Below, piece by piece: positions 1 to 64,000 of a stretch of 64,000 nt of DNA. How positions within the stretch are numbered: the stretch's first letter is position 1; each line of letters opens with the position of its first letter. The position numbers and the translations under genes are program-made. The notes under the pieces were generated by a model. The model saw nothing but the letters and a program-made list of their open reading frames with translations, ran no database searches and had not been told where the DNA came from. The stretch covers positions 1 to 64,000 of the forward strand of contig NZ_SCVC01000046.1 of assembly GCF_004297405.1 (NCBI RefSeq). Reading direction: 5' to 3'. The stretch is from Reyranella sp. Its GTDB lineage: Bacteria > Pseudomonadota > Alphaproteobacteria > Reyranellales > Reyranellaceae.

Positions 1-162
1 CCCAACGACAACTACTGGGACTGGCAGGCCGGCGTCGTCGTCAACGTCTATGGCTTCGACCTCTCCGCCGTCTACACAGGCACCAACCTCAGCGTCCAGG
101 ACTGCCTCGGCACCCAGAACTGCGCCTCACGCGTCATCATCGGTATCTCAAAGACGTTCTAG
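1..162 (+). CDS. C-terminal end of a TorF-like putative outer-membrane protein (partial)
   Basis: The first 53 codons of the window are open in frame 1 and stop at TAG 160-162, so only the C-terminus of the protein is present. The residues alternate polar and hydrophobic (for example VVVNVYGFDLSAVYTG) and end in SKTF, that is, with a C-terminal phenylalanine as in many outer-membrane beta-barrels. A Cys pair (DCLGTQNCA) sits before the last strand. This matches the ending of TorF/Gcw_chp-type putative porins. The family name is tentative because most of the protein lies outside the window. Confidence 0.55.
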   Translation, partial: PNDNYWDWQAGVVVNVYGFDLSAVYTGTNLSVQDCLGTQNCASRVIIGISKTF

Positions 163-225
163 GCAAGGCTGACCCAGCGACCATAGAGGGTTGCCGCTCC
201 ACCGGGCGGCTGCCATCTATGGCGG

Positions 226-1485
226 ATGGACAAGGAACGGTTCGATCTCGCCATCGTCGGCGCCGGCCTCAACGGCAGCCTGCTGGCGCTGGCCGCCGGC
301 GAAGCAGGGCTCTCCACCGCCCTGATCGATCGCGTGGCGCTCACCACCATGAGCCAGGCCGGTTTCGACGGCCGCACCACAGCCATCGCCTACACCAGCC
401 AACGCCTGTTCGCCGCGTTGGGCCTGTGGGACGAGGTCGCCGCCGAAGCCGAACCGATCCGCGATATCCGCATCTCGGATGCAGGCCATGATGGCCGCGC
501 CAGCCCGCTGTTCCTGCACTTCGACCATCGCGAGGCGGCCGACGAGGGAACCGAAGCGGCCCCGATGGGCTGGATCGTCGAAAACCGCTTCCTGCGTGCC
601 GCACTACTGCGCCGACTCGCCACCTGCCCGCAGGTCGAGCTGATTGCCCCCGACGAAGTCACCGATAGCAAGCGTGACCTCGACAAGGCCGAGCTCACCT
701 TGAAGAGCGGGCGTCGCATCGCCACACGGCTGATCGCCTCCGCCGAGGGCCGCTTCGGCTCGATGCGCGAGGACGCCGGCATCGGCGCGCGCGCCTGGTC
801 CTACGATCAGATCGCCATCGTGCTCGTGGCCAAACACGAACGGCCGCATCGCGGCGTGGCGCAGGAGAAGTTTCTGCCGGGCGGACCCTTCGCCATCCTG
901 CCGATGACCGACAGCTCCACAGGCGAGCATCGTTCGTCGATCGTCTGGACCGAACGCGCCGATCTCGCGCGCCGCCTGCTCGAACTCGATGGACCGCGCT
1001 TCCAGGCCGAATTCGCCCGCCGCTTCGGCGACCATCTCGGTGCCGTCGCGCCCATCGGTCCGCGTTGGTGGTATCCGTTGGGCCTTGTGCATGCCGAGCG
1101 CTACATCGACACGCGGCTGGTGTTGGTAGGCGATGCCGCCCATGGCATCCATCCCATCGCGGGCCAGGGCTACAATCTCGGCGTCCGCGATATCGCCGCT
1201 CTCGTCGAAGTGTTGATCGACACCAAGCGGCTGGGCCTCGATGTCGGTGGCGCCGACGCGTTGGAGCGCTATGCCCAGTGGCGTCGCGCCGACAACTTCA
1301 CCATGGTTGCCGCCACCGATCTCCTGAACCGGTTGTTCTCCAACGACATCACGCCGCTCCGTCTCGCGCGCGACCTCGGCCTCGCCGCCGTGAACCGCGT
1401 GCCGCCGCTGCGCCGCTTTTTCGTCCGCCATGCGATGGGCCTGGTCGGCGATCTGCCCAAGCTGATCCGCGGCGAGCGGCCCTAG
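226..1485 (+). CDS. UbiH/UbiF/COQ6-family FAD-dependent hydroxylase
   Basis: A 419-residue class A flavoprotein monooxygenase that probably hydroxylates the ring of a ubiquinone precursor. The N-terminal Rossmann motif GAGLNG (residues 12-17) binds the FAD ADP moiety. AEGR near 174-177 stands where the DG motif is expected, and GDAAHGIHPIAGQG (302-315) is the second FAD motif typical of UbiH/VisC/COQ6 proteins. Length matches the family (about 390-420). The ring position cannot be told from sequence, so no ubi letter is given. The gene stands alone, 50 bp before a CobW gene on the same strand. No strong Shine-Dalgarno precedes ATG 226, but it gives the correct N-terminus for the Rossmann fold. 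Confidence 0.9.
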   Translation: MDKERFDLAIVGAGLNGSLLALAAGEAGLSTALIDRVALTTMSQAGFDGRTTAIAYTSQRLFAALGLWDEVAAEAEPIRDIRISDAGHDGRASPLFLHFDHREAADEGTEAAPMGWIVENRFLRAALLRRLATCPQVELIAPDEVTDSKRDLDKAELTLKSGRRIATRLIASAEGRFGSMREDAGIGARAWSYDQIAIVLVAKHERPHRGVAQEKFLPGGPFAILPMTDSSTGEHRSSIVWTERADLARRLLELDGPRFQAEFARRFGDHLGAVAPIGPRWWYPLGLVHAERYIDTRLVLVGDAAHGIHPIAGQGYNLGVRDIAALVEVLIDTKRLGLDVGGADALERYAQWRRADNFTMVAATDLLNRLFSNDITPLRLARDLGLAAVNRVPPLRRFFVRHAMGLVGDLPKLIRGERP

Positions 1486-1535
1486 ACTTAAGGGGTTTGC
1501 AGCCCTATCTCAGGGGCCAATTTCGAGGATTTCGC

Positions 1536-2513
1536 ATGGCCAGTCCCCAATCATCGGCGCAGGTGCCCGTCACCGTGCTCACCGGCTATCTCGGCGCCGG
1601 CAAGACCACCCTTCTCAACCGCATCCTGAGCGAACAGCACGGCAAGAAATACGCCGTCATCGTGAATGAATTCGGCGAGCTCGGCGTCGACAACGACCTC
1701 GTGGTGAATGCCGACGAGGAAGTGTTCGAGATGAACAACGGTTGCATCTGCTGCACCGTGCGTGGCGATCTGATCCGCATCATCGAAGGCCTGATGAAGC
1801 GCAAGGACAAGTTCGACGGCATCCTGGTCGAGACGACCGGACTCGCCGACCCTGGACCGGTGGCGCAGACCTTCTTCACCGACGACGACGTGAAGGCCCG
1901 CACCCGCCTCGACGCCATCGTGACCGTGATCGATGCCAAGCACTTCTTCGGCCAGCTCGAACAGGGTTCCGAAGCCGAGCAGCAGGTGGCGTTCGCCGAC
2001 GTGATCCTGCTCAACAAGACCGATCTGGTGAGCCCCGACGACCTCAAGAAGGTCGAAGACAAGATCCGCGGCATCAACCGCTATGCCCGCATCTTCCGCA
2101 CGCAGAAGAGCCAGATCGAGCTCGACGCCATCCTCGACAAGGGCGCATTCGATCTCGCCCGCATCCTCGAGTTCGAACCGGACTTCCTGCACTCCGGCCA
2201 CGACCACAATCATGGCGACGAAGTCGCAAGCCTCTCGATTAGCGCCGACCGGCCCGTCGATCCCGACAAGTTCCAGAAGTGGATGGGCGCGCTGCTGCAG
2301 ATCAAGGGTCCCGATATCTTCCGCAGCAAGGGCATCCTGGCGATCGACGGCGCGCCGCGCCGCTACGTCTATCAGGGCGTCCACATGATGATGGACAGCG
2401 ACTGGGGTTCGGCCTGGAAGGACGGGGAGGCTCGGTCGAGCAAGCTGGTCTTCATCGGCCGCAACCTCGACGGCGACAACCTGAAGCGCGGCTTCGAAGA
2501 CTGTCTGAAGTAG
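1536..2513 (+). CDS. CobW/COG0523-family GTPase (metal chaperone)
   Basis: A 325-residue G3E GTPase. Walker A is GYLGAGKTT (17-25), the conserved metal-binding CxCC is C70-I-C72-C73 and the guanine-specificity motif NKTD is at 160-163. A His-rich stretch HSGHDHNHGDE (219-229) joins the GTPase to the CobW C-terminal domain. These proteins deliver metals such as zinc or cobalt to client enzymes in the cytoplasm using GTP. The reading frame is open further upstream, but ATG 1536 gives the family N-terminus directly before the Walker A strand. The metal and client are not shown by the context. Confidence 0.9.
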   Translation: MASPQSSAQVPVTVLTGYLGAGKTTLLNRILSEQHGKKYAVIVNEFGELGVDNDLVVNADEEVFEMNNGCICCTVRGDLIRIIEGLMKRKDKFDGILVETTGLADPGPVAQTFFTDDDVKARTRLDAIVTVIDAKHFFGQLEQGSEAEQQVAFADVILLNKTDLVSPDDLKKVEDKIRGINRYARIFRTQKSQIELDAILDKGAFDLARILEFEPDFLHSGHDHNHGDEVASLSISADRPVDPDKFQKWMGALLQIKGPDIFRSKGILAIDGAPRRYVYQGVHMMMDSDWGSAWKDGEARSSKLVFIGRNLDGDNLKRGFEDCLK

Positions 2514-2522
2514 TTTGACCCT

Positions 2523-3563
2523 GTGAAACTCGATCTCGCCAATCCGGCCTGGCAGCAGACCCTGCCGCCGGCCCGTTCGCTTGCGACCGACGCACCAGTC
2601 GCCGCCTGCGCCTTCAGCCGCGACGGCAACACCGTAGCCTTTGCCCTGGGTGATGGCCAAGTTCGGCAGATGCCGGCCGACATCAAAGCCGCCGCACCCG
2701 ACGCTGCGCCGCCCCTGCACAGCGGCGTCGCGCTGGCGTTGATCGGCGATCCAGCCGGCGACGGCTTCGTGAGTGGCGGCGATGACGGCCGCGTGCTGCG
2801 CGTGGCGCTCGACGGTACCGCCACGGAGCTGCTGACGCAGAAGGGAAAATGGGTCGAGCATCTTGCCGCCCATCGCAATGGCGCGATCGCCGCCGGCGTG
2901 GGCCGCGCGATGTTCGTGGCCAAGGATGGCGAGGTGCGCGAATTCGGGCCGCATCAGAGCACGGTGGCCGGTCTCGATTTCAGCAAGGACGGCAGCCGCG
3001 TCGCCTGCGCCCACTATGACGGCATCACCGTGTGGAGCATCGGCCAGGTCGTCCTGCCGCCGCGTCGCTTCGCCTGGCGCGGCAGCCACGTCGCGCTGAA
3101 GTGGAGCACCGACGGCAAGTTCATCGCCACGGGCACGCAGGAAAACGACATCCATGTCTGGCGCGTGGCGCAGGCCACCGACATGCGCATGCAGGGCTAC
3201 CCCGCCAAGGTGAAGTCGCTCTCCTGGACCGCCGACGCGCGCTTTCTCTACACCTCGTCGCAGCCTGTCTTCACGGCCTGGCCGTTCGCCGGCAAGGGGC
3301 CCGAGGGCAAGCCGCCGTTGCAGTTCGGCGACGAGGGCGCGGGCCTGATGACGGTGGTCGCGGCCCATCCCACGGCCGAGTTCGTGGCCGGCGGCTACGA
3401 CTCCGGCGAGCTGCAGCTCGGCGACATCAAGACCAAGCGCTCTGTCGTGCTCAAGATGGCCGATGGTTCGGCAATCACCTGCCTCGCCTGGGCGCCGGGC
3501 GGTTTCCGGCTCGCCGTCGGCAACGACCGCGGCGATCTTCTGGTGATCGACCTTAGGCGTTAG
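2523..3563 (+). CDS. WD40-repeat beta-propeller protein
   Basis: A 346-residue protein with at least five degenerate WD40-type blades: FSRDGNTVAFALGDGQV, FSKDGSRVACAHYDGITVW, WSTDGKFIATGTQENDIHVW, WTADARFLYTSS and WAPGGFRLAVGNDRGDL. There is no signal peptide or membrane segment, so it is probably a cytoplasmic scaffold. It starts with GTG at 2523, nine bases after the CobW stop, which implies one transcript. Homologous pairings of COG0523 GTPases with WD40 proteins are plausible but I cannot confirm one here. Its stop abuts the stop of the convergent MFS gene. Confidence 0.8.
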   Translation: MKLDLANPAWQQTLPPARSLATDAPVAACAFSRDGNTVAFALGDGQVRQMPADIKAAAPDAAPPLHSGVALALIGDPAGDGFVSGGDDGRVLRVALDGTATELLTQKGKWVEHLAAHRNGAIAAGVGRAMFVAKDGEVREFGPHQSTVAGLDFSKDGSRVACAHYDGITVWSIGQVVLPPRRFAWRGSHVALKWSTDGKFIATGTQENDIHVWRVAQATDMRMQGYPAKVKSLSWTADARFLYTSSQPVFTAWPFAGKGPEGKPPLQFGDEGAGLMTVVAAHPTAEFVAGGYDSGELQLGDIKTKRSVVLKMADGSAITCLAWAPGGFRLAVGNDRGDLLVIDLRR

Positions 3564-4769
<1,206 letters not shown>

Positions 4770-4837
4770 TTTAAGGAGGTCATGTGCGCGGTCGCTCTAA
4801 AGGCAATTCCCTCCCGGCGCCATGCTATAAGCGGACC

Positions 4838-5611
4838 ATGTCATCGCTGCCTGACCTGTCAGAAATGCAGATCCGCCGATATGCGCGCCATATCGTGCTG
4901 GCGGAGGTGGGTGGCATCGGACAATCGCGGCTGATTGCCGCCAAGGTGCTGGTGATCGGCGCCGGCGGCCTTGGCGCACCCCTCCTGCAGTATCTCGCAG
5001 CGGCCGGTATCGGCACGCTGGGTGTGATCGACCACGACACGGTCGATCTTTCCAACCTGCAGCGGCAGGTCATCCATCGCACCAGCGACGTCGGCATCTC
5101 CAAGGTCGAGAGCGCGCGGCGCGCACTCGGCGACATCAATCCCGAGGTGCAGGTGCAGGTTCACGATGAACGCCTCACCGCCGAGAACGCCACGCGCATC
5201 CTCGCGGGCTACGACGTCGTGGCCGACGGCAGCGACAACTTCGCCACGCGCTACCTCCTGAACGACACCTGTTATCGCCTGAAGAAGACTTTGGTCTCGG
5301 CGGCGATCCTGCGGTTCGACGGGCAGGTCTCGACCTACAAGGCCTGGCAGGGCCCAGGCCATCCCTGCCTGCGCTGCCTCTTTCCGGTGGCGCCGTCGGA
5401 AGACGCCGTGCCGAGCTGCGCCCAGGCGGGCGTTCTGGGAGCACTCGCCGGCACGCTAGGCACCCTGCAGGCGACGGAGGTCGTGAAGGAAATCCTTGAG
5501 GTCGGCCGTTCGCTCTCGGGCCGGCTGCTGATGTACGACGCGCTCGCTGCATCCTTCGACGAAATGACGATCGCCAAGCGTCCGGATTGCCCAACCTGTG
5601 GGGCCTCATGA
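4838..5611 (+). CDS. HesA/MoeB/ThiF-family E1-like adenylyltransferase
   Basis: A 257-residue E1-like enzyme that adenylates the C-terminal Gly-Gly of a ubiquitin-fold sulfur carrier (MoaD or ThiS type). It shows the nucleotide-binding GAGGLG (41-46), the zinc-binding pairs C177xxC180 and C251xxC254, and a candidate catalytic Cys194 in PSCAQAGVLG. Length fits MoeB (about 250). Whether it serves molybdopterin, thiamine or another sulfur pathway is not decided by the neighbours. ATG 4838 is chosen because it gives the family N-terminus LSEMQIRRYARHI. Its stop overlaps the next start in ATGA at 5608-5611. Confidence 0.88.
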   Translation: MSSLPDLSEMQIRRYARHIVLAEVGGIGQSRLIAAKVLVIGAGGLGAPLLQYLAAAGIGTLGVIDHDTVDLSNLQRQVIHRTSDVGISKVESARRALGDINPEVQVQVHDERLTAENATRILAGYDVVADGSDNFATRYLLNDTCYRLKKTLVSAAILRFDGQVSTYKAWQGPGHPCLRCLFPVAPSEDAVPSCAQAGVLGALAGTLGTLQATEVVKEILEVGRSLSGRLLMYDALAASFDEMTIAKRPDCPTCGAS

Positions 5612-5997
5612 GCGACGGCGGCATTTCGGTCATCCTGCGCGCCGGCGACTATGAGAGTGCCCACTATGCGCTGGCGCTGGCTGCCGCCGCATTGGCCGTG
5701 AACAAGCCCGCCGTTCTCTTCTTCACCATGTCCGGCATTCGCGCCCTGCAGGGCCCACCCCCTTCCCTCGAGGACTGGGATCGCGACGCCCAGAACCGCG
5801 CGCGCGGCGTCGGCGATTTCGAAACCTTGCTTCAGGCCTGCGTCGAGCTTGGCGCGCGCTTTATCGTGTGCGAAATGGGTTTGCGGTCGCTCGACATCGA
5901 CCGTGCGAGCCTCAGGGCCGATGTACCGTTCACGGTCGCCGGTATCGTGACCTTGCTGGAAGAGACCAAGCCGGGCATGCACCTCGTTTCATTGTGA
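5608..5997 (+). CDS. DsrE/DsrF-like family protein
   Basis: A 129-residue protein resembling the DsrE/DsrF/YchN alpha/beta fold, with a Rossmann-like start (ILRAGDYESAHYALALAAAA) and a conserved-looking Cys in the segment ARFIVCEMGLRSL. Such proteins relay or bind sulfur in the cytoplasm. It is coupled to the preceding E1-like gene by an ATGA overlap, supporting a joint role in sulfur transfer. A TTG at 5587 is also in frame, but ATG 5608 with the overlap is the better start. The exact partner is unknown. Confidence 0.75.
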   Translation: MSDGGISVILRAGDYESAHYALALAAAALAVNKPAVLFFTMSGIRALQGPPPSLEDWDRDAQNRARGVGDFETLLQACVELGARFIVCEMGLRSLDIDRASLRADVPFTVAGIVTLLEETKPGMHLVSL

Positions 5998-6013
5998 CGT
6001 ATCGGGAGAGTTC

Positions 6014-6991
6014 ATGACATCCGCCGCCTTCGACGTGCTGGGAATCGGTAACGCCATCGTCGACGTCCTGAGCAGAGCCGACGATTCCTTCCTCGGCCAG
6101 CATGGCCTGGTTAAGGGCAGCATGATGCTGATCGATGAGGCGCGGGCCGAGACGCTCTATGCAGCCATGGGCCCAGGTGTCGAGATCTCCGGCGGCTCCT
6201 GCGGCAATACCATGGCCGGTGTCGCCTCGTTCGGCGGCAAGGGCGCCTATATCGGCAAGGTCCGCAACGATCAGCTCGGCGACGTGTTCGGCCATGACCT
6301 CAAGGCGACCGGTGTCTCCTTCGAGACGGCCAGCGCTACTTCGGGTCCGTCGACCGCGCGTTGTCTGATCCTGGTGACGCCCGACGCGCAGCGCACCATG
6401 AACACTTATCTTGGCGCCTGCACCGGCCTCGGCCCCAACGACATCGATGTCGCGCGCGTGGGATCGGCGCAGGTGACTTATGTCGAGGGCTATCTCTGGG
6501 ATGCCCCGGCCGCCAAGCAGGCCGTGCTCAAGGCGTTCGATGCAGCTCACGCCGCCGGCCGCAAGGTCTCGATCACGCTTTCGGATTCCTTCTGCGTCCA
6601 TCGCTATCGCGAGGAGTTCCGCGACCTCATCCGCAACAAGGTCGATATCCTGTTCGGCAACGAAGCCGAGATCAAAGCGCTCTACGAGGTCGAGACCTTC
6701 GAGGAAGCCCTCGAAGCCGCGCGCAAGGAAGCCAAGATCGCCGCCCTGACGCGCAGCGAGAAGGGCTCGGTCGTGATCAAGGGCAGCGAGACCTACGAAG
6801 TGCCGGCCGCCCCCGTGGCCAAGGTCGTCGACACGACCGGCGCTGGCGATCTCTATGCTTCCGGTTTCCTGTTTGGTTTCACGCACGGCAAGCCGCTGGC
6901 TGAATGTGCCCGACTGGGCGGCGTGGCAGCAGCCGAAGTGATCTCCCATGTCGGCGCCCGGCCCGAGCAGGCGCTGAGCACCCTCATTTGA
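6014..6991 (+). CDS. Adenosine kinase (PfkB family)
   Basis: A 325-residue PfkB/ribokinase-family sugar kinase. The anion-hole and catalytic motif DTTGAGD (273-279, base Asp279) is intact, and GGSCGNTMAGVASFGGKGAYIGKV supplies the substrate-side di-glycine motif seen in alphaproteobacterial adenosine kinases. It would phosphorylate adenosine to AMP in purine salvage; other PfkB substrates cannot be excluded. GGGAGAG precedes ATG 6014. The stop overlaps the TTG start of the following transporter (TTGA, 6988-6991). Confidence 0.85.
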   Translation: MTSAAFDVLGIGNAIVDVLSRADDSFLGQHGLVKGSMMLIDEARAETLYAAMGPGVEISGGSCGNTMAGVASFGGKGAYIGKVRNDQLGDVFGHDLKATGVSFETASATSGPSTARCLILVTPDAQRTMNTYLGACTGLGPNDIDVARVGSAQVTYVEGYLWDAPAAKQAVLKAFDAAHAAGRKVSITLSDSFCVHRYREEFRDLIRNKVDILFGNEAEIKALYEVETFEEALEAARKEAKIAALTRSEKGSVVIKGSETYEVPAAPVAKVVDTTGAGDLYASGFLFGFTHGKPLAECARLGGVAAAEVISHVGARPEQALSTLI

Positions 6992-8388
6992 GCGGTCCCG
7001 CCGCCGACACCCACACGCGCGGCTGGCGTGAGTCACTCGCGACCTACACGCATCCGCGCGTCGTCACGTTCCTGTTCCTCGGCTTCTCGGCCGGGCTGCC
7101 GTTCCTGCTGGTCTTCGCCACGCTGTCGGCATGGCTGCGCGAGTACGGCATCAGCCGTACCGCGATCGGCTTCATCAGCTGGATAGGCATCACCTACTCC
7201 TTCAAGTTCGTGTGGTCGCCGGTGGTCGACCGCGTGCCGCTGCCACTGCTCACGCGCTGGCTGGGACGCCGCCGATCCTGGATGCTGCTCGCACAGGCAG
7301 GCATCGCCGGTGGCCTGCTGGGCATGTCCTTCTGCGACCCGCGCACCGATCTCTGGAGCCTGGTGGTGCTGGCGCTGGTCGTGGCCTTCTCCTCGGCCAC
7401 GCAGGACATCGCCCTGGATGCCTTCCGCATCGAGGCGACCGATGCGAGCCTGCAGGGCGCGACCGCCGCCACCTACCAGCTCGGTTACCGTATCGCCGTG
7501 CTCGCAGCCGGCGCCGGCGCGCTCTACATCGCCGAGTTCGGCTCCTGGCCCATCGCCTACCAGTCCATGGCGGCGCTCGGTCTCGTGGGCATCCTCACGA
7601 CCCTCATCGTCACCGAGCCCGAGCGGCAAGTCACCGCCGGCACCTCGGAACTCGAGGGCAAGGTCGCGATCTTCGCCGCCGGTCTCGGCACGATGCCCGG
7701 GTGGGTACGCAAGGCGCTGATCTTCGTCTACGGCGCCATCGTCTGCCCGTTCGTCGATTTCTTCGCACGCTACGGCTGGATGGCCGTCGTGCTCCTGCTG
7801 TTCATCGGCCTCTTCCGCCTCTCCGACATCGCCATGGGCGTGATGGCCAACCCGTTCTACATCGACATGGGTTTCTCGCTGTCGCAGATCGCCAACGTCT
7901 CCAAGATCTACGGCTTCGTGATGTCGATCCTGGGCGCGCTGCTGGGCGGCGTGCTGGTCTTCCGTATCGGCGCGGCGCGGCTGCTCGTGGTTGCGGTATT
8001 CCTGATCGCGGCGAGCAACCTCACCTTCTCGTGGCTCGCACTGGTCGGCCAGCCCGACACCCTGATCCTCACCATCGCCATCAGCATCGACAATCTGGTC
8101 GGCGGCATGTCGGGCTCGATCTTCATCGCTTTCCTGTCCGGTCTCACCAACACGGCCTACACCGCAACACAGTACGCGCTCTTCACCTCGATCATGACCC
8201 TGCCCGGCAAACTGATGGGCGGCTCATCGGGCTGGATCGTGGACAAGCTGCAGGCGGAGTTCTCCTCAGTGCACAAGTTCGGTGGCTACGCGATCTTCTT
8301 CCTCTACACCGCGCTGCTCGGCCTGCCCGCGCTCGTGCTGGCCGTGATCGTCCGTCGTCGCTTTGAAAAAGAAACCCCTCCTTCCTGA
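6988..8388 (+). CDS. AmpG-like MFS transporter
   Basis: A 466-residue transporter with about 12 hydrophobic segments. The start FLFLGFSAGLPFLLVFATLSAWLRE and the later DIALDAFRIE resemble AmpG, the inner-membrane importer of anhydro-muropeptides in cell-wall recycling. The frame is open before the adenosine kinase stop; TTG 6988, overlapping that stop by four bases, gives a short cytosolic tail before helix 1 and is preferred. The stop TGA (8386-8388) forms the loop of a strong terminator hairpin. Substrate assignment rests on family resemblance only. Confidence 0.82.
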   Translation: MSGPAADTHTRGWRESLATYTHPRVVTFLFLGFSAGLPFLLVFATLSAWLREYGISRTAIGFISWIGITYSFKFVWSPVVDRVPLPLLTRWLGRRRSWMLLAQAGIAGGLLGMSFCDPRTDLWSLVVLALVVAFSSATQDIALDAFRIEATDASLQGATAATYQLGYRIAVLAAGAGALYIAEFGSWPIAYQSMAALGLVGILTTLIVTEPERQVTAGTSELEGKVAIFAAGLGTMPGWVRKALIFVYGAIVCPFVDFFARYGWMAVVLLLFIGLFRLSDIAMGVMANPFYIDMGFSLSQIANVSKIYGFVMSILGALLGGVLVFRIGAARLLVVAVFLIAASNLTFSWLALVGQPDTLILTIAISIDNLVGGMSGSIFIAFLSGLTNTAYTATQYALFTSIMTLPGKLMGGSSGWIVDKLQAEFSSVHKFGGYAIFFLYTALLGLPALVLAVIVRRRFEKETPPS

Positions 8389-8399
8389 GGAAGGAGGGG
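8375..8399. terminator. Bidirectional intrinsic terminator with the loop formed by a stop codon
   Basis: Eleven bases CCCCTCCTTCC (8375-8385) pair perfectly with GGAAGGAGGGG (8389-8399), and the three-base loop TGA is the stop codon of the AmpG-like gene. On the minus strand the hairpin is followed by TTTCTTTTTC, giving a good U-tract for the phoB transcript arriving from the right. Confidence 0.8.
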
Positions 8400-8534
8400 T
8401 CAGTAATTCGGCGTCGGGTGTCGTCCGAGCCGGGGGAACCGACCCATTCCGGAGCGGGGCGTGGGGCGCCGGCTTGGAATGGGCAAACCCCGTGTAGAGG
8501 GTGGACGCTACAAAACCGTTACTGGCCGTGTGGA

Positions 8535-8554
8535 AAACCCCGCCTTGGGGGTTA
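8535..8554 (-). terminator. Possible second terminator downstream of phoB
   Basis: On the minus strand AACCCC and GGGGTT flank a short loop and are followed by TTCC, seven bases past the phoB stop. The stem is short and the U-tract is poor, so this may assist the stronger hairpin at 8375-8399. Confidence 0.35.
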
Positions 8555-8560
8555 CCCGTA

Positions 8561-9304
8561 TCAGCCTGGCGTGGCGTCGAGGGCGTAGCCGGCGGCGCGA
8601 ACGGTGCGGATCACGTCAACATGGCTCTCGCCATTCAAGGCGATGCGCAGGCGGCGGATATGCACGTCGACCGTGCGAGCCTCGACATAGACATCCTTGC
8701 CCCACACGGCGTCGAGGAGCTGCTCGCGCGAGAAGACGCGGCCTGGATGTTCCATGAAGTGACGCAGCAGACGGAATTCCGTCGGCCCGAGGTGGATCGG
8801 CTTGCCACCGCGCGTCACACGATGCGCCACGAGGTCCATGACGATATCGGCATAGGACAGCGCCTCGTCGGCCAACGCCGGCCGGATGCGCCGCAGCACG
8901 GCACGGATGCGCGCCACCAGCTCGGTCGGCGAGAAGGGTTTGGGCACGTAATCGTCCGCGCCGGCGTCGAGCCCGCGCACGCGATCGCCCTCTTCACCGC
9001 GCGCCGTCAGCATGATGATCGGCACGTTGGCGGTGGAGGTCTGACGGCGCAGTTGACGGCAGACTTCGATGCCTGACATCAGCGGCAACATCCAGTCGAG
9101 CAGGATGAGGTCAGGTACATCTTCCTGGACGGCCCGAAGCGCCTCTTCGCCATCGAAAGCGACATCGACCTTGAAGCCCGACTGTTCGAGATTGTACCGC
9201 AGCAACTCGACCAGCGCGGTCTCGTCTTCGACGATCAGCACGCGCGGCTTCATCGTGGGAGCTTGAGCGTCGCGGCGGGCGGGAGTCACGGCGGTCATGC
9301 TCAT
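8561..9304 (-). CDS. phoB: Phosphate regulon response regulator PhoB
   Basis: An OmpR/PhoB-type regulator. The receiver domain shows VEDE (acidic pocket, residues 25-28), phospho-acceptor Asp70 in LLDWMLP and Lys122 in the PKPF motif. The C-terminal winged helix ends in VDVHIRRLRIAL and RTVRAAGYALD. It activates Pho genes when phosphorylated by PhoR. The 247-residue form starts at ATG 9304, which overlaps the phoU stop in ATGA. An internal ATG at 9253 (MKPRVLI) matches the usual PhoB N-terminus and gives about 230 residues, so it may be the true start. It is the last gene of the leftward pst-phoU-phoB operon. Confidence 0.95.
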   Translation of the reverse strand: MSMTAVTPARRDAQAPTMKPRVLIVEDETALVELLRYNLEQSGFKVDVAFDGEEALRAVQEDVPDLILLDWMLPLMSGIEVCRQLRRQTSTANVPIIMLTARGEEGDRVRGLDAGADDYVPKPFSPTELVARIRAVLRRIRPALADEALSYADIVMDLVAHRVTRGGKPIHLGPTEFRLLRHFMEHPGRVFSREQLLDAVWGKDVYVEARTVDVHIRRLRIALNGESHVDVIRTVRAAGYALDATPG

Positions 9305-10011
9305 GGTGCGTTACTCGTCGTGTAAAGGGAGGCGCTGCCCTTCGGCCTCACCTCGTCGAAACCGTGGCCGGTGGCTCGGAAGCTCACCAGCTCGGCGATA
9401 TTGGTCACGTGATCGCCGGCGCGTTCGATGTTCTTGGCCATGAACAGGAGATGCGTGCAGGCGGTGATCGTGCGCGGATCTTCCATCATGTAGGTGAGCA
9501 GGTGGCGGAACAGGCCGGTGTAGACCTGATCGATCTCCTCGTCGCGCTGCCAGACGTCGTGTGCCTTGGCGACATCGCCGTGGGCGAACGCGTCGAGCAC
9601 ATCCTTCAGCGCCGTGCGAACCAGGCGGCCCAGCCGCTCGATGCCGGTCACCGCCGAAGCTGGCGCGTTACTCTGCGACAGCACGATGCTGCGCTTGGCG
9701 GTGTTCTTGGCATAGTCGGCGATACGCTCCAGTGCCGCCGCGATCTTGATCGAGGACAGGATGACGCGCAGGTCGACGGCCATGGGCTGACGCAGCGCGA
9801 GGAGCTGAACCGTCTGCTCCTGCACGGCTTCGTCGAGCGCGTCGACACGGGCGTCATCGGCGATCACCCTCTCGGCCACCTCAGTGTCACGATCACGCAA
9901 GGCGATGAGCGATTGCGCGAGCTGGCTCTCGGCAAGGCCACCCATCTCGCTGATGGTGGCACTCAGCCGCTCCAGCTCTTCGTCGAAACGCTTCAGAGTA
10001 TGCTCGGGCAT
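9301..10011 (-). CDS. phoU: Phosphate-specific transport regulator PhoU
   Basis: A 236-residue all-helical protein made of two PhoU repeats, each with the ExxxD-type metal-binding face (for example RIADYAKNTAKR and NIERAGDHVTNIAEL). PhoU links the Pst transporter to PhoR and keeps the Pho regulon off when phosphate is plentiful. ATG 10011 is preceded by AAGGGACAAG, a reasonable ribosome site, and gives the standard start MPEHTLKRFDEEL. It lies between pstB (43-bp gap) and phoB (4-bp overlap). Confidence 0.96.
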   Translation of the reverse strand: MPEHTLKRFDEELERLSATISEMGGLAESQLAQSLIALRDRDTEVAERVIADDARVDALDEAVQEQTVQLLALRQPMAVDLRVILSSIKIAAALERIADYAKNTAKRSIVLSQSNAPASAVTGIERLGRLVRTALKDVLDAFAHGDVAKAHDVWQRDEEIDQVYTGLFRHLLTYMMEDPRTITACTHLLFMAKNIERAGDHVTNIAELVSFRATGHGFDEVRPKGSASLYTTSNAP

Positions 10012-10054
10012 GTCTTGTCCCTTCTTCTGCTCTTGTCTGATCGGCTGGATCAAC

Positions 10055-10885
10055 TCAGCCGAAACGCCCGGTGATGTAGGCTTGGGTGCGCTTGTCGCGC
10101 GGCGTGGTGAACAACGTCGCCGTGCCGCCGAACTCGACCAGCTCACCGAGATACATGAAGGCGGTGAAGTCGGAGACGCGCGCCGCCTGCTGCATGTTGT
10201 GGGTGACGATGACGATCGTGTAGTCCTGCTTCAGTTCGTCGATCAGCTCCTCGATCTTGGCGGTCGAGATCGGATCGAGCGCCGAGCAGGGCTCGTCGAA
10301 CAGGATGACCTCGGGCTTCACCGCAACGGTACGCGCGATGCAAAGGCGCTGCTGCTGACCACCCGACAGGCTCTGCCCGTTGGCGTCGAGCTTGTCCTTG
10401 ACCTCGTCCCACAGCGCGGCGCGACGCAAAGCCTGTTCGACGCGGCCGTCGAGTTCCGAGCGCGGCAGGCTTTCATAGAGCCGAACGCCGAAAGCAATGT
10501 TCTCGTAGATCGACATCGGAAAGGGCGTTGGCTTCTGGAACACCATGCCGATGCGGGCGCGCAGCAGGTTGATGTCCTGATCTGCGCGCAGCAGGTTGTC
10601 GCCGTCGAACTGCACCTCGCCGGTGGCGCGCTGGCCCGGATAGAGGTCGTACATGCGGTTGAGCACGCGCAGCAGGGTCGACTTGCCGCAACCCGACGGG
10701 CCGATGAAGGCGGTCGTCTTGTTGGCATAGAGCGACAGAGAGATGCCCTTCAGGGCACGGCTGTCGCCGTAGAAGAACTCGAGATTGTTGATCGAGATCT
10801 TGGGCGTGAGCTTCGACGTGTCGAGGCTTGCATGGCTGGCGACGGGAACGGCAAGGCTAGGCCCGCCAGAAGATGCGATGCTCAT
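10055..10885 (-). CDS. pstB: Phosphate ABC transporter ATP-binding protein PstB
   Basis: A 276-residue ABC ATPase with Walker [10 protein letters not shown] (62-70), signature LSGGQQQR and Walker [14 protein letters not shown]. The Cys in the Walker A is usual for PstB. It energises high-affinity phosphate uptake with PstA and PstC. ATG 10885 overlaps the pstA stop by one base (TAATG) and gives an N-terminal extension of about 25 residues before the ABC fold. Confidence 0.97.
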
Positions 10886-11739
10886 TACTGTTTCCTCGTT
10901 GCGGTGAGGGATCGGGCAAAGATGGAGAGGGCGAGAACGGTAACGGTGATCAGGAGCGCACCGGTCCAGGCGAGCTTCTGCCACTCCTCGTAGGGCGACA
11001 GGGCGAACTGGAAGATGACCACAGGCAGGCTAGGCATCGGCGCATTCATGTTCAGGCTCCAGAACTGATTGTTCAGAGCGGTGAACAGGAGTGGCGCCGT
11101 CTCACCGCTGATGCGGGCAATGGCCAGCAGGATGCCCGTGACGATGCCGGCCTGGGCAGCGCGATAGGCGATCCGCATGATCATGAGCGAGCGCGGCAGG
11201 CCAATCGACGCGGCCGCCTCGCGCAGCGTGTCAGGCACCAGGGTCAGCATGTCCTCGGTCGTGCGCACCACGACGGGGATCACGATGACAGCCAGGGCCA
11301 CGGCGCCGGCGTAGCCGGAGAAGTGGCCCATCGGCGCGACCATCACCTCGTAGATGAAGAGGCCGATCACGATCGACGGCGCGCTGAGCAGGATGTCGTT
11401 GATGAAGCGCACGACGTTCGAGAGTTTGTCGTGGCGCCCATACTCGGCAAGGTAGGTGCCGGCCAGGATGCCGATCGGCGTGCCGATGATGACCGCCAGC
11501 ACCGTCATGATCACGCTGCCGATGATGGCGTTTGCCAAGCCGCCAGCGGCGCCGGGCGGCGGTGTGTTCTCGGTGAAGACGGCAAGCGACAGGCCCGACA
11601 GGCCGTGGAACAGCAGTACGCCCAGGATCAGGACGAGCCAGCCGAGGCCGAAGATGGTCGCGGCCAGCGCCAGGGTTTTAGCAATGGCGTTGCGGCGACG
11701 GCGGCCGGCATAGAGGGAATTCGCGGCGGCAGCAGACAT
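10885..11739 (-). CDS. pstA: Phosphate ABC transporter permease PstA
   Basis: A 284-residue inner-membrane permease with six hydrophobic segments and the EAA loop [19 protein letters not shown] that contacts PstB. It pairs with PstC to form the channel for phosphate. It is four bases downstream of pstC and one base overlaps pstB, so the operon is tightly coupled. Confidence 0.96.
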
Positions 11740-11743
11740 GGCG

Positions 11744-12754
11744 TTACCCCAACCGGTTCATACGCGCCAGCAAGTAGCGGGCAATGGCGAGCACGATGAA
11801 GGTGATGAAAAACAGGATCAGGCCGAGCGCGATCAGCGAGGAGGTGTAGAGATCGCCGACTGCCTCGGTGAATTCGTTGGCGATCGAGGCCGAGATCGTG
11901 GTGCCCGGCGCCAGGATCGAAGCGGAAACCTTGTGCGCGTTGCCGATCACGAAGGTCACGGCCATGGTTTCGCCGAGCGCGCGGCCCAGACCCAGCATGA
12001 AGCCGCCGATCACGCCGACCCTCGTGTAGGGCAAAACGACGTTGCGGAACACTTCCCAGGTCGTGCAGCCCACGCCATAGGCCGCTTCCTTGAGGACCGG
12101 CGGGACGGCCGAAAAGACGTCCCGTGAGATCGAGGTGACGAAGGGCAGCACCATGATCGCGAGAATAAGCCCCGCCGTCAGCATGCCGATGCCGTAGGGA
12201 GGTCCTTCGAAGAGCGTGCCGAGGATGGGAATGCTGCCGAAGGTGTCGATCAGGAAGGGCTGCACGTACTTCTGCAAGAAGGGCGCGAACACGAACAAGC
12301 CCCAGATGCCGTAGATGATGCTGGGGATGCCAGCCAGCAGCTCGATGGCGATGCCGATCGGTCGGCGCAACACCATCGGACAAAGCTCGGTCAGGAAGAA
12401 GGCCACCATCAGGCCGACCGGCACAGCGATCACCATGGCGATGAAGGAGGTGACCAGCGTGCCGTAGATCGGCGCCAGTGCTCCGAACTTCTCAGTGACC
12501 GGGTTCCAGGATTGGCTGGTTAAGAAGGAAAAGCCGAAAGTGCCGAGCGCGGGCGCGGCACCAATGATCAGGGCGATGATGACCCCGCTCAGCAGCGCCA
12601 GCACCGTGAGAGCGGCACCTCGGGTCAGCCCATGGAATATCCGGTCGTTCAGTCTCAGCCGTCGCAGGACGGCAGCGCGCGATGACGACTCTCTAGCCGT
12701 CACGTTTGCGTCTCTTAAAGCCACTTCGCTCACGTCACGCCCCCTCGAACCCAT
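11744..12754 (-). CDS. pstC: Phosphate ABC transporter permease PstC
   Basis: A 336-residue permease with six membrane segments after a cytosolic tail of about 40 residues, and the EAA loop [20 protein letters not shown]. It forms the phosphate channel with PstA. ATG 12754 is the chosen start; the N-terminal 25 residues are poorly conserved in such proteins, so an internal start is possible. A strong hairpin separates it from pstS. Confidence 0.95.
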
Positions 12755-12805
12755 GCTCCTCCCCCTGCCTCTCCACCCAGGTACGCTCGGGTGGAAAGGA
12801 CGAAT

Positions 12806-12834
12806 GGAGGGCGGGTGGAAACCACCCGCCCTCC
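12806..12834 (-). terminator. Attenuating hairpin between pstS and pstC
   Basis: A perfect 13-bp stem, GGAGGGCGGGTGG (12806-12818) with CCACCCGCCCTCC (12822-12834), encloses an AAA loop just after the pstS stop. No good U-tract follows on the minus strand, so it probably acts as a partial terminator or mRNA 3'-end stabiliser that makes PstS more abundant than the permeases. Confidence 0.65.
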
Positions 12835-12842
12835 CGCGAGCC

Positions 12843-13889
12843 TTAGTTGGTCGGCGAGAAAAGCGGCTTGCCGCCGGCGTCCTTGATCTCCGCAGACCAC
12901 ATCTTCTGAATGTCGGCGACGACGTTGGCCGGCATCGGCACGTAGTCCAGCTCCTCGGCCGACTTGCCGCCCTTGGCGTAGGACCAGGCGAAGAACTTCA
13001 GGGCTTCGCCCGTGGTCGCCGCATCAACCGGCTTCTTGTAGATCAGGATCCACGTCGCCGCGGTCATCGGCCAGGACTGGTCGCCGGGCTGGTTGGCCAG
13101 AATCACGCCGTAGCCGGGCTGCGACTTCCAATCGGCATTGGCAGCAGCGGCCTGGAAGGTGGCCGAGGTCGGTGCGACCGTCTTGCCCGCCTTGTTGATC
13201 ATGTTGGTGTGGATGAGCTTGTTCTGCTTGGCGTAGGCATACTCGACGTAGCCGATCGAGCCCTTCGTGTTGGCGACGTTGTTGGCAACGCCCTCGTTGC
13301 CCTTGGCGCCGATGCCGACCGGCCACTCGAGCGCGGTGGCGACACCGACCTTCGACTTCCACTCCGGGCTGATGTCAGCCAGGTAGTAGGCAAAATTGAA
13401 GGTCGTGCCCGAGCCGTCCGAGCGGCGCACCGGCACGATCGCCTGCTTGGGCAGCTTGGCGTTCGGGTTCAGCTTGGCGATGGCGGCATCGTCCCAGCTC
13501 TTGATCTGACCCATATAGATCTTGGCGAGCGTCGTACCGTCGAGCGTGAGCTCACCCGGCTTGATGCCTTCGAGATTCACGACCGGCACGATGGCGCCCA
13601 TCACCATCGGGAACTGGGCGAGGCCCGAATCATCGAGCTCCTTGCCGGGCAGCGGCGCGTCGGTCGCGCCGAAGGTCACGGTCTTGGCCTTGATCTGCTT
13701 GATGCCGCCGCCCGAGCCGATGGACTGGTAGTTGAGACCGACGCCGGTCTCCTTCTTGTAGGTGTCGGCCCACTTGGCATAGATCGGGTACGGGAAGGTC
13801 GCGCCGGCGCCGGAAATGTCGGCGGCGTAAGCGGCGACCGACGAAAGCGCGAGCGCCGCTGTCGTCAGGGCAATTTTGGCGAAGTGCAT
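12843..13889 (-). CDS. pstS: Periplasmic phosphate-binding protein PstS
   Basis: A 348-residue secreted binding protein. A signal peptide of about 22 residues ([10 protein letters not shown]...AAYA) is followed by the mature start [11 protein letters not shown], and phosphate-binding motifs such as RSDGSGTT are present. It captures phosphate for PstCAB. AAGGAGAACCC precedes the ATG. It is first in the leftward pst-pho operon and has a Pho-box array upstream. Confidence 0.97.
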
Positions 13890-13939
13890 AGGGTTCTCCT
13901 TCGATGAATTCCGAAGCGCCCTTCCCCTAGGAGCCGCAC

Positions 13940-13983
13940 GTCACTGTCATATGACTCTTATATGACACTTCAATGACATCGAT
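13940..13983 (-). promoter_or_regulatory. PhoB-binding array (Pho boxes) of the pst operon
   Basis: On the minus strand TGTCAT, TGTCAT and AGTCAT half-sites recur exactly every 11 bp (plus-strand ATGACA at 13973 and 13962, ATGACT at 13951), with a weaker fourth unit at 13940. This is the classical PhoB direct-repeat architecture, about 50-95 bp upstream of the pstS start. Confidence 0.85.
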
Positions 13984-14248
13984 TTCCTGGCACTGAGGAC
14001 GAAGTCCCATTCTTCCTCTAAGCCACTGACAAATCGGACTATTTTTCTTTTCACCGAGTATGCAGAGCATTTCGGAACAAAAGCTCGGAGCCCTGCCTCT
14101 CGGCTTACGCCACAGCCTTTTGTGACAGACCCGCTATTGGCCAAAGCACTATTGGGGACAAACCAGCACTCGTCACAGGATCTTAACTCTACCCCCTCGG
14201 AACGGTAACGCGCTCTGCCGATGGTGCGGCTCGTTTCAAGAGCACACC
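13984..14248. other. Intergenic region between the divergent pstS and phnG
   Basis: No convincing gene is seen. The DNA is less GC-rich than its surroundings and must hold the promoters of the divergent pst and phn operons. A weak 11-bp-spaced pair CGTCAC/CTTAAC (14171-14187), about 62 bp before phnG, could be a degenerate Pho box for the phn operon. A short minus-strand open frame overlapping phnG has no recognisable features. Confidence 0.4.
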
Positions 14249-14719
14249 ATGTCTTGCAAAGAATCCGACACCGAGGCCGTCGACCGCCGCCGCCGGTGGC
14301 TTTCCATTTTGGCGAAAGCACCCGAAGCCCGTCTCGACTTGCTATGGCAGGCACTGGGCCCTGTCCCCGCTTACACTATCCTGCGTCGGCCCGAGACCGG
14401 GCTCGTCATGCTGCACGGTCGTATCTCGGGCAACGGCGCTCCCTTCTGCGCCGGCGAGATGACGGTGACACGCGCCGCCGTCCGGTTAGAAACAGGTGAG
14501 GTCGGCTTCGGCTACGTCGGCGGTCGCCACGCCCATCAAGCCGAGATCGTGGCCGTCCTCGACGCGCTGGGCCAGCGCGAGGAGTGGCGCGACAGGCTCG
14601 AGGCCGAGATCGTGTCGCCGCTCGCCGACGAAGCCGAGGCCCGGCATCGCCTGATCGCTGCGCGTGCCGCCGCCACCAAGGTCGAGTTCTTTACCGTCGC
14701 GCGCGAGGCCGGCACATGA
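14249..14719 (+). CDS. phnG: C-P lyase subunit PhnG
   Basis: A 156-residue small subunit of the PhnGHIJ core, which transfers the phosphonate onto ribose from ATP. It has the family segments RRRRWLSILAKAP and GEMTVTRAAVRLETGEVGFGYVGGR. It opens the rightward phn operon, and its stop overlaps the phnH start (ATGA). Confidence 0.95.
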   Translation: MSCKESDTEAVDRRRRWLSILAKAPEARLDLLWQALGPVPAYTILRRPETGLVMLHGRISGNGAPFCAGEMTVTRAAVRLETGEVGFGYVGGRHAHQAEIVAVLDALGQREEWRDRLEAEIVSPLADEAEARHRLIAARAAATKVEFFTVAREAGT

Positions 14720-15330
14720 GCGGCACGCTGAGTTCCCTGTCGCCGGGCCTTGCCGATCCTTCGCACGACGCCCAACAGCTCTTTCGCGAGGTGCTCGACG
14801 CCTTCAGCCATCCGGGCCGCATCGTAACTCTCGCCGATGCACCGCAGGGACCCGGCATGATCTCACCGGCCGCCACGGCCTATCTGCTGACCCTGGCCGA
14901 TCGCGACACGCCGCTCTGGTTGGCGCCCTCATTCAACACGCCCGAGGTTCGCGACTATCTGCGCTTCCACACCGGCACGCCGATTATCGAGGATCGCGCG
15001 GCCGCGACCTTCGCCGTGCTGTCGCATGACGATGCGGATCCTTTCGAAGGGTTCGCCAGCGGCACCGACACCTACCCTGATCGCTCGGCCACCTTACTGA
15101 TCGAGGTGCCGGCTCTCGGTACTGGTCCGGTCCGCACCGGGCGCGGCCCGGGCATCAAGGGCGAGACCCAGCTCGCCATTGCCGGGCTGGACGACTGGTT
15201 CTGGCGCCAGTGCGCCACCAATCACGCGCTCTTCCCATGCGGTGTCGACTTGATCTTCACCACAGGGTCCCAGCTTCTCGCGCTGCCGCGCAGCATCTCC
15301 GTGGAGGTCTCGCCATGTACGTCGCGGTGA
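14716..15330 (+). CDS. phnH: C-P lyase subunit PhnH
   Basis: A 204-residue PhnH, fold-related to PLP-dependent transferases but without PLP. Recognisable segments are FREVLDAFSHPGRIV and TGPGI-type RTGRGPGIKGETQL. It is a structural subunit of the C-P lyase core. ATG 14716 overlaps the phnG stop. Its end overlaps the first codons of phnI by 16 bp. Confidence 0.95.
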   Translation: MSGTLSSLSPGLADPSHDAQQLFREVLDAFSHPGRIVTLADAPQGPGMISPAATAYLLTLADRDTPLWLAPSFNTPEVRDYLRFHTGTPIIEDRAAATFAVLSHDDADPFEGFASGTDTYPDRSATLLIEVPALGTGPVRTGRGPGIKGETQLAIAGLDDWFWRQCATNHALFPCGVDLIFTTGSQLLALPRSISVEVSPCTSR

Positions 15331-16433
15331 AAGGTGGCGAGACCGCCATCGCCCATTCGCTGCATCTGATTGCCGACCGGCGCCGTGGCGACCGCGACCT
15401 CGCCGAGCTCACGCTGGAGCAGATCGACCAGCAGCTTGGCCTCGCCGTCGACCGCGTGATGACCGAGGGCTCCTGCTATGACCGGCGCCTGGCGGCGCTG
15501 GCCATCAAGCAGGCGCGCGGCGATCTGATCGAAGCGATCTTCCTGCTCCGCGCCTACCGCACGACCCTGCCGCGCTTCGGCGATTCCGAGCCGCTCGACA
15601 CGGCACGCATGGTGGCGGAGCGGCGAATCTCGGCCGCCTTCAAGGATGTGCCGGGTGGCCAGGTGCTGGGGCCGACCTACGACTACACACATCGCCTGCT
15701 CGACTTCTCGCTGGCCGTCGCCGCCGATCGTCCGGAGGCACCGACCGCGCCCGCCGATACGGCGCACGCGCTGCCGCATGTCGGCGATATCCTGGCCCGT
15801 GAAGGCTTGCTCGAACCGCCGCCCGAAGCCACCGGCGAGCGACCCGACGATCTCACGCGCCATCCGCTCAGCCTGCCGGCGGACCGGCCGTTGCGCCTGC
15901 AGAACCTGGCGCGCGGCGACGAAGGTTTCCTGCTGGCGCTCGGCTACTCGACCCAGCGCGGCTACGGCAACAATCATCCTTTCGTTGGCGAGATCCGCTA
16001 CGGCCATGTGCCGGTCGCGTTCATTCCCGAGGAGCTGGGCTTCGCCATCGAGATCGCCGAGATCGACGTCACCGAGTGCGACATGGTCAATCAATTCGCC
16101 GGCTCGCACGACGTCCCGCCGCAGTTCACCCGCGGCTATGGTTTGGCCTTCGGTCATGCGGAACGCAAGGCGATCGCAATGGCCCTGGTCGATCGCGCGC
16201 TGCGCGCCCGTGAACTCGCGGAAAGCGCGGACTCGCCTGCGCAGGACGAAGAGTTCGTGCTGGCGCATTCCGACAATGTCGAGGCCTCGGGCTTCGTGCA
16301 GCACCTGAAGCTGCCCCACTATGTCGACTTCCAGTCGGAATTGGTGGTGGTGCGGGCGCTGCGCGCCGAGGTCGAGGAACGCAACCGGCGCGCGGCCGAG
16401 CAGGCTGTAACCCTCAGCCAGGCGGCGGAGTAG
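15315..16433 (+). CDS. phnI: C-P lyase subunit PhnI
   Basis: A 372-residue PhnI, the nucleosidase subunit that replaces adenine of ATP with methylphosphonate in the core complex. It starts MYVAVKGGETAIAHSL and contains the conserved EGSCYDRRLAALAIKQARGD and the later LQRGYGNNHPF-like segment. ATG 15315 lies inside the phnH end, showing translational coupling. Length equals that of characterised PhnI proteins (about 354-370). Confidence 0.96.
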   Translation: MYVAVKGGETAIAHSLHLIADRRRGDRDLAELTLEQIDQQLGLAVDRVMTEGSCYDRRLAALAIKQARGDLIEAIFLLRAYRTTLPRFGDSEPLDTARMVAERRISAAFKDVPGGQVLGPTYDYTHRLLDFSLAVAADRPEAPTAPADTAHALPHVGDILAREGLLEPPPEATGERPDDLTRHPLSLPADRPLRLQNLARGDEGFLLALGYSTQRGYGNNHPFVGEIRYGHVPVAFIPEELGFAIEIAEIDVTECDMVNQFAGSHDVPPQFTRGYGLAFGHAERKAIAMALVDRALRARELAESADSPAQDEEFVLAHSDNVEASGFVQHLKLPHYVDFQSELVVVRALRAEVEERNRRAAEQAVTLSQAAE

Positions 16434-16436
16434 GCC

Positions 16437-17279
16437 ATGCCGGACACCAGCATTACCGAGGGCGCCTATAACTACGCCTACCTCGACGAGCAGACCAAGC
16501 GGATGATCCGCCGCGCCATCCTGAAAGCGGTGGCCGTGCCGGGCTATCAGGTGCCATTCGGCGGACGCGAGATGCCCCTGCCCTATGGCTGGGGCACCGG
16601 CGGCATCCAAGTGACGGCCGCCATCATCGGCCGCGACGACACGCTGAAGGTGATCGACCAGGGCGCCGACGACACGACCAATGCCGTGTCGATCCGCCGC
16701 TTCTTCGCGCATGTAGCCGACGTCGCCACGACGACACGCACGGAAGAGGCCACCATCATCCAGACGCGCCATCGCGTGCCGGAGACACCACTCAAGGGCG
16801 GCCAGATCCTGGTCTTCCAGGTGCCGATTCCCGAGCCATTGCGCATGCTGGAGCCGCGCGAGACCGAGACGCGGACCCTGCACGCCCTGTCCGAATACGG
16901 CGTCATGCAGGTTAGCCTCTACGAGAGCATCGCCCGGCACGGCCGAATCTCGAAGTCCTACAATTATCCGGTGCAGGTGAACGGGCGCTACATCATGAGC
17001 CCCTCGCCCATTCCGAAGTTCGACAATCCCAAGCTCGACCGCAGCCCGGCCTTGCAACTCTACGGCGCCGGCCGCGAGAAGCGCATCTACGCCGTGCCGC
17101 CCTACACGCCGGTGAAGAGCCTCGACTTCGACGACCATCCCTTCGAGATCGAGCGCTGGAACGAGTGCTGCGCTTTCTGCGGCTCCACCGAGAGCTTTCT
17201 CGACGAGATGATCGTCGACGATGCCGGCAAGCGCCTGTTCGTCTGCTCCGACACCGACTATTGCGAGGGACGGCGATGA
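16437..17279 (+). CDS. phnJ: Carbon-phosphorus lyase PhnJ (radical SAM)
   Basis: A 280-residue catalytic C-P lyase. The non-canonical radical-SAM cysteines follow the CX2CX21CX5C pattern at C245, C248, C270 and C276, so the 4Fe-4S site looks intact; in the family one of these positions supplies the catalytic thiyl radical. It cleaves the C-P bond of ribose-1-phosphonate-5-phosphate to give a cyclic phosphate and the alkane. It begins three bases after phnI, and its stop overlaps phnK (ATGA). Confidence 0.97.
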   Translation: MPDTSITEGAYNYAYLDEQTKRMIRRAILKAVAVPGYQVPFGGREMPLPYGWGTGGIQVTAAIIGRDDTLKVIDQGADDTTNAVSIRRFFAHVADVATTTRTEEATIIQTRHRVPETPLKGGQILVFQVPIPEPLRMLEPRETETRTLHALSEYGVMQVSLYESIARHGRISKSYNYPVQVNGRYIMSPSPIPKFDNPKLDRSPALQLYGAGREKRIYAVPPYTPVKSLDFDDHPFEIERWNECCAFCGSTESFLDEMIVDDAGKRLFVCSDTDYCEGRR

Positions 17280-18064
17280 GCGCACCGACGCTTTCGTCCC
17301 CTCTCCTCTCGGCGCGCAACGTCACCAAGCGCTTCGGCGGCCGTGTGGCCTGCCAGGACGTCAGCTTCGATCTATGGCCGGGCGAGGTCTTGGGCATCGT
17401 GGGCGAATCGGGTTCGGGCAAGACGACCTTGCTGAACTGCCTCGCAGGTCGCCTCACACCCGACGAAGGCTCGGTTACCTACGAGACGGCATCGGCCGGC
17501 GCTGTCGACGTGCATCGCCTCTCCGAAGCGCGTCGCCGCCTGCTCACGCGCACCGAGTGGGGGTTTGTGAACCAGGATGCGCGCGAAGGCTTGCGCATGG
17601 GCGTGAGCGCCGGCGCCAATATCGGCGAGCGGCTGATGGCGGTGGGCGCGCGCCACTATGGCGAGATCCGCGGCAGCGCCGCCGATTGGCTGGCGCGTGT
17701 CGAAATTGATGCCGACCGGCTCGACGACAGGCCAACTACCTTCTCTGGTGGCATGCGCCAGCGCCTGCAGATCGCCCGCAACCTGGTGAGCGGGCCGCGG
17801 CTCGTGTTCATGGACGAGCCGACGGGCGGCCTCGATGTCTCCGTGCAGGCGCGCATCCTCGATCTTCTGCGCGGCCTCGTCGAACACCTGCATCTGTCGG
17901 CCGTGCTGGTGACCCACGATCTCGGCGTCGCCCGTTTGCTGACGCATCGGCTGATGGTGATGCAGGGCGGCGCTGTCATCGAGGACGGCCTGACCGACCA
18001 GGTCCTCGACGATCCGCAGCACGCCTACACGCAGATGCTCGTCGCTTCGATCCTGCCCGTATGA
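17276..18064 (+). CDS. phnK: C-P lyase ABC-type ATPase PhnK
   Basis: A 262-residue ABC-like ATPase with Walker A GESGSGKTT (43-51), the signature FSGGMRQR and Walker B LVFMDEPTGGLD. PhnK docks on PhnJ in the core complex and is not a transporter subunit; no permease is adjacent. ATG 17276 overlaps the phnJ stop. Confidence 0.95.
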   Translation: MSAPTLSSPLLSARNVTKRFGGRVACQDVSFDLWPGEVLGIVGESGSGKTTLLNCLAGRLTPDEGSVTYETASAGAVDVHRLSEARRRLLTRTEWGFVNQDAREGLRMGVSAGANIGERLMAVGARHYGEIRGSAADWLARVEIDADRLDDRPTTFSGGMRQRLQIARNLVSGPRLVFMDEPTGGLDVSVQARILDLLRGLVEHLHLSAVLVTHDLGVARLLTHRLMVMQGGAVIEDGLTDQVLDDPQHAYTQMLVASILPV

Positions 18065-18074
18065 ACCGCCCCAC

Positions 18075-18809
18075 ATGAGCTGCGGAGATCCGACCATGCC
18101 GCCCGCCTTGCGCGTTTCGGGCCTCAGCAAATCCTTCATCGTCCATGCCCACGGCGATCTAGCCCTTCCCGTGTTGCACGATGTGGCGCTTGCCGTGTCG
18201 CCGGGCGAATGCCTGGCCCTGGTCGGCCCCTCGGGTGCAGGCAAGAGCACCCTGCTGCGGTCGCTCTATGGCAACTATCGCGCCGACGCCGGGTCCATCC
18301 GCGTTCGACAGGACGATGCTTGGACCGAGCTGGTGGGAGCGGAACCGCGCACCGTGCTCGACGTGCGTCACCGCACCATGGGGTTCGTCAGCCAGTTCCT
18401 GCGAGTGATCCCGCGCGTTGCCGCCGTGGACGTCGTGGCTGAACCGCTGTTGCGCAGGGGCATCGAAGCGACAGAGGCGCGCCACCGCGCCGAGTTCCTT
18501 CTGGGCATGCTGGGCATTCCCGCCCGCCTGTGGGCGCTCCCACCTGCCACCTTCTCGGGCGGTGAGCAGCAGCGCATCAACATCGCGAGGTCGCTGATCG
18601 TCGACTATCCGATCCTGCTGCTCGACGAGCCCACGGCTTCGCTCGATGCCGCCAATCGTGACGGCGTCGTCGAGCTGATCTGTCAGCGCCGCGATGCCGG
18701 CGCGGCCGTCGTCGGCATTTTTCACGACACCGGTGTTCGCGACGCCGTCGCCACGCGCATCCATGAAGTTCTTCCCCCCGCATCCCCGGCTGGAGCCTGC
18801 CATGCGTAG
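18075..18809 (+). CDS. phnL: C-P lyase ABC-type ATPase PhnL
   Basis: A 244-residue ABC-like protein with Walker A GPSGAGKST (51-59), signature FSGGEQQR and Walker B ILLLDEPTASLD. PhnL acts with PhnGHIJ and PhnM in forming the ribose-phosphonate intermediate. ATG 18075 is used; an internal ATG at 18096 (MPPALRVSGLSK) fits homologues as well. Its last eight bases overlap phnM. Confidence 0.94.
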   Translation: MSCGDPTMPPALRVSGLSKSFIVHAHGDLALPVLHDVALAVSPGECLALVGPSGAGKSTLLRSLYGNYRADAGSIRVRQDDAWTELVGAEPRTVLDVRHRTMGFVSQFLRVIPRVAAVDVVAEPLLRRGIEATEARHRAEFLLGMLGIPARLWALPPATFSGGEQQRINIARSLIVDYPILLLDEPTASLDAANRDGVVELICQRRDAGAAVVGIFHDTGVRDAVATRIHEVLPPASPAGACHA

Positions 18810-19947
18810 CGAAACCATCCTGACCAACGCCCGTATCGTCACGGCCGATGCCGAGTTCGACGGCACTGTCGTGCTGCACGACGGGCGCATTACCGAAGTC
18901 GCGGCCGGTCGCAGCCATGTCGCGGACGTCATCGACCTCGAAGGCGACTACCTCCTGCCCGGCCTGGTCGAGCTGCATACCGACAACATGGAGAAGCACT
19001 TCGCGCCGCGACCTGGCGTGAAGTGGCCGAGCGTCTCCGCCGTCATGGCACACGACACGCAGATCAGCGCCGCCGGCATTACCACCGTCTACGATTCGCT
19101 GGCGCTGGGTGACGTGCACGGCAAATCGGATCGAGTGCAGAACCGGGAGCGCATGATCGAGGCGGTCTGCGCCGCTGCCGATCGGCAGATGACGCGCGCC
19201 GAACATCGCATCCATCTGCGTTGCGAGATCTCGGCCGACGATGCCGTCGAGGCCGTCGACAAGTGGATCGACCTGCCGCTGGTCGGTCTTGTCTCGATCA
19301 ACGATCACACGCCCGGGCAGCGTCAATTCCTCGATCCCGAGAAGCTGAAGCAGTACTACAAGGGCAAGCATGCGATGACCGACGAGCAGTTCGAGGAATT
19401 CTCGATCCGCGTCACCGAGTTGCATCACCGAAATGCCACCCGGCATCGCAGTGAGATCGTGAGCCGCGCCCACGCGCGGGCCCTGCCGATCGCCAGCCAC
19501 GACGACGCCACCGAGGCGCACGTTAAAGAGGCTGTAGCGAACGGCATGACCATCGCCGAATTCCCCACCACGCGAGAGGCGGCCCAGGCGTCGCGTGATG
19601 CGGGCCTCGCTGTGCTGGTCGGTGCGCCCAACCTCGTGCTGGGCGGCTCGCATTCCGGCAACATTGCCGCCATCGATCTGGTGCGTGCTGGCCATGCCGA
19701 GATCCTGTCTTCCGACTACGTGCCGGCGAGCCTGATGGAGAGCATCTTCAAGCTGCCCGCCGCCGGCATCGGGATCTCGCTGCCGCAGGCGGTGCGGCTG
19801 GCGTCGCTCAATCCTGCCAAGGCCGTCGGTCTCGGTGACCGCGGCGAGATCGCCGTCGACCGCCGCGCCGATTTGGTGCGCGTCCGCGCCGTCGATGGTG
19901 CTGCCGTCGTGCGCGCCGTCTGGCGCGAAGGCGACCGCGTCGTCTGA
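18802..19947 (+). CDS. phnM: RPnTP hydrolase PhnM
   Basis: A 381-residue amidohydrolase-fold enzyme that removes pyrophosphate from alpha-D-ribose-1-phosphonate-5-triphosphate. The metal motif HTD is at 59-61 (ELHTDNMEKH), and later metal-ligand segments such as ASHDDA and the SSDY loop are present. ATG 18802 lies within the phnL end (ATGCGTAG). Confidence 0.95.
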   Translation: MRSETILTNARIVTADAEFDGTVVLHDGRITEVAAGRSHVADVIDLEGDYLLPGLVELHTDNMEKHFAPRPGVKWPSVSAVMAHDTQISAAGITTVYDSLALGDVHGKSDRVQNRERMIEAVCAAADRQMTRAEHRIHLRCEISADDAVEAVDKWIDLPLVGLVSINDHTPGQRQFLDPEKLKQYYKGKHAMTDEQFEEFSIRVTELHHRNATRHRSEIVSRAHARALPIASHDDATEAHVKEAVANGMTIAEFPTTREAAQASRDAGLAVLVGAPNLVLGGSHSGNIAAIDLVRAGHAEILSSDYVPASLMESIFKLPAAGIGISLPQAVRLASLNPAKAVGLGDRGEIAVDRRADLVRVRAVDGAAVVRAVWREGDRVV

Positions 19948-19958
19948 GGGTGCACGAC

Positions 19959-20534
19959 ATGGAGGGCACCCTCGTCTACGTCATGGGTCCTTCGGGCGCC
20001 GGCAAGGACTCGGTGCTGGGCCGCGCCCGTGCCCTGCTGCCGGCCGACGCGCCGGTCGTCTTTGCCCATCGCTACATCACACGGCCGGCCGACAGTGGCG
20101 GCGAGAACCATGTGGCGTTGAGCCGGGCGGAGTTCGCCACGCGTCTCGCCCATGGCCTCTTCGCCTATCACTGGCACGCGCATGGCAACGACTATGGCGT
20201 CGGCCGCGAGATCCACGACTGGCGGCGCGCCGGCATGGCCGTGGTGGTGAGCGGTTCGCGCGACCACTTCCAGAAGACCGGCGGCCTCGATTCGCTGGCG
20301 CGTCCCGTACTGATCACGGCGTCACCGCAACGCCTTGAGCAGCGCCTGGCCACCCGCGGCCGCGAAACGGCAGTTCAAGCGGTGGCCCGGCTCGACCGCG
20401 CCGATGCCTACAGGATCGACGATCCACGGTTGATGACGATCGTCAACGATGGTCCGCTGGACGAGGCGGCCACCCGCTTCGTTACGCTGCTTGCCACACT
20501 TGCGTACTCAGGCGACGCCCTCCGCCGAGCCTGA
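19959..20534 (+). CDS. phnN: Ribose 1,5-bisphosphokinase PhnN
   Basis: A 191-residue P-loop kinase, GPSGAGKDS at 10-18, related to guanylate kinase. It phosphorylates ribose 1,5-bisphosphate to PRPP, the last step of the C-P lyase route. GTG 19950 is in frame, but GAGGG (19946-19950) is correctly spaced for ATG 19959, which is preferred. Its 3' end overlaps the tail of the convergent 2H-phosphoesterase-like gene by 53 bp. Confidence 0.92.
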   Translation: MEGTLVYVMGPSGAGKDSVLGRARALLPADAPVVFAHRYITRPADSGGENHVALSRAEFATRLAHGLFAYHWHAHGNDYGVGREIHDWRRAGMAVVVSGSRDHFQKTGGLDSLARPVLITASPQRLEQRLATRGRETAVQAVARLDRADAYRIDDPRLMTIVNDGPLDEAATRFVTLLATLAYSGDALRRA

Positions 20535-21240
20535 AGCGCGCCAGCACCGAGAAGGGCCGACCGAGGCCCGGCTGACGGAAAACACAAAGGTCACGCACCG
20601 CCAGAGGCCGGTCGATTTCGCCGCCAAAGCGGCGGCGCAGCTCCGCGAGGACCATCTGGCGTTCCCGCTCGTCGGGCAGGCGCCCGCTCAGGGTGAGGTG
20701 GAAGCGCCAATGCTCCAGCACATAGGGATAGCCCCAGCGCACCAGTAGATCGTCCTGGCGCTGCGACAAACCCGAGCCGCGGCGGCGCATCAGTTCGGCT
20801 TCGTCGGCCGGGCGGCGGAACTCGTCGAATTCGACGACACACTGGTCGGCAAGATCGTGAAGCTCCACGCAGCGCGCGCCGGGAACCAGGGCAAGGAAAT
20901 CCGACAACTCGGTCAACACCATCGTCGGCACGGTGATCGGCCGCTGGCCCATGGCGAAGCGGCCTACCGCGTCGAGCAGGTCGCGTTCCGTGATGCCATC
21001 GGCGAGTGCGATCGGCGCCTTCAAGGTGCCGTGGAAACCGTAGAGCCGGGGATCGGCGACGATGGCGGCCAGCCGCTCGTAGGCGATGCCGGCCACGGGT
21101 ACGAGGGCGCGGCTCTGGCCCGTTTCGGCGTTACGACCCAGCCATTGTGTGGCGGTGCGGGCCAGCGGTTCGTCGGCCCGTGGCGCGTAATAGAGTGCGT
21201 ATCGGGGCGTTTCGGCCAGATCGGGAGACAGATCGGTCAA
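20482..21240 (-). CDS. DUF1045 protein, 2H-phosphoesterase-like, phn-associated
   Basis: A 252-residue protein with two HxT motifs spaced as in 2H phosphoesterases: H70-G-T72 in YGFHGTLKAPI and H181-L-T183 in WRFHLTLSGRL. Enzymes of this superfamily open cyclic phosphodiesters. DUF1045 proteins are found with phn genes in alphaproteobacteria. No phnP is seen in the window, so this gene could act on the cyclic ribose phosphate made by PhnJ; that is an inference. ATG 21240 overlaps the phnE stop (ATGA), so it ends the leftward phnCDEE operon. Confidence 0.85.
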   Translation of the reverse strand: MTDLSPDLAETPRYALYYAPRADEPLARTATQWLGRNAETGQSRALVPVAGIAYERLAAIVADPRLYGFHGTLKAPIALADGITERDLLDAVGRFAMGQRPITVPTMVLTELSDFLALVPGARCVELHDLADQCVVEFDEFRRPADEAELMRRRGSGLSQRQDDLLVRWGYPYVLEHWRFHLTLSGRLPDERERQMVLAELRRRFGGEIDRPLAVRDLCVFRQPGLGRPFSVLARFRLGGGRRLSTQVWQAA

Positions 21241-22073
21241 ACGGATACTCCTCCACGCCGGCCGATCATGGCGAAGCGCAGTTGGCTCGAAAGGAAGTCG
21301 ATGGCAGCGACCGCCACCAGGATCATCAGAACGATAAAGGAGGTTTGTTGTAGCTCGAGGGTGCGAATCGCCTCGGCGAGATGCAAACCGATGCCCCCCG
21401 CGCCGACGATGCCGATGATCGAGGCCGACCGCGTGTTCGACTCGAAGTAGTAGAGCACTTGGCTCATCAGCACGGGAAAGACTTCGGGCAGGATACCGAA
21501 CCGGATGCCGAAGATATGGCTGCCGCCAGCCGAGGTGATGCCTTCGACCGGCTTGCGATCCGCGGCCTCGATCGCCTCGGAAAAGAGCTTACCGAAGCTG
21601 CCGATGTCGGCGGTCATAATGGCGAGAGCGCCGGCGAACGGGCCCAATCCCACCACGTTGATCCAGATCAGTGCCCATACGAGAATGTCGACGCTGCGGA
21701 TCGTGTCGAGCGAGCGGCGCGAGAGGAAGCGCACGACACGTTGGGCGGTAACGTTGCGCGCCGCCAGCAAGGCGACTGGCAATGCCAATACGGCAGCCGA
21801 CAGAGTGCCAAGCAGCGCAATGGCCACCGTCTCGAGAAGCGAGATCGAGTAGGTTTTGACGTGCGCCCACGAACCGGGATCGGGCGGCAGCATGAGACCC
21901 ACAATCTCGAACAGCCGACCCAGGCCCGAGAGCAGCGTGCCGTCGAAGAAGCCGAGCCGGCCCATCGCATAAATCAGCAGGGCGAACAGGCCGACGCCGA
22001 TCGCCGCCATGACGAACCGGTCGCGGCCGAAGCGCTGGAAGTGTTCGGGGTAGCGCTGACGCATGGCCGACAT
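21237..22073 (-). CDS. phnE: Phosphonate ABC transporter permease PhnE (second copy)
   Basis: A 278-residue permease with about six hydrophobic segments and the PhnE signature SGGSHIFGIRFGILPEVFPVLMSQ-type EAA region. It forms the phosphonate channel, probably as a heterodimer with the upstream paralogue. Its start overlaps the stop of that paralogue by one base. Confidence 0.93.
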   Translation of the reverse strand: MSAMRQRYPEHFQRFGRDRFVMAAIGVGLFALLIYAMGRLGFFDGTLLSGLGRLFEIVGLMLPPDPGSWAHVKTYSISLLETVAIALLGTLSAAVLALPVALLAARNVTAQRVVRFLSRRSLDTIRSVDILVWALIWINVVGLGPFAGALAIMTADIGSFGKLFSEAIEAADRKPVEGITSAGGSHIFGIRFGILPEVFPVLMSQVLYYFESNTRSASIIGIVGAGGIGLHLAEAIRTLELQQTSFIVLMILVAVAAIDFLSSQLRFAMIGRRGGVSV

Positions 22074-22957
22074 CAGGGCTTCCCTTCCAGACCGATCAAG
22101 CGATGCCGCGCCTTGGACGTGAGCATGTCGATCACCGCCACTGTCAGCAGGATCAGCACCAGGATGGCGGACACATCCGAGTAGTAGAACTTGCGAATGG
22201 CCTCGACGAGATCCTGGCCGATGCCGCCGGCGCCGACGAAGCCCATGACGGCCGCCTCGCGCACGTTGATCTCAAACCGCAGCAGCGTGTAGCTGGTGAA
22301 GTTCGACATGACTTGCGGCAGCGCGCCGAAACGCATGGCGACATGCCAGGGCGAGCCGGTCGACGACACGCCCTCGACCGGCTTCATGTCGATATTCTCG
22401 ATGACTTCGGCAAACAGTTTGGTGAGCACACCGAACGTATGGACGATGACCGCCAGCACGCCCGCCATCGGGCCAAGGCCAAAGGAAATGACGAAGATCA
22501 GCGCCAGCACCAGGGTCGGCACGGTGCGGCAAACCTCGCCGAAGCGGCGCACGATGATGCGCAGCCAGCGCGACGGCGCCACATTGGCGGCTGCCAGGAA
22601 AGCCAGGACAAAGGCCACGCCCGCACCCAGCACGGTGCCGACATAGGCCATGAGCAGGGTTTCACCGAGCAGCCTCAGCCAGCGCTGCAGGCCCCAGAAC
22701 CACTCACCAAAATCGGTCCAGACCGGTTGGCCGTTCTCGAGAAAGAACAGCCGGACGATGTAGCTCGGGAAACGATGGATGTTTTCCGCGAGCTTGGAGA
22801 GCGAGACTTCAGCCGAGATCGAGGCCAGCAACATCGCCACCGCGACACACGCCAGGATCAGCAGCGTGTGCCGGCGACGGCTGCGGACCGAGGCGTTGTA
22901 CACCGCCAGCAAAGGCTGGAGCTGCGCCTCGGGCAGTCTGACGACGTGCGTACTCAC
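22073..22957 (-). CDS. phnE: Phosphonate ABC transporter permease PhnE (first copy)
   Basis: A 294-residue PhnE permease with a longer cytosolic N-terminus than its neighbour and the motifs EVCRTVPTLVLALIFV and EAIRKFYYSDVSAILVLI. It follows phnD by 34 bp. Two PhnE genes in tandem are usual for alphaproteobacterial phosphonate importers. Confidence 0.93.
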   Translation of the reverse strand: MSTHVVRLPEAQLQPLLAVYNASVRSRRRHTLLILACVAVAMLLASISAEVSLSKLAENIHRFPSYIVRLFFLENGQPVWTDFGEWFWGLQRWLRLLGETLLMAYVGTVLGAGVAFVLAFLAAANVAPSRWLRIIVRRFGEVCRTVPTLVLALIFVISFGLGPMAGVLAVIVHTFGVLTKLFAEVIENIDMKPVEGVSSTGSPWHVAMRFGALPQVMSNFTSYTLLRFEINVREAAVMGFVGAGGIGQDLVEAIRKFYYSDVSAILVLILLTVAVIDMLTSKARHRLIGLEGKP

Positions 22958-22991
22958 GGGAGCAATACGCCCCGGACGACGTGCGCTGGGC

Positions 22992-23900
22992 TCAGCTCTT
23001 CTGCTTGCGCAACTGGTCGACGAACTTGATCAGCTCGACCACCGGCTCGTAGGTCGTGGCATCGACCTTGGTGAAGCCGCGATCCTTGCCGTCGGACAGT
23101 TTATCAAACGCCGCTTTGGCCTTAGTCGGCGCCTCGTTGAACGCCTTGACGATGGCGGCCTTGAGGTCAGGCGGCAGGCTGGCGAGGTAAGCGAAGGGCG
23201 AATTGGGGATCAGGTCCGACTTCGAGATGATGCGGAAGTCGTCCTGCTTGGCGAGACCCTTGGAGACCATACGTGTCAGATTCGAGTCGTTCTCCGCATT
23301 CCACCAGTTGGCCGCGACGTCGACCGTCTTCTGCTGGAGCGCAATGATCGCGTTCTCGTGGCTGCCCGTGTACGTGACGCGAGCAAAGAACGTGTCCGGG
23401 TTGATCTTGAGCTTGTTCAAGGTGAAGCGCGGCACGTTGTTGCCGGAGGTCGAGTTGGGATCGACCAGGCCCAGGTTCTTGCCCTTGAGATCTTCGATCG
23501 TCCTGTAGGGGCTGTCGGCGCGCACATAGAAGACCGAGTGGTAGCCGATCGTGCCGTCGTTGTTCACGGTCGTGACGAAGGGCTCGACCTTCACGCCGGT
23601 GACGACGGCGCGAGCGTAGGAGGCCGGGCCGTAGCCGGCGAGATGGATGCTGCCGTTGCGCTGGCCTTCGATCACCGCTGCATAGTCGTTGGCAATGCGC
23701 AGGGTCACCTTGGTGCCGAGTTCCTTGGAGAGATACTCGATGAACGGGCCATAGCGCTCGGTGACGCCCGACGCGTTCTCCGCCGGGATGACGGCGAACA
23801 CCAGTTCGGGATAGGCGCCGCGCCAGCTTTGGGCGTGAGCAGCACCGGCAAACGAAGCAGCGGCGAGGGCAGCGCCCAGCGCGAGACGACGGGTGAGCAT
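22992..23900 (-). CDS. phnD: Phosphonate-binding periplasmic protein PhnD
   Basis: A 302-residue solute-binding protein. A signal peptide of about 23 residues (MLTRRLALGA...GAAHA) precedes the mature protein, and VIPAENASGVTERYGPF and FYVRADSPYRTIEDLKGKN match PhnD/phosphite-binding proteins. It delivers phosphonates to PhnCE. AAGGAGAAC stands before its ATG. Confidence 0.94.
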   Translation of the reverse strand: MLTRRLALGAALAAASFAGAAHAQSWRGAYPELVFAVIPAENASGVTERYGPFIEYLSKELGTKVTLRIANDYAAVIEGQRNGSIHLAGYGPASYARAVVTGVKVEPFVTTVNNDGTIGYHSVFYVRADSPYRTIEDLKGKNLGLVDPNSTSGNNVPRFTLNKLKINPDTFFARVTYTGSHENAIIALQQKTVDVAANWWNAENDSNLTRMVSKGLAKQDDFRIISKSDLIPNSPFAYLASLPPDLKAAIVKAFNEAPTKAKAAFDKLSDGKDRGFTKVDATTYEPVVELIKFVDQLRKQKS

Positions 23901-23938
23901 GAGTGTTCTCCTTGGAAAAACGCGAAAACGCAGAGAGG

Positions 23939-24766
23939 TCAGGAACCCGCGAGGGCAAAGCCCGGCTGGACGCCAGCCGGCAACATCGGGGGCGGAGCGG
24001 CATGGCCGACCACGTCGCCTGCCTCGAGCCCGTAGAGATCGCGGGCCGTGGCATCGGTGAGGGCGGCCGGAGCACCGTCGAACACCACACGACCGCCGGA
24101 CATGCCGACCAGCCGGTCGCAGTAGCTGCGCGCCAGATCGAGGCTGTGGAGGTTGCAGATCACGGTGATACCGAGATGGCGGTTGATGTGCTGCAGCGCA
24201 TCCATCACCACCTTCGTGTTGCGCGGGTCGAGCGAGGCGATCGGCTCGTCGGCCAGAACGATATCGGGCTCCTGGACCAGGGCGCGGGCGATGGCGACCC
24301 GCTGCTGCTGACCACCCGACAGTGTCTCGGCGCGCTGACCAGCCAACCGTGCCATGTCGAGGCCCTCGAGCGCCGAGAGTGCTTGCGCCTTCTCATCGTC
24401 GGTCCACATCTTCAGGAGCGCGCGCGAGGGCGGCATATGGAAAGCGCGGCCCATCAGCACGTTGGTCAGGACATCGAGCCGGCCCGCGAGATTGAACTGC
24501 TGGAAGATCATGGCGCATCGCGCTCGCCAGGCGCGCAGCGGCCGGCCGCGCAGCGCCGTGACATCGGTGTCACCGAACAGGATGCGGCCGGACGTCGGCT
24601 CGCCCAGGCGATTGATCATGCGCAGCAAGGTCGACTTGCCGGCACCCGACCGGCCGATCACGCCGACGAGCTGACCGACGGGCACGGTGAGAGACACGCC
24701 GTCGACGGCATGCTTGCCGCCAAAGCTCTTGGTAATCCCTTCCAGTCGCAGCACCGTAACCCCCAC
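23939..24766 (-). CDS. phnC: Phosphonate ABC transporter ATP-binding protein PhnC
   Basis: A 275-residue ABC ATPase with Walker [10 protein letters not shown] (38-46), signature LSGGQQQR and Walker [15 protein letters not shown]. It is the first gene of the leftward phnC-phnD-phnE-phnE-DUF1045 operon. The insert between Walker A and signature is as expected for PhnC. Confidence 0.95.
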
Positions 24767-24817
24767 CTATACAAGGCGTTGCCCAGTCGGTGGGTAGCGG
24801 CTGCAGGCTGCGACGGC

Positions 24818-24834
24818 GCTACAGTCTGGTTACA
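24818..24834 (-). promoter_or_regulatory. Candidate degenerate Pho box upstream of phnC
   Basis: Minus-strand half-sites TGTAAC (24834-24829) and TGTAGC (24823-24818) are 11 bp apart, the PhoB repeat spacing, about 52-68 bp before phnC. They match the consensus less well than the pstS array. Confidence 0.4.
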
Positions 24835-24860
24835 AAGAAAAGACGATCGGTGGAGAAGAG

Positions 24861-26246
24861 CTATCGCACGGCGGGCAGAGTGACTGTGAAAGTCGAGCCC
24901 TTGCCCGGGCTGCTCTGGATGTCGAGCCGGCCGCGATGGCGGTTGACCACGTGCTTCACGATGGCGAGGCCGAGGCCGGTGCCACCGAGCTGGCGCGAGC
25001 GCGCCGTATCGACCCGGTAGAAACGCTCGGTGAGGCGCGGCAGGTGAGTAGCGGGAATGCCGTCACCCTCGTCGCTCACTGCGACAGCCACCCGATCCGA
25101 GCCGACCGGCCGCGCCGCGATCCGCACCGTCGTGGCCGGTCGCGCATACTTGACGGCGTTGTCGATCAAGTTCTGGAACACGATGGTGAGCTCGTCAAAA
25201 TCGCCAACCGCAGACGGCAGCATCGGATCGAGGCTGAGTTCGATCTTCACGTTGCGCGAGGAGGCCTTGAGCTGCAGCAAGTCCATCACTGAACGCAGCA
25301 CCCGGCCGAGAGCAATGTCGGCATCCGGCCGCGCGTGCTCGTGCTGCTCGATGCGCGACAGCATCAGGAGATCGTCGACCAGGCGGCGCATGCGATCGGC
25401 CTGCTCGGCCATGATGCCGAGGAAGCGCTCGCGCGCCACCGCATCGTCGCGTGCCGGTCCGCGCAGGGTTTCGATGAAACCGGCAAGGCCTGCGATCGGC
25501 GTCTTGAGTTCGTGGCTCGCGTTGGCGACGAAATCGGCGCGCATGCGCTCGGCCCGGCGCAAGGCCGTCGTATCGTGCAGCACGATTAGCGCCAGCGATC
25601 CGTCGGCTGCCGCGCGCGGCAGGCGGCGCAGATGGGCGATGAGGTCGAGTTCAGGCGGCCCCGCCAGCGCCAGCTCGACCGCACTCTGATCTGCCTTGGC
25701 GAAGTTCCCATCAGCACTGGTCTCAAGCAGCGCGTCGATTGCCGAAAGAAGCTGTGGCTGGCGCAGCACCGTCGAGAGGTCGCGTTCGGCACCGACAGTG
25801 CCGAGCAGCGATGCAGCCGCGAGGTTGGTCCGCACGATACGGCGCTGGCGATCGACCGAAATCAGCGGGTCGGGCAGGCCATCGACGATCGCTTGGGCGG
25901 AGGCTGCCAAATTGTCGATCGAGGCGCGCTGACGACGCCAACCCACAGCCAGGGTCGCCGCCGCCGTCGCCAGCTCCTCGGTGGCCGGCGCGAAGGAAAG
26001 CCGCGGCATCACCGGCTCACGCTCGTCGGAAAGCTCTCCGACGAAGCGGGCGAAGCGCGCCAACGAGCCAAGATAACGCTGGACCAGCAGGCCGGTCAGG
26101 ACGGCGATACCGGCCATCGCGATCAGCATGGCGCGGCCGCTGAGTTCACCCATGCCGTAGAGAATGACGAGCGCGCCCCAGGACGGTGCTAACGCCACAG
26201 CATTGGCGAGGAGCGTGCGACGCAGGGGGATCGCCTGTTCGGCCAT
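24861..26246 (-). CDS. phoR: Phosphate regulon sensor histidine kinase PhoR
   Basis: A 461-residue membrane kinase. Two hydrophobic segments (about 12-32 and 39-57) are followed by a PAS-like region (about 115-230), the H-box NASHELKTPI with phospho-accepting His245, N-box NLIDNAVKY and G-box GGTGLGLAIVKH. It phosphorylates PhoB when phosphate is low. PhoR rather than another kinase is inferred from the PAS plus short-membrane-anchor layout and the nearby pst and phoB genes, from which it is separated by the whole phn cluster. Confidence 0.9.
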   Translation of the reverse strand: MAEQAIPLRRTLLANAVALAPSWGALVILYGMGELSGRAMLIAMAGIAVLTGLLVQRYLGSLARFARFVGELSDEREPVMPRLSFAPATEELATAAATLAVGWRRQRASIDNLAASAQAIVDGLPDPLISVDRQRRIVRTNLAAASLLGTVGAERDLSTVLRQPQLLSAIDALLETSADGNFAKADQSAVELALAGPPELDLIAHLRRLPRAAADGSLALIVLHDTTALRRAERMRADFVANASHELKTPIAGLAGFIETLRGPARDDAVARERFLGIMAEQADRMRRLVDDLLMLSRIEQHEHARPDADIALGRVLRSVMDLLQLKASSRNVKIELSLDPMLPSAVGDFDELTIVFQNLIDNAVKYARPATTVRIAARPVGSDRVAVAVSDEGDGIPATHLPRLTERFYRVDTARSRQLGGTGLGLAIVKHVVNRHRGRLDIQSSPGKGSTFTVTLPAVR

Positions 26247-26276
26247 ACGCCGACTATAGCCCGGTTTGTTAACCGG

Positions 26277-26948
26277 CTAAGTCGGTCCGTTCGATAGGCG
26301 AGGCGCGAAAAAGCGGATGGCCAAGAGGCCGAAGACGAAACCGGCGATATGCGCCACCCAAGCGATCGACTCGCCGCCCGCTCCCGGCGCGCCACCGAAC
26401 AGGCCGAAGAAGACATTGAGGCCGATCCAGATGCCGGCGACCGGCAGCAGCGAGGTCAGGCTGCCGACATAGCGCATCAGCATCAGCACGGCGCCGAAGA
26501 CGCCGCTGATTGCACCGGAAGCGCCGACCACCGGATCGGGCGAGTCGGGGTAGACCAGGATGTGCACGAAGCCGGCCACGATGCCGCACACCAGATAGAA
26601 CAACACGAACCGCTTCACGCCCAGCAGCCGCTCGACCGGCGCGCCAAAGGCCGCCAGGGTCAGCATGTTGACGCCGAGATGCATCCATCCGCCATGCAGG
26701 AACTGATAGGTGATGGGTGCCACGATGAGCGACAAGAGATCGTGGTTTGGGTCAGACGTATAGGCGACAGGAATCAGCCCGAACTGCAGGATGATATCCT
26801 GGTCGGCCTGTTCGCCCAGCAGTTGGCGCACGAGTTGGACGGCGACGTTGATGCCGATCAGCCAGAGCACGGCCGGCGGCAGGTTGATCGCCCGCTCGCT
26901 GGTGCCGCGCCCCCGTCCCGGACGGTCGCCGTCATCGAAAGGCATCAA
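26277..26948 (-). CDS. Rhomboid-family intramembrane serine protease
   Basis: A 223-residue protein with six hydrophobic segments. HGGWMHLGVNM (H85, H90, N94) supplies the conserved HxxxxHxxxN, GASG (142-145) carries the nucleophile Ser144, and His200 in WVAHIAGF completes the dyad. It would cleave membrane-protein substrates in the inner membrane. The gene follows the radical SAM/two-helix genes by 36 bp on the same strand, so it may share their transcript. The substrate is unknown. Confidence 0.9.
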   Translation of the reverse strand: MMPFDDGDRPGRGRGTSERAINLPPAVLWLIGINVAVQLVRQLLGEQADQDIILQFGLIPVAYTSDPNHDLLSLIVAPITYQFLHGGWMHLGVNMLTLAAFGAPVERLLGVKRFVLFYLVCGIVAGFVHILVYPDSPDPVVGASGAISGVFGAVLMLMRYVGSLTSLLPVAGIWIGLNVFFGLFGGAPGAGGESIAWVAHIAGFVFGLLAIRFFAPRLSNGPT

Positions 26949-26984
26949 AGACTCCGTAAGTACCCAACACCATACCGAGCTTGC

Positions 26985-27239
26985 TTAGCGGTTTAGACGG
27001 CGTGAGCCCAGCCAAAGAAAGAGGCCTCCAAGGATCAAGGTCGGTGAACCGCATAGAAGGGCTATGCCGCCCATTTCACTAAACGGATTACCCTCGGTGA
27101 CTGCGAGGATGCAGCCCAGGGTAAGAAACAGCACGATCCCACCCGAAATAAGGAAAAACCAGGCGAGCCCGGTGCTTTTCGGGGGCGGAACCGGATTTAC
27201 GGGCGGTGGTGGCGGTGGAATGACCGAGGGATCGCTCAC
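26985..27239 (-). CDS. Small two-helix membrane protein
   Basis: An 84-residue protein with a proline-rich head (VIPPPPPPVNPVPPPK) followed by two hydrophobic helices (about 24-43 and 53-74) and a basic tail. I do not recognise a family. It starts with GTG 27239, overlapping the radical SAM stop by four bases (GTGA), so it is translationally coupled and probably a membrane partner or anchor of that enzyme. Confidence 0.6.
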   Translation of the reverse strand: MSDPSVIPPPPPPVNPVPPPKSTGLAWFFLISGGIVLFLTLGCILAVTEGNPFSEMGGIALLCGSPTLILGGLFLWLGSRRLNR

Positions 27240-28651
27240 CGTCCCTGCTCCTTCATCAGCCGCCCATTTCCCGCGGCGCCCGGCCGATAGAAGGTATTGT
27301 AGGTGTCGAACGGAATGATCCGGCCTTCCGGCGTCACAAAATGAACGCAGGAGCGCTTGACGTTGCCCAGGCAGAAATTGAACCGGTCGAGAAACTCGAC
27401 AATCGTGATCCGGAAGACGTTCTCGTAACCCGAACCTTCGGGCATCGGCACGTCGGGCAGGCAACACAGCAACGAGCCAAGACGCTCCGCCGTGTTCGTG
27501 TCGGCCGTGGAAAGCGACAGAAGATCGACGAAACGCTGCCGCAGCTCAGGATACTTCTCGAATGAGATGGCGTTGGGTATAGCCGGCAACAACGCATCGC
27601 GCGGCACCAGCGATGTCAGCGGGATGACGCGTTCGCCGTCGCGCAATCCATAGCCGATAGAAATCGACGCGGGATTGCAGGGCAGCGGGATCATGTCACC
27701 GTCGCCGAACACACCGGACTCCTCGACGATCCGGCGGCGGATCTCCGACAGCACGATGCGATTCTTGCGCGGATCGAAGCCGTCGTTACGGCCGGCATCC
27801 TGCACCGGTTGGAAGTTGATGCCCCGCACGCAACGGAAGGTGAGCGCGTGGCGGATGATTTCACCAATCTCACCATCGTTCACGCCGCGCTTCACCGTGC
27901 AGACCAACGTCGTCGAAATGTTGCGCGCCTCGAGGGCCGCAAGAGCCTGACGGCGAATGCGGGTGAGCGCCGCGCCGCGGATGTTGCGTAGCGCATCGTC
28001 GTTCATTGAATCGAACTGCAGATAGACCTCGAAACCCGGCGTCAGGTCGGCCAATGCGTCGACGAAGGCAGGATCCTCGGCGATACGAATGCCGTTCGTG
28101 TTCAGCATGACATGGCGGATCGGACGCCGCCGCGCTGCGGCAAGGATCTCGAGAATCTCGGGATGGATGGTCGGCTCACCACCCGATATCTGAACCAGAT
28201 CAGGCTCACCCTCGCTGGCCACCAATGCGTCGAACATGCGTTCGACTTCGGCAAGACTGCGATGGGAGTTACGCTTGGGCGAGGAGTCGGCAAAGCACAC
28301 GGGACAGGCGAGATTGCAGGCCTCGTTGATCTCGACGATGGCCAGGCAGGAATGCTGCTCGTGATCGGGGCATAACCCACAATCCCAGGGGCAGCCATGA
28401 TCGGTACGTGTCTGTGGCGCCAACGGCCGGTCGCCAGGCTTGAGATATTCGAGAGTACGGCGCCAGTAGATCGGATCGTCGGACACCAGGGTCTTCATCA
28501 CCCCATGTTCGGAGCACCGCTTGGAATAATAGATGGCGCCGTCTTCCTCGATGATCTTGGTCGGCACGAGACCGAGGCAGGTCTCGCAAAGTGATGTCGT
28601 CTGGCCGAGGAAGAGATATGGCGCCGACTTGCGCGCTATGCCGTCGTACAT
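27236..28651 (-). CDS. Cysteine-rich radical SAM protein of the tetraether-synthase-like group
   Basis: A 471-residue radical SAM enzyme. The SAM 4Fe-4S site is CNLACPVC (C112, C116, C119), followed by SGGEPT. Before it lie LCETC (C22, C25) with C46, like a rubredoxin-type site, and GCPWDCGLC (C87, C91, C94) with C102, like an auxiliary cluster; more Cys occur at 325, 396-397, 427 and 435. This order resembles the MJ0619/Tes group, whose archaeal member joins lipid chains in tetraether lipids. It overlaps the upstream Lgt-like gene by 16 bp, which also points to a lipid substrate. ATG 28651 gives the family-like N-terminus. The reaction here is not established. Confidence 0.75.
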   Translation of the reverse strand: MYDGIARKSAPYLFLGQTTSLCETCLGLVPTKIIEEDGAIYYSKRCSEHGVMKTLVSDDPIYWRRTLEYLKPGDRPLAPQTRTDHGCPWDCGLCPDHEQHSCLAIVEINEACNLACPVCFADSSPKRNSHRSLAEVERMFDALVASEGEPDLVQISGGEPTIHPEILEILAAARRRPIRHVMLNTNGIRIAEDPAFVDALADLTPGFEVYLQFDSMNDDALRNIRGAALTRIRRQALAALEARNISTTLVCTVKRGVNDGEIGEIIRHALTFRCVRGINFQPVQDAGRNDGFDPRKNRIVLSEIRRRIVEESGVFGDGDMIPLPCNPASISIGYGLRDGERVIPLTSLVPRDALLPAIPNAISFEKYPELRQRFVDLLSLSTADTNTAERLGSLLCCLPDVPMPEGSGYENVFRITIVEFLDRFNFCLGNVKRSCVHFVTPEGRIIPFDTYNTFYRPGAAGNGRLMKEQGR

Positions 28652-29358
28652 GCACCGCTCCTGCTGCGGATCATGACGGCAGCGTACAGGAGCAATCCCA
28701 GGCAGACCACGTGGAACAGGTTGAAGGGCCCGATCACGGTTGCATAGGGCTTGAAAAACTCCCAGACGAAGCGCTGGAGCGCATACCAACCCACGGTGAG
28801 GTAGAAGCCGTTGGCCAGCCAGAAACGGTCGCGTGCAATAAAGCGCCAGATCAGAACGACGAACATCAGCGCCATCGCGAGAGCTTCGTAGAGCTGCACG
28901 GGATGGCGCAGGACGCCATCGCCGAAATCGACGGCCCAGGGCAGCGTCGTCGGCGTGCCGTAGGTGAAATCGGCAAGTCCGGAGAAGAAGCAGCCGAGCC
29001 GACCGACCGCGACCGTGGCGGCGAAAGGCGCGGCAAAAACAATGCCGGTCGAACCGCTGACACCGGTCATTCGCTTGAAGGCTTCGATAGCAGCGATGGC
29101 GCCCGCGAGCCCGCCCACCATCGAGAAGCCGATGGCCCGCTCGCCCGAAAGCAAGGCATTCGCCGTGCCGAAGAACATGGCGCCGCAAAGCGCACCGCAG
29201 CCGGCAGCGATCGCATAGGCGCCGGGATGGGAAACGCGATTGGCCGGCAGTGCAGTGGCTGGAAGAAGGTGGCGGGTGGTCAGCCAGAACACCGCCATCG
29301 ATGTCACCCAGGCGGCGACATCGAAGAACGAATGGACGTACGGGAGCCCGAAGATCAG
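28636..29358 (-). CDS. Divergent Lgt-like integral membrane enzyme
   Basis: About 240 residues with roughly seven hydrophobic segments. Lgt motifs are partly kept: GRLG (R120), HPVQLYE (152-158) and RFVWEF (R196, E200). However the HGGL histidine is Val81 (MVGGL), and the Asn and Glu of the GNFINGE motif are Cys123 and Leu128. Canonical transfer of diacylglycerol to prolipoproteins is therefore doubtful. The frame has no ATG, GTG or TTG near the proper N-terminus: CTG 29358, overlapping the argG stop in CTGA, fits best, and GTG 29307 would cut the first helix. It sits between argG and a radical SAM gene. Confidence 0.7.
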
Positions 29359-30611
29359 GTCTTCGGTCCGCCCTGGCCCAGGGCCCGCAGCCTGAGGCGC
29401 AGTGCGTTCAGCTTGATGAACCCTTCGGCGTCGCGCTGATCGTAGGCGCCCTGGTCTTCCTCGAAGGTCACGTGCTGCATCGAGTAGAGCGACTTGGGCG
29501 ACTTGCGGCCGACGACCGTGGTGTTGCCCTTGTAGAGCTTGAGCCGCACCGTGCCGGTGACGTTCTCCTGGCTCTTGTCGATCAGGGCCTGCAGCATCTC
29601 GCGCTCCGGCGAATACCAGAAGCCGAAATAGACCAGCTCGGCATACTTGGGCATCAGCTCGTCCTTGAGGTGCCCCGCACCACGGTCGAGCGTGATCGAT
29701 TCGATGCCGCGATGCGCCGCGTAGAGGATCGTGCCACCCGGTGTCTCGTAGATGCCGCGGCTCTTCATGCCGACGAAGCGGTTCTCGACCAGATCGAGGC
29801 GGCCGATGCCGTTGGCCTTGCCCAGCTCGTTCAGCTTGGTGAGCAGGGTCGCCGGCGACGTCTTCACGCCATCGATGGCGACGGCATCGCCCTTTTCGAA
29901 GTCGATGGTGATGTACGTCGCCTTGTCGGGCGCGGCCTCGGGCGAGATGGTGCGCTGATAGACGATCTCGTCGGCCTCTTCCCAGGGATCTTCCAGGATC
30001 TTGCCTTCGCTGGAGGAGTGCAGAAGGTTGGCATCGACCGAGAACGGCGCCTCGCCGCGCTTGTCCTTGGCAATGGGAATCTGATGCGTCTCGGCGAACT
30101 CGAGCAGCGTGGTGCGCGAGGTGAGTTCCCACTCGCGCCACGGCGCGATCACCTTGATGTCGGGCTTCAGCGCATAGTAGCTCAGCTCGAAGCGGACCTG
30201 ATCGTTACCCTTGCCGGTGGCGCCGTGGCAGACGGCATCGGCGCCGACCTCACGTGCGATCTCGATCTGGCGCTTGGCGATCAGCGGTCGGGCGATCGAA
30301 GTGCCGAGCAGGTACTGGCCCTCGTAGAGGGCGTTGGCGCGGAACATCGGAAAGACGAAGTCCTTCACGAACTCTTCGCGCACATCGTCGATGAAGATGT
30401 TCTGCGGCTTGATGCCCAGCAGCTCCGCCTTCTGGCGTGCCGGCCCCAGCTCCTCACCCTGTCCCAGGTCGGCGGTGTAGGTCACCACCTCGCAGGCATA
30501 AGTGGTCTGCAGCCACTTCAGGATCACCGAAGTGTCGAGGCCGCCGGAATAGGCCAGGACGACCTTCTTGATGTCGCCCTTCCTGTGGGGGCCGGTATAA
30601 GAAACGCTCAT
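29355..30611 (-). CDS. argG: Argininosuccinate synthase
   Basis: A 418-residue enzyme that joins citrulline and aspartate with ATP in arginine synthesis. It has the N-type ATP pyrophosphatase P-loop AYSGGLDTS, the citrulline/aspartate motif [15 protein letters not shown] and [21 protein letters not shown]. Length is normal for the ~400-residue class. It is the promoter-proximal gene of the leftward group, with the Lgt-like gene coupled at its stop. Confidence 0.98.
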
Positions 30612-30648
30612 GCTGGCGGCTTTCGTGTCCGTTCGGTGAAGGCGCGCG

Positions 30649-30711
30649 AATATAGCGGCCGACCCCGTCGGAGCAAGGGTAAGGGCAAGAGTGCCGCAAA
30701 GCCGCTATATT
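30649..30711. promoter_or_regulatory. Divergent promoter region with a perfect 11-bp inverted repeat
   Basis: AATATAGCGGC (30649-30659) is the exact reverse complement of GCCGCTATATT (30701-30711), so each divergent gene has the same CCGCTATATT element 22-38 bp before its start. For argG a TTGCTC lies 16 bp upstream of TATATT as a possible -35. The arms may be paired -10 regions or a shared operator. Confidence 0.5.
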
Positions 30712-30733
30712 AGGCGGTATAGTTGCACCTCAC

Positions 30734-31765
30734 ATGGTTTCCGCCCTCGACCGCCTGAGCTATGCCGCCCGCCAGACCGCGCGGGTCGCCTGGTATGCTG
30801 GCCACTATGCGGCTGGCCGACGCCTGCTGAAGCCCCTCCCCAAACCCGATTTTCCCATCGGGCCAATGCCGACCCGGGCCGAGTTGACGGCCGACCTGCG
30901 CAGCCTGTTCGAGCGGGAATGGCAGGATATCGCGGCCGGGCTGTTTGCCGCCCCGGCCCTGCTCGGCCCCGATCCGGCCGAGCTGTTGCGCCGCAGCGCG
31001 CTCTATTTCCGCGATCTGCCCAAGGTCGATGCCCGCCGCCATGGCCGCATCAATGATGAGCCGGACCAGGACGAGGCCAATGCGCACCTGCCGCGCTACT
31101 ACCGGCAGAATTTTCATTTCCAGAGCGGCGGTTGGCTCACCGAGGAATCGGCCGCGATCTACGACACGCAAGTCGAGGTGCTGTTCACCGGCGCCGCCGA
31201 CGCCATGCGCCGACGCATGCTGCGGCCGATTGCTGACTGGATGAAGGGACGCCGCCAGCGCGAGGTTCTGGGCCTAGACGTCGGCTGTGGCACCGGCCGA
31301 CTGCTCGCCTTTCTGCATAGCGCGTGGCCCGGCATGAGGCTCACCGGCATCGACCTCAGCGCACCTTATCTGGAAGAAGCCCGTCGCCTGATCGGCCGCA
31401 CTGCGCGCGTGAAGCTTCTCGAGGCGACGGCGGAAGCGCTGCCCTTCGACGACGCCAGCCTCGACCTGGTCGTCTCCTCGTTCCTGCTGCACGAGCTGCC
31501 GAAAAAAATCCGCGCCGAGGTCCTGGCCGAGATGGCGCGTGTCTTAAAACCCGGTGGCCTGGTCGCGATCGTCGACTCGATCCAGAAGGGCGACCAGCCG
31601 ACATGGGATGGGCTGCTAGACCTCTTCCCCTACTACTTCCACGAGCCGTACTACGCAGAGTATGCGAACGGCAGCATCGACGCCTGGGGTGATGCGGCAG
31701 GATTGCAGCCAGTCGCCAGCGAGCGGGCATTCCTCGCGCGCGTTAGCGCTTTCACGAAGACCTGA
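30734..31765 (+). CDS. SAM-dependent class I methyltransferase
   Basis: A 343-residue protein. Residues 1-170 form an unassigned alpha-helical region; the methyltransferase fold starts with motif I LDVGCGTG (181-188), then GIDLS, the acidic ATAEALPFDDASLDLVVS motif and the post-motif LKPGGLVAIVDS. The substrate is unknown; the Ubi/Coq5-like post-I layout suggests a small molecule. It diverges from argG. Confidence 0.85.
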   Translation: MVSALDRLSYAARQTARVAWYAGHYAAGRRLLKPLPKPDFPIGPMPTRAELTADLRSLFEREWQDIAAGLFAAPALLGPDPAELLRRSALYFRDLPKVDARRHGRINDEPDQDEANAHLPRYYRQNFHFQSGGWLTEESAAIYDTQVEVLFTGAADAMRRRMLRPIADWMKGRRQREVLGLDVGCGTGRLLAFLHSAWPGMRLTGIDLSAPYLEEARRLIGRTARVKLLEATAEALPFDDASLDLVVSSFLLHELPKKIRAEVLAEMARVLKPGGLVAIVDSIQKGDQPTWDGLLDLFPYYFHEPYYAEYANGSIDAWGDAAGLQPVASERAFLARVSAFTKT

Positions 31766-31772
31766 GCCGCGA

Positions 31773-32957
31773 CTACAGGAGGACCTTCTCGCGTCGGCTG
31801 CGCTGGCTCGCGCTCTTCAGCTGGCCGCACGCCGCGAAGATGTCGCGACCGCGCGGCGTGCGCACAGGTGCGCTGAGGCCGCCATCGTTCACGATCTCGG
31901 CGAACCGATGGATGCGGTTGTTGGAGCTGCACTCGTAAGGCGCTCCCGGCCAGGGGTTGAACGGGATCAGGTTCACCTTGGCGTGGATCGGCTTCAGGAT
32001 ACGAACCAGCTCGCGCGCATCGGCGTCGCTGTCGTTGATGCCCTTCAGCATGGCGTATTCGAAGGTGATGCGCCGGCTGTTCCGGGCGCCGGGATAGGCG
32101 GCGCACGCCGCCAGCAGCTCGGCGATCGGCCACTTCTTATTGATCGGCACCAGCGTGTCGCGTACCTCGTCGCTCACGGCGTGCAGCGAGACCGCGAGGT
32201 TGACGTCGAGCACGTCGCCCACCTTGGCGATCATCGGTACGACACCGGAGGTCGAGAGCGTGATGCGGCGACGGCTGAGCGCGATGCCCTGCTCGTCCAT
32301 GACGATCTTGAGTGCAGTCGCCACGTTGTCGAAATTGTACAGCGGCTCGCCCATACCCATCATGACGATGTTGGAGAGCATGCGCGTCGTCTCGGTCGGC
32401 GTCGGCCATTCGCCGTAGCTGTCGCGCGCCACCATGAACTGGCCGACGATCTCGTCCGGCGTCAGGTTGCGCACCAGCGGCTGGGTGCCGGTATGGCAGA
32501 AGGTGCAGGTGAGCGTGCAGCCGACCTGGCTGGAGACGCAGACCGATCCGCGATCCTGCTCCGGAATATTGACCGTCTCGGCCTCGTTGCCGTCAGGGAA
32601 ACGCAGCAGCCATTTGCGCGTACCATCGACCGATCGTTGCTCGGTCACGATCTCCGGGCGCGCTACCACGAAGAGCTCGGCCAGCCGGTCGCGCGTCTTC
32701 TTGGCGATGTTGGTCATGCGCTCGAAGTCGGTGACGCCATGCCAGTAGATCCACTGCCAGACCTGGCGCGCACGGAACGGTTCGAGACCCGCCTCGACCA
32801 GAGTCGCCTTCAGATCGTCGCGCGACAGCCCGATCAGATTGCGGCGCAGGTCGTTGCGGCCGTGCGGGGTGCGCGGCTCGACGATTTGCAGCGGTTCGGT
32901 GGGCAGAATGGCCATGGAGGCCGTGAGATAGTCGCACCGCCCCTCCGGCGCAACCAT
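31773..32957 (-). CDS. rlmN: Dual-specificity RNA methyltransferase RlmN
   Basis: A radical SAM enzyme that methylates C2 of A2503 in 23S rRNA and A37 in some tRNAs. CTLTCTFC holds the cluster cysteines (C147, C151, C154), and the two catalytic cysteines are C140 (SVCVSS) and C377 (AACGQL), with the GMGEPL motif in between. The 394-residue form starts at ATG 32957; ATG 32915 (MAILPTEPL) gives 380 residues, closer to the usual 380-385, and is equally possible. Confidence 0.96.
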
Positions 32958-32968
32958 GGCCCGCCAAT

Positions 32969-33529
32969 CTATTGTTTTGCCTCGGCTTTTTGCCGCAGGC
33001 GCTGGCGGCGCTTGTACATCGGCTCGCCAAATACCGGCAATTCGACCGCCTCCGTGGGTGCTCCCTCGGCGACCGGGCGAGGTGCGTGGCGGCCGAGGCT
33101 CACCAGCCGGTCGTACATGACCAGGGCGCCGGCGACGCCGAGATTGACCGAGAAACGCATCGGAATCTTCACGATGTAGTCGCAGATGGACTGCACGCCC
33201 TTCGAGAGGCCTTCGCGCTCGGCGCCCAGGATATAGGCGGCCTGCCGCGGATGGCGGAAGGTCGGCAATTCGATTGCATCGTCGGTGATCTCAATACCCA
33301 CCAGCCGGCAACCGAGCGGCAGGCGGAAGCTTTCGAGGTCGGCGAAATGATAAGTCGGTACCGAGCGCGGCGTGTCGGAGGTATCGCTCTGGATGCCTTC
33401 CCGATGGTTGTACTGGGCACGCAGCGTGAACACGAAGGCAGCGTCGAAGGCATGGGCGGTCCGGAACAAGGTGCCGACATTCACGGCCTTGCTGATGCCT
33501 TCCACGCCGATACCGAAATAGCCTTTCAT
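32969..33529 (-). CDS. SpoU/TrmH-family RNA methyltransferase
   Basis: A 186-residue SPOUT enzyme. Motif 1 is [20 protein letters not shown], motif 2 [14 protein letters not shown] and motif 3 [21 protein letters not shown], forming the trefoil-knot SAM site. It has no N-terminal RNA-binding extension, as in TrmL-type enzymes, but the SVNLGVAG motif differs from the typical SLNVS, so the target is uncertain. ATG 33529 starts the family-like [11 protein letters not shown]. It lies 12 bp after rlmN's start on the same strand. Confidence 0.88.
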
Positions 33530-33612
33530 GGCCCTCTGATTTGTTGCACTAATGATTCGCAGGCGATGCCGTCCTCCCGGTAGCGCCCCGCCCGTCGTCA
33601 AACAAGGCCCGA

Positions 33613-34863
33613 ATGACCGTTCCCTCGCCGTTGGATGAAGTCCGCGCCCAATACGAAGCGTTGCCCTACCCGGCGCGCGATCCGCGCGACGAGGCAATCA
33701 GGCTGATCACGGGCACACCGAGCCATATCCTCGAGATCAATCATTATCTGTTCGCCGGCCGGCTGAACTTCATTCGGCCCTTTCGGGCCCTGGTGGCCGG
33801 CGGCGGCACCGGCGATGCCTGCATCATGCTGGCCCAGCAGCTCGTCGACCGGCGCTGTCCGGGCGAGGTCGTCTACCTCGACCTGTCCACGGCCTCTCGG
33901 CAGATCTGCGAGGCCCGCGCCAAGGCCCGCGGCCTGCGCAACATCCAGTTCCTGACCGGCTCGCTGCTCGACCTGCCGTCCATGAACATCGGACAGTTCG
34001 ACTACATCGACTGCACCGGCGTGCTGCATCACCTGCCCGATCCGACGGCGGGCATGCGGGCGTTGGCGAGCGTGCTGCATCCCGACGGCGGCGTCGGCGT
34101 CATGCTCTATGGTGAGTATGGCCGCAGCGGCGTCTACCCGCTGCAGCAGATGCTGCAAACCCTCGCCCCGCTATCTATGGCATTGGAAGACCGGCTGGCG
34201 ATGGCCAAACGGCTGATCCGCTTCCTGCCCACGACCAACCTGTTCCGCCGCAACCCCTATCTCAACGATCACGTCACCGGCGGGGATGCCGGCCTCTACG
34301 ACCTGTTGCTGCACAGTTGCGATCGCGCTTTCACGGTACCGCAGATCGGCAGGATGGCGTCCGAGTCCGGCCTGCGCGTCGTCGCCTTCCTCGAGCCGGT
34401 GCGTTATGAGCCGGCGACCTACATGAGCGATCCGGTGATCGCCCGCCAGACCAGCTCCCTGCCCTTGATCGAGCGCGCCGCCTTCGCCGAGCGGCTGGCC
34501 GGCAACCTGCGCACCCACATTTTCTACGCCACGCGTGCCGGCTTCGACACGGTGGCCCGGCCCGAGGACACTTCGGCCATTCCGGTGCTCCGCGAGATGG
34601 ATGCGCAGAAGCTCGCTGCCGGCCTGCAGCCCGGCGCGCCGCTGGTCGCCAACCTCGACGGCTTTCCCTGGCGCGCCCAGCTTCCGTCGTTGGCGCCGCG
34701 CATCATCTCGCAGATCGATGGCCGCCGGACCGTCGCTGAAATCTACACCTCGCTCGGCGCCCAGGGTGGACTGCCGCAGTGGGAGGATTTCTACACGCAG
34801 TTCGAAGACCTCTACGTCAAGCTGAACGGCGTCAACCACCTGCTGCTGCGCTTCCGCACCTAG
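33613..34863 (+). CDS. Class I SAM-dependent methyltransferase with C-terminal extension
   Basis: A 416-residue protein. The N-terminal half is a class I methyltransferase: glycine-rich LVAGGGTGDA for motif I, VVYLDLS, and YIDCTGVLHHLPDP for the core. The C-terminal part (about 290-416) contains ISQIDGRRTVAEIY, like a PqqD/winged-helix-type carrier-recognition tail. The substrate is unknown. A possible peptide or protein target is inferred only from the tail. Confidence 0.8.
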   Translation: MTVPSPLDEVRAQYEALPYPARDPRDEAIRLITGTPSHILEINHYLFAGRLNFIRPFRALVAGGGTGDACIMLAQQLVDRRCPGEVVYLDLSTASRQICEARAKARGLRNIQFLTGSLLDLPSMNIGQFDYIDCTGVLHHLPDPTAGMRALASVLHPDGGVGVMLYGEYGRSGVYPLQQMLQTLAPLSMALEDRLAMAKRLIRFLPTTNLFRRNPYLNDHVTGGDAGLYDLLLHSCDRAFTVPQIGRMASESGLRVVAFLEPVRYEPATYMSDPVIARQTSSLPLIERAAFAERLAGNLRTHIFYATRAGFDTVARPEDTSAIPVLREMDAQKLAAGLQPGAPLVANLDGFPWRAQLPSLAPRIISQIDGRRTVAEIYTSLGAQGGLPQWEDFYTQFEDLYVKLNGVNHLLLRFRT

Positions 34864-34872
34864 GCTTCCATC

Positions 34873-35820
34873 ATGACCGGCCCGATGAGCGGCAATGTTC
34901 TGGCCATCGCGCTGGGCAATTCGTTCCTCTGGTCCACCTATCTCCTGTTCACGCGCCATGTCGTGAGTGGGGCGCATCTCGACGCCTGGGCCTACACGCT
35001 CGTGCAGCTCCTGAGCGCGGGCCTCGCCATGCTTTGGGTGGGCCGGCGCACGCCGGGAAGCTGGCGCGACCTGCTGGCGCCCTGGACGATCAGCTACGCC
35101 TTCATGCGCGTCATCATCAACGGCGCGACGTCGGCGGCCATCGTGTGGCTCGCCGTCACACAGAGCACCCTGATCTCGACCGTGAGCGTGCTGATCGGCG
35201 CGGCGGCCGGCTGGGCCTTGACCCGTCAGGCGCCAGCGCGACGCGACTGGCCGGGCCTGCTCCTGCTCGCCGCCGGTATCGCGTCTTTCGTCCTGGCGCT
35301 GGCATCGGACACGGCCTGGCGCGGCGTACTCTGGCTGATCCTCTCCGAGACCGTCGCCGTCGCGGCTTCGTGGATGATTGCCTATCACCCGCGCAATCGC
35401 GAGACCGATCCGGCCGCGCGCAGCCGCTTCACCGGCGAGATCCTGGTCGCCGCATCTCTGGCGCTGATCTTCGTCTGGTCGCTGGCCGGACTCCTCGGCG
35501 TCATCGTCTCACCCTGGGCCGGCGGTGGCGATGCCTTCGGGCGCGTCGAGCTCTGGGTCTACGCCATCATCGCCGGCGTGGTGTTCCGCGCGCCCGGAAC
35601 CTGGCTCGGTTTCTGGACCATCAACCGCTCAGGCGTGCAGACCTATCTGATTGCGCTGACGGCCATGCCCTTCTTCGCCATCGTGCTGGAAGCCGCCGCC
35701 GCCCAGCTCGGCTGGTTATCGCCGCCCAACCTGTCAAAGGGTGAATGGCTCTCCGCCGCCGTCATTCTGGGCGGCGCTGTGTGGCTGATCGCAGCTCGCC
35801 TCCGGACGCCTACTTCTTGA
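34873..35820 (+). CDS. EamA/DMT-superfamily transporter
   Basis: A 315-residue protein with about ten hydrophobic segments in two EamA repeats. It starts 9 bp after the methyltransferase and probably shares its transcript. The substrate is unknown; homologues export amino acids or metabolites. Its 3' end overlaps the convergent dehydrogenase gene by 11 bp. Confidence 0.8.
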   Translation: MTGPMSGNVLAIALGNSFLWSTYLLFTRHVVSGAHLDAWAYTLVQLLSAGLAMLWVGRRTPGSWRDLLAPWTISYAFMRVIINGATSAAIVWLAVTQSTLISTVSVLIGAAAGWALTRQAPARRDWPGLLLLAAGIASFVLALASDTAWRGVLWLILSETVAVAASWMIAYHPRNRETDPAARSRFTGEILVAASLALIFVWSLAGLLGVIVSPWAGGGDAFGRVELWVYAIIAGVVFRAPGTWLGFWTINRSGVQTYLIALTAMPFFAIVLEAAAAQLGWLSPPNLSKGEWLSAAVILGGAVWLIAARLRTPTS

Positions 35821-36802
35821 GGGCATCCGGATTGAGGACATTGATCGGCTTACCGTCCAGCCAAGCCTCGATGTCCTTGATCGTGCCGTCGTAGAAGAAG
35901 CGGTAACTCTCCTCGACCACATAGCCCAGGTGCGGCACCAGGGTGACGTTCTCCAGCTTGGTCAGCGGGTGGCCGGCCGGCAGCGGCTCCTTGTCGTAAA
36001 CGTCGAGGCCGGCATGGGCGATCGTGCCGTTCTTGAGGGCCGCGATCAGCGCCGCCTCGTCGACGATCGGACCGCGCGACGTGTTCACTAAGATAGCCGT
36101 CTTTTTCATCTTCGCCAGCTCGGCCGCGCCAATCAGCCCGCGTGTGCGATCCGACAGAGCGAGGTGGATCGAGATGAAGTCCGAGGTCGATAGCAGCTCG
36201 TCCTTGCTGACGTACTTGACCCCAATGGCCCCGGCTTTCTCGGCTGTGAGATTCTGACTCCAGGCCACGACGTCCATGCCGAAGGCCTTGGCGTAACCCG
36301 CGACACGGCTGCCGAGCTTGCCGAGTCCCAGAATGCCGAGCCGCTTGCCCTCCAGCACGTTCATCTGCTGGATGCCGTCATGCCAACCACCGCTGCGCAT
36401 CAGGCGCTCAGCCTTGGCAAGATCGCGCGCACAGGACATCAGGAGCGCCCAGCCCAGCTCTGCTGTCGGCGCGTTCGAGCCGCCGCCCGGCGTCGTGGAA
36501 ATCGGAATGCCGCGCTCGGTCGCAGCCTTGTCGTCGAGACTCGCCGCTCGGGCGCCGGTCAGCACCATGAACTTGAGGTTCGGCAGCTTCTCGATCAGCG
36601 CCCGCGGAAAGGCAGTGCGCTCGCGCAGCAAACCGAGAATTTCGAAGGGCGCTAGCTTTTGCGCTGCATCATCGACCGATGCGAAGGGTTCGTTGAAGAC
36701 AGTGATCTCGATGCAGCGTTTGCGCAGGCGGTCCCAGTCGGCCAATCGCAGAGCGACCTTCTGATAGTCATCGAGCAGGGCGAGCTTCATCGTTTGCGGC
36801 AT
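35810..36802 (-). CDS. D-2-hydroxyacid dehydrogenase
   Basis: A 330-residue NAD(P)-dependent dehydrogenase of the 2-hydroxyacid family. It has the Rossmann motif GLGKLG (159-164), the catalytic Arg in NTSRGPIVDE, the Glu in DVYDKEPLP and the His in VPHLGYV. It interconverts a 2-oxoacid and a D-2-hydroxyacid; specificity is not determinable. ATG 36802 follows CCCAGGAAATGCC and gives the usual N-terminus. Confidence 0.9.
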   Translation of the reverse strand: MPQTMKLALLDDYQKVALRLADWDRLRKRCIEITVFNEPFASVDDAAQKLAPFEILGLLRERTAFPRALIEKLPNLKFMVLTGARAASLDDKAATERGIPISTTPGGGSNAPTAELGWALLMSCARDLAKAERLMRSGGWHDGIQQMNVLEGKRLGILGLGKLGSRVAGYAKAFGMDVVAWSQNLTAEKAGAIGVKYVSKDELLSTSDFISIHLALSDRTRGLIGAAELAKMKKTAILVNTSRGPIVDEAALIAALKNGTIAHAGLDVYDKEPLPAGHPLTKLENVTLVPHLGYVVEESYRFFYDGTIKDIEAWLDGKPINVLNPDALKK

Positions 36803-36857
36803 GGCATTTCCTGGGAGAGAATGTCGGTTGTCGGCACTATAGCCGCAGGAGGCGGTT

Positions 36858-37742
36858 GTGAGCATCACGGTTACGCCAACGCATCCGGAGTTCGTTGCCG
36901 AGATTGGGGGTGTCGATCTCGGTGCCCCGCTGAAGCCTGCCGATCGCGACGCAATCGAAGCCGCGATCAACCGCTACGCCGTCGTCATCTTCCACGGCCA
37001 GAAGCTCGACGACGAACGGCAGGTCGCCTTCGCACGCCACTTCGGCCCCGTCGAGGCTTCTGCAGCGAAGCTCCGGCAACGCGACATCAAGCACCGCCTG
37101 TTAGCGGACGAAATCGCCGACATCTCCAACCTCGACAGCGACGGCAAGGTGCTCGAAGCCGATGCGCGCCGCCGACTCGACTGGCTGGGCAACAGGCTCT
37201 GGCACACCGACGCCTCGTTCCGTCGCGTGCCGGGCGCGCTTTCCATGCTCTATGCCCATGTCATTCCGGATGAAGGCGGCGACACAGAGTTCGCCGATAT
37301 GCGCGCCGCCTATGATGCGCTGCCAGACCGGACGAAGCAGGAACTGGAAGGTCTCGTCGCGGAGCATTCGATCTGGCGTTCGCGCGAACAGCTCGGCGTC
37401 GTGAAGTACAGCGCGGAAGAACTCGCCTCCCTGCCGCCGGTGCCGCAGCGTGTCGTCCGCACCCACCCCGGTTCGCACCGCAGGACCCTCTATATCGCTT
37501 CGCACGCCTCGCACATTCTCGGCCGGCCGGTCGCCGATGGCCGCCTGCTCCTGATGGATCTGATTGAGCACGCAACTCAGCCCAGGTTCACCTACGCACA
37601 CGCCTGGAAGCAGGGCGATCTGGTGATCTGGGACAATCGCTGCACCATGCATCGCGCCCGGCCGTTCGACACGACCAAGGTGCGCGACCTGCGCCGAGTC
37701 ACGACACGCGATGTCGCCTCGACACTCGAACAAGCCGCTTAG
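36858..37742 (+). CDS. TauD/TfdA-family 2-oxoglutarate-dependent dioxygenase
   Basis: A 294-residue Fe(II)/2OG oxygenase. The facial triad is H116-x-D118 (LWHTDASF) and H265 (CTMHRARP), and an Arg in RDLRRVT binds 2-oxoglutarate. The family includes taurine, 2,4-D and alkylsulfate dioxygenases; TfdA-like members are common in this size range, but the substrate is open. It starts with GTG 36858 after CAGGAGG and leads a two-gene unit with the thiolase 9 bp on. Confidence 0.9.
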   Translation: MSITVTPTHPEFVAEIGGVDLGAPLKPADRDAIEAAINRYAVVIFHGQKLDDERQVAFARHFGPVEASAAKLRQRDIKHRLLADEIADISNLDSDGKVLEADARRRLDWLGNRLWHTDASFRRVPGALSMLYAHVIPDEGGDTEFADMRAAYDALPDRTKQELEGLVAEHSIWRSREQLGVVKYSAEELASLPPVPQRVVRTHPGSHRRTLYIASHASHILGRPVADGRLLLMDLIEHATQPRFTYAHAWKQGDLVIWDNRCTMHRARPFDTTKVRDLRRVTTRDVASTLEQAA

Positions 37743-37751
37743 GATCTGCCG

Positions 37752-39029
37752 ATGAAGCGCCCAACCGACGTCTGGCTGGCGGCCGGCGTGCGCACGCCGT
37801 TCGCCAAGGTGGATGGTGCGCTGGCCAAGCTCGACGCCATCGAGCTTTCCGTGCCGGTGGCCCGCCACATGATGGCCGAACTCGACGGCGCCAAGCCCGA
37901 CTTCGCCGTATGGGGCGTCGTCGTGCCCAGCCTCACCTGGAGCAACATCGCACGCGAAGTGCTGATGGACGCCGGCATCGATGCCACGGTGCCAGCCTTC
38001 TCGACGATCATGGCCTGCTCGACCAGCATGATGGGCACCATCGAGGCGGCGGGCATGATCGACGGCGAGAGCCGCAACCTCGCCCTGGTCGGCGGTGTCG
38101 ACAGCCTCAGCCGTGTGCAGGTGGGCCTCGGCCAACAACTGTCGGATTGGCTGCGCAAGTTCCAGCAGGCGCGGTCGCTCGGCCAGAAGATCGACCACAT
38201 CACCCATCTGCATCTGAAGGACATTCGTCTCTTCATTCCGGCGATCAGCAACCGCACCACCGGCCTCAGCATGGGCGAGCATACCGAGATCACCGCCAAG
38301 GAATGGCAGATCGGTCGGGCGGAGCAGGACGAGATTGCCCTGGCCAGCCATCGCAATGCCGTCGCTGCCTGGGACCGCGGCTTCTTTGATGACCTGGTGA
38401 TCGAGGTCGACGGCACGAAGCGCGATACCATTCCGCGCAAGGACACCTCGCTCGAAAGGCTGGCCAAGCTGCAGCCTTCGTTCGATCGCACCAGCGGCAA
38501 GGGCACGCTGACGGCGGGCAATTCCTCGCCGCTCACCGACGGAGCCGCAGCCCTCTGGGTCGCTTCCTCGAAGGGTCTGGAAAAGCTGCCGGCGAAAACG
38601 CCGCGCGTAAAACTGGTCGATTGGGAGATCGCGTCCGTCGATTTCCGGGTCGAGGGGCTTCTGATGGCGCCGGCTTTCGCCATCCCGCGCCTGCTGGCGC
38701 GCAACAATCTCGGCTATGGCGACATCCATCTCTGGGAGATCCACGAAGCCTTCGCCGCCCAGGTCGCCTTCCATCTGAAGGCATTGGAAAGTGCCAAATT
38801 CCGGAAGAACAAGGCGGGCATCGATCGCGACTTCGGGGCCTTTCCGCGCGATCGCATCAATCCCAATGGTGGCAGCACCGCGATCGGCCATCCCTTCGGC
38901 GCGACCGGCGCGCGCATCCTGAGCCAGGCCATCAAGGAACTGGCCGCCATGCCCAAGGGCCAGCGCGCCATCGTCAGCATCTGTGCCGACGGCGGGCAGG
39001 GTTCGGTCTGTCTGCTGGAAGCGGCCTAA
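37752..39029 (+). CDS. Thiolase-family acyltransferase (acetyl-CoA C-acyltransferase-like)
   Basis: A 425-residue thiolase. The nucleophile is Cys89 (MACSTSM), His380 lies in GHPFGATGAR and the second Cys411 in SICADGGQG, so the catalytic set is complete. It resembles the FadI/trifunctional beta type in length. It would cleave 3-ketoacyl-CoA or condense acyl-CoAs; pairing with a TauD-type enzyme does not fix the pathway. The last four bases overlap the panC stop on the other strand. Confidence 0.9.
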   Translation: MKRPTDVWLAAGVRTPFAKVDGALAKLDAIELSVPVARHMMAELDGAKPDFAVWGVVVPSLTWSNIAREVLMDAGIDATVPAFSTIMACSTSMMGTIEAAGMIDGESRNLALVGGVDSLSRVQVGLGQQLSDWLRKFQQARSLGQKIDHITHLHLKDIRLFIPAISNRTTGLSMGEHTEITAKEWQIGRAEQDEIALASHRNAVAAWDRGFFDDLVIEVDGTKRDTIPRKDTSLERLAKLQPSFDRTSGKGTLTAGNSSPLTDGAAALWVASSKGLEKLPAKTPRVKLVDWEIASVDFRVEGLLMAPAFAIPRLLARNNLGYGDIHLWEIHEAFAAQVAFHLKALESAKFRKNKAGIDRDFGAFPRDRINPNGGSTAIGHPFGATGARILSQAIKELAAMPKGQRAIVSICADGGQGSVCLLEAA

Positions 39030-39898
39030 GCCGCGATATTGTCGATCAGGCGCGTGCGGCCGAGCCGCGCGGCAGCGATGACGCGGGCAGGCCCTGAGAC
39101 CTTTTCCAAGGGCGCCAGGCTTTCGGCATCGACGACGGTCAGATACTCGATTTTGTCGAAACCACCCGCCAGCAAGGCCTTGGCTGCTTCTGCCGCGGCA
39201 GCCGTACAGGACGCACCGCCTCGTGCTGCCTTCGCGACCGCATTGAGTTCGCGATAGAGGCCCGCGGCAATCGCGCGTTCCGTCGGGTTCATGTAGCGAT
39301 TGCGCGACGACATCGCGAGCCCGTCCGCCTCGCGCACGGTCGGCATGCCCACGATCTCGAAGGGCATGGAAAGGTCGCGCACCATGCGCTTGATCACCTG
39401 GAGCTGCTGATAATCCTTTTCGCCGAAGAAGGCGCGATCGGGCATCGCCATCAGCAGGAGCTTGGAAACGACGGTCGCGACGCCTTCGAAATGGCCGGGG
39501 CGCAGCGGACCACAGAGCCCGTCGGTGATACCCGCCACCGTGACGGTCGTGAGCTGCTGGCCGGGATACATCTCGTCTTTGCTCGGAGCGAAGACGATGC
39601 GGCAGCCGGCAGCACGCAACTTGTCGAAGTCACCCTGTTCGTCACGCGGGTAGGCAGCGAAATCCTCGTTGGGTCCGAACTGTGTCGGGTTGACGAAGAT
39701 GCTGGTCGCCGGAACGTCACCCCGGTCGAGCGCGCCCTTCACCAGGCTGACATGTCCCTCATGCAGGGCGCCCATGGTCGGAACCAGGCCGATCGTGCGG
39801 CCGGCCTTACGAAAGGCGGCAACGGTGCGACGCAAGTCCGCCACCGTGCGGACGACGGCGAGGTCTTGCTCTCGAGTGGGATCGGTCGAGCTGTTCAC
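39026..39898 (-). CDS. panC: Pantothenate synthetase
   Basis: A 290-residue cytidylyltransferase-superfamily enzyme that joins pantoate and beta-alanine in pantothenate synthesis. VPTMGALHEGH (H46, H49) is the HxGH motif, SIFVNPTQF and FGEKDYQQL are pantoate-site segments and AMSSRNRY corresponds to the KMSKS loop. GTG 39898 is preferred; a TTG at 39934 would add twelve unlikely residues. panB is not seen nearby. Confidence 0.96.
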   Translation of the reverse strand: MNSSTDPTREQDLAVVRTVADLRRTVAAFRKAGRTIGLVPTMGALHEGHVSLVKGALDRGDVPATSIFVNPTQFGPNEDFAAYPRDEQGDFDKLRAAGCRIVFAPSKDEMYPGQQLTTVTVAGITDGLCGPLRPGHFEGVATVVSKLLLMAMPDRAFFGEKDYQQLQVIKRMVRDLSMPFEIVGMPTVREADGLAMSSRNRYMNPTERAIAAGLYRELNAVAKAARGGASCTAAAAEAAKALLAGGFDKIEYLTVVDAESLAPLEKVSGPARVIAAARLGRTRLIDNIAA

Positions 39899-39943
39899 GC
39901 TCGTGGTTAAGCACACCGCGCCGAGACCGCGCAACCCGTGCTG

Positions 39944-41236
39944 TCAGTCGAGTTTCGCCTTCAGGGTAGCCTTGAGTTGTTCGGCGATACGATCGGCCGC
40001 CAGACCCTGGCCAGATTCCGTCCAATGCGCATCGGACTTGCGATAAGTATCGACCCGGCCTTCGAGGATCGGCCGCAGATCGACGAACGGCACATCTGTG
40101 CCGCGGAGTGCTTTGACGAGCCGTTCGTGCATCGCGTCGCAATGCAGATACCAACTGTAGTAGTGCGGCCAGGGCGACCAGAAATCGACAAAGGCAGGAT
40201 CGACGCCACCCGTCGGGATGATGAAGAGCGAAAACGGGACGTTGCGCTCATGCGCCAGACGATACATGGCCACCAGCCACGATAGCGTCCCGTCGATATC
40301 CTTCTGGTGGATGGCGGCGTCGGCCTGCTGAGGTGTCGTGATACTATTGAATGATGTCGGCGTGAGTTCGGCGCGCAGGATGAGATTTGGCAACCAGCCT
40401 GCGAGATATTCCTGATCGTCCGGTCTGTCCGCAAAGAGGTCGAACAGCCGCCCGTCGCCACGCGACAGGATTTCCCTCAATTTCTGCTCCGGCACATTGG
40501 GGTAGTAGTGGCGCTTCATGTGCTGCGCGAGCTTCGTCAGGCCCTGTTCCTTGGGTTCCTTGGCGATCTGCTGCAAGGTCGCGAACTCGCCTTCGATCGG
40601 CTCGTTGCTGTTCAGCACTTCGGACAGGCGCAACCGGTTGACCAGCAGCCAGTTGGTATGCGGCATCACACGGCCAACGATCGAGCGACCCGGCGATTCG
40701 TCGAGCAGCGGCGGCAGCCATTCCCACTTGAAGTTGTCACCGAAGAGGAAATCGTTGCCGGAAAAAAAGAACACCGACACGGCGTCCGGCGACAGTGGGA
40801 GCGCCACATCGCGCATCCGGTAGTAGTAGCTGCGCGGGTTCGTCCCGCTGATCCCGAAGTTGACGGCTTCGACGGCCTTCTTGCTTTGCCTAAGAAGGCG
40901 CTCCTCCACGGCTTCCGGCAGGCTATGCCGCAGCGGCTGGAATTCCACGAAGCTGTCGCCGACAAAAGCAGTCCGCACCGTTCCGGCTGGCGCTGGGTCG
41001 AACCTACGTTCGCGATCCCGCATGCCCCAAGAGTTGAACGGCGCCACCATCCACGCTGGCAGTTCGGCGCCTGGCGGAAAGCTGTTGACCGGCGGTGTCG
41101 ACCGCAGCGCGTAGGCTGGCCAAGACGGACTGTAGAACGACGCGATAATCTCGATCCCCACCAGCGTCACCGCGGCCAGGATCAGGAAGTAGATCGAACC
41201 GAAGGCCAGTGTCTTTGTTTTCATTCTGGAAGCCAT
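39944..41236 (-). CDS. Membrane-anchored SGNH/GDSL-type hydrolase
   Basis: A 430-residue protein with one N-terminal hydrophobic helix (about 8-31) and a periplasmic SGNH-hydrolase-like domain. FVGDSFVE carries the candidate nucleophile Ser95 (GDS, 93-95), and SDAHWTE holds the D402-x-H404 of the dyad. Such anchored enzymes often add or remove O-acetyl groups on surface glycans. It starts two bases after the glycosyltransferase stop, so it is in the same operon. The substrate is unknown. Confidence 0.75.
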   Translation of the reverse strand: MASRMKTKTLAFGSIYFLILAAVTLVGIEIIASFYSPSWPAYALRSTPPVNSFPPGAELPAWMVAPFNSWGMRDRERRFDPAPAGTVRTAFVGDSFVEFQPLRHSLPEAVEERLLRQSKKAVEAVNFGISGTNPRSYYYRMRDVALPLSPDAVSVFFFSGNDFLFGDNFKWEWLPPLLDESPGRSIVGRVMPHTNWLLVNRLRLSEVLNSNEPIEGEFATLQQIAKEPKEQGLTKLAQHMKRHYYPNVPEQKLREILSRGDGRLFDLFADRPDDQEYLAGWLPNLILRAELTPTSFNSITTPQQADAAIHQKDIDGTLSWLVAMYRLAHERNVPFSLFIIPTGGVDPAFVDFWSPWPHYYSWYLHCDAMHERLVKALRGTDVPFVDLRPILEGRVDTYRKSDAHWTESGQGLAADRIAEQLKATLKAKLD

Positions 41237-41237
41237 C

Positions 41238-42278
41238 TCAACGGCCGTTGCCGAAGAACTTGCCCAGCCGCACCAGTACGCCGCCGCTGTCGTCGTGGCT
41301 TTCCTCGCGAGCTCGATCCTCGACCTGGTCACGATTCATATCGGCGATACCGGCGGTAAACAGAGCTAGGGAATGATTGAAGTGCCCTGCGCCGACAGCA
41401 GCACAGAGCTCGTCGCGCCGGGCCTGCATGTCCCTATGGACGAGCTGCAGAATATTACGGTTGATCGCCGCCCAATCGTTCCGCGACGTGGCGAAGGTGC
41501 CGCCGACGACCGCCGCCGTAGAATGATTGTTTTTGCCATGCATTCGATAGGCGTAAAGAGACTCGTGAATGGCGATGCTTCCGGCGACGAGCACACCGAA
41601 GGTCGAAAGATAGTGATCGAGGTAGAGCCGCAACTGCTCATCGGTCTCTGGGTAGATCAGGTCGACCAGACTGCGCCGGAACATCAGCGAGGCCATGCTG
41701 TTGCACGACCAGGTCGGCGACCATTCGGCATGGAGCGTCAGGCTGAGCTTCGGCGGAAAATCGGCCACACCCTTCGCGGCATCGATCGTCGGCGCAGCGG
41801 CCGGCTCGATTGGACGATGCGGTGGATCCCCGTTGGGCCGCTCGAACCACCAGGCCGTTCCGGCCAGCACCTCACCTTCGCCATTGATGACGTGGGAATC
41901 GCAATAGGTGAACCCGACGGGAAAGTCGGTGTTCAGGTGAGCGGAGAGATGTCGTTCGACGAAGGTCTCGTGCCAGACATCGTCACCGTCGAGGAAACAG
42001 ATGAAGGGCGTGTTGAGTTCGCCGAGCCCTCGTCGCGCCGCGCCGGTCTGGCCGAGGTTCACGGCCAACGGTACGAAGCGAAACCGTCGATCCTTTAGCC
42101 TCGTCAACGTTTGCTCAATCACGTCGGCGGTCCGATCTTGTGACGCGTCGTCGACGATCACGACTTCGAGATTGCGGATGGTCTGGCGCGCCACAGATTC
42201 GATGGCCTGAGCGACATAGGCCTCGCAATTGTGGCTCGTGATGATGACGCCGACCGGCGGCAGTTTGACTTCGGACAT
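41238..42278 (-). CDS. Family 2 glycosyltransferase
   Basis: A 346-residue GT-A enzyme. VVIVDDASQD (nucleotide-sugar site, D43-D44) and FLDGDDVW (metal-binding DxD, 97-100) are intact. There are no membrane helices. It would add a sugar to a surface glycan and sits in a three-gene unit with an FkbM methyltransferase (12 bp) and an SGNH hydrolase (2 bp). Confidence 0.9.
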   Translation of the reverse strand: MSEVKLPPVGVIITSHNCEAYVAQAIESVARQTIRNLEVVIVDDASQDRTADVIEQTLTRLKDRRFRFVPLAVNLGQTGAARRGLGELNTPFICFLDGDDVWHETFVERHLSAHLNTDFPVGFTYCDSHVINGEGEVLAGTAWWFERPNGDPPHRPIEPAAAPTIDAAKGVADFPPKLSLTLHAEWSPTWSCNSMASLMFRRSLVDLIYPETDEQLRLYLDHYLSTFGVLVAGSIAIHESLYAYRMHGKNNHSTAAVVGGTFATSRNDWAAINRNILQLVHRDMQARRDELCAAVGAGHFNHSLALFTAGIADMNRDQVEDRAREESHDDSGGVLVRLGKFFGNGR

Positions 42279-42290
42279 GGTGGTGGGCGA

Positions 42291-43340
42291 TCAGGCTGCC
42301 TTGGCGAGAATGTCTTGCGTCCGCTCAGAGGGGACAGCCACGATGTTCGGCGAGACCGCTGCCCCCTCTTTCATAATCTCGACGCCGCCTGTATGCGCCG
42401 AGAAAACGAGAATGTCGTAGCGGAAATCGGAGCGAAGGAGTGCCAGGAGTTCCTGCACACTAGTGCCTTGTGCCTGGAGTGCCGGCTCGTTGGCCTCGAG
42501 GAGGAGGAGCGGACGCGATGACATCAGCACCTGCCGGGCACCCTGCAGAACACCCACTTCGGCGCCTTCGACGTCGATCTTGATGAAGTCGATCCTCGGG
42601 AACCCGCAGCGTTGGACCACATCGTCCAGGGTCTCGACCGTGACCAGCTCGGAGTCGACGGCGAGCACGTCGTCATAGGCGAAGGTGCCGAGAGTATTGT
42701 GGCCGGCATGCAGGCCGTGAGCGATCTTCAGGCTCGCCTGCCCCGCCGCCGCGCCAAGCGCCGATGGCCACACAACGACGTTCGACAACCTGTTGCGTTC
42801 GATATTGCGTGTGAGGTTGGCGCGCTCGCGCGAACTCGGCTCGGCCGCCAGCACGCGCCCCGACGGACCGATGCGACGTGCGGCAAAGACGGTGTAGAGA
42901 CCGTCGTTTGCGCCGACATCGATGACGGTCATGCCCGGCGTCAGCACGCGGTCGATGAAAGCAAACTCGTTGGGCTCGAATGATCCGCTGACATAGAGGC
43001 AAAGGCTCTGATCGTTGCCGAGGGTCACGTCGACCGTCGTGCCGGCGTACCATGGGATGCTGAGCGGCACGCGAAGCTTTTGCTCCAACGCGAAATCCCA
43101 AAGGGCGGCCCGGCGCAACGCCGTCCACCGCCGTTCGATGAAATACTCGGCCGCGAAGGTCCAGCCCGGATAGCGTTCCAGCCGCGGCCGGCCGCGCGAC
43201 CACAAGCCGGCATAGAGCTTGCCCGCCGTGGGCGCGTTCACGAGCAGCCAGCAACCCAGCCTGTCGAGGTAGTTGCCGACTTTCCACCGATAGTCGGACC
43301 AGACCTTGGCAAGGCCCCGAGGGGGATCGGCGAGCATCAT
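42291..43340 (-). CDS. FkbM-family methyltransferase
   Basis: A 349-residue protein whose C-terminal two thirds form an FkbM class I methyltransferase: MTVIDVGANDGLYTVFAA is motif I, and IDFIKIDVEGAEVGVLQGA is the family hallmark. Such enzymes O-methylate sugars or polyketides; the neighbours suggest a glycan. ATG 43340 is preferred over an in-frame TTG at 43355. It is the first gene of the leftward glycan unit. Confidence 0.88.
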   Translation of the reverse strand: MMLADPPRGLAKVWSDYRWKVGNYLDRLGCWLLVNAPTAGKLYAGLWSRGRPRLERYPGWTFAAEYFIERRWTALRRAALWDFALEQKLRVPLSIPWYAGTTVDVTLGNDQSLCLYVSGSFEPNEFAFIDRVLTPGMTVIDVGANDGLYTVFAARRIGPSGRVLAAEPSSRERANLTRNIERNRLSNVVVWPSALGAAAGQASLKIAHGLHAGHNTLGTFAYDDVLAVDSELVTVETLDDVVQRCGFPRIDFIKIDVEGAEVGVLQGARQVLMSSRPLLLLEANEPALQAQGTSVQELLALLRSDFRYDILVFSAHTGGVEIMKEGAAVSPNIVAVPSERTQDILAKAA

Positions 43341-43588
43341 CACTTCAACAACCAACGGGCAGGGCAGCGTGAGTGCCTAATGATATTGGGTCGGGCGCGG
43401 CGGCAAAAGCGATCTTAACCCGACAATACGCGGCCATTGGGGCAAGCCCAGCGATTCTTTTACAGCGCACAGCGACTGCTGACGCCCCAGTGATGAACTT
43501 GAAGGAAGGGTGTTCGGGGTTTCTCAATGTTTTGCGCTGAGCGCCAAACGGGCCTCTGTCGAAACCCCTTGAAACCCTTCTAGATCAA
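43341..43588. other. Gene-free stretch left of the integration site
   Basis: Lower-GC DNA that probably contains the promoter of the leftward glycan genes. Two near-identical short runs, GAAACCCCTT and GAAACCCTT (43561-43579), lie directly before the tRNA fragment. I see no gene or RNA in it. Confidence 0.4.
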
Positions 43589-43633
43589 TGGAGCGGGCGA
43601 AGGGATTCGAACCCTCGACCCCGACCTTGGCAA
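43589..43633 (-). other. 3' half of a tRNA-Gly(GCC) gene, probable attachment site
   Basis: On the minus strand TTGCCAA (anticodon loop with GCC) runs through GGTCG, the T-arm GAGGGTTCGAATCCCTT, the acceptor strand CGCCCGC and an encoded CCA ending at 43589. The 5' half is missing: the DNA to the right offers no CGACC to pair with the anticodon stem and no GCGGGCG acceptor strand. A tRNA 3' end beside an integrase is the usual scar of site-specific integration, so the intact tRNA should be at the far end of the element. Confidence 0.75.
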
Positions 43634-43845
43634 CACGCCCAGACCATTTACGCCACAGCATCTTTCTCTAGCCGCAAAGCCTATAAGTGACTGTACCACA
43701 AAGGTTTTCTCCAGTTTAACCCATCCCTGCCCTATCCTCTCAATACCTTACGATTTTCGCTCTCGTGCTTCCCCCCTGCTTCCCCGGCCTCCGCCGAAAA
43801 CCCGGGGAAGCAGTACGAATCGTGTGGTCTTTGAGGAAACGTATT
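43634..43845. other. Element left end and integrase leader
   Basis: AT-richer DNA between the tRNA fragment and the integrase start. It ends in the strong ribosome site TTGAGGAAAC before ATG 43846. It probably contains the integrase promoter and arm sites, but I cannot assign individual boxes. Confidence 0.4.
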
Positions 43846-45198
43846 ATGGGTAAGATTACCAAACGTGCAGTAGACGCGCTTCAAGCCGAACCTGATCGCG
43901 ACGTGTTCGTGTGGGATGCGGAGTTGAGAGGCTTCGGAGTTCGCGCGAAGCCATCGGGAGTGAAGACCTTCCTCATCCAGTACCGAAACATGGAAGGCCG
44001 GACCCGCCGCTTGGTGCTAGGGCAATACGGCGTGCTGACGCCCGAGAGCGCACGCCACCTCGCCCGCAAGAAGCTCACCGCTGTAGCGGAGGGCGCCGAC
44101 CCGGCGGCCGACCGCCAGGGCGTCCGGGTCGGCATGTCGGTCAAGGAAGTGTGCGATTGGTATTTGGAACAGGCTGAAGCCGGCCGTCTCCTCGGTAGAA
44201 ACCGCCGGCCGATCAAGGCATCGACACTCAAGAGTGACCGAAGCCGGATCGAAACGCACATCAAGCCCTTGGTCGGTGTCCGGCTCGTAAGCCGCCTCAC
44301 TTTGCACGACATCGAGGGAATGCAGGCGGATATCGCGGCAGGAAAGTCGGCTCGCGGACGTAAGAAGGGTCGCGGTGGCCGGTCAACTGGGGGACCCGGC
44401 GTCGCTAGCCGAGCGATCAGCACACTACGGGCATTGCTCGGCCACGCCACTCGTGTCGGCGTCATTAGCAAAAATCCTGCGGAAGGCGTCCGGCAGCTGG
44501 CAGTCGGCAGCCGCAAGCGACGGCTGAGCGAAGACGAAATCCGTCGTCTCGGACGCGTGATGCGCGAAGCTGCAGCCGAAGGTGAGCATCCGACCGGTCT
44601 CGCTGCTATCCGGCTCATGCTCCTGACCGGTTTCCGACGGATGGAGGTGCTGGGACTAAAGCGGCCGTGGTTCAGTCGGAGCGATCACTGCATTCGCTTT
44701 CCTGACACCAAGAGCGGCGAACAGGTCCGAGCGCTTGGAGAAGCTGCGATGGACTGTATTGAAGCCCAGCCCACCCGTGGGGGTTCTGTCTTCGTCTTTC
44801 CGGCCGACTGGGGCGACGGGCATTTCATTGGTGTCGTCCGCGTACTCGACCGTGTTTGCCGGAAGGCGAAACTTGGCGGCGTGACCCCGCACGTGCTCCG
44901 CCATACCTTCGCTAGCGTTGCAGGCGACCTTGGCTTCTCCGAACTTACGATAGCCGGTTTGCTTGGACACTCCGCGCACGGCGTCACGCAAAGGTACGTG
45001 CACCTGGATACGGCCTTAGTCGTTGCGGCTGACAGGGTTTCGATGGAGATCACAAAGATGCTCGGATCCGAAGAGCCGATAGGTAAACCATCCAACATCG
45101 AGTACGTTGCTTTGCAGCGGGAAGACGCGGCACCGCAGCCAGTCGAGGACTTCAATTTCTCCTCGCTGACGATCGATTTCACTCATAGACAAAGGTGA
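43846..45198 (+). CDS. Tyrosine recombinase/integrase
   Basis: A 450-residue P4/phage-type integrase. An N-terminal DUF4102-like domain (KRAVDALQAEPDRDVFVWD) is followed by a core-binding region and the catalytic domain: R264 (LTGFRRMEVL), K290, H349-x-x-R352 (TPHVLRHTF), H375 and nucleophile Tyr384 (TQRYVH). All catalytic residues are present. It integrates the element at the adjacent tRNA-Gly. ATG 43846 follows GAGGAAAC; the upstream open frame is not used. It is transcribed into the element. Confidence 0.93.
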   Translation: MGKITKRAVDALQAEPDRDVFVWDAELRGFGVRAKPSGVKTFLIQYRNMEGRTRRLVLGQYGVLTPESARHLARKKLTAVAEGADPAADRQGVRVGMSVKEVCDWYLEQAEAGRLLGRNRRPIKASTLKSDRSRIETHIKPLVGVRLVSRLTLHDIEGMQADIAAGKSARGRKKGRGGRSTGGPGVASRAISTLRALLGHATRVGVISKNPAEGVRQLAVGSRKRRLSEDEIRRLGRVMREAAAEGEHPTGLAAIRLMLLTGFRRMEVLGLKRPWFSRSDHCIRFPDTKSGEQVRALGEAAMDCIEAQPTRGGSVFVFPADWGDGHFIGVVRVLDRVCRKAKLGGVTPHVLRHTFASVAGDLGFSELTIAGLLGHSAHGVTQRYVHLDTALVVAADRVSMEITKMLGSEEPIGKPSNIEYVALQREDAAPQPVEDFNFSSLTIDFTHRQR

Positions 45199-45235
45199 GT
45201 CGGTCTCGACTCTTTAGCGTCGCCTACACCGACGG

Positions 45236-45931
45236 CTAACCGGCCAACGACGGTAGCCAGAAGAAATAGGCATTCAGCATGTAGAGACCAGACAGGATCA
45301 GGATAAATCCGCCAACCGTCTCGAAGGCGCGTCGATACGGGTCCAGGCCGCGCAGATTCTCGAGCCAGCCGATGCTGATGGCGCCCACGGCAACGGGAAG
45401 CGCGCGCCCGACAGCGAACGCGAGAAGCAGCGCGGCGCCCATCCAGGGCGAACCAAGCCCTACAGTCGCCCCAAGAAGAACGACCAGTGCCGGCGTACAA
45501 ACCGGGCAGATCGCAACGGAGAACACCGCTCCGAGAAGGAACGCGCTCCAGACCGCCGAGGGCCGTTTGGCCTTCAAGGCAAATGCCGGAAGCGGCAATC
45601 GGACCCAGCCTGCCCACATAAGTCCCAGCAGGATGAGGAACGGACCGACAACCACTCCCCATTCCCGTCCCAGCAGAGAGGCCACCCACTGGCCGCCGAG
45701 CCCGGCCGCAAAGCCCATCGCTGTGTGCACGACCAGCATGCCGACGATGAACACCGTACCGAACAGGATCGCCTGCTTCTTCTCGCGGGCCCTGGTCACA
45801 TAGGCGAGCGACACCGGGATCGAGGCTATGGCGACGGGATTGAAGCTGAACAGAAGGCCGGCAAGGAAACCAAGCCCGATGGCCGCAATGCCGGCATTGG
45901 CAACAGCCTGTTGAAGGGCGTCGGGCGCCAC
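45236..45931 (-). CDS. CcdA-like cytochrome c biogenesis/thiol-transfer membrane protein
   Basis: A 231-residue protein with six hydrophobic segments, like CcdA, which passes electrons across the membrane to periplasmic thiols. The first-helix Cys of CcdA is missing (LLFSFNPVAIASIPV where FSPC is expected), whereas ICPVCTPAL retains a CPVC pair in the fourth helix. The thiol chemistry must differ from CcdA. It follows a thioredoxin-like gene with a single base between them and belongs to the metal-regulated merR operon. Confidence 0.8.
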   Translation of the reverse strand: MAPDALQQAVANAGIAAIGLGFLAGLLFSFNPVAIASIPVSLAYVTRAREKKQAILFGTVFIVGMLVVHTAMGFAAGLGGQWVASLLGREWGVVVGPFLILLGLMWAGWVRLPLPAFALKAKRPSAVWSAFLLGAVFSVAICPVCTPALVVLLGATVGLGSPWMGAALLLAFAVGRALPVAVGAISIGWLENLRGLDPYRRAFETVGGFILILSGLYMLNAYFFWLPSLAG

Positions 45932-45932
45932 T

Positions 45933-46193
45933 TCAACGCCTCCGATCGTTCCGCCTGATCAAGGCGGCGCGGAGTTGCTGCGGTGTCGGCAAGGACGAAA
46001 ACACGAGTTCGCCGTCGATCACGACCGCCGGCAAGGACAGCACGCCGCGCTCGACGGCGTAGTCCATCTCGTCAAGCACATTGATTTCGCGCCACTCCAG
46101 GCCAGTGACTGCCGTTTCCGCGGCGGCCTTGAGGCTCTCTCTCGCGCCGGCACAACGGCTGCATCCTGGCGCATGGAACAGCTCGATCTTCAT
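45933..46193 (-). CDS. Small thioredoxin/glutaredoxin-like protein
   Basis: An 86-residue protein with the thioredoxin-fold start MKIELFHAPGCSRCAGA (active CSRC, C11 and C14) and the cis-proline region LSLPAVVIDGEL. It has no signal peptide and so is cytoplasmic; it may give electrons to, or take metal or thiols from, the CcdA-like protein downstream. It is 3 bp after the MerR gene. Confidence 0.8.
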   Translation of the reverse strand: MKIELFHAPGCSRCAGARESLKAAAETAVTGLEWREINVLDEMDYAVERGVLSLPAVVIDGELVFSSLPTPQQLRAALIRRNDRRR

Positions 46194-46196
46194 GGC

Positions 46197-46610
46197 TCAG
46201 TGCACCTGGCCAACGGCTTGCTCCAATGCGGCGATGATGGTGCAGTCCTCGACAGGCTGCGCCTCGTTGGCGCAATCGGCAATGAGGCGATCGAGCGCCT
46301 TGGACATGGATTTCATGGCCTTGATCTTGTGCTCGAGCTGAAGCTTCTTCTCGATGGCCCGTTTGCGCACGTCACCGCAACAGGCGGCATCGCGGTTGCG
46401 CAACACGAGGAGGTCGCGGATCTCCGTCAGCGTGAAGCCGCAATGCTGCGCTTGCCTGATGAAGCGGATGCGACGCTCGGAACCTTTGTCATAGAGGCGA
46501 TAGCCGCTCTCCGTCCTGTCGGCCGGTTCGATCAGTCCTTCGCGCTCATAGTAACGCAGCGTATCGGTGCTGGTCTCCGTGAGCGCGGCGAGTTTTCCGA
46601 TCGTCAACAT
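46197..46610 (-). CDS. MerR-family heavy-metal-responsive regulator (ZntR/CadR/PbrR-like)
   Basis: A 137-residue MerR protein: winged helix with TDTLRYYEREGLIEP, a dimerisation helix and metal-binding Cys at 77-78, 113 and 123, positions equivalent to the Cys79/114/124 set of ZntR/CadR-type sensors. It probably activates the P1B ATPase and HMA genes upstream and its own operon through the operators at 46629-46659 and 49417-49447. The inducing metal (zinc, cadmium, lead or mercury) is not resolved. Confidence 0.88.
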   Translation of the reverse strand: MLTIGKLAALTETSTDTLRYYEREGLIEPADRTESGYRLYDKGSERRIRFIRQAQHCGFTLTEIRDLLVLRNRDAACCGDVRKRAIEKKLQLEHKIKAMKSMSKALDRLIADCANEAQPVEDCTIIAALEQAVGQVH

Positions 46611-46628
46611 GCTTGACCTCCAACGCCA

Positions 46629-46659
46629 TCCTGGGCCCTGGAGTATAGTCCAAGGTCAA
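46629..46659 (-). promoter_or_regulatory. MerR-type promoter of the merR-trx-ccdA operon
   Basis: Minus strand TTGACC (46659-46654) is followed after about 20 bp by CAGGAT, with the dyad CCTTGGA...TCCAGG across the spacer. The long spacer and embedded dyad are typical of MerR-controlled promoters. The -10 is weak. Confidence 0.55.
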
Positions 46660-46683
46660 GGCCTGCAGCCGACCGTCTCGGGC

Positions 46684-49149
46684 TCACGCAGTCTGCGGCG
46701 ATGCGCCTGCGAGTGGGCGGCCAACACTCTGAATCGCATCGAAAAACAGCCGCGGGCTGCCCCAGAGCGAGTTGATGAAGATCGCCGTCACGCTCACCGC
46801 CATCGCCACCATTGCCCAGACAGGATGGATCAGGCCCGTCGCCGCGAGCGGGATGCCCGCGCCATTGAACAGAAAGGCCAGCACGACGTTCTGGACCATC
46901 TTGCGGTAGCTGCGGCGGCTGATGTCCCGCGCTTCAGGAAGGGCACTGAGTTTGTTGGACAGGATGATGATGTCGGCCGCCTCGATGGCGATATCGGTGC
47001 CGCCGCCCATTGCGATGCCAATGTCAGCCTGCATCAGGGCGGGAGCATCGTTGATGCCGTCGCCAACCATCGCAACCCGGGCGTCCGCCTGAAGCTCCCG
47101 AACGATGGCCGCCTTGCGCTGGGGCAATATGCCGGCATGGACTTCATCGACGCCCACCTCGCGGCCCACCCGTTGCGCCGCGCGTTCGTTGTCTCCGGTC
47201 ACGAGGACGGTCGAGAGGCCGGACTTGCGCAGGCTGGCGACGGCTTCGATCGCATCCGGCCGCAGCGTGTCCCCTACAGCGACAATGCCCAACGCTCGCC
47301 CTTTGTTCGCGACGGCAATCACGGTCCGCCCCGCCGCCTCGAGTAGTTCTATTCGCTTCTGAAGGAGCGAAAGGTCGATGTTCCGTTCGATGAGGAAGCG
47401 TGGGCTGCCGACGATAGCCTCGCTACTGCCGATTTGAGCGACAACGCCCTGTCCTGGGAACGCCTGGAACGAAGCCACCTCGGGCGGTGTAACACCGCGT
47501 TCAAACGCTGCTTTGACGACAGCCTGGCCGAGCGGATGCTCGGAAGAAGCTTCCACCGCGGCCGCAATGGCCAGGAGTTCGGCTTCGCTTCCTCCGGCCG
47601 TTTCGACCTCGCGAACCGTGGGGCGGCCTTCGGTCAGCGTACCCGTCTTGTCCAGGATGATCTTCCTTACGAGCCTGAACCCCTGAAATGCTTCGCCGGT
47701 TCGCATGAGGATGCCCCTTTCGGCGGCCTGCCCCGCACCGCGCACGATGGAAAGTGGCGCGGAAATGCCCACGGCGCAGGGGTAACCCATCACCAAGACA
47801 CTGAGGCCGGCAAAGACTGCGCGCTCGATGTCGATTTGCCCGGTAGCGAGCCACGAACCGGCAAGCCATCCGACAAAGGCCAACGCCGCGATCACCAGGA
47901 CCGCCGGCGTATAGACCCGCAGCACGCGGTCGATGAGATGGAGGATGCCGGGCTTCAACGCCCGCGCATCCTCGACATGGCGGATCACCTGATGAAGGAA
48001 GCTACCTTCCCCCACAGCCGTGATGGTCACCAACAGCGTGCCCGTGCCATTGATCGATCCACCGATCACTGCGTCCCCCTCACGCTTCTCGACGGGGACG
48101 GCCTCGCCGGTCACCAGAGACTGGTCGACGCCAGAATATCCGTTGACCACGGTGCCGTCGGCCGGGATGCGTTCCCCTGGACGAATTCGCACATGCTCGC
48201 CGAGCTCTACGTCCTCGATCGGAACTTCAAGCTCCTGGCCGGCGCGCACGACTCGCGCCGTTTCGGGCTGCAGATCAAGCAGACGCTTCACGGCCTGCGA
48301 ACTGCGCGTCTTGACGATGAGTGAGAGCCACTCCGAGAAAATGTGGTAAGTGCCGACCATGACCGAGACGGCAAAGAAAGCTGCGGTCGGATAGTCAGGT
48401 CGATCCAATACCAATCCGATGACGCCGCCCGCCATGCCGGCGAAGGCGCCGATTTCCAGCAGGACGTGCTGGTTGAGGATGTCACGCCGCAGCGCCTGGA
48501 CGGCCATATGCAGGATATGCCTGCCCACTCCGAAGATCAGCACGACGGCCAACGCGCCAGCCAGCCAGGGCGCGGCGCGCGTTAGGTGTCCTGTCAGGTT
48601 GAGATAGAGCAGCGACAGCGCCATGACCGTGAGGCCCGTCGCGGCGCCGATCGCGATCCACAAACCGGTCGATCTAAGGACGAGGAACACGAACCCGCCG
48701 AGGCTGAGGCAGACCAGCGCCGGCAGAAAGCCGATCCAGCCAACCGTTGGGTCAGCGATGATAGGGATGGCCGCAACGCTGAGGATCACCGCGAGCACGA
48801 ACCGCCGCGCTTCGTGCACGAGATCGCGCTCTTCGTCTTCGAAGGCGCGAAGCTTGCGCGGATCGGAGATCGTGTAGCCGATGTCCCGCAAGGTTTGCAG
48901 CAGACGCTCGGGACGCGCGACCGCCGGATCGTATTCGACGAGCGCCTGTTCGTGCGTGAGGCTTACCGCCACCTTGTCGACGCCCGGCATGCGGCCGAGT
49001 GCCTTCTCGATGGTGCCGGTGCACAGCGAGCAGTGGAGGCCGCCAATGCGGGCTCGGATCTTCCGGCGATCGGGGCGGCTCGACGGCTCTTCACTCCAGG
49101 GTTGGAAAGAGGATTGAGCCAGAGTTGCGTTTGTCATTGCTTGCACCAT
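46684..49149 (-). CDS. P1B-type heavy-metal ATPase with a YPC motif
   Basis: An 821-residue metal exporter. An HMA domain carries CSLC (C40, C43); eight membrane segments are expected; the actuator has TGEA (347-350); the transmembrane metal site in helix 6 is MGYPCAVG (Y456-P457-C458) instead of CPC or SPC; the phosphorylation motif is D500KTGTLTEG; SSEHPLG and GDGINDAPAL follow. Metal specificity cannot be taken from canonical P1B rules because of the tyrosine. The operon order HMA protein, ATPase, MerR, thioredoxin, CcdA suggests one metal-response module. The start is ATG 49149, or ATG 49137. Confidence 0.9.
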   Translation of the reverse strand: MVQAMTNATLAQSSFQPWSEEPSSRPDRRKIRARIGGLHCSLCTGTIEKALGRMPGVDKVAVSLTHEQALVEYDPAVARPERLLQTLRDIGYTISDPRKLRAFEDEERDLVHEARRFVLAVILSVAAIPIIADPTVGWIGFLPALVCLSLGGFVFLVLRSTGLWIAIGAATGLTVMALSLLYLNLTGHLTRAAPWLAGALAVVLIFGVGRHILHMAVQALRRDILNQHVLLEIGAFAGMAGGVIGLVLDRPDYPTAAFFAVSVMVGTYHIFSEWLSLIVKTRSSQAVKRLLDLQPETARVVRAGQELEVPIEDVELGEHVRIRPGERIPADGTVVNGYSGVDQSLVTGEAVPVEKREGDAVIGGSINGTGTLLVTITAVGEGSFLHQVIRHVEDARALKPGILHLIDRVLRVYTPAVLVIAALAFVGWLAGSWLATGQIDIERAVFAGLSVLVMGYPCAVGISAPLSIVRGAGQAAERGILMRTGEAFQGFRLVRKIILDKTGTLTEGRPTVREVETAGGSEAELLAIAAAVEASSEHPLGQAVVKAAFERGVTPPEVASFQAFPGQGVVAQIGSSEAIVGSPRFLIERNIDLSLLQKRIELLEAAGRTVIAVANKGRALGIVAVGDTLRPDAIEAVASLRKSGLSTVLVTGDNERAAQRVGREVGVDEVHAGILPQRKAAIVRELQADARVAMVGDGINDAPALMQADIGIAMGGGTDIAIEAADIIILSNKLSALPEARDISRRSYRKMVQNVVLAFLFNGAGIPLAATGLIHPVWAMVAMAVSVTAIFINSLWGSPRLFFDAIQSVGRPLAGASPQTA

Positions 49150-49164
49150 GGGATGCGACGATCG

Positions 49165-49380
49165 CTACTCGTGGCCGACGATACGAAAGCCAGCATCGTG
49201 AACCAGTGCGACAAGACGATCTTCGGTTACGGCCTGCGGATCGAAGAGGATGCGGGCTTCCGCCTGTGAGAAGGAGACGGCAGCTGCCTGCACGCCAGGT
49301 AGTTTCTCGGCGAGCGCCTTGATCCTGCCGGCGCAAGCATCGCAGTTCATCCCTTCGATCTTGAATGTCGCGGTTTTCAT
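49165..49380 (-). CDS. Small HMA-domain metal chaperone (MerP/CopZ-like)
   Basis: A 71-residue ferredoxin-like HMA protein with GMNCDAC (C13, C16). It lacks a signal peptide, so it resembles CopZ rather than periplasmic MerP. It would hand a soft metal to the ATPase encoded 15 bp downstream. Confidence 0.88.
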   Translation of the reverse strand: MKTATFKIEGMNCDACAGRIKALAEKLPGVQAAAVSFSQAEARILFDPQAVTEDRLVALVHDAGFRIVGHE

Positions 49381-49416
49381 TCATCGGCTCCCGGTGAAGT
49401 GCTGTCGACGAGCGTA

Positions 49417-49447
49417 AGCTAACCCTTGAAGTTAGCTCCAAGGTCAA
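49417..49447 (-). promoter_or_regulatory. MerR-type promoter of the HMA-ATPase operon
   Basis: Minus strand TTGACC (49447-49442), a 19-bp spacer and TTAGCT (49422-49417), with the dyad CCTTGGAGCTAACTTCAAGGG in the spacer. The same TTGACCTTGGA opening occurs at the merR promoter 2.8 kb away, implying a common MerR regulator. Confidence 0.75.
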
Positions 49448-49727
49448 GGGACTCTTTGCTATCTCGGGAGGCCATTTCTTCGCCAGAGCCACCTAACTCC
49501 GCACAAGCCCGTGGTTACCCTTTCCAGCTGCTGCTGTGCCCCCCTTCCCTGTGGCAAGCGGGGTTGAGCTCGGCGTTGGAACAGGATGGCGAGGCAGAAC
49601 AAGATCACAATTGATAGTTGCCCCGGCGGATACGCACCCCGACAGGATCGGCCAGGCCAATGAAGTTTTCCTCCGCTTGGCCCGCCTGATCGGCCGCCAA
49701 ATGGCTCGTGAGGCCTTCGAGCGTGGC
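49448..49727. other. Mostly gene-free stretch with a possible small ORF relic
   Basis: No convincing complete gene. A plus-strand frame from TTG 49611 to 49823 encodes [28 protein letters not shown], resembling a C-terminal motif of short mobile-element-associated proteins; it overlaps the ynfA 3' end and is probably a remnant. Confidence 0.3.
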
Positions 49728-50057
49728 CTACGTCGAACGCGGGCCGAAAAGAATGATGGATGCCCCGACAAGAACCACGGCGGCTCCAACTATGTCCCAG
49801 CGATCGGGCCGCGCTCCCTCTAGGAACCAGAGCCAGGCAATAGAGGCCGCTACGTAGATACCGCCGTAGGCAGCATAGGCACGACCAGCATAGTCAGAGT
49901 CGATCAGGGTCAGTAGCCAGGCAAACGCGACCAGACTGACGATACCCGGCAAAACCCAGACTGGCGACTTGCCGCTCCGCAGCCAAACCCAGAAAGCAAA
50001 GCAACCAGCAATTTCCGCGAGTGCCGCACCCGTATAGATCAAGAGAGCTTTGGCCAT
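49728..50057 (-). CDS. YnfA/UPF0060 family small membrane protein
   Basis: A 109-residue protein with four hydrophobic helices. It has the family features [38 protein letters not shown] and [14 protein letters not shown]. Related proteins are implicated in small-multidrug-type efflux; the role here is unknown. It follows the second merR by 16 bp. ATG 50057 is chosen because it starts the family N-terminus. Confidence 0.88.
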
Positions 50058-50073
50058 GCGATCTGCCCTGGAG

Positions 50074-50583
50074 TCACTTGATGCGGTGCCGTGACCGCGC
50101 GCCGCGTATGGAGGTCGGACTCTTAGCTGGACCAACGCCTGTCCTGCGAACTGTTGTGGGCAAAGCTGCCTTCGTCCTGGGTGCCGCCAGGGCTTGCAGC
50201 AGCTGGCATTCGGGCACCGTGGTGCCCGCGCAGGAACGGACGAGGTCCGACAATACACGTTCCATCCGACGCAGGTCGGCGAGCTTTGTGCGCACCTCCG
50301 CCAGATGCGCGATAGCCAGCTCTCGAACCTCGTCGCAGGTATTCGCCTTGCGATCGGCAAGGCCCAGTAGCCGTCGCACGGCATCGAGCTTGAATCCAAG
50401 GTCTCGCGCCTGGCGGATGAACGACAGCCGCTCGACATCGGAGGCGTCGTACAGCCGGTAGCCGCCCAAGGAGCGTTCCGGCTTACGCAAGAGCCCTTCC
50501 GTCTCGTAGTAGCGGATGGTTTCAGCCAGCACGCCCGAGCGTTTGGCGAGGACGCCAATTGGGATCATCCCTGGAGTGGTCAT
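50074..50583 (-). CDS. MerR-family regulator (MerR-like metal sensor)
   Basis: A 169-residue MerR protein with winged helix ([19 protein letters not shown]) and three Cys at 83, 118 and 126, similar to the Hg-binding Cys82/117/126 of MerR, and a 40-residue basic tail beyond the usual end. It diverges from the merT-like gene and shares with it the operator at 50609-50639, so it probably controls the organomercury genes. ATG 50583 is used; ATG 50568 is also possible. Confidence 0.85.
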
Positions 50584-50608
50584 GGTTCCACCTTCACTCC
50601 GTACATAC

Positions 50609-50639
50609 TTGACCTTGTAGTTCCTACAAGGTCTAGGCT
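50609..50639 (+). promoter_or_regulatory. MerR operator/promoter of the merT-merB-like operon
   Basis: TTGACC (50609-50614), 19-bp spacer, TAGGCT (50634-50639). The spacer contains a perfect dyad ACCTTGTAG-TTC-CTACAAGGT (50612-50632), with arms of nine bases. Long spacer plus dyad is the MerR hallmark. Confidence 0.85.
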
Positions 50640-50648
50640 TGCCAAACC

Positions 50649-51041
50649 ATGACTGATTTTCACAACACACGCGCTTCGACGCCGCGGGCGGAGACTGGGC
50701 GCGACGCCGCCAAGACGACCTTGGCCACAGGCGCGCTTCTGGCGGCATTCGGCGTCGCATCCTGCTGCGCGCTGCCGGTCGCGCTCGCCGCGCTCGGGAT
50801 CGGCTCGGCCGGCCTGTTTGCAATCGCGGCACTGGTCGGGCCTTATCAACTCCATGTCCTGGCCGCGGCGGTCATCTGCCTCCTCGGCGCAGCCGTGCTC
50901 ATGTGGCGTCAGCGCCGTGCGCGGGCCTGCGGCGCTGCAGGTCCGCGCAGCCGGCCGGTCCTCGACCGCATTAGTCAGGTCGCCCTCGTGCTGGCACTCG
51001 GGTTGCTGGCCCTCACCTTCTGGATGGAGCCGCCGCTATGA
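50649..51041 (+). CDS. MerT-like mercuric transport protein
   Basis: A 130-residue inner-membrane protein with three hydrophobic helices. The first contains the SCCALPVALAALGIG motif (C39, C40), as in MerT. MerT's second, cytosolic Cys pair is reduced to a single C94, so ion transfer may differ. It is led by the MerR promoter and overlaps the next gene (ATGA). Confidence 0.82.
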   Translation: MTDFHNTRASTPRAETGRDAAKTTLATGALLAAFGVASCCALPVALAALGIGSAGLFAIAALVGPYQLHVLAAAVICLLGAAVLMWRQRRARACGAAGPRSRPVLDRISQVALVLALGLLALTFWMEPPL

Positions 51042-52294
51042 CACCGATCCTGGAGTCGACACTGACTTGCCCGGACTGTGGCACGCAGGCGGTCGAGACC
51101 ATGCCGACGGATGCATGCCTCTACTTTTACATCTGCACCGGGTGTGGCAGCCGGCTCAAGCCCAAGCACGGGGATTGCTGTGTCTTCTGTTCCTATGGGT
51201 CGGTTCCCTGCCCGCCAATCCAGATGGGCGACGGGAACGCATGCTGCGCCGCTGAGCCGACAACCGTGGTCCCGGAGGTTTGCTCACTGCAACCGGCCGC
51301 ATTCCATGAGCGAATGGCCGAAATCGGAGCGCTTGTGCAGGCCTACGGCGGCGTCGCGGAACGCACGCCGGGCGGCGTAGTGTTGCGTTTCAAGGTGGGA
51401 GAAGGTTTGCTTGGCGCGCTCGATGTGCTCGCCGAGAAGGAGCGCTCATGCTGCGCGACTCTCAAGTTCACGGTCACGGAAGAAGCTGGCTCGATCTCAT
51501 TCAGAATTGGCGGTCAGGCTTCCGATAGCACGGCGATCGAGGACTTGGCGGCGCGTCTCGGCGTTGCGCCTCTTTCGGGCGAGCTGCGTGCCGGCGTGCG
51601 CCGACCGGACTGGTCGAGGATGACTCTTCCGAAGGCTCGCGAAGTCCTGCAGCGCAGGCTTGCCGCGCATCCCTCAGGCGTAGATGGCTGGGCAGGATTG
51701 GACGAGGCCGAGGACAAGGCTCTAACAGCCATCCTGCGCCACTTTGCGGATCATGGACGAGGCCCATCGATCGAGGATGTGGCTGGTACAAGCGGCCAGC
51801 CTCTCGATACCGCGCGGCGCGCGCTGGAGACGTTGCGCAAACGCGATCTTGTCGTCCTTAACGAGTCCGGCGCAGCGATCCTCGCGGCCTACCCTTTCGC
51901 CGCCTACCGCACCGGTCATCGCGTTACTCTTCACGGTCAAACTGTGGACTCCCTGTGTGCGATTGACGCGCTGGGCACTGGCGCGATGTGCCGGACGGAA
52001 ACGACGATCAGCTCTGAATGCGCCCACTGCGGGAAGCCGATTTATATCGCGACGTCGAGTAGTGGCACGACGCTGGCAGCGGTCGAGCCCAGGACGGCTA
52101 TTGTCTGGTATACCTTGGCATTCGAGGGCTGCGTCGCCCAAAGCCGTTGCCCCAGCACGGTGTTCTTCTGCGATGACGATCACTTGGCGGCATGGCGCTC
52201 TAGCAGCGCGCAATCGGCCGGCGACCGGCTCACGGTGGAGGAAGCACTGGAGATCGGCATCGCCTTGTTCGAGCCGTTGCTGAGATTGGCCTGA
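51038..52294 (+). CDS. GDCCVxC - CC domain - MerB fusion (organomercurial lyase-like)
   Basis: One 418-residue frame with three parts. Residues 1-62 are a GDCCVxC domain (G45-DCCVFC, C47, C48, C51) with CxxC pairs at 11/14 and 33/36. Residues 85-160 contain ERSCCATLKFT (C138-C139). Residues about 220-418 match MerB: a winged helix, then CAID (C307, D310), ECAHC (C328, structural) and QSRC (C371). These equal the MerB C96, D99, C117 and C159 pattern, so lyase activity is likely. The fused domains might sequester or pass Hg(II). It is coupled to merT by a 4-bp overlap. Confidence 0.82.
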   Translation: MTPILESTLTCPDCGTQAVETMPTDACLYFYICTGCGSRLKPKHGDCCVFCSYGSVPCPPIQMGDGNACCAAEPTTVVPEVCSLQPAAFHERMAEIGALVQAYGGVAERTPGGVVLRFKVGEGLLGALDVLAEKERSCCATLKFTVTEEAGSISFRIGGQASDSTAIEDLAARLGVAPLSGELRAGVRRPDWSRMTLPKAREVLQRRLAAHPSGVDGWAGLDEAEDKALTAILRHFADHGRGPSIEDVAGTSGQPLDTARRALETLRKRDLVVLNESGAAILAAYPFAAYRTGHRVTLHGQTVDSLCAIDALGTGAMCRTETTISSECAHCGKPIYIATSSSGTTLAAVEPRTAIVWYTLAFEGCVAQSRCPSTVFFCDDDHLAAWRSSSAQSAGDRLTVEEALEIGIALFEPLLRLA

Positions 52295-52366
52295 CGGCGG
52301 ATCACTCAAACCTGATCAGATCCACTTCAGGGCCAAGCTCGACCGCCCCATAGTAATGCTAGGGTC

Positions 52367-53626
52367 TCACTTTGAAATTGCGGGTCGGCGAACGACGAAG
52401 CTGGCGAAACCGCACGCGAGACACAGCGCGCAACTGCCGATCAAGGCGACGGCGTAGCTACCTGTCCACTCGATGCTCGCGGCAAAGGGCAGGGGTCCGA
52501 AAGCAGCTCCGGATACTCCAAACAGGGACGACACGCCGCGAATCGCACCGAGATGATCGCGGCCGAAATACTGCGCGTAGCCCGCCGCGCCGATCGCCTG
52601 CTGCGACCCGTACGCGCCACCCAGACAAAGTGCATAGAGCCAGCTCACGACGATGCCGGTCCCGAATGCCGGCAGCGCCGATGCCAGCGCCAGGAAGAGC
52701 ATCGCTACCGGCACAAGGCGGCGCGGCTCGTAATAGTCGATCAGTGCCCCGGTCCCCAGCGTCACGGCGACCTGGACAGCCGCATAGACCGACAGGACGA
52801 GCAAGGCATCGGCCCGCCCGATACCCGCGCCCTGCATGATCGAGAAATGGTTCAGCAGCAGTGCGGTGCCGATGGCATTCGTCAGGAAGCCGATGGCGGT
52901 CAGCAGCCAGAAGACGCCGGTACGCAGCGCCTGCGGTCGCGTAAACGACGGCTCTTCCCGCACCTCCGTGGTGGCCGGCGGCAGTCCGGCATCCGTGGTC
53001 AGTCCGTATTTCTCCGGCCGATCGCGGAACACAAGCGCCGCGACGGGCAGCAGGGTGGCGCCGATCAGCAGGGCCAATGCCAGATAGGCGCCACGCCAGC
53101 CGTAGAACGAGATCAAGGCCTCGATGGCCGGCGGGAAGATCATCGAGCCGGCTGCGACACCGAGGCTCGCGGCGGCGGCGGCGATGCCGCGACGGTGCAC
53201 GAACCACAGGTTCACGACCTGACCGCTGACCAGGCTCAGCCCGCCGATCGCCGTGCCGCGCAGCAGGGCGAAGCCGATCAGCAGCATCAGGCCTGACTCG
53301 ACGATGGCCATGTAGGCGCAGGCGAGCGCAAGGGCCGCCGCGATGATCGTCGCCGACAGGCGCGGACCGCGCCTGTCGATCCAGCGGCCGATCAGGGGAG
53401 CGGGCAGGATGCCAGCCAGCGTGCCGGCGGCGTATGCCATCGACGCCCAGGACCGCGAGACTTGCAGCTCAGTAGTGAGCGGGTCGAAGAAGACTGACAC
53501 GCCGGCCGTCTGGCCCGGCAGCGTCATGAAGGAGCCGAACGTCCCGGCGGCAAGGATGATCCAGCCGTAATGGACGGGCGAGTTCTTGATCAGGTCTGGC
53601 CGCCTCTCATTGTTGTCCGCGGCCAT
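52367..53626 (-). CDS. Major facilitator superfamily transporter (OFA/monocarboxylate type)
   Basis: A 419-residue protein with 12 hydrophobic segments and the second-loop motif GRWIDRRGPR. It resembles oxalate/formate-antiporter-like MFS proteins. It diverges from an ArsR-family gene with a dyad in between, so it is probably induced by a metal or metalloid. ATG 53626 is the start; the frame open further upstream is not used. The substrate is unknown. Confidence 0.82.
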   Translation of the reverse strand: MAADNNERRPDLIKNSPVHYGWIILAAGTFGSFMTLPGQTAGVSVFFDPLTTELQVSRSWASMAYAAGTLAGILPAPLIGRWIDRRGPRLSATIIAAALALACAYMAIVESGLMLLIGFALLRGTAIGGLSLVSGQVVNLWFVHRRGIAAAAASLGVAAGSMIFPPAIEALISFYGWRGAYLALALLIGATLLPVAALVFRDRPEKYGLTTDAGLPPATTEVREEPSFTRPQALRTGVFWLLTAIGFLTNAIGTALLLNHFSIMQGAGIGRADALLVLSVYAAVQVAVTLGTGALIDYYEPRRLVPVAMLFLALASALPAFGTGIVVSWLYALCLGGAYGSQQAIGAAGYAQYFGRDHLGAIRGVSSLFGVSGAAFGPLPFAASIEWTGSYAVALIGSCALCLACGFASFVVRRPAISK

Positions 53627-53643
53627 TCTAAGGCAACATAACC

Positions 53644-53659
53644 ATAAAGCTAGTTTTAT
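53644..53659. promoter_or_regulatory. Candidate ArsR operator between the MFS and arsR genes
   Basis: The inverted repeat ATAAA (53644-53648)/TTTAT (53655-53659) around GCTAGT sits in the 71-bp divergent gap in AT-rich DNA, where an ArsR dimer would be expected. Confidence 0.4.
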
Positions 53660-53697
53660 CGTTGATATTCGTGGCAGCCACCGCCTAAAATGGCGGC

Positions 53698-54030
53698 ATG
53701 AATCGCGACCTTGCTGCAAAGTGCCTGAGCGAGCTGGGCAACCTGACCCGACTCGATATCTTTCGGGTGCTGGTCCGCGCTTCGCCCAAGGGCCTCAATA
53801 TCGGAGAGATCCAGGCACGCCTCGACATACCGGCCTCGACCTTGGCTTTCCATCTGCGCGGTCTGGTCGAAGCCGGCCTGGTCGTGCAGGAAAAAGTCGG
53901 GCGGGAGGTGAGGTGTCGCGCCAACCATCGTCAGGTCACGATGGTTGTCGAGTTCCTGCGGGAGAAGTGCTGCATGGGCTTCGTCGAGGAGGAGCCCTCC
54001 CGCCCCGGGCGGCGCGCCGAGGCTGCTTGA
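53698..54030 (+). CDS. ArsR-family transcriptional regulator
   Basis: A 110-residue winged-helix repressor. The recognition region is NIGEIQARLDIPASTLAFHLRGLVEAGLV; candidate metal ligands are C73 and the vicinal C91-C92 (REKCCMGF), as seen in As(III)-type ArsR proteins. It probably represses the divergent MFS gene. The sensed ion cannot be fixed. Confidence 0.85.
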   Translation: MNRDLAAKCLSELGNLTRLDIFRVLVRASPKGLNIGEIQARLDIPASTLAFHLRGLVEAGLVVQEKVGREVRCRANHRQVTMVVEFLREKCCMGFVEEEPSRPGRRAEAA

Positions 54031-54297
54031 GCAATTCTTCAAGGCTCCTGGTCAATCGATAGGAACAGCTTAACGCTGCAGCGCGGTCTTGCTTTGGCGC
54101 CACTCCGCCGGAGATCTCGGTTGAGAGTTGCCGGGTCCGAGCCGTGCGGATGAGCTCGTAGATCTCGCGGCCGACTTTCTCGTGCGAGACCAGACCGCGC
54201 TGAGCGCCCCTCACGGCCGTAATCGAGTTTTTCCGGCTCCTGGCTTTGTGGGCTCGATCTGACATGGGGCAACCATTTGCCGGGCTCCATCGTTAAA
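54031..54297. other. Gene-free stretch between two ArsR-family genes
   Basis: A minus-strand open frame here (from 54265) starts with a plausible MSDRAHKARSRKNSITAVRG sequence but becomes low-complexity and runs into arsR, so it is not called. Otherwise I see only likely promoter DNA for the next regulator. Confidence 0.3.
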
Positions 54298-54319
54298 GGC
54301 ATGTATGCACATAAATGCC
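54298..54319 (+). promoter_or_regulatory. Inverted repeat before the second ArsR-like gene
   Basis: GGCAT (54298-54302) and ATGCC (54315-54319) frame an AT-rich core ending 15 bp before ATG 54334. This is a likely autoregulatory operator. Confidence 0.45.
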
Positions 54320-54333
54320 TATATGGAGGCAAG

Positions 54334-54732
54334 ATGGCGGTATCGCGACAGGAAGCTGCGCGTCGGTGCGTGGCGGTCTTCGACACGGGGTTCTTCAGGG
54401 CACTGTGCGAGCCGGCTCGCATCGCCGTGTTACGCGAGCTCATTCTCCTGGGCCGTGCCGATATCGCTGCGATCGCCGCCCGCCTGCCCCAGGATCGCTC
54501 GGTCGTCGCGCGCCATTTGCAGCAGCTTGCCGCTGCGCAAATCATCAGGGCGAGCAAGGAAGGCCGCCATGTCTTCTATCAGATCGACGCCGGCTCGGTC
54601 GCGGCACGCCTCGAAGGCATTCTCGCGATAACGCGTCTGCTCGAGTCGGCGATGGGCGCCAATGGCATGGCAACCAAGGCCAGTCGCTCTGATCCGCACA
54701 AACCGATGGCAAAGCGACAATCGCATGCCTGA
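54334..54732 (+). CDS. ArsR-like winged-helix regulator
   Basis: A 132-residue helix-turn-helix protein: ALCEPARIAVLRELILLGRADIAAI and DRSVVARHLQQLAAAQII form the DNA-binding domain. The vicinal Cys of metal-type ArsR proteins are absent, so its ligand may not be a metal. ATG 54334 follows ATGGAGGCAAG, a good ribosome site, and is preferred over the upstream frame. It overlaps the DUF2306-type gene by 8 bp. Confidence 0.8.
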   Translation: MAVSRQEAARRCVAVFDTGFFRALCEPARIAVLRELILLGRADIAAIAARLPQDRSVVARHLQQLAAAQIIRASKEGRHVFYQIDAGSVAARLEGILAITRLLESAMGANGMATKASRSDPHKPMAKRQSHA

Positions 54733-55249
54733 TGAGACAACCATCGTATTCGGCGTGCCGGTGCCTTCTATCGACCCTGGCTTCCTCGCCGTCGTGCGCT
54801 TCCACATCCTGGTAGGCGTGGCCTGTGTTATCGCGGGCTTGGTTGCCATGCTCAGTCGCAAGCGCCGAGGTCGTCATTCGACGTCCGGAACACTCTACTA
54901 CTGGTGCCTGGCGGTACTTGTCGCTTCAGCGACTGGCCTCTCCGTGGTGCGTTGGGCCGAGAACTATCACCTGTTCATTCTCGGCATTCTTTCCTTGATC
55001 GTAGCGACTGTCGGGCGGACAGCCCTGCGTCAGCGTTGGCGCCATTGGGTCAGGGTGCACATCACCTGCATGGGTCTGTCATACATTCTTATGCTGACCG
55101 CGTTCTACGTGGACAACGGCAAGAACCTGCCGCTCTGGAGCGAACTTCCCCAAATTGCGTTCTGGCTGTTGCCTGCGGCGATCGGCATACCGCTCATTGC
55201 GCGCGCCCTGGTGAGACATCCGCTGGCGCGGCGCGAAAACACAAAGTGA
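54725..55249 (+). CDS. DUF2306-like membrane protein
   Basis: A 174-residue protein with five hydrophobic segments and FHILVGVACVIAGLVAML followed by the basic KRRGRHSTSGTLYYW loop, resembling DUF2306 proteins. Function unknown. It is coupled to the ArsR-like gene (start within its last codons), so it is probably its regulated target. Confidence 0.7.
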   Translation: MPDETTIVFGVPVPSIDPGFLAVVRFHILVGVACVIAGLVAMLSRKRRGRHSTSGTLYYWCLAVLVASATGLSVVRWAENYHLFILGILSLIVATVGRTALRQRWRHWVRVHITCMGLSYILMLTAFYVDNGKNLPLWSELPQIAFWLLPAAIGIPLIARALVRHPLARRENTK

Positions 55250-55395
55250 TCCGTTGAATTGCAAGCTGCCGGTGTATCAACGGCCACGGTTCCTTTGTTC
55301 GAAAAATGAGAAACCACCCGAAAGGAAACGCGCCCGCGCGAATCCCCGCGACAGTGGCGGCGCACCTCTATTCCTCAACGTTGTTTGACTAAAAT
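55250..55395. other. Convergent intergenic gap
   Basis: A 146-bp gap between two convergent genes. It contains no clear terminator or gene; AAAATGAG and CTCAACGTTGTTTG are AT-rich spots only. Confidence 0.3.
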
Positions 55396-56688
55396 TCAAC
55401 CGAAAGCCTTCAATGCTTCATCAGATTCGGGTCGAGAGACCGACCTGCCGCTCCAATCTGGTCGATAGACTTGAATTGGTTGGCTGCGGCCCTTTAGAGA
55501 ATGAGTCGCGAGTGATACCCAGGCTAAATCCCGCTCGAGATCTGGCGCCGAAGCGAGGACATCGGCAGAGATCAACATCGACTCGCCGAGTTCGGCGGTC
55601 AGCCGCTCGATCCGTGCGGCGGTATTGACGGTGTCGCCAATGGCCGTGTACTCGAGCCGGCGTTCGTCCCCTAACGGGCCGGCGATCACGTCGCCATAAT
55701 GGATCCCGACACCGATCTGTAGCGGTGGCAGCCCCTCGGCGAGCCGCTCGGCGCTCCACTTCTCGATGGCGGAGACCACGGCAAGTCCGCCAAGTACCGC
55801 ATTCCGCGCATCGTCTGTGCGCGGCTGCGGCACGCCGAAGATGGCCATCACGCCGTCGCCGATGAACTTGTCGATTGTACCGTGGTGACTCATGATGGGT
55901 TCGGAGATGCGCCGTCTGTAGTCGTTCAGGAAATCCGCAACCTTATCGGCGGGCATGTTCTCGGCCAGGCTCGTGAAGCCTCGCAGATCGGCAAACAGTA
56001 TTGCCGCATTTTGCGGCCGGAACGATGGCGCCGCGCTGCCGGCGTTAGCGATCTCGTCCACGAGCTGCGGACTGAAATAGCGCGATAGATTACCCCGCAG
56101 GCGGGCCTCGACGAGCGATCGGGTCAACGTCCGACGCGCCCGCGTCACGGCGACGAATAGCGCGAAAGTCACGAGACCGACGAACGCTAAACGCCCGAGG
56201 GCGGCGGTGAACGCTGCCGAGGTCCACGATCCTATGCCGACAAGGGGCGCTATCAACAGAATCGCGATCCACACGGCCACGAACAGTCCGCCGGTGTACA
56301 CGACTAAAAAAGGTCTGTGCCGCACGGCTGCAGCCGCGAGAAACACGAAGATCAGCAACGCCACCGGCGTATCAAGCACGAGATACAAGGGTTGCCCGGT
56401 TGCCAGGGCGAGATCCGCAAGGCAGTGGACCAACAACATCACATCAAGGCTGGCCAACAGCCAAGGTATCCAGGGGTGGAACAGGCTTCGACGAGCGGTC
56501 ACGAGGCCCGCCACGGTGATCATGGCGAAGCCGCCCAACGGCACTGCAGCGGCGTGGCGCGATTCCAGAACCCCGAGAGACCAGAAAACCAGAACCAGGA
56601 CGAGCAAGGAAAGAAGCCGCACGACGGCAACGATCCGTTCCGTGCGACGCTCGAGTTTCGCGAAGGTTCGATTGACGTCCGTCGTCAT
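55396..56688 (-). CDS. Membrane-bound class III adenylate/guanylate cyclase
   Basis: A 430-residue protein. About six hydrophobic helices (roughly 22-180) precede a cyclase catalytic domain (about 225-410) with the metal aspartates in LFADLRGFTSLAE and FIGDGVMAIFG, and the catalytic-face AIGDTVNTAARIE. It would make cAMP (or cGMP) in response to a membrane signal. It stands alone in the element; regulation is not visible. Confidence 0.88.
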   Translation of the reverse strand: MTTDVNRTFAKLERRTERIVAVVRLLSLLVLVLVFWSLGVLESRHAAAVPLGGFAMITVAGLVTARRSLFHPWIPWLLASLDVMLLVHCLADLALATGQPLYLVLDTPVALLIFVFLAAAAVRHRPFLVVYTGGLFVAVWIAILLIAPLVGIGSWTSAAFTAALGRLAFVGLVTFALFVAVTRARRTLTRSLVEARLRGNLSRYFSPQLVDEIANAGSAAPSFRPQNAAILFADLRGFTSLAENMPADKVADFLNDYRRRISEPIMSHHGTIDKFIGDGVMAIFGVPQPRTDDARNAVLGGLAVVSAIEKWSAERLAEGLPPLQIGVGIHYGDVIAGPLGDERRLEYTAIGDTVNTAARIERLTAELGESMLISADVLASAPDLERDLAWVSLATHSLKGRSQPIQVYRPDWSGRSVSRPESDEALKAFG

Positions 56689-56926
56689 AGGCTTTCGTCC
56701 ATCGCGTTGCCCGCGAGCGCGCTACATGATGTGCATGGCCTTCATAGCCGTAAGCTATCGCCCGCGGCCCTTGAGTATCGACGTTCCGGTCGTCCGGCGG
56801 CAAGCCCTAGGAGTTCTTTGGAAAGGGCCACGCCCGGAACCTGACTTGTCTATGGGCATGGCAGGTTCAGGCTGAATCCAGGCAGGCGAACATTGAGCTC
56901 GAGCGCGGTTAAGGTGCTCTGTGATC
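56689..56926. other. Intergenic region before the spondin-domain gene
   Basis: A 238-bp stretch with no gene. It is downstream of the spondin-domain gene and upstream of the cyclase, so it must hold the cyclase promoter. No clear elements are seen. Confidence 0.3.
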
Positions 56927-57637
56927 TCAGCCCTGCTGCCGCTCCGCGGCGAGCGGCATGATCTCGACATCGATCACGGCCTCGACCGGCGGATAGACAA
57001 AGCCGTCGCGCCGGTCAGCCACGGGCGCGATCGCGATCCGTTCGACCATTCCGGTGTCGGGCTTGGCTTGGCGCGGCGCCTGGTCGGGGCCGATGCCCGG
57101 CGCCTGGTTCACCTCGGTCCCGGCGTCGAACAGCGCGACCTGGCTCGTGACTTTGCCGTGCATGGCTCTCCCACCGGTATCGAAGAGCGCGATTCCGCCG
57201 TGCCGGGGAGCGAAGAACAGGTCGTTCGACTGGACGAACATGGTCGCGAACTGCAGCTTGTCGCCCGGCGACGCGGTGAACATGAAAGGCTGGCCGGGCA
57301 GGAACATGCCGCTGGAGGTCAGGCCTTTGATGGCGGTGACCTTGTCGAGCAGCGGCTGGAAGTTGCCGTCCTCGGCGAGGCGCTCCAGCGCCTCGGCGGC
57401 CGGGATACCCGGCGTGAACAGGACATGCGGCGTCGAGCTGACAACAAAGACGCCCGGCGCGATCGGTGCACCCGACGTTCCACCATCCGGCAGCTTCAGC
57501 GTCTTGTCGGTCGCAACGTTGCGGATCGTGACGGAGAAGGTCGTCGACCCCGTGGCCCGGCCGGTCGAGGCGAGGCCGGCCGTGAAAGCGGCGGCGCCTG
57601 CGCCCAGGAGTACATGCCTGCGATTGAAATGCGTCAT
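56927..57637 (-). CDS. Secreted spondin-domain protein
   Basis: A 236-residue protein with a Tat-like or Sec signal (RRHVLLGAGAAAFTAGLA) and a Spondin_N-like domain with FSVTIRNVA, GVFVVSSTPHVLFTPG and LFDTGG segments. It is exported to the periplasm or beyond. Function in bacteria is unknown; the metal-resistance setting suggests stress or metal binding but nothing proves it. ATG 57637 gives the signal peptide directly. Confidence 0.7.
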   Translation of the reverse strand: MTHFNRRHVLLGAGAAAFTAGLASTGRATGSTTFSVTIRNVATDKTLKLPDGGTSGAPIAPGVFVVSSTPHVLFTPGIPAAEALERLAEDGNFQPLLDKVTAIKGLTSSGMFLPGQPFMFTASPGDKLQFATMFVQSNDLFFAPRHGGIALFDTGGRAMHGKVTSQVALFDAGTEVNQAPGIGPDQAPRQAKPDTGMVERIAIAPVADRRDGFVYPPVEAVIDVEIMPLAAERQQG

Positions 57638-57781
57638 ATCGGGATCCTTCTCGCCATCTTCGCGCATCCTGGACGATCCCGGATGCGCGATGGGCAATCT
57701 GGCGCTTGCGCTGGTGCGGGGACACGACCGATTCGCTATCGTTTTGATGCATTTCGAACGAATGGCCGAAGGTGTCTATGA

Positions 57782-58087
57782 TCATTGAGGTGATCGACCG
57801 ACAAAAGGAGTCGATGAAGGCCCGGCGGCTGTCGTAAATGATCGATCACTATCAAGGTTCTTGCCCAGTCCCACGGCACACACCGCGAGGCGAAGGAATG
57901 CAGCCAATAACAGCGACCCCACGCCCACGACCACGAGCCAATGCCAATTCAAAGCCAGACCGCAGGTGAAGGCGACCGCCACCAAAATGACGAGCGTTCG
58001 ACGGCGGCAGTGACGATGATGAGCAGAGTCGAGCCGCTTGAGGATCGAGGAAGTTTGAACGGGCAGACTGTGGGCCGATTCGATCAT
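57782..58087 (-). CDS. Small membrane protein of a metal-resistance cluster
   Basis: A 101-residue protein with one or two hydrophobic helices (RTLVILVAVAFTCGLALNWHWLVVVGVGSLLLA). It resembles short proteins next to copper/silver systems, in which a Cys-rich end is usual; here that end is FLRLAVCAVGLG with a single Cys. Function unknown; the gene may be decaying. It follows the DUF411 gene by 21 bp. Confidence 0.5.
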   Translation of the reverse strand: MIESAHSLPVQTSSILKRLDSAHHRHCRRRTLVILVAVAFTCGLALNWHWLVVVGVGSLLLAAFLRLAVCAVGLGKNLDSDRSFTTAAGPSSTPFVGRSPQ

Positions 58088-58108
58088 GGAGAACTCGCTC
58101 TTGAGCGC

Positions 58109-58546
58109 TCACTCCTTGGCGTAAATGGTCGGGTCACTCCCATCCTTGGGGAGAGCGTAGATGACGAACGGTCCCGTCTTCGTCCCGGACATGCCCGGCG
58201 AGCCTGTAGGCATGCCAGGCAAGGAGATGCCGGCGATCGGTGGACGTTCTGATAGCAGCCTGCGGACCACATCAACGGGCACATGGCCATCAACCACATA
58301 ATCGTCGACGAACATCGTGTGGCAACCTTCCAGATCGGCCGGCACCCCGGCCTTACGGCTGATGCTGGCGAGATCGTGAGTCGGCTTGACAGTTACGTCG
58401 AAGCCATTGCGGCGCAAGTAGGCCGCATATTTTTCACAGCAGCCGCATTGCGGGCTCGTGTAGAGAAGCGCCTTAGGCCGCTCCTCGGCGTGAGCCACGG
58501 CGAAAATCATCATCAGTAAGGCGGCAAGGGAGAGAATACGGCCCAT
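58109..58546 (-). CDS. DUF411 metal-binding protein
   Basis: A 145-residue periplasmic protein: signal peptide of about 20 residues ending AVAHA, then SPQCGCCEKY (C34, C36, C37), GVPADLEGCHTMFVDDYV (C75) and HVPVDVVRRLL. DUF411 proteins accompany copper and silver resistance genes and probably carry copper. ATG 58546 follows AAGGAGATCAACAG. Confidence 0.88.
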   Translation of the reverse strand: MGRILSLAALLMMIFAVAHAEERPKALLYTSPQCGCCEKYAAYLRRNGFDVTVKPTHDLASISRKAGVPADLEGCHTMFVDDYVVDGHVPVDVVRRLLSERPPIAGISLPGMPTGSPGMSGTKTGPFVIYALPKDGSDPTIYAKE

Positions 58547-58606
58547 CTGTTGATCTCCTTCGCTAGGTTGTTCCATCGGTTTGACGAGACGGTCGTCCCT
58601 CGCTCA

Positions 58607-58801
58607 TCACTTGCGGATAAGGCCGTCACCGATCCTGATAACTGCCATCATGCCGGCGGTCTGATGGTCGGTGACGTGGCAATGCACCATCCAGTCGCCG
58701 GGGTTGATCGACCCGCCACCTTCGCAAAAGCAAGGCCTGCCGTCGCCGAGAGCAAGGCTCGGCGCAAGATCAGTGGTGAAGAGGTGGTTCTCATGTCTCA
58801 C
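58607..58801 (-). pseudogene. C-terminal remnant of a multicopper oxidase
   Basis: A 64-codon frame ends with GDWMVHCHVTDHQTAGMMAVIRI, the type 1/type 3 copper motif HCHxxxH...GM of multicopper oxidases. The three upstream cupredoxin domains are missing. A GTG at 58801 overlaps the CusC stop, but the short form would not bind the trinuclear copper site. It is most likely a deletion scar. Confidence 0.7.
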
Positions 58802-60246
58802 TGCATCGGTGTTGATGCTGGTGCCGCCGGCTCGTTACTCGCGAATCCGCCGCCGCCAATGGAAAGCGCGGCCTGCAGGTCAGCAGCGGCAAGATAGAAA
58901 TCGCGGCGCGCGTCCAGCGCAGAGGCAGTGGCTCCGATGCGCACGCGTGCGTCGACGAAGAACCTGAACAGATCGACCCGCATCCCCTCGCCGGCCAGCA
59001 CACCGTTGTTGTATCGCAATGCCACCTCGCGAGAGACCGTCTGGCGCAGCGGCAAGACGCGGTCACGCCAGAACCGAGCGATGTCGTAGGTGCCACGATA
59101 GGTCTCGTAGGCGATGCGCGCCTCGGAGCGGGCATTGACGGCCTTTGCGGCGAGCCGATTGAGCGCCCGCATGTAGGTCTCCCGTGCTGTCCGCGTGCGG
59201 GCTTCGCCGGTATCGAAGATCGGCAGCTGGAAGTCGAGCTGGGCACCACCGCGGTTGATCTGGGTGTTGGTATTGGTCAGCGGGTTTGCCGACTCGCTGT
59301 TGAAGATGCCGGCCAACTGCAGCATCGAGACGTAGCGCGTCGCCTCGGTGAGCGACAACGATTTGGCCTGCGCGGCAACGTCGTGGCGCGCCATGACGAG
59401 GTCGACCCTGCGGTTGATGGCTTCAATTTCCACCGTCGCCATGGATTCGGGCTCCCCGGGCAGAGGCGGCAGCTCGGCGGGCAGATTGAAGGAGACGTCG
59501 CCTCCCCACAGGCCCATCAGGCGGATCAGCGTCTCGCGCTCGCGGCGCGCCGTGAGCCGGGCTTGGGCCATCCGTGCGCTCAGTTCGGCATAAAAGGCGG
59601 CGAGTTCGGCCTGATCGAGCTGGTCGCCGCCGCCGGCTTGACCAAGCTGTATGTTCAGTTTTACTGCCGCGTCGACCGTGCCGCGCGCCTGATCAAGGAA
59701 GCCGACCTGTTGCTGGGCAGCCACGGCACGGATGTACGCCTTTCGCGTGTCCACGGCGAGGCGGAGTGTGGTTAGGATCGCCTGGTGCCGAGCGTGCGCG
59801 AAGTGCTCGGCGGCGATCGCCGTCCGGCGCGGCAGCGTGATCAGGCTCAGGATGTCGCCGATCAGCCTCAGCTCGAAATTTGCAACGCCCGTGCCCCCCA
59901 CATTCATCAACGAGATTCCCGGATTGGGTGGCAGGCTGGCCTGGACATAGGCCGCCTCGGAGATCCCCAGGTCATTGTAGGCGGCCTGCAGGTCGCGGTT
60001 GTTGAGCAGCGCCACCTGCACCGCCGCATCGGCTGAGAGCGGCATGGCCAGCAGGTTGGCGACCTGCTCTTTGGCCTGGTGCGCCTGCTCGACGCTGGCG
60101 ATCTTGACGACATTCCTGCCGATGCCGGAACCGGTCTCCCGGCCGACGCCCTGCGCCACCTCGCTCATGCCGCCGTCAGGCGAGAACGAGGCGCAGCCGG
60201 CGAGCAGGCCGGTGAGCGAAAGCACTATGACGGCAGGCCGGATCAT
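58798..60246 (-). CDS. cusC: CusC-type outer-membrane efflux lipoprotein
   Basis: A 482-residue TolC-family protein with a lipoprotein signal (LLAGC lipobox, Cys18) and two OEP repeats rich in Ala/Gln/Leu coiled-coil. It forms the outer-membrane exit duct for CusBA. The start overlaps the upstream 58-residue lipoprotein gene by four bases. A copper/silver role is taken from the adjacent CusA. Confidence 0.88.
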   Translation of the reverse strand: MIRPAVIVLSLTGLLAGCASFSPDGGMSEVAQGVGRETGSGIGRNVVKIASVEQAHQAKEQVANLLAMPLSADAAVQVALLNNRDLQAAYNDLGISEAAYVQASLPPNPGISLMNVGGTGVANFELRLIGDILSLITLPRRTAIAAEHFAHARHQAILTTLRLAVDTRKAYIRAVAAQQQVGFLDQARGTVDAAVKLNIQLGQAGGGDQLDQAELAAFYAELSARMAQARLTARRERETLIRLMGLWGGDVSFNLPAELPPLPGEPESMATVEIEAINRRVDLVMARHDVAAQAKSLSLTEATRYVSMLQLAGIFNSESANPLTNTNTQINRGGAQLDFQLPIFDTGEARTRTARETYMRALNRLAAKAVNARSEARIAYETYRGTYDIARFWRDRVLPLRQTVSREVALRYNNGVLAGEGMRVDLFRFFVDARVRIGATASALDARRDFYLAAADLQAALSIGGGGFASNEPAAPASTPMQ

Positions 60247-60419
60247 GGCGTCCTCCCCAGCCCGTGATAGACGGTGCCCGCCATGACCGGGCGATAGGGT
60301 GCGTCGGAGGACGGCGCCGTCGAATCGTCAGGTCCAGGCGATGGCGCCAGCGTCGGCGGTGTCGACTCCGAGCAGGCCTGAAGCAACGCAACTAATGCTG
60401 CGAGCATGAAGTATCTCAT
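60243..60419 (-). CDS. Small lipoprotein between cusA and cusC
   Basis: A 58-residue protein with a lipoprotein signal (MRYFMLAALVALLQAC, lipobox LLQAC, Cys16) and a Pro/Ser-rich tail with YRPVMAGTVYHGLG. No family is recognised. It overlaps both neighbours by ATGA junctions, so translation is coupled through the operon. Confidence 0.6.
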   Translation of the reverse strand: MRYFMLAALVALLQACSESTPPTLAPSPGPDDSTAPSSDAPYRPVMAGTVYHGLGRTP

Positions 60420-63400
60420 GTGCGGGCCTCCGCTAGGCGAGTCGATGCCGGCTGCAGGCTCCAGCCCTTCACCAAGGCGTAGAGCGCGGGAATGACCAGC
60501 AAGGTGAGCAGGGTCGAGCTCACCATGCCGCCGATCATCGGCACGGCGATGCGCTGCATCACCTCCGAGCCGGTGCCGGTGCTCCACAGGATCGGCAGCA
60601 GCCCCGCCATGATCGCTGTCACCGTCATCATCTTCGGTCGCACGCGCTCGACGGCACCCTCGACGATGGCGGCCCGGAGATCCGAACGGTCGAGGGGGCG
60701 GCCCTCGGCCTCACATTGGCGGTGCCGCTCCTTCAGCGCATGATCGAGATAGATCAGCATCACCACGCCGGTCTCGGCGGCGACGCCCGCCAGGGCGATG
60801 AAGCCGACGGCAACGGCCACGCTCATGTTGAAGCCTAGCCACCACACGAACCAGAAGCCGCCGACGAGCGAGAACGGCAGCGACAGCATGACGATCAACG
60901 TCTCCGTCATGCGCCGGAAGTTGAGGTAGAGAAGGACAAAGATCAGCAGCAAGGTCGCCGGCACGACGATCTGCAGCCGAGCCTCGGCGCGTTCGAGAAA
61001 CTCGAACTGGCCGCTCCAGATGGCGTAGGAGCCGGGCGGAAACTTGACCTTTTCCTGCACGGCGCGCCGCGCATCAGCGACATATCCGCCGAGATCGCGG
61101 TCGCGGAAATCGACGAAGACATAGACCGCGAGTTGGGCGTTCTCGGTGCGGATGGTGGTCGGGCCCTGGCTCGGCTTCACCTCGGCGACCTGGCCCAGCG
61201 GGATCATGCCGCCGCGCATGGTCGAAATCAGCACGTCGGACGCGATGGCCCGCGGATCGGAGCGGAAATCCCGCGGATAGCGCACGTTGACCGAATAGCG
61301 CTCGCGGCCCTCGACCGTGGTGGTGACCGCCTCGCCGCCCAAGGCGCTCGACACCGCGAGCTGCAAATCCTCAATGGTGAGGCCGTACTGAGCGAGCCTC
61401 ATTCGGTCGGGCACGATGTCGAGGAACGAGCCGCCGGTGACTCTCTCGGCAAAGGCGCTGGTGGTGCCGGGCACGCTGCGCACCGCCGCCTCGACCTGGC
61501 GGGCAAGGCCTTCCAGTTCGCCGAGGTCGCGCCCTAGCAGCTTGATGCCCACGGGCGTGCGGATGCCGGTGGCCAGCATGTCGGTGCGGGCCTTGATCGG
61601 CATGGTCCAGGCGTTGCTGACACCGGGGAACTGCAAAGCCCGGTCGAGCTCGGCGATCAGTAGGTCGATGTTCATGCCTGGCCGCCACTGATCCTTGGGC
61701 TTGAGGTTGATCACCGTCTCGAACATTTCGAGTGGCGCCGGATCGGTGGCGGTGCCGGCGCGGCCACCCTTGCCATAGACCGAGGCCACTTCGGGGAACG
61801 ATTTGATGATCTTGTCCTGAGTCTGCAGGAGCTCGGCCGACTTGGTGACGGAAAGGCCAGGCAGCGTGGTCGGCATGTAGAACAGCGTGCCCTCGTCAAG
61901 GGCGGGCATGAATTCCGTGCCGACCCGCATCGCCGGCCACGCCGTGGCGCCCAGTATCGCCAGCGCCAGAACGATCGTCAGCACGCGTGCCCGCAACACC
62001 AGATCGATGGCTGGCCGGTAGATCCAGATCAGCACGCGATTCACCGGATTGCGGCGTTCCGGCAGGATGCGGCCGCGCACGAACAGAAGCATCAACGCCG
62101 GCACCAAGGTGACCGACAGCAGCGCCGCCGCCGCCATCGACAGGCTCTTGGTCCAGGCCAGCGGCTTGAACATCCGGCCCTCCTGCGCCTCCAAGGTGAA
62201 GATCGGCAGGAACGACACGGTGATGACCAGCAGGCTGAAGAACAGAGCCGGACCGACCTCGACCGCCGCCTCGATGATCGCCTCGCTGCGCGGCTGGCCT
62301 GGTTTCAGCCGTTCCAGATGCTTGTGGGCGTTCTCGATCATCACGATGGCGGCGTCGATCATGGCACCGATGGCAATGGCGATACCGCCGAGGCTCATGA
62401 TGTTGGAGCCGATGCCCATGATGTGCATGGCGAGGAACGCCATCAGCACGCCGACCGGCAAGGTCACGATCGCGACCAGCGCCGAGCGCACATGCAGCAG
62501 GAACACGAAGCACACGACCGCCACCACGACGCTCTCCTCGACCAGCGTGCGGATCAGCGTGTCGATGGCGCGGTGGATCAGGTCGGAGCGGTCGTAGACC
62601 GCCTCGATGCGCACGCCCTCCGGCAGGCCGCCGGCGATCTCCTTGATCTTGGCCTTCACGTTGGCGATGACGTCGAGCGCGTTCTGACCGAAGCGCTGCA
62701 GGACGATGCCACTCACCACCTCGCCCTCGCCGTCGAGCTCGGCGACGCCGCGCCGTTCGTCAGGCCCGAACTCGACCCGCGCCACGTCGCGCAGCAACAC
62801 CGGCACCGACCCGTCGGCACGCAGCACGATCTGCTCAAGGTCCGCGGTGTTCTTGATATAGCCGCGGCCACGCACCATGAACTCGGTCTCGGCCATCTCG
62901 ACGACCCGGCCGCCGACCTCCCGGTTGGAGGCGCGGATCGCCGCGATCACGCTCGCCAGTGGCACGCCGAAGCTGCGCAGCTTGGCCGGGTCGACCACGA
63001 CGTTGTATTGCCGCACGAAACCGCCGACACTTGCCACCTCGGCCACGCCTTCGGCCTTGGCCAGGCCGAAGCGGATGTACCAGTCCTGCAGCGAACGCAA
63101 CTCGGCCAGCGAGCGGTTCGCGCCCACCACGACGTATTGATAGACCCAGCCGACTCCGGTCGCATCGGGTCCCAAGGTCGGCTTGACATCGGCTGGCAGC
63201 TTCTGGGCGCCAGAGTTGAGGTACTCCAGCACACGGCTGCGCGCCCAGTAGATGTCGGTGCCGTCCTCGAAGATGATGTAGACGAACGACACGCCGAAGA
63301 AGGAGAAGCCGCGCACCGCACGGCTGCGCGGCACCGCCAGCATCGCCGTGGTCAGCGGATAGGTGACCTGGTCCTCGACGACCTGCGGCGCCTGGCCCGG

Positions 63401-63559
63401 CATCTCGGTGTAGACGATCACCTGAGTGTCGGAGAGGTCCGGGATGGCGTCGAGCGAGACGCGACCGACGGCGTAGAGCCCGCCGCCAGTCAGGCCAAGG
63501 GTGGCAATGAACACCAACAGCAGGTTGCGCGATGACCAGCGGATGAGTCCGGCGATCAT
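60416..63559 (-). CDS. cusA: CusA/CzcA-family heavy-metal RND pump
   Basis: A 1047-residue inner-membrane proton-driven pump. It has VEDQVTYPLTTAMLAVP, GFSFFGVSFVYIIFEDGTD and MFETVINLKP in the HME-RND pattern. Methionines stand at the three CusA copper-ligand positions (LFYMPTT, PLEMFET, ARTDMLATGI), so Cu(I)/Ag(I) is the likely substrate. Length is normal for the family. It overlaps the cusB stop by four bases. Confidence 0.9.
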   Translation of the reverse strand: MIAGLIRWSSRNLLLVFIATLGLTGGGLYAVGRVSLDAIPDLSDTQVIVYTEMPGQAPQVVEDQVTYPLTTAMLAVPRSRAVRGFSFFGVSFVYIIFEDGTDIYWARSRVLEYLNSGAQKLPADVKPTLGPDATGVGWVYQYVVVGANRSLAELRSLQDWYIRFGLAKAEGVAEVASVGGFVRQYNVVVDPAKLRSFGVPLASVIAAIRASNREVGGRVVEMAETEFMVRGRGYIKNTADLEQIVLRADGSVPVLLRDVARVEFGPDERRGVAELDGEGEVVSGIVLQRFGQNALDVIANVKAKIKEIAGGLPEGVRIEAVYDRSDLIHRAIDTLIRTLVEESVVVAVVCFVFLLHVRSALVAIVTLPVGVLMAFLAMHIMGIGSNIMSLGGIAIAIGAMIDAAIVMIENAHKHLERLKPGQPRSEAIIEAAVEVGPALFFSLLVITVSFLPIFTLEAQEGRMFKPLAWTKSLSMAAAALLSVTLVPALMLLFVRGRILPERRNPVNRVLIWIYRPAIDLVLRARVLTIVLALAILGATAWPAMRVGTEFMPALDEGTLFYMPTTLPGLSVTKSAELLQTQDKIIKSFPEVASVYGKGGRAGTATDPAPLEMFETVINLKPKDQWRPGMNIDLLIAELDRALQFPGVSNAWTMPIKARTDMLATGIRTPVGIKLLGRDLGELEGLARQVEAAVRSVPGTTSAFAERVTGGSFLDIVPDRMRLAQYGLTIEDLQLAVSSALGGEAVTTTVEGRERYSVNVRYPRDFRSDPRAIASDVLISTMRGGMIPLGQVAEVKPSQGPTTIRTENAQLAVYVFVDFRDRDLGGYVADARRAVQEKVKFPPGSYAIWSGQFEFLERAEARLQIVVPATLLLIFVLLYLNFRRMTETLIVMLSLPFSLVGGFWFVWWLGFNMSVAVAVGFIALAGVAAETGVVMLIYLDHALKERHRQCEAEGRPLDRSDLRAAIVEGAVERVRPKMMTVTAIMAGLLPILWSTGTGSEVMQRIAVPMIGGMVSSTLLTLLVIPALYALVKGWSLQPASTRLAEART

Positions 63560-64000
63560 TTGGCGTCTCCTGCGGTGAACGCCGCAAGTGCCGCCCGCAG
63601 ATTGCTCTCGGCGTCGATCAGGAAGGTGGCCGCCGTCACCACGCGCTCGCCCGGCTTCAGCCCGTCGAGCACCTGAACGTACCCAGCCACGCGTGCGCCG
63701 AGCTTCACCGGCCGCGGCTCGTATCGGCCCTCGCCGCGTTCGACCAGCACGACCTGGCGCTTGCCGCTGTCGATCACCGCAGAGTCGGGCACTGCCACCC
63801 ATCGGCCGGGGATGGGCGCCACGATCTCAACGGTGGCCGCCATGTCGGCCCGCAGTAGCCCATCAGGATTGGCCACCTCTATTCTGAGCCGCGCCGTGCG
63901 GCTCTCCTTGCCGACGCTGGGATAGATGAAGGTCACGCGGCCGGGAAACGACCGGTCGGGCCAGGTATTGACGGTGACCTTGGCCACGTCGCCTACTTTC
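63556..64000 (-). CDS. cusB: CusB-type membrane-fusion protein (partial)
   Basis: The C-terminal 148 or so residues of a periplasmic adaptor. The beta-barrel region FPGRVTFIYPSVGKESRTARLRIE and the membrane-proximal VPDSAVIDSGKRQVVLVE and GLKPGERVVTAATFLIDAES match CusB. The N-terminus and signal lie beyond the right edge. Confidence 0.85.
   Translation of the reverse strand, partial: KVGDVAKVTVNTWPDRSFPGRVTFIYPSVGKESRTARLRIEVANPDGLLRADMAATVEIVAPIPGRWVAVPDSAVIDSGKRQVVLVERGEGRYEPRPVKLGARVAGYVQVLDGLKPGERVVTAATFLIDAESNLRAALAAFTAGDAK

Follow-up and report, generated by a model that had tools for sequence, protein, structure and literature searches.

The window, i.e. the whole stretch of 64,000 nucleotides of a Reyranella sp. 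contig that was analysed, carries a metal-related gene cluster with, on the plus strand, a single gene in which a GDCCVxC domain, a second cysteine-bearing domain (henceforth the CC domain) and a complete MerB module are joined. The features of the cluster and of the fusion are as follows.

46684..49149, minus strand: heavy-metal P-type ATPase, a candidate for Hg(II) export, with an HMA domain at its N-terminus (TIGR01525, 553 bits, cut-off 346)
49165..49380, minus strand: HMA metal chaperone (MerP/CopZ-like), candidate partner (all models below their own cut-offs)
49728..50057, minus strand: gene for a small membrane protein of the YnfA/UPF0060 family, located behind merR (PF02694, E 1.5e-31)
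50074..50583, minus strand: divergent MerR-family regulator gene, 169 aa (best NCBIfam model TIGR02051 MerR)
50609..50639, plus strand: MerR-type promoter/operator, TTGACC, 19 bp with the dyad ACCTTGTAG/CTACAAGGT, TAGGCT
50649..51041, plus strand: gene for a merT-like membrane protein of 130 aa with an ASCC motif (MerT matches below cut-offs; ATGA overlap with the fusion)
51038..52294, plus strand: triple-fusion gene GDCCVxC - CC domain - MerB (single ORF, ATG start, 418 aa)
51056..51226, plus strand: GDCCVxC domain (NF041374), residues 7-63, with cysteines 11, 14, 27, 33, 36, 47, 48, 51 and 58, all kept in three fusions
51275..51571, plus strand: CC domain, residues 80-178, with invariant C82 and C138-C139; predicted helix-strand-strand-helix-strand-strand-helix
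51584..52291, plus strand: MerB module, complete (residues 183-418), made up of an HTH-like N-terminal part and the catalytic domain
51956..51967, plus strand: C307 and D310 (C96 and D99 of R831b MerB)
52019..52021, plus strand: C328 (C117 of R831b MerB)
52148..52150, plus strand: C371 (C159 of R831b MerB)

The three-part architecture had been proposed in the initial annotation, together with a complete MerB active site, and both proposals are borne out, the former by the profile scores and by the recurrence of the CC domain elsewhere. Residues 7-63 match the NCBIfam family NF041374, GDCCVxC domain-containing (seleno)protein, well above its cut-off (E 1.5e-27, 95.6 bits, cut-off 40), the motif itself reading GDCCVFC (residues 45-51), and residues 288-412 match Pfam PF03243 (E 1.2e-26, 93.6 bits, gathering cut-off 27), the fusion being the sole PF03243 match of the whole window genome. 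C307, D310, C328 and C371 are all present, align with the MerB signature residues C96, D99, C117 and C159 in the R831b numbering used in PMC8261052, and are invariant in 12/12 alignment rows and nearly invariant in a second alignment (made without L133, which has an internal stop, and L131, removed alongside). The AlphaFold model of the fusion (mean pLDDT 81, pTM 0.67) contains the MerB fold, superposing on 5c17 (MerB2) with Z 22.3 and rmsd 3.0 over 205 aligned residues and on 3f2f (MerB) with Z 19.9 and rmsd 3.1 over 196. Compared to MerB of R831b, the fusion is alike in its catalytic residue equivalents, fold (Z 19-22 to crystal structures) and HTH-like N-terminal part, but is extended at the N-terminus by 182 residues that form two cysteine-rich domains, and its genome has no MerA above cut-off. 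The curated NCBIfam MerB models were missed (NF009710, 62.7 against a cut-off of 193; NF033555, 57.6 against 200), as they also were by 6/6 other clade members checked, and SaoL (NF040728), a MerB-like organometallic lyase by its NCBIfam name, reached 57 bits, far below its equivalog cut-off of 140. That the fusion is an organomercurial lyase is well supported by sequence and structural model. Residues 59-82 have a pLDDT <50 and, at a pTM of 0.67, the two halves of the protein make no defined mutual contact in the model.

The start of the fusion gene lies within the stop codon of the merT-like gene (ATGA), an overlap that is kept in two further records of the fusion, L079 and L080. The MerT-like protein scored 26.5 with PF02411 (cut-off 32.9) and 30.6 with NF010314 (cut-off 150). 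A 19-bp spacer with a dyad is the layout of MerR-family control, and this operator has 0-1 mismatches in 5/5 close loci (L079, L080, L012, L013, L014) and 8-11 in eight more distant ones. The divergently transcribed regulator reached 121.2 bits with TIGR02051, below the cut-off of 150.85; it is below every metal-specific cut-off, and the scores of the MerR, Zn-type, CueR and CadR/PbrR models all fall inside a range of 18 bits. For the mer operon of pMR68, a dyad of a like type, GCACCTGTAGCCGCTACAGGTTG (CTGTAG..CTACAG), has been reported, and the operon, cloned with its merA, reportedly conferred mercury and phenylmercury resistance and volatilization in E. coli (PMC3737084); the pMR68 MerB and the MerB module of the fusion share 42% identity. 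A canonical broad-spectrum mer operon likewise resembles the window in its MerR-type promoter (19-bp spacer, dyad) and divergent merR-family gene, and differs in that the window is without merA and that its MerR- and MerT-like proteins fall below the curated cut-offs.

The HMA chaperone and ATPase genes are found about 2 kb from the fusion. Copies of both lie beside the fusion in L079 (HMA 91% identical, ATPase 97%, the latter cut by the end of the stretch) and beside a GDCCVxC-CC gene in L041 (70% and 84%, respectively), and no ATPase was found in the 16 kb around the fusion in genome G044 (L040). The window ATPase (46684-49149) carries YPC (MGYPCAVG) at the motif, which in heavy-metal pumps is usually CPC. 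A tyrosine-recombinase-like integrase borders the metal cluster in the window (43765-45198) and, the same by eye, in G044 (L040:9576-11090), which is without the ATPase stretch that in the window separates the integrase from merR.

Other fusions of the three domains were looked for and found, each as a single ORF, in L079 (87% identity), on a contig binned as Hyphomicrobiales, and in L080, the G044 contig (81% over residues 1-417), G044 being one of 76 genomes of the same order that were searched. A GTDB scan with a MerB-plus-CC alignment, from which the best 80 of 424 relatives were taken, gave these same two. No other full-length fusion was among the matches listed in a class sample of 385 genomes (E <= 1e-20, up to four candidates scored per genome). 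Spread of the fusion by plasmids or phages was considered and rejected: of 415 PLSDB records with a match, none spans 80% of the fusion query, the CC domain alone had no PLSDB match at E 0.01, and a pattern scan of IMG/VR gave no relative. A second kind of fusion was suspected in L201, a 464 aa open frame with a long MerB, and discarded, its N-terminal part being Arg/Pro-rich, without a Pfam match at E 0.1 and likely non-coding. The three fusions share every one of the 14 cysteines in residues 1-180, and also seven cysteines of MerB. For the pairs window-L079, window-L080 and L079-L080, dN/dS was 0.06, 0.04 and 0.07 in the GDCCVxC domain, 0.20, 0.44 and 0.60 in the CC domain, 0.27, 0.31 and 0.36 in the N-terminal part of MerB and 0.19, 0.27 and 0.26 in its catalytic part; with 0.04-0.07 against 0.20-0.60, the GDCCVxC domain is therefore tightly and the CC domain loosely constrained.

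The CC domain had no Pfam, NCBIfam or PDB match at E <= 0.01, the best being DUF6975 (E 0.06) and NapD (E 0.11), and its C82, C138 and C139 are invariant in 7/7 rows. It is predicted to fold in the same way within the full model and when modelled alone (pLDDT 78.6, four rows), and the best solved structure, VIA at Z 6.7, does not reach the level of a clear match. Two known folds were tried for it, NapD and LAGLIDADG-type arrangements (Z about 6), and neither is a clear match, the latter being taken as no more than a widespread arrangement. Ten of 385 genomes, the window genome included, gave a CC-domain match at E <= 0.01 among the candidates scored in a profile search (up to 13 per genome). 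The five best matches outside the window (E <= 1.1e-4; L188-L192) are small single-domain proteins, about 100-136 aa long, that share the Cys...Cys-Cys pattern and match no Pfam/NCBIfam model at E <= 0.01, and a MerR-family gene adjoins the CC gene in 5/5 of them; among the four weaker ones, the L193 frame looks non-coding. This neighbourhood places the CC domain in metal or toxicant responses, and the finding points to an unannotated three-cysteine domain family adjoining MerR-type regulators. A YnfA/UPF0060 gene, found behind merR in the window, adjoins the CC gene in two of the five (L189 and L191), and this shared CC/MerR neighbourhood may link these uncharacterised small membrane proteins functionally to the CC domain or the regulator.

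Against the PDB, the GDCCVxC domain retrieved zinc-ribbon-like proteins only (E 0.64 or worse). By eye, it is a small free protein in most of 45 loci, whereas in the fusion it is joined to CC and MerB. A review of 2026 (PMC13188914) lists the family (NF041374) under the name GOS_B, as a hypothetical protein, and the term GDCCVxC had no match in the open literature searched; the fusion makes this common yet uncharacterised family a possible mercury-handling module. Among the GDCCVxC loci, L107 (Jiella) has the operon merB-merT-HMA-GDCCVxC followed by an NAD(P)/FAD oxidoreductase without a Cys-Cys pair (L107:5676-7253), a PLSDB 'vanR' prediction between the cation transporter and GDCCVxC genes of that operon (L223:4475-4675) looks false, and MerA-like frames of 33-34% identity are found near GDCCVxC in L072 and L073.

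The initial annotation had no MerA in view, and this can be extended to the whole genome. A profile search of the window genome (98.8% complete) gave no TIGR02053 match above the cut-off, at the locus or elsewhere, and its five best-scoring oxidoreductases are without the C-terminal Cys pair; by their motifs, we take these best MerA candidates to resemble dihydrolipoamide dehydrogenase, glutathione reductase and similar oxidoreductases. In a census of 76 genomes of the same order, MerB was present in 10 and MerA above cut-off in eight. All four MerBs that are fused to or beside GDCCVxC (G000, G044, G073, G046) are in genomes without MerA above cut-off, that of G046 being an 81% complete draft that may miss genes. 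Five of the other six MerB genomes have MerA (G007, G023, G025, G030, G075), and the sixth, G006, has none and a MerB-like protein that by eye is without the full residue set; G058, whose merB is cut by the contig end, also has no MerA above cut-off. Among the best 80 of 424 MerB loci, MerA (at least 60% identity, flanks up to 4 kb) was found in 74, and the six without a nearby MerA are exactly the six with GDCCVxC; these loci are related, and the six-of-six pattern is therefore not a probability. A general rule that GDCCVxC replaces MerA held in these best 80 loci but was broken by a phylum sample of 398 genomes: its nine non-window MerB loci, some on stretches that end at contig ends, comprised two with MerA and GDCCVxC, three with MerA only and four with neither. 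Because of the two loci with both and the four with neither, GDCCVxC is not a general MerA substitute. Moreover, two MerA genes above cut-off, one with MerB on the same chain, are present in the L079 MAG, and three genomes with MerA carry GDCCVxC-CC in a form not joined to MerB.

Taken together, we propose that the fusion may be an organomercurial lyase that is active and carries its own thiol relay, in which the freed Hg(II) would be passed to thiols of the same chain, as a substitute in cis for NmerA/MerA, and exported by the nearby ATPase, a reading whose chances of being right we judge to be about even. Organomercurials would enter the cytoplasm, where C307, D310 and C371 would, judging by residues and fold, cleave the C-Hg bond as in MerB; the bound Hg(II) would be pulled off by the vicinal thiols C47-C48, C69-C70 and C82 with C138-C139, and then be handed to the HMA chaperone and the heavy-metal ATPase, or to glutathione. 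Expression would be driven from the divergent promoter by the MerR-family regulator, with mercury as its putative inducer. A role of the N-terminal half in holding or relaying Hg(II) is plausible given the conserved vicinal cysteines and the mer-type operon. Counting for this reading are the MerB residues and fold, the related MerB and the like dyad of the pMR68 operon, the 14 conserved cysteines, the low dN/dS of GDCCVxC and the distribution of MerA and GDCCVxC among loci. Counting against it are the phylum sample, the MerA genes in the L079 MAG, the three genomes that have GDCCVxC-CC and MerA, the presence of a merT-like importer, which in a setting without MerA makes sense only if the Hg(II) is bound or exported, the lack of an ATPase in the 16 kb around the fusion in G044, the loose dN/dS of the CC domain, the missed MerB equivalog cut-offs and the absence of contact between the halves in the model.

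There are precedents for a MerB joined to a mercury-handling partner. MerBA fusions, present in 60 of the best 80 of 424 MerB loci, are common in alphaproteobacteria, and it has been speculated that the joining speeds Hg(II) transfer (PMC11227200). The present fusion shares with them the wider MerB clade, but its partner is N-terminal and, by sequence, non-catalytic (GDCCVxC-CC), while in MerBA it is a C-terminal MerA reductase; here the chain ends with MerB at residue 418 and bears no MerA core. The N-terminal cysteine pair of MerA (NmerA) is reported to take Hg(II) from MerB (PMC4525700), and residues 1-182 might work in a like way, an analogy between thiols that would take Hg(II) from MerB; they are without an HMA-domain match and are attached to MerB, whereas NmerA is attached to MerA. 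While MerB and its joining to MerA are known, the joining of MerB to GDCCVxC-CC is new within the literature searched: no report of a GDCCVxC-MerB or CC-MerB fusion, nor one of the triple fusion, was found in open literature at the level of titles and abstract starts. In a census of 84,032 genomes, 906 of the 1,795 MerB-bearing ones were without MerA (PMC8261052), and the same paper asks how MerB turns over without MerA and what becomes of the Hg(II), knowing of no reported activity in a MerB-only organism. The fusion is a concrete, one-gene and assayable candidate answer to this question. More broadly, it may exemplify a MerA-independent organomercury detoxification, in which a built-in relay (GDCCVxC plus the new CC domain) would strip Hg(II) from the active site and feed it to a heavy-metal ATPase, and so be one missing mechanism of MerB-only genomes, a suggestion that is tentative and that we consider somewhat doubtful.

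Several alternatives have to be weighed. One, possible but on the unlikely side, is that MerB is functional and the N-terminal half is a thiol buffer in its own right or a chaperone of the merT-like transporter, the joining only fixing stoichiometry or co-localising the enzyme. In 14/20 same-order loci examined, GDCCVxC has merR and merT-like genes at a distance of up to 1.5 kb and no MerB, and the disordered linker (59-82) and modest pTM agree with the lack of a defined interface in the model. Set against this, the same-order MerBs tied to GDCCVxC sit in MerA-less genomes, and such ties are found at four places in a MerB tree built from eight other rows and 35 of the 80 loci (L143, with an internal stop, was dropped): the fusion clade with L081; L107/L109; G046; and L149.

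The substrate or inducer might instead be a soft metal or organometal other than mercury (tin, lead, arsenic), the MerB fold being reused as in SaoL-type lyases, which we regard as unlikely. The regulator, with four models within 18 bits, fits such a reading, as do the weak SaoL match, the MerT-like protein below the MerT cut-offs and the nearest MerBs of the tree (L081, L107, L109), which are likewise without a nearby MerA. Yet the wider MerB clade is found in merA or merBA operons (74 of the best 80 of 424 loci), and the same type of operator is reported for the mercury-resistance operon of pMR68 (PMC3737084).

As to how the chain came about, the parts are separate in relatives: GDCCVxC-CC is found without MerB in G030, G007 and G032, GDCCVxC is followed by merB in G046 and, as far as the contig reaches, in G058, and in G073 a GDCCVxC-CC gene and a distinct merB gene share an ATGA overlap. 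The fusion therefore probably arose by joining of operon neighbours, as judged from these gene arrangements. The MerBs of the three fusions form one clade (100/99), to which the MerB of G073 is sister (100/99), and the parts apparently became one chain once, the direction being inferred. The ATGA overlap of G073 means that a small change could join the genes, and the joining could in principle be a neutral read-through without functional consequence. We consider this very improbable: the frame is open in three records (the others at 81-87% identity to the window), dN/dS is <1 in every domain (0.04-0.60) and the fusion MerBs are that single well-supported clade.

A sequencing or assembly artefact, which the initial annotation had named as a ground for refutation, is rejected as practically negligible, since the fusion stands as one ORF, in the same frame and with different codons, in three assemblies made separately, on contigs that measure 275 kb, 381 kb and 12.9 kb. 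Homologues without the first two domains, the other such ground, do exist (78/80 MerB frames), yet they fail to refute the fusion, being on other branches or, in G073, having those domains encoded just upstream. Elsewhere among the MerB loci, L219:2737-4605 has a 5'-truncated MerB in frame behind what by eye is a DNA methyltransferase-like part, near a contig end, and is probably a recombination product or chimera.
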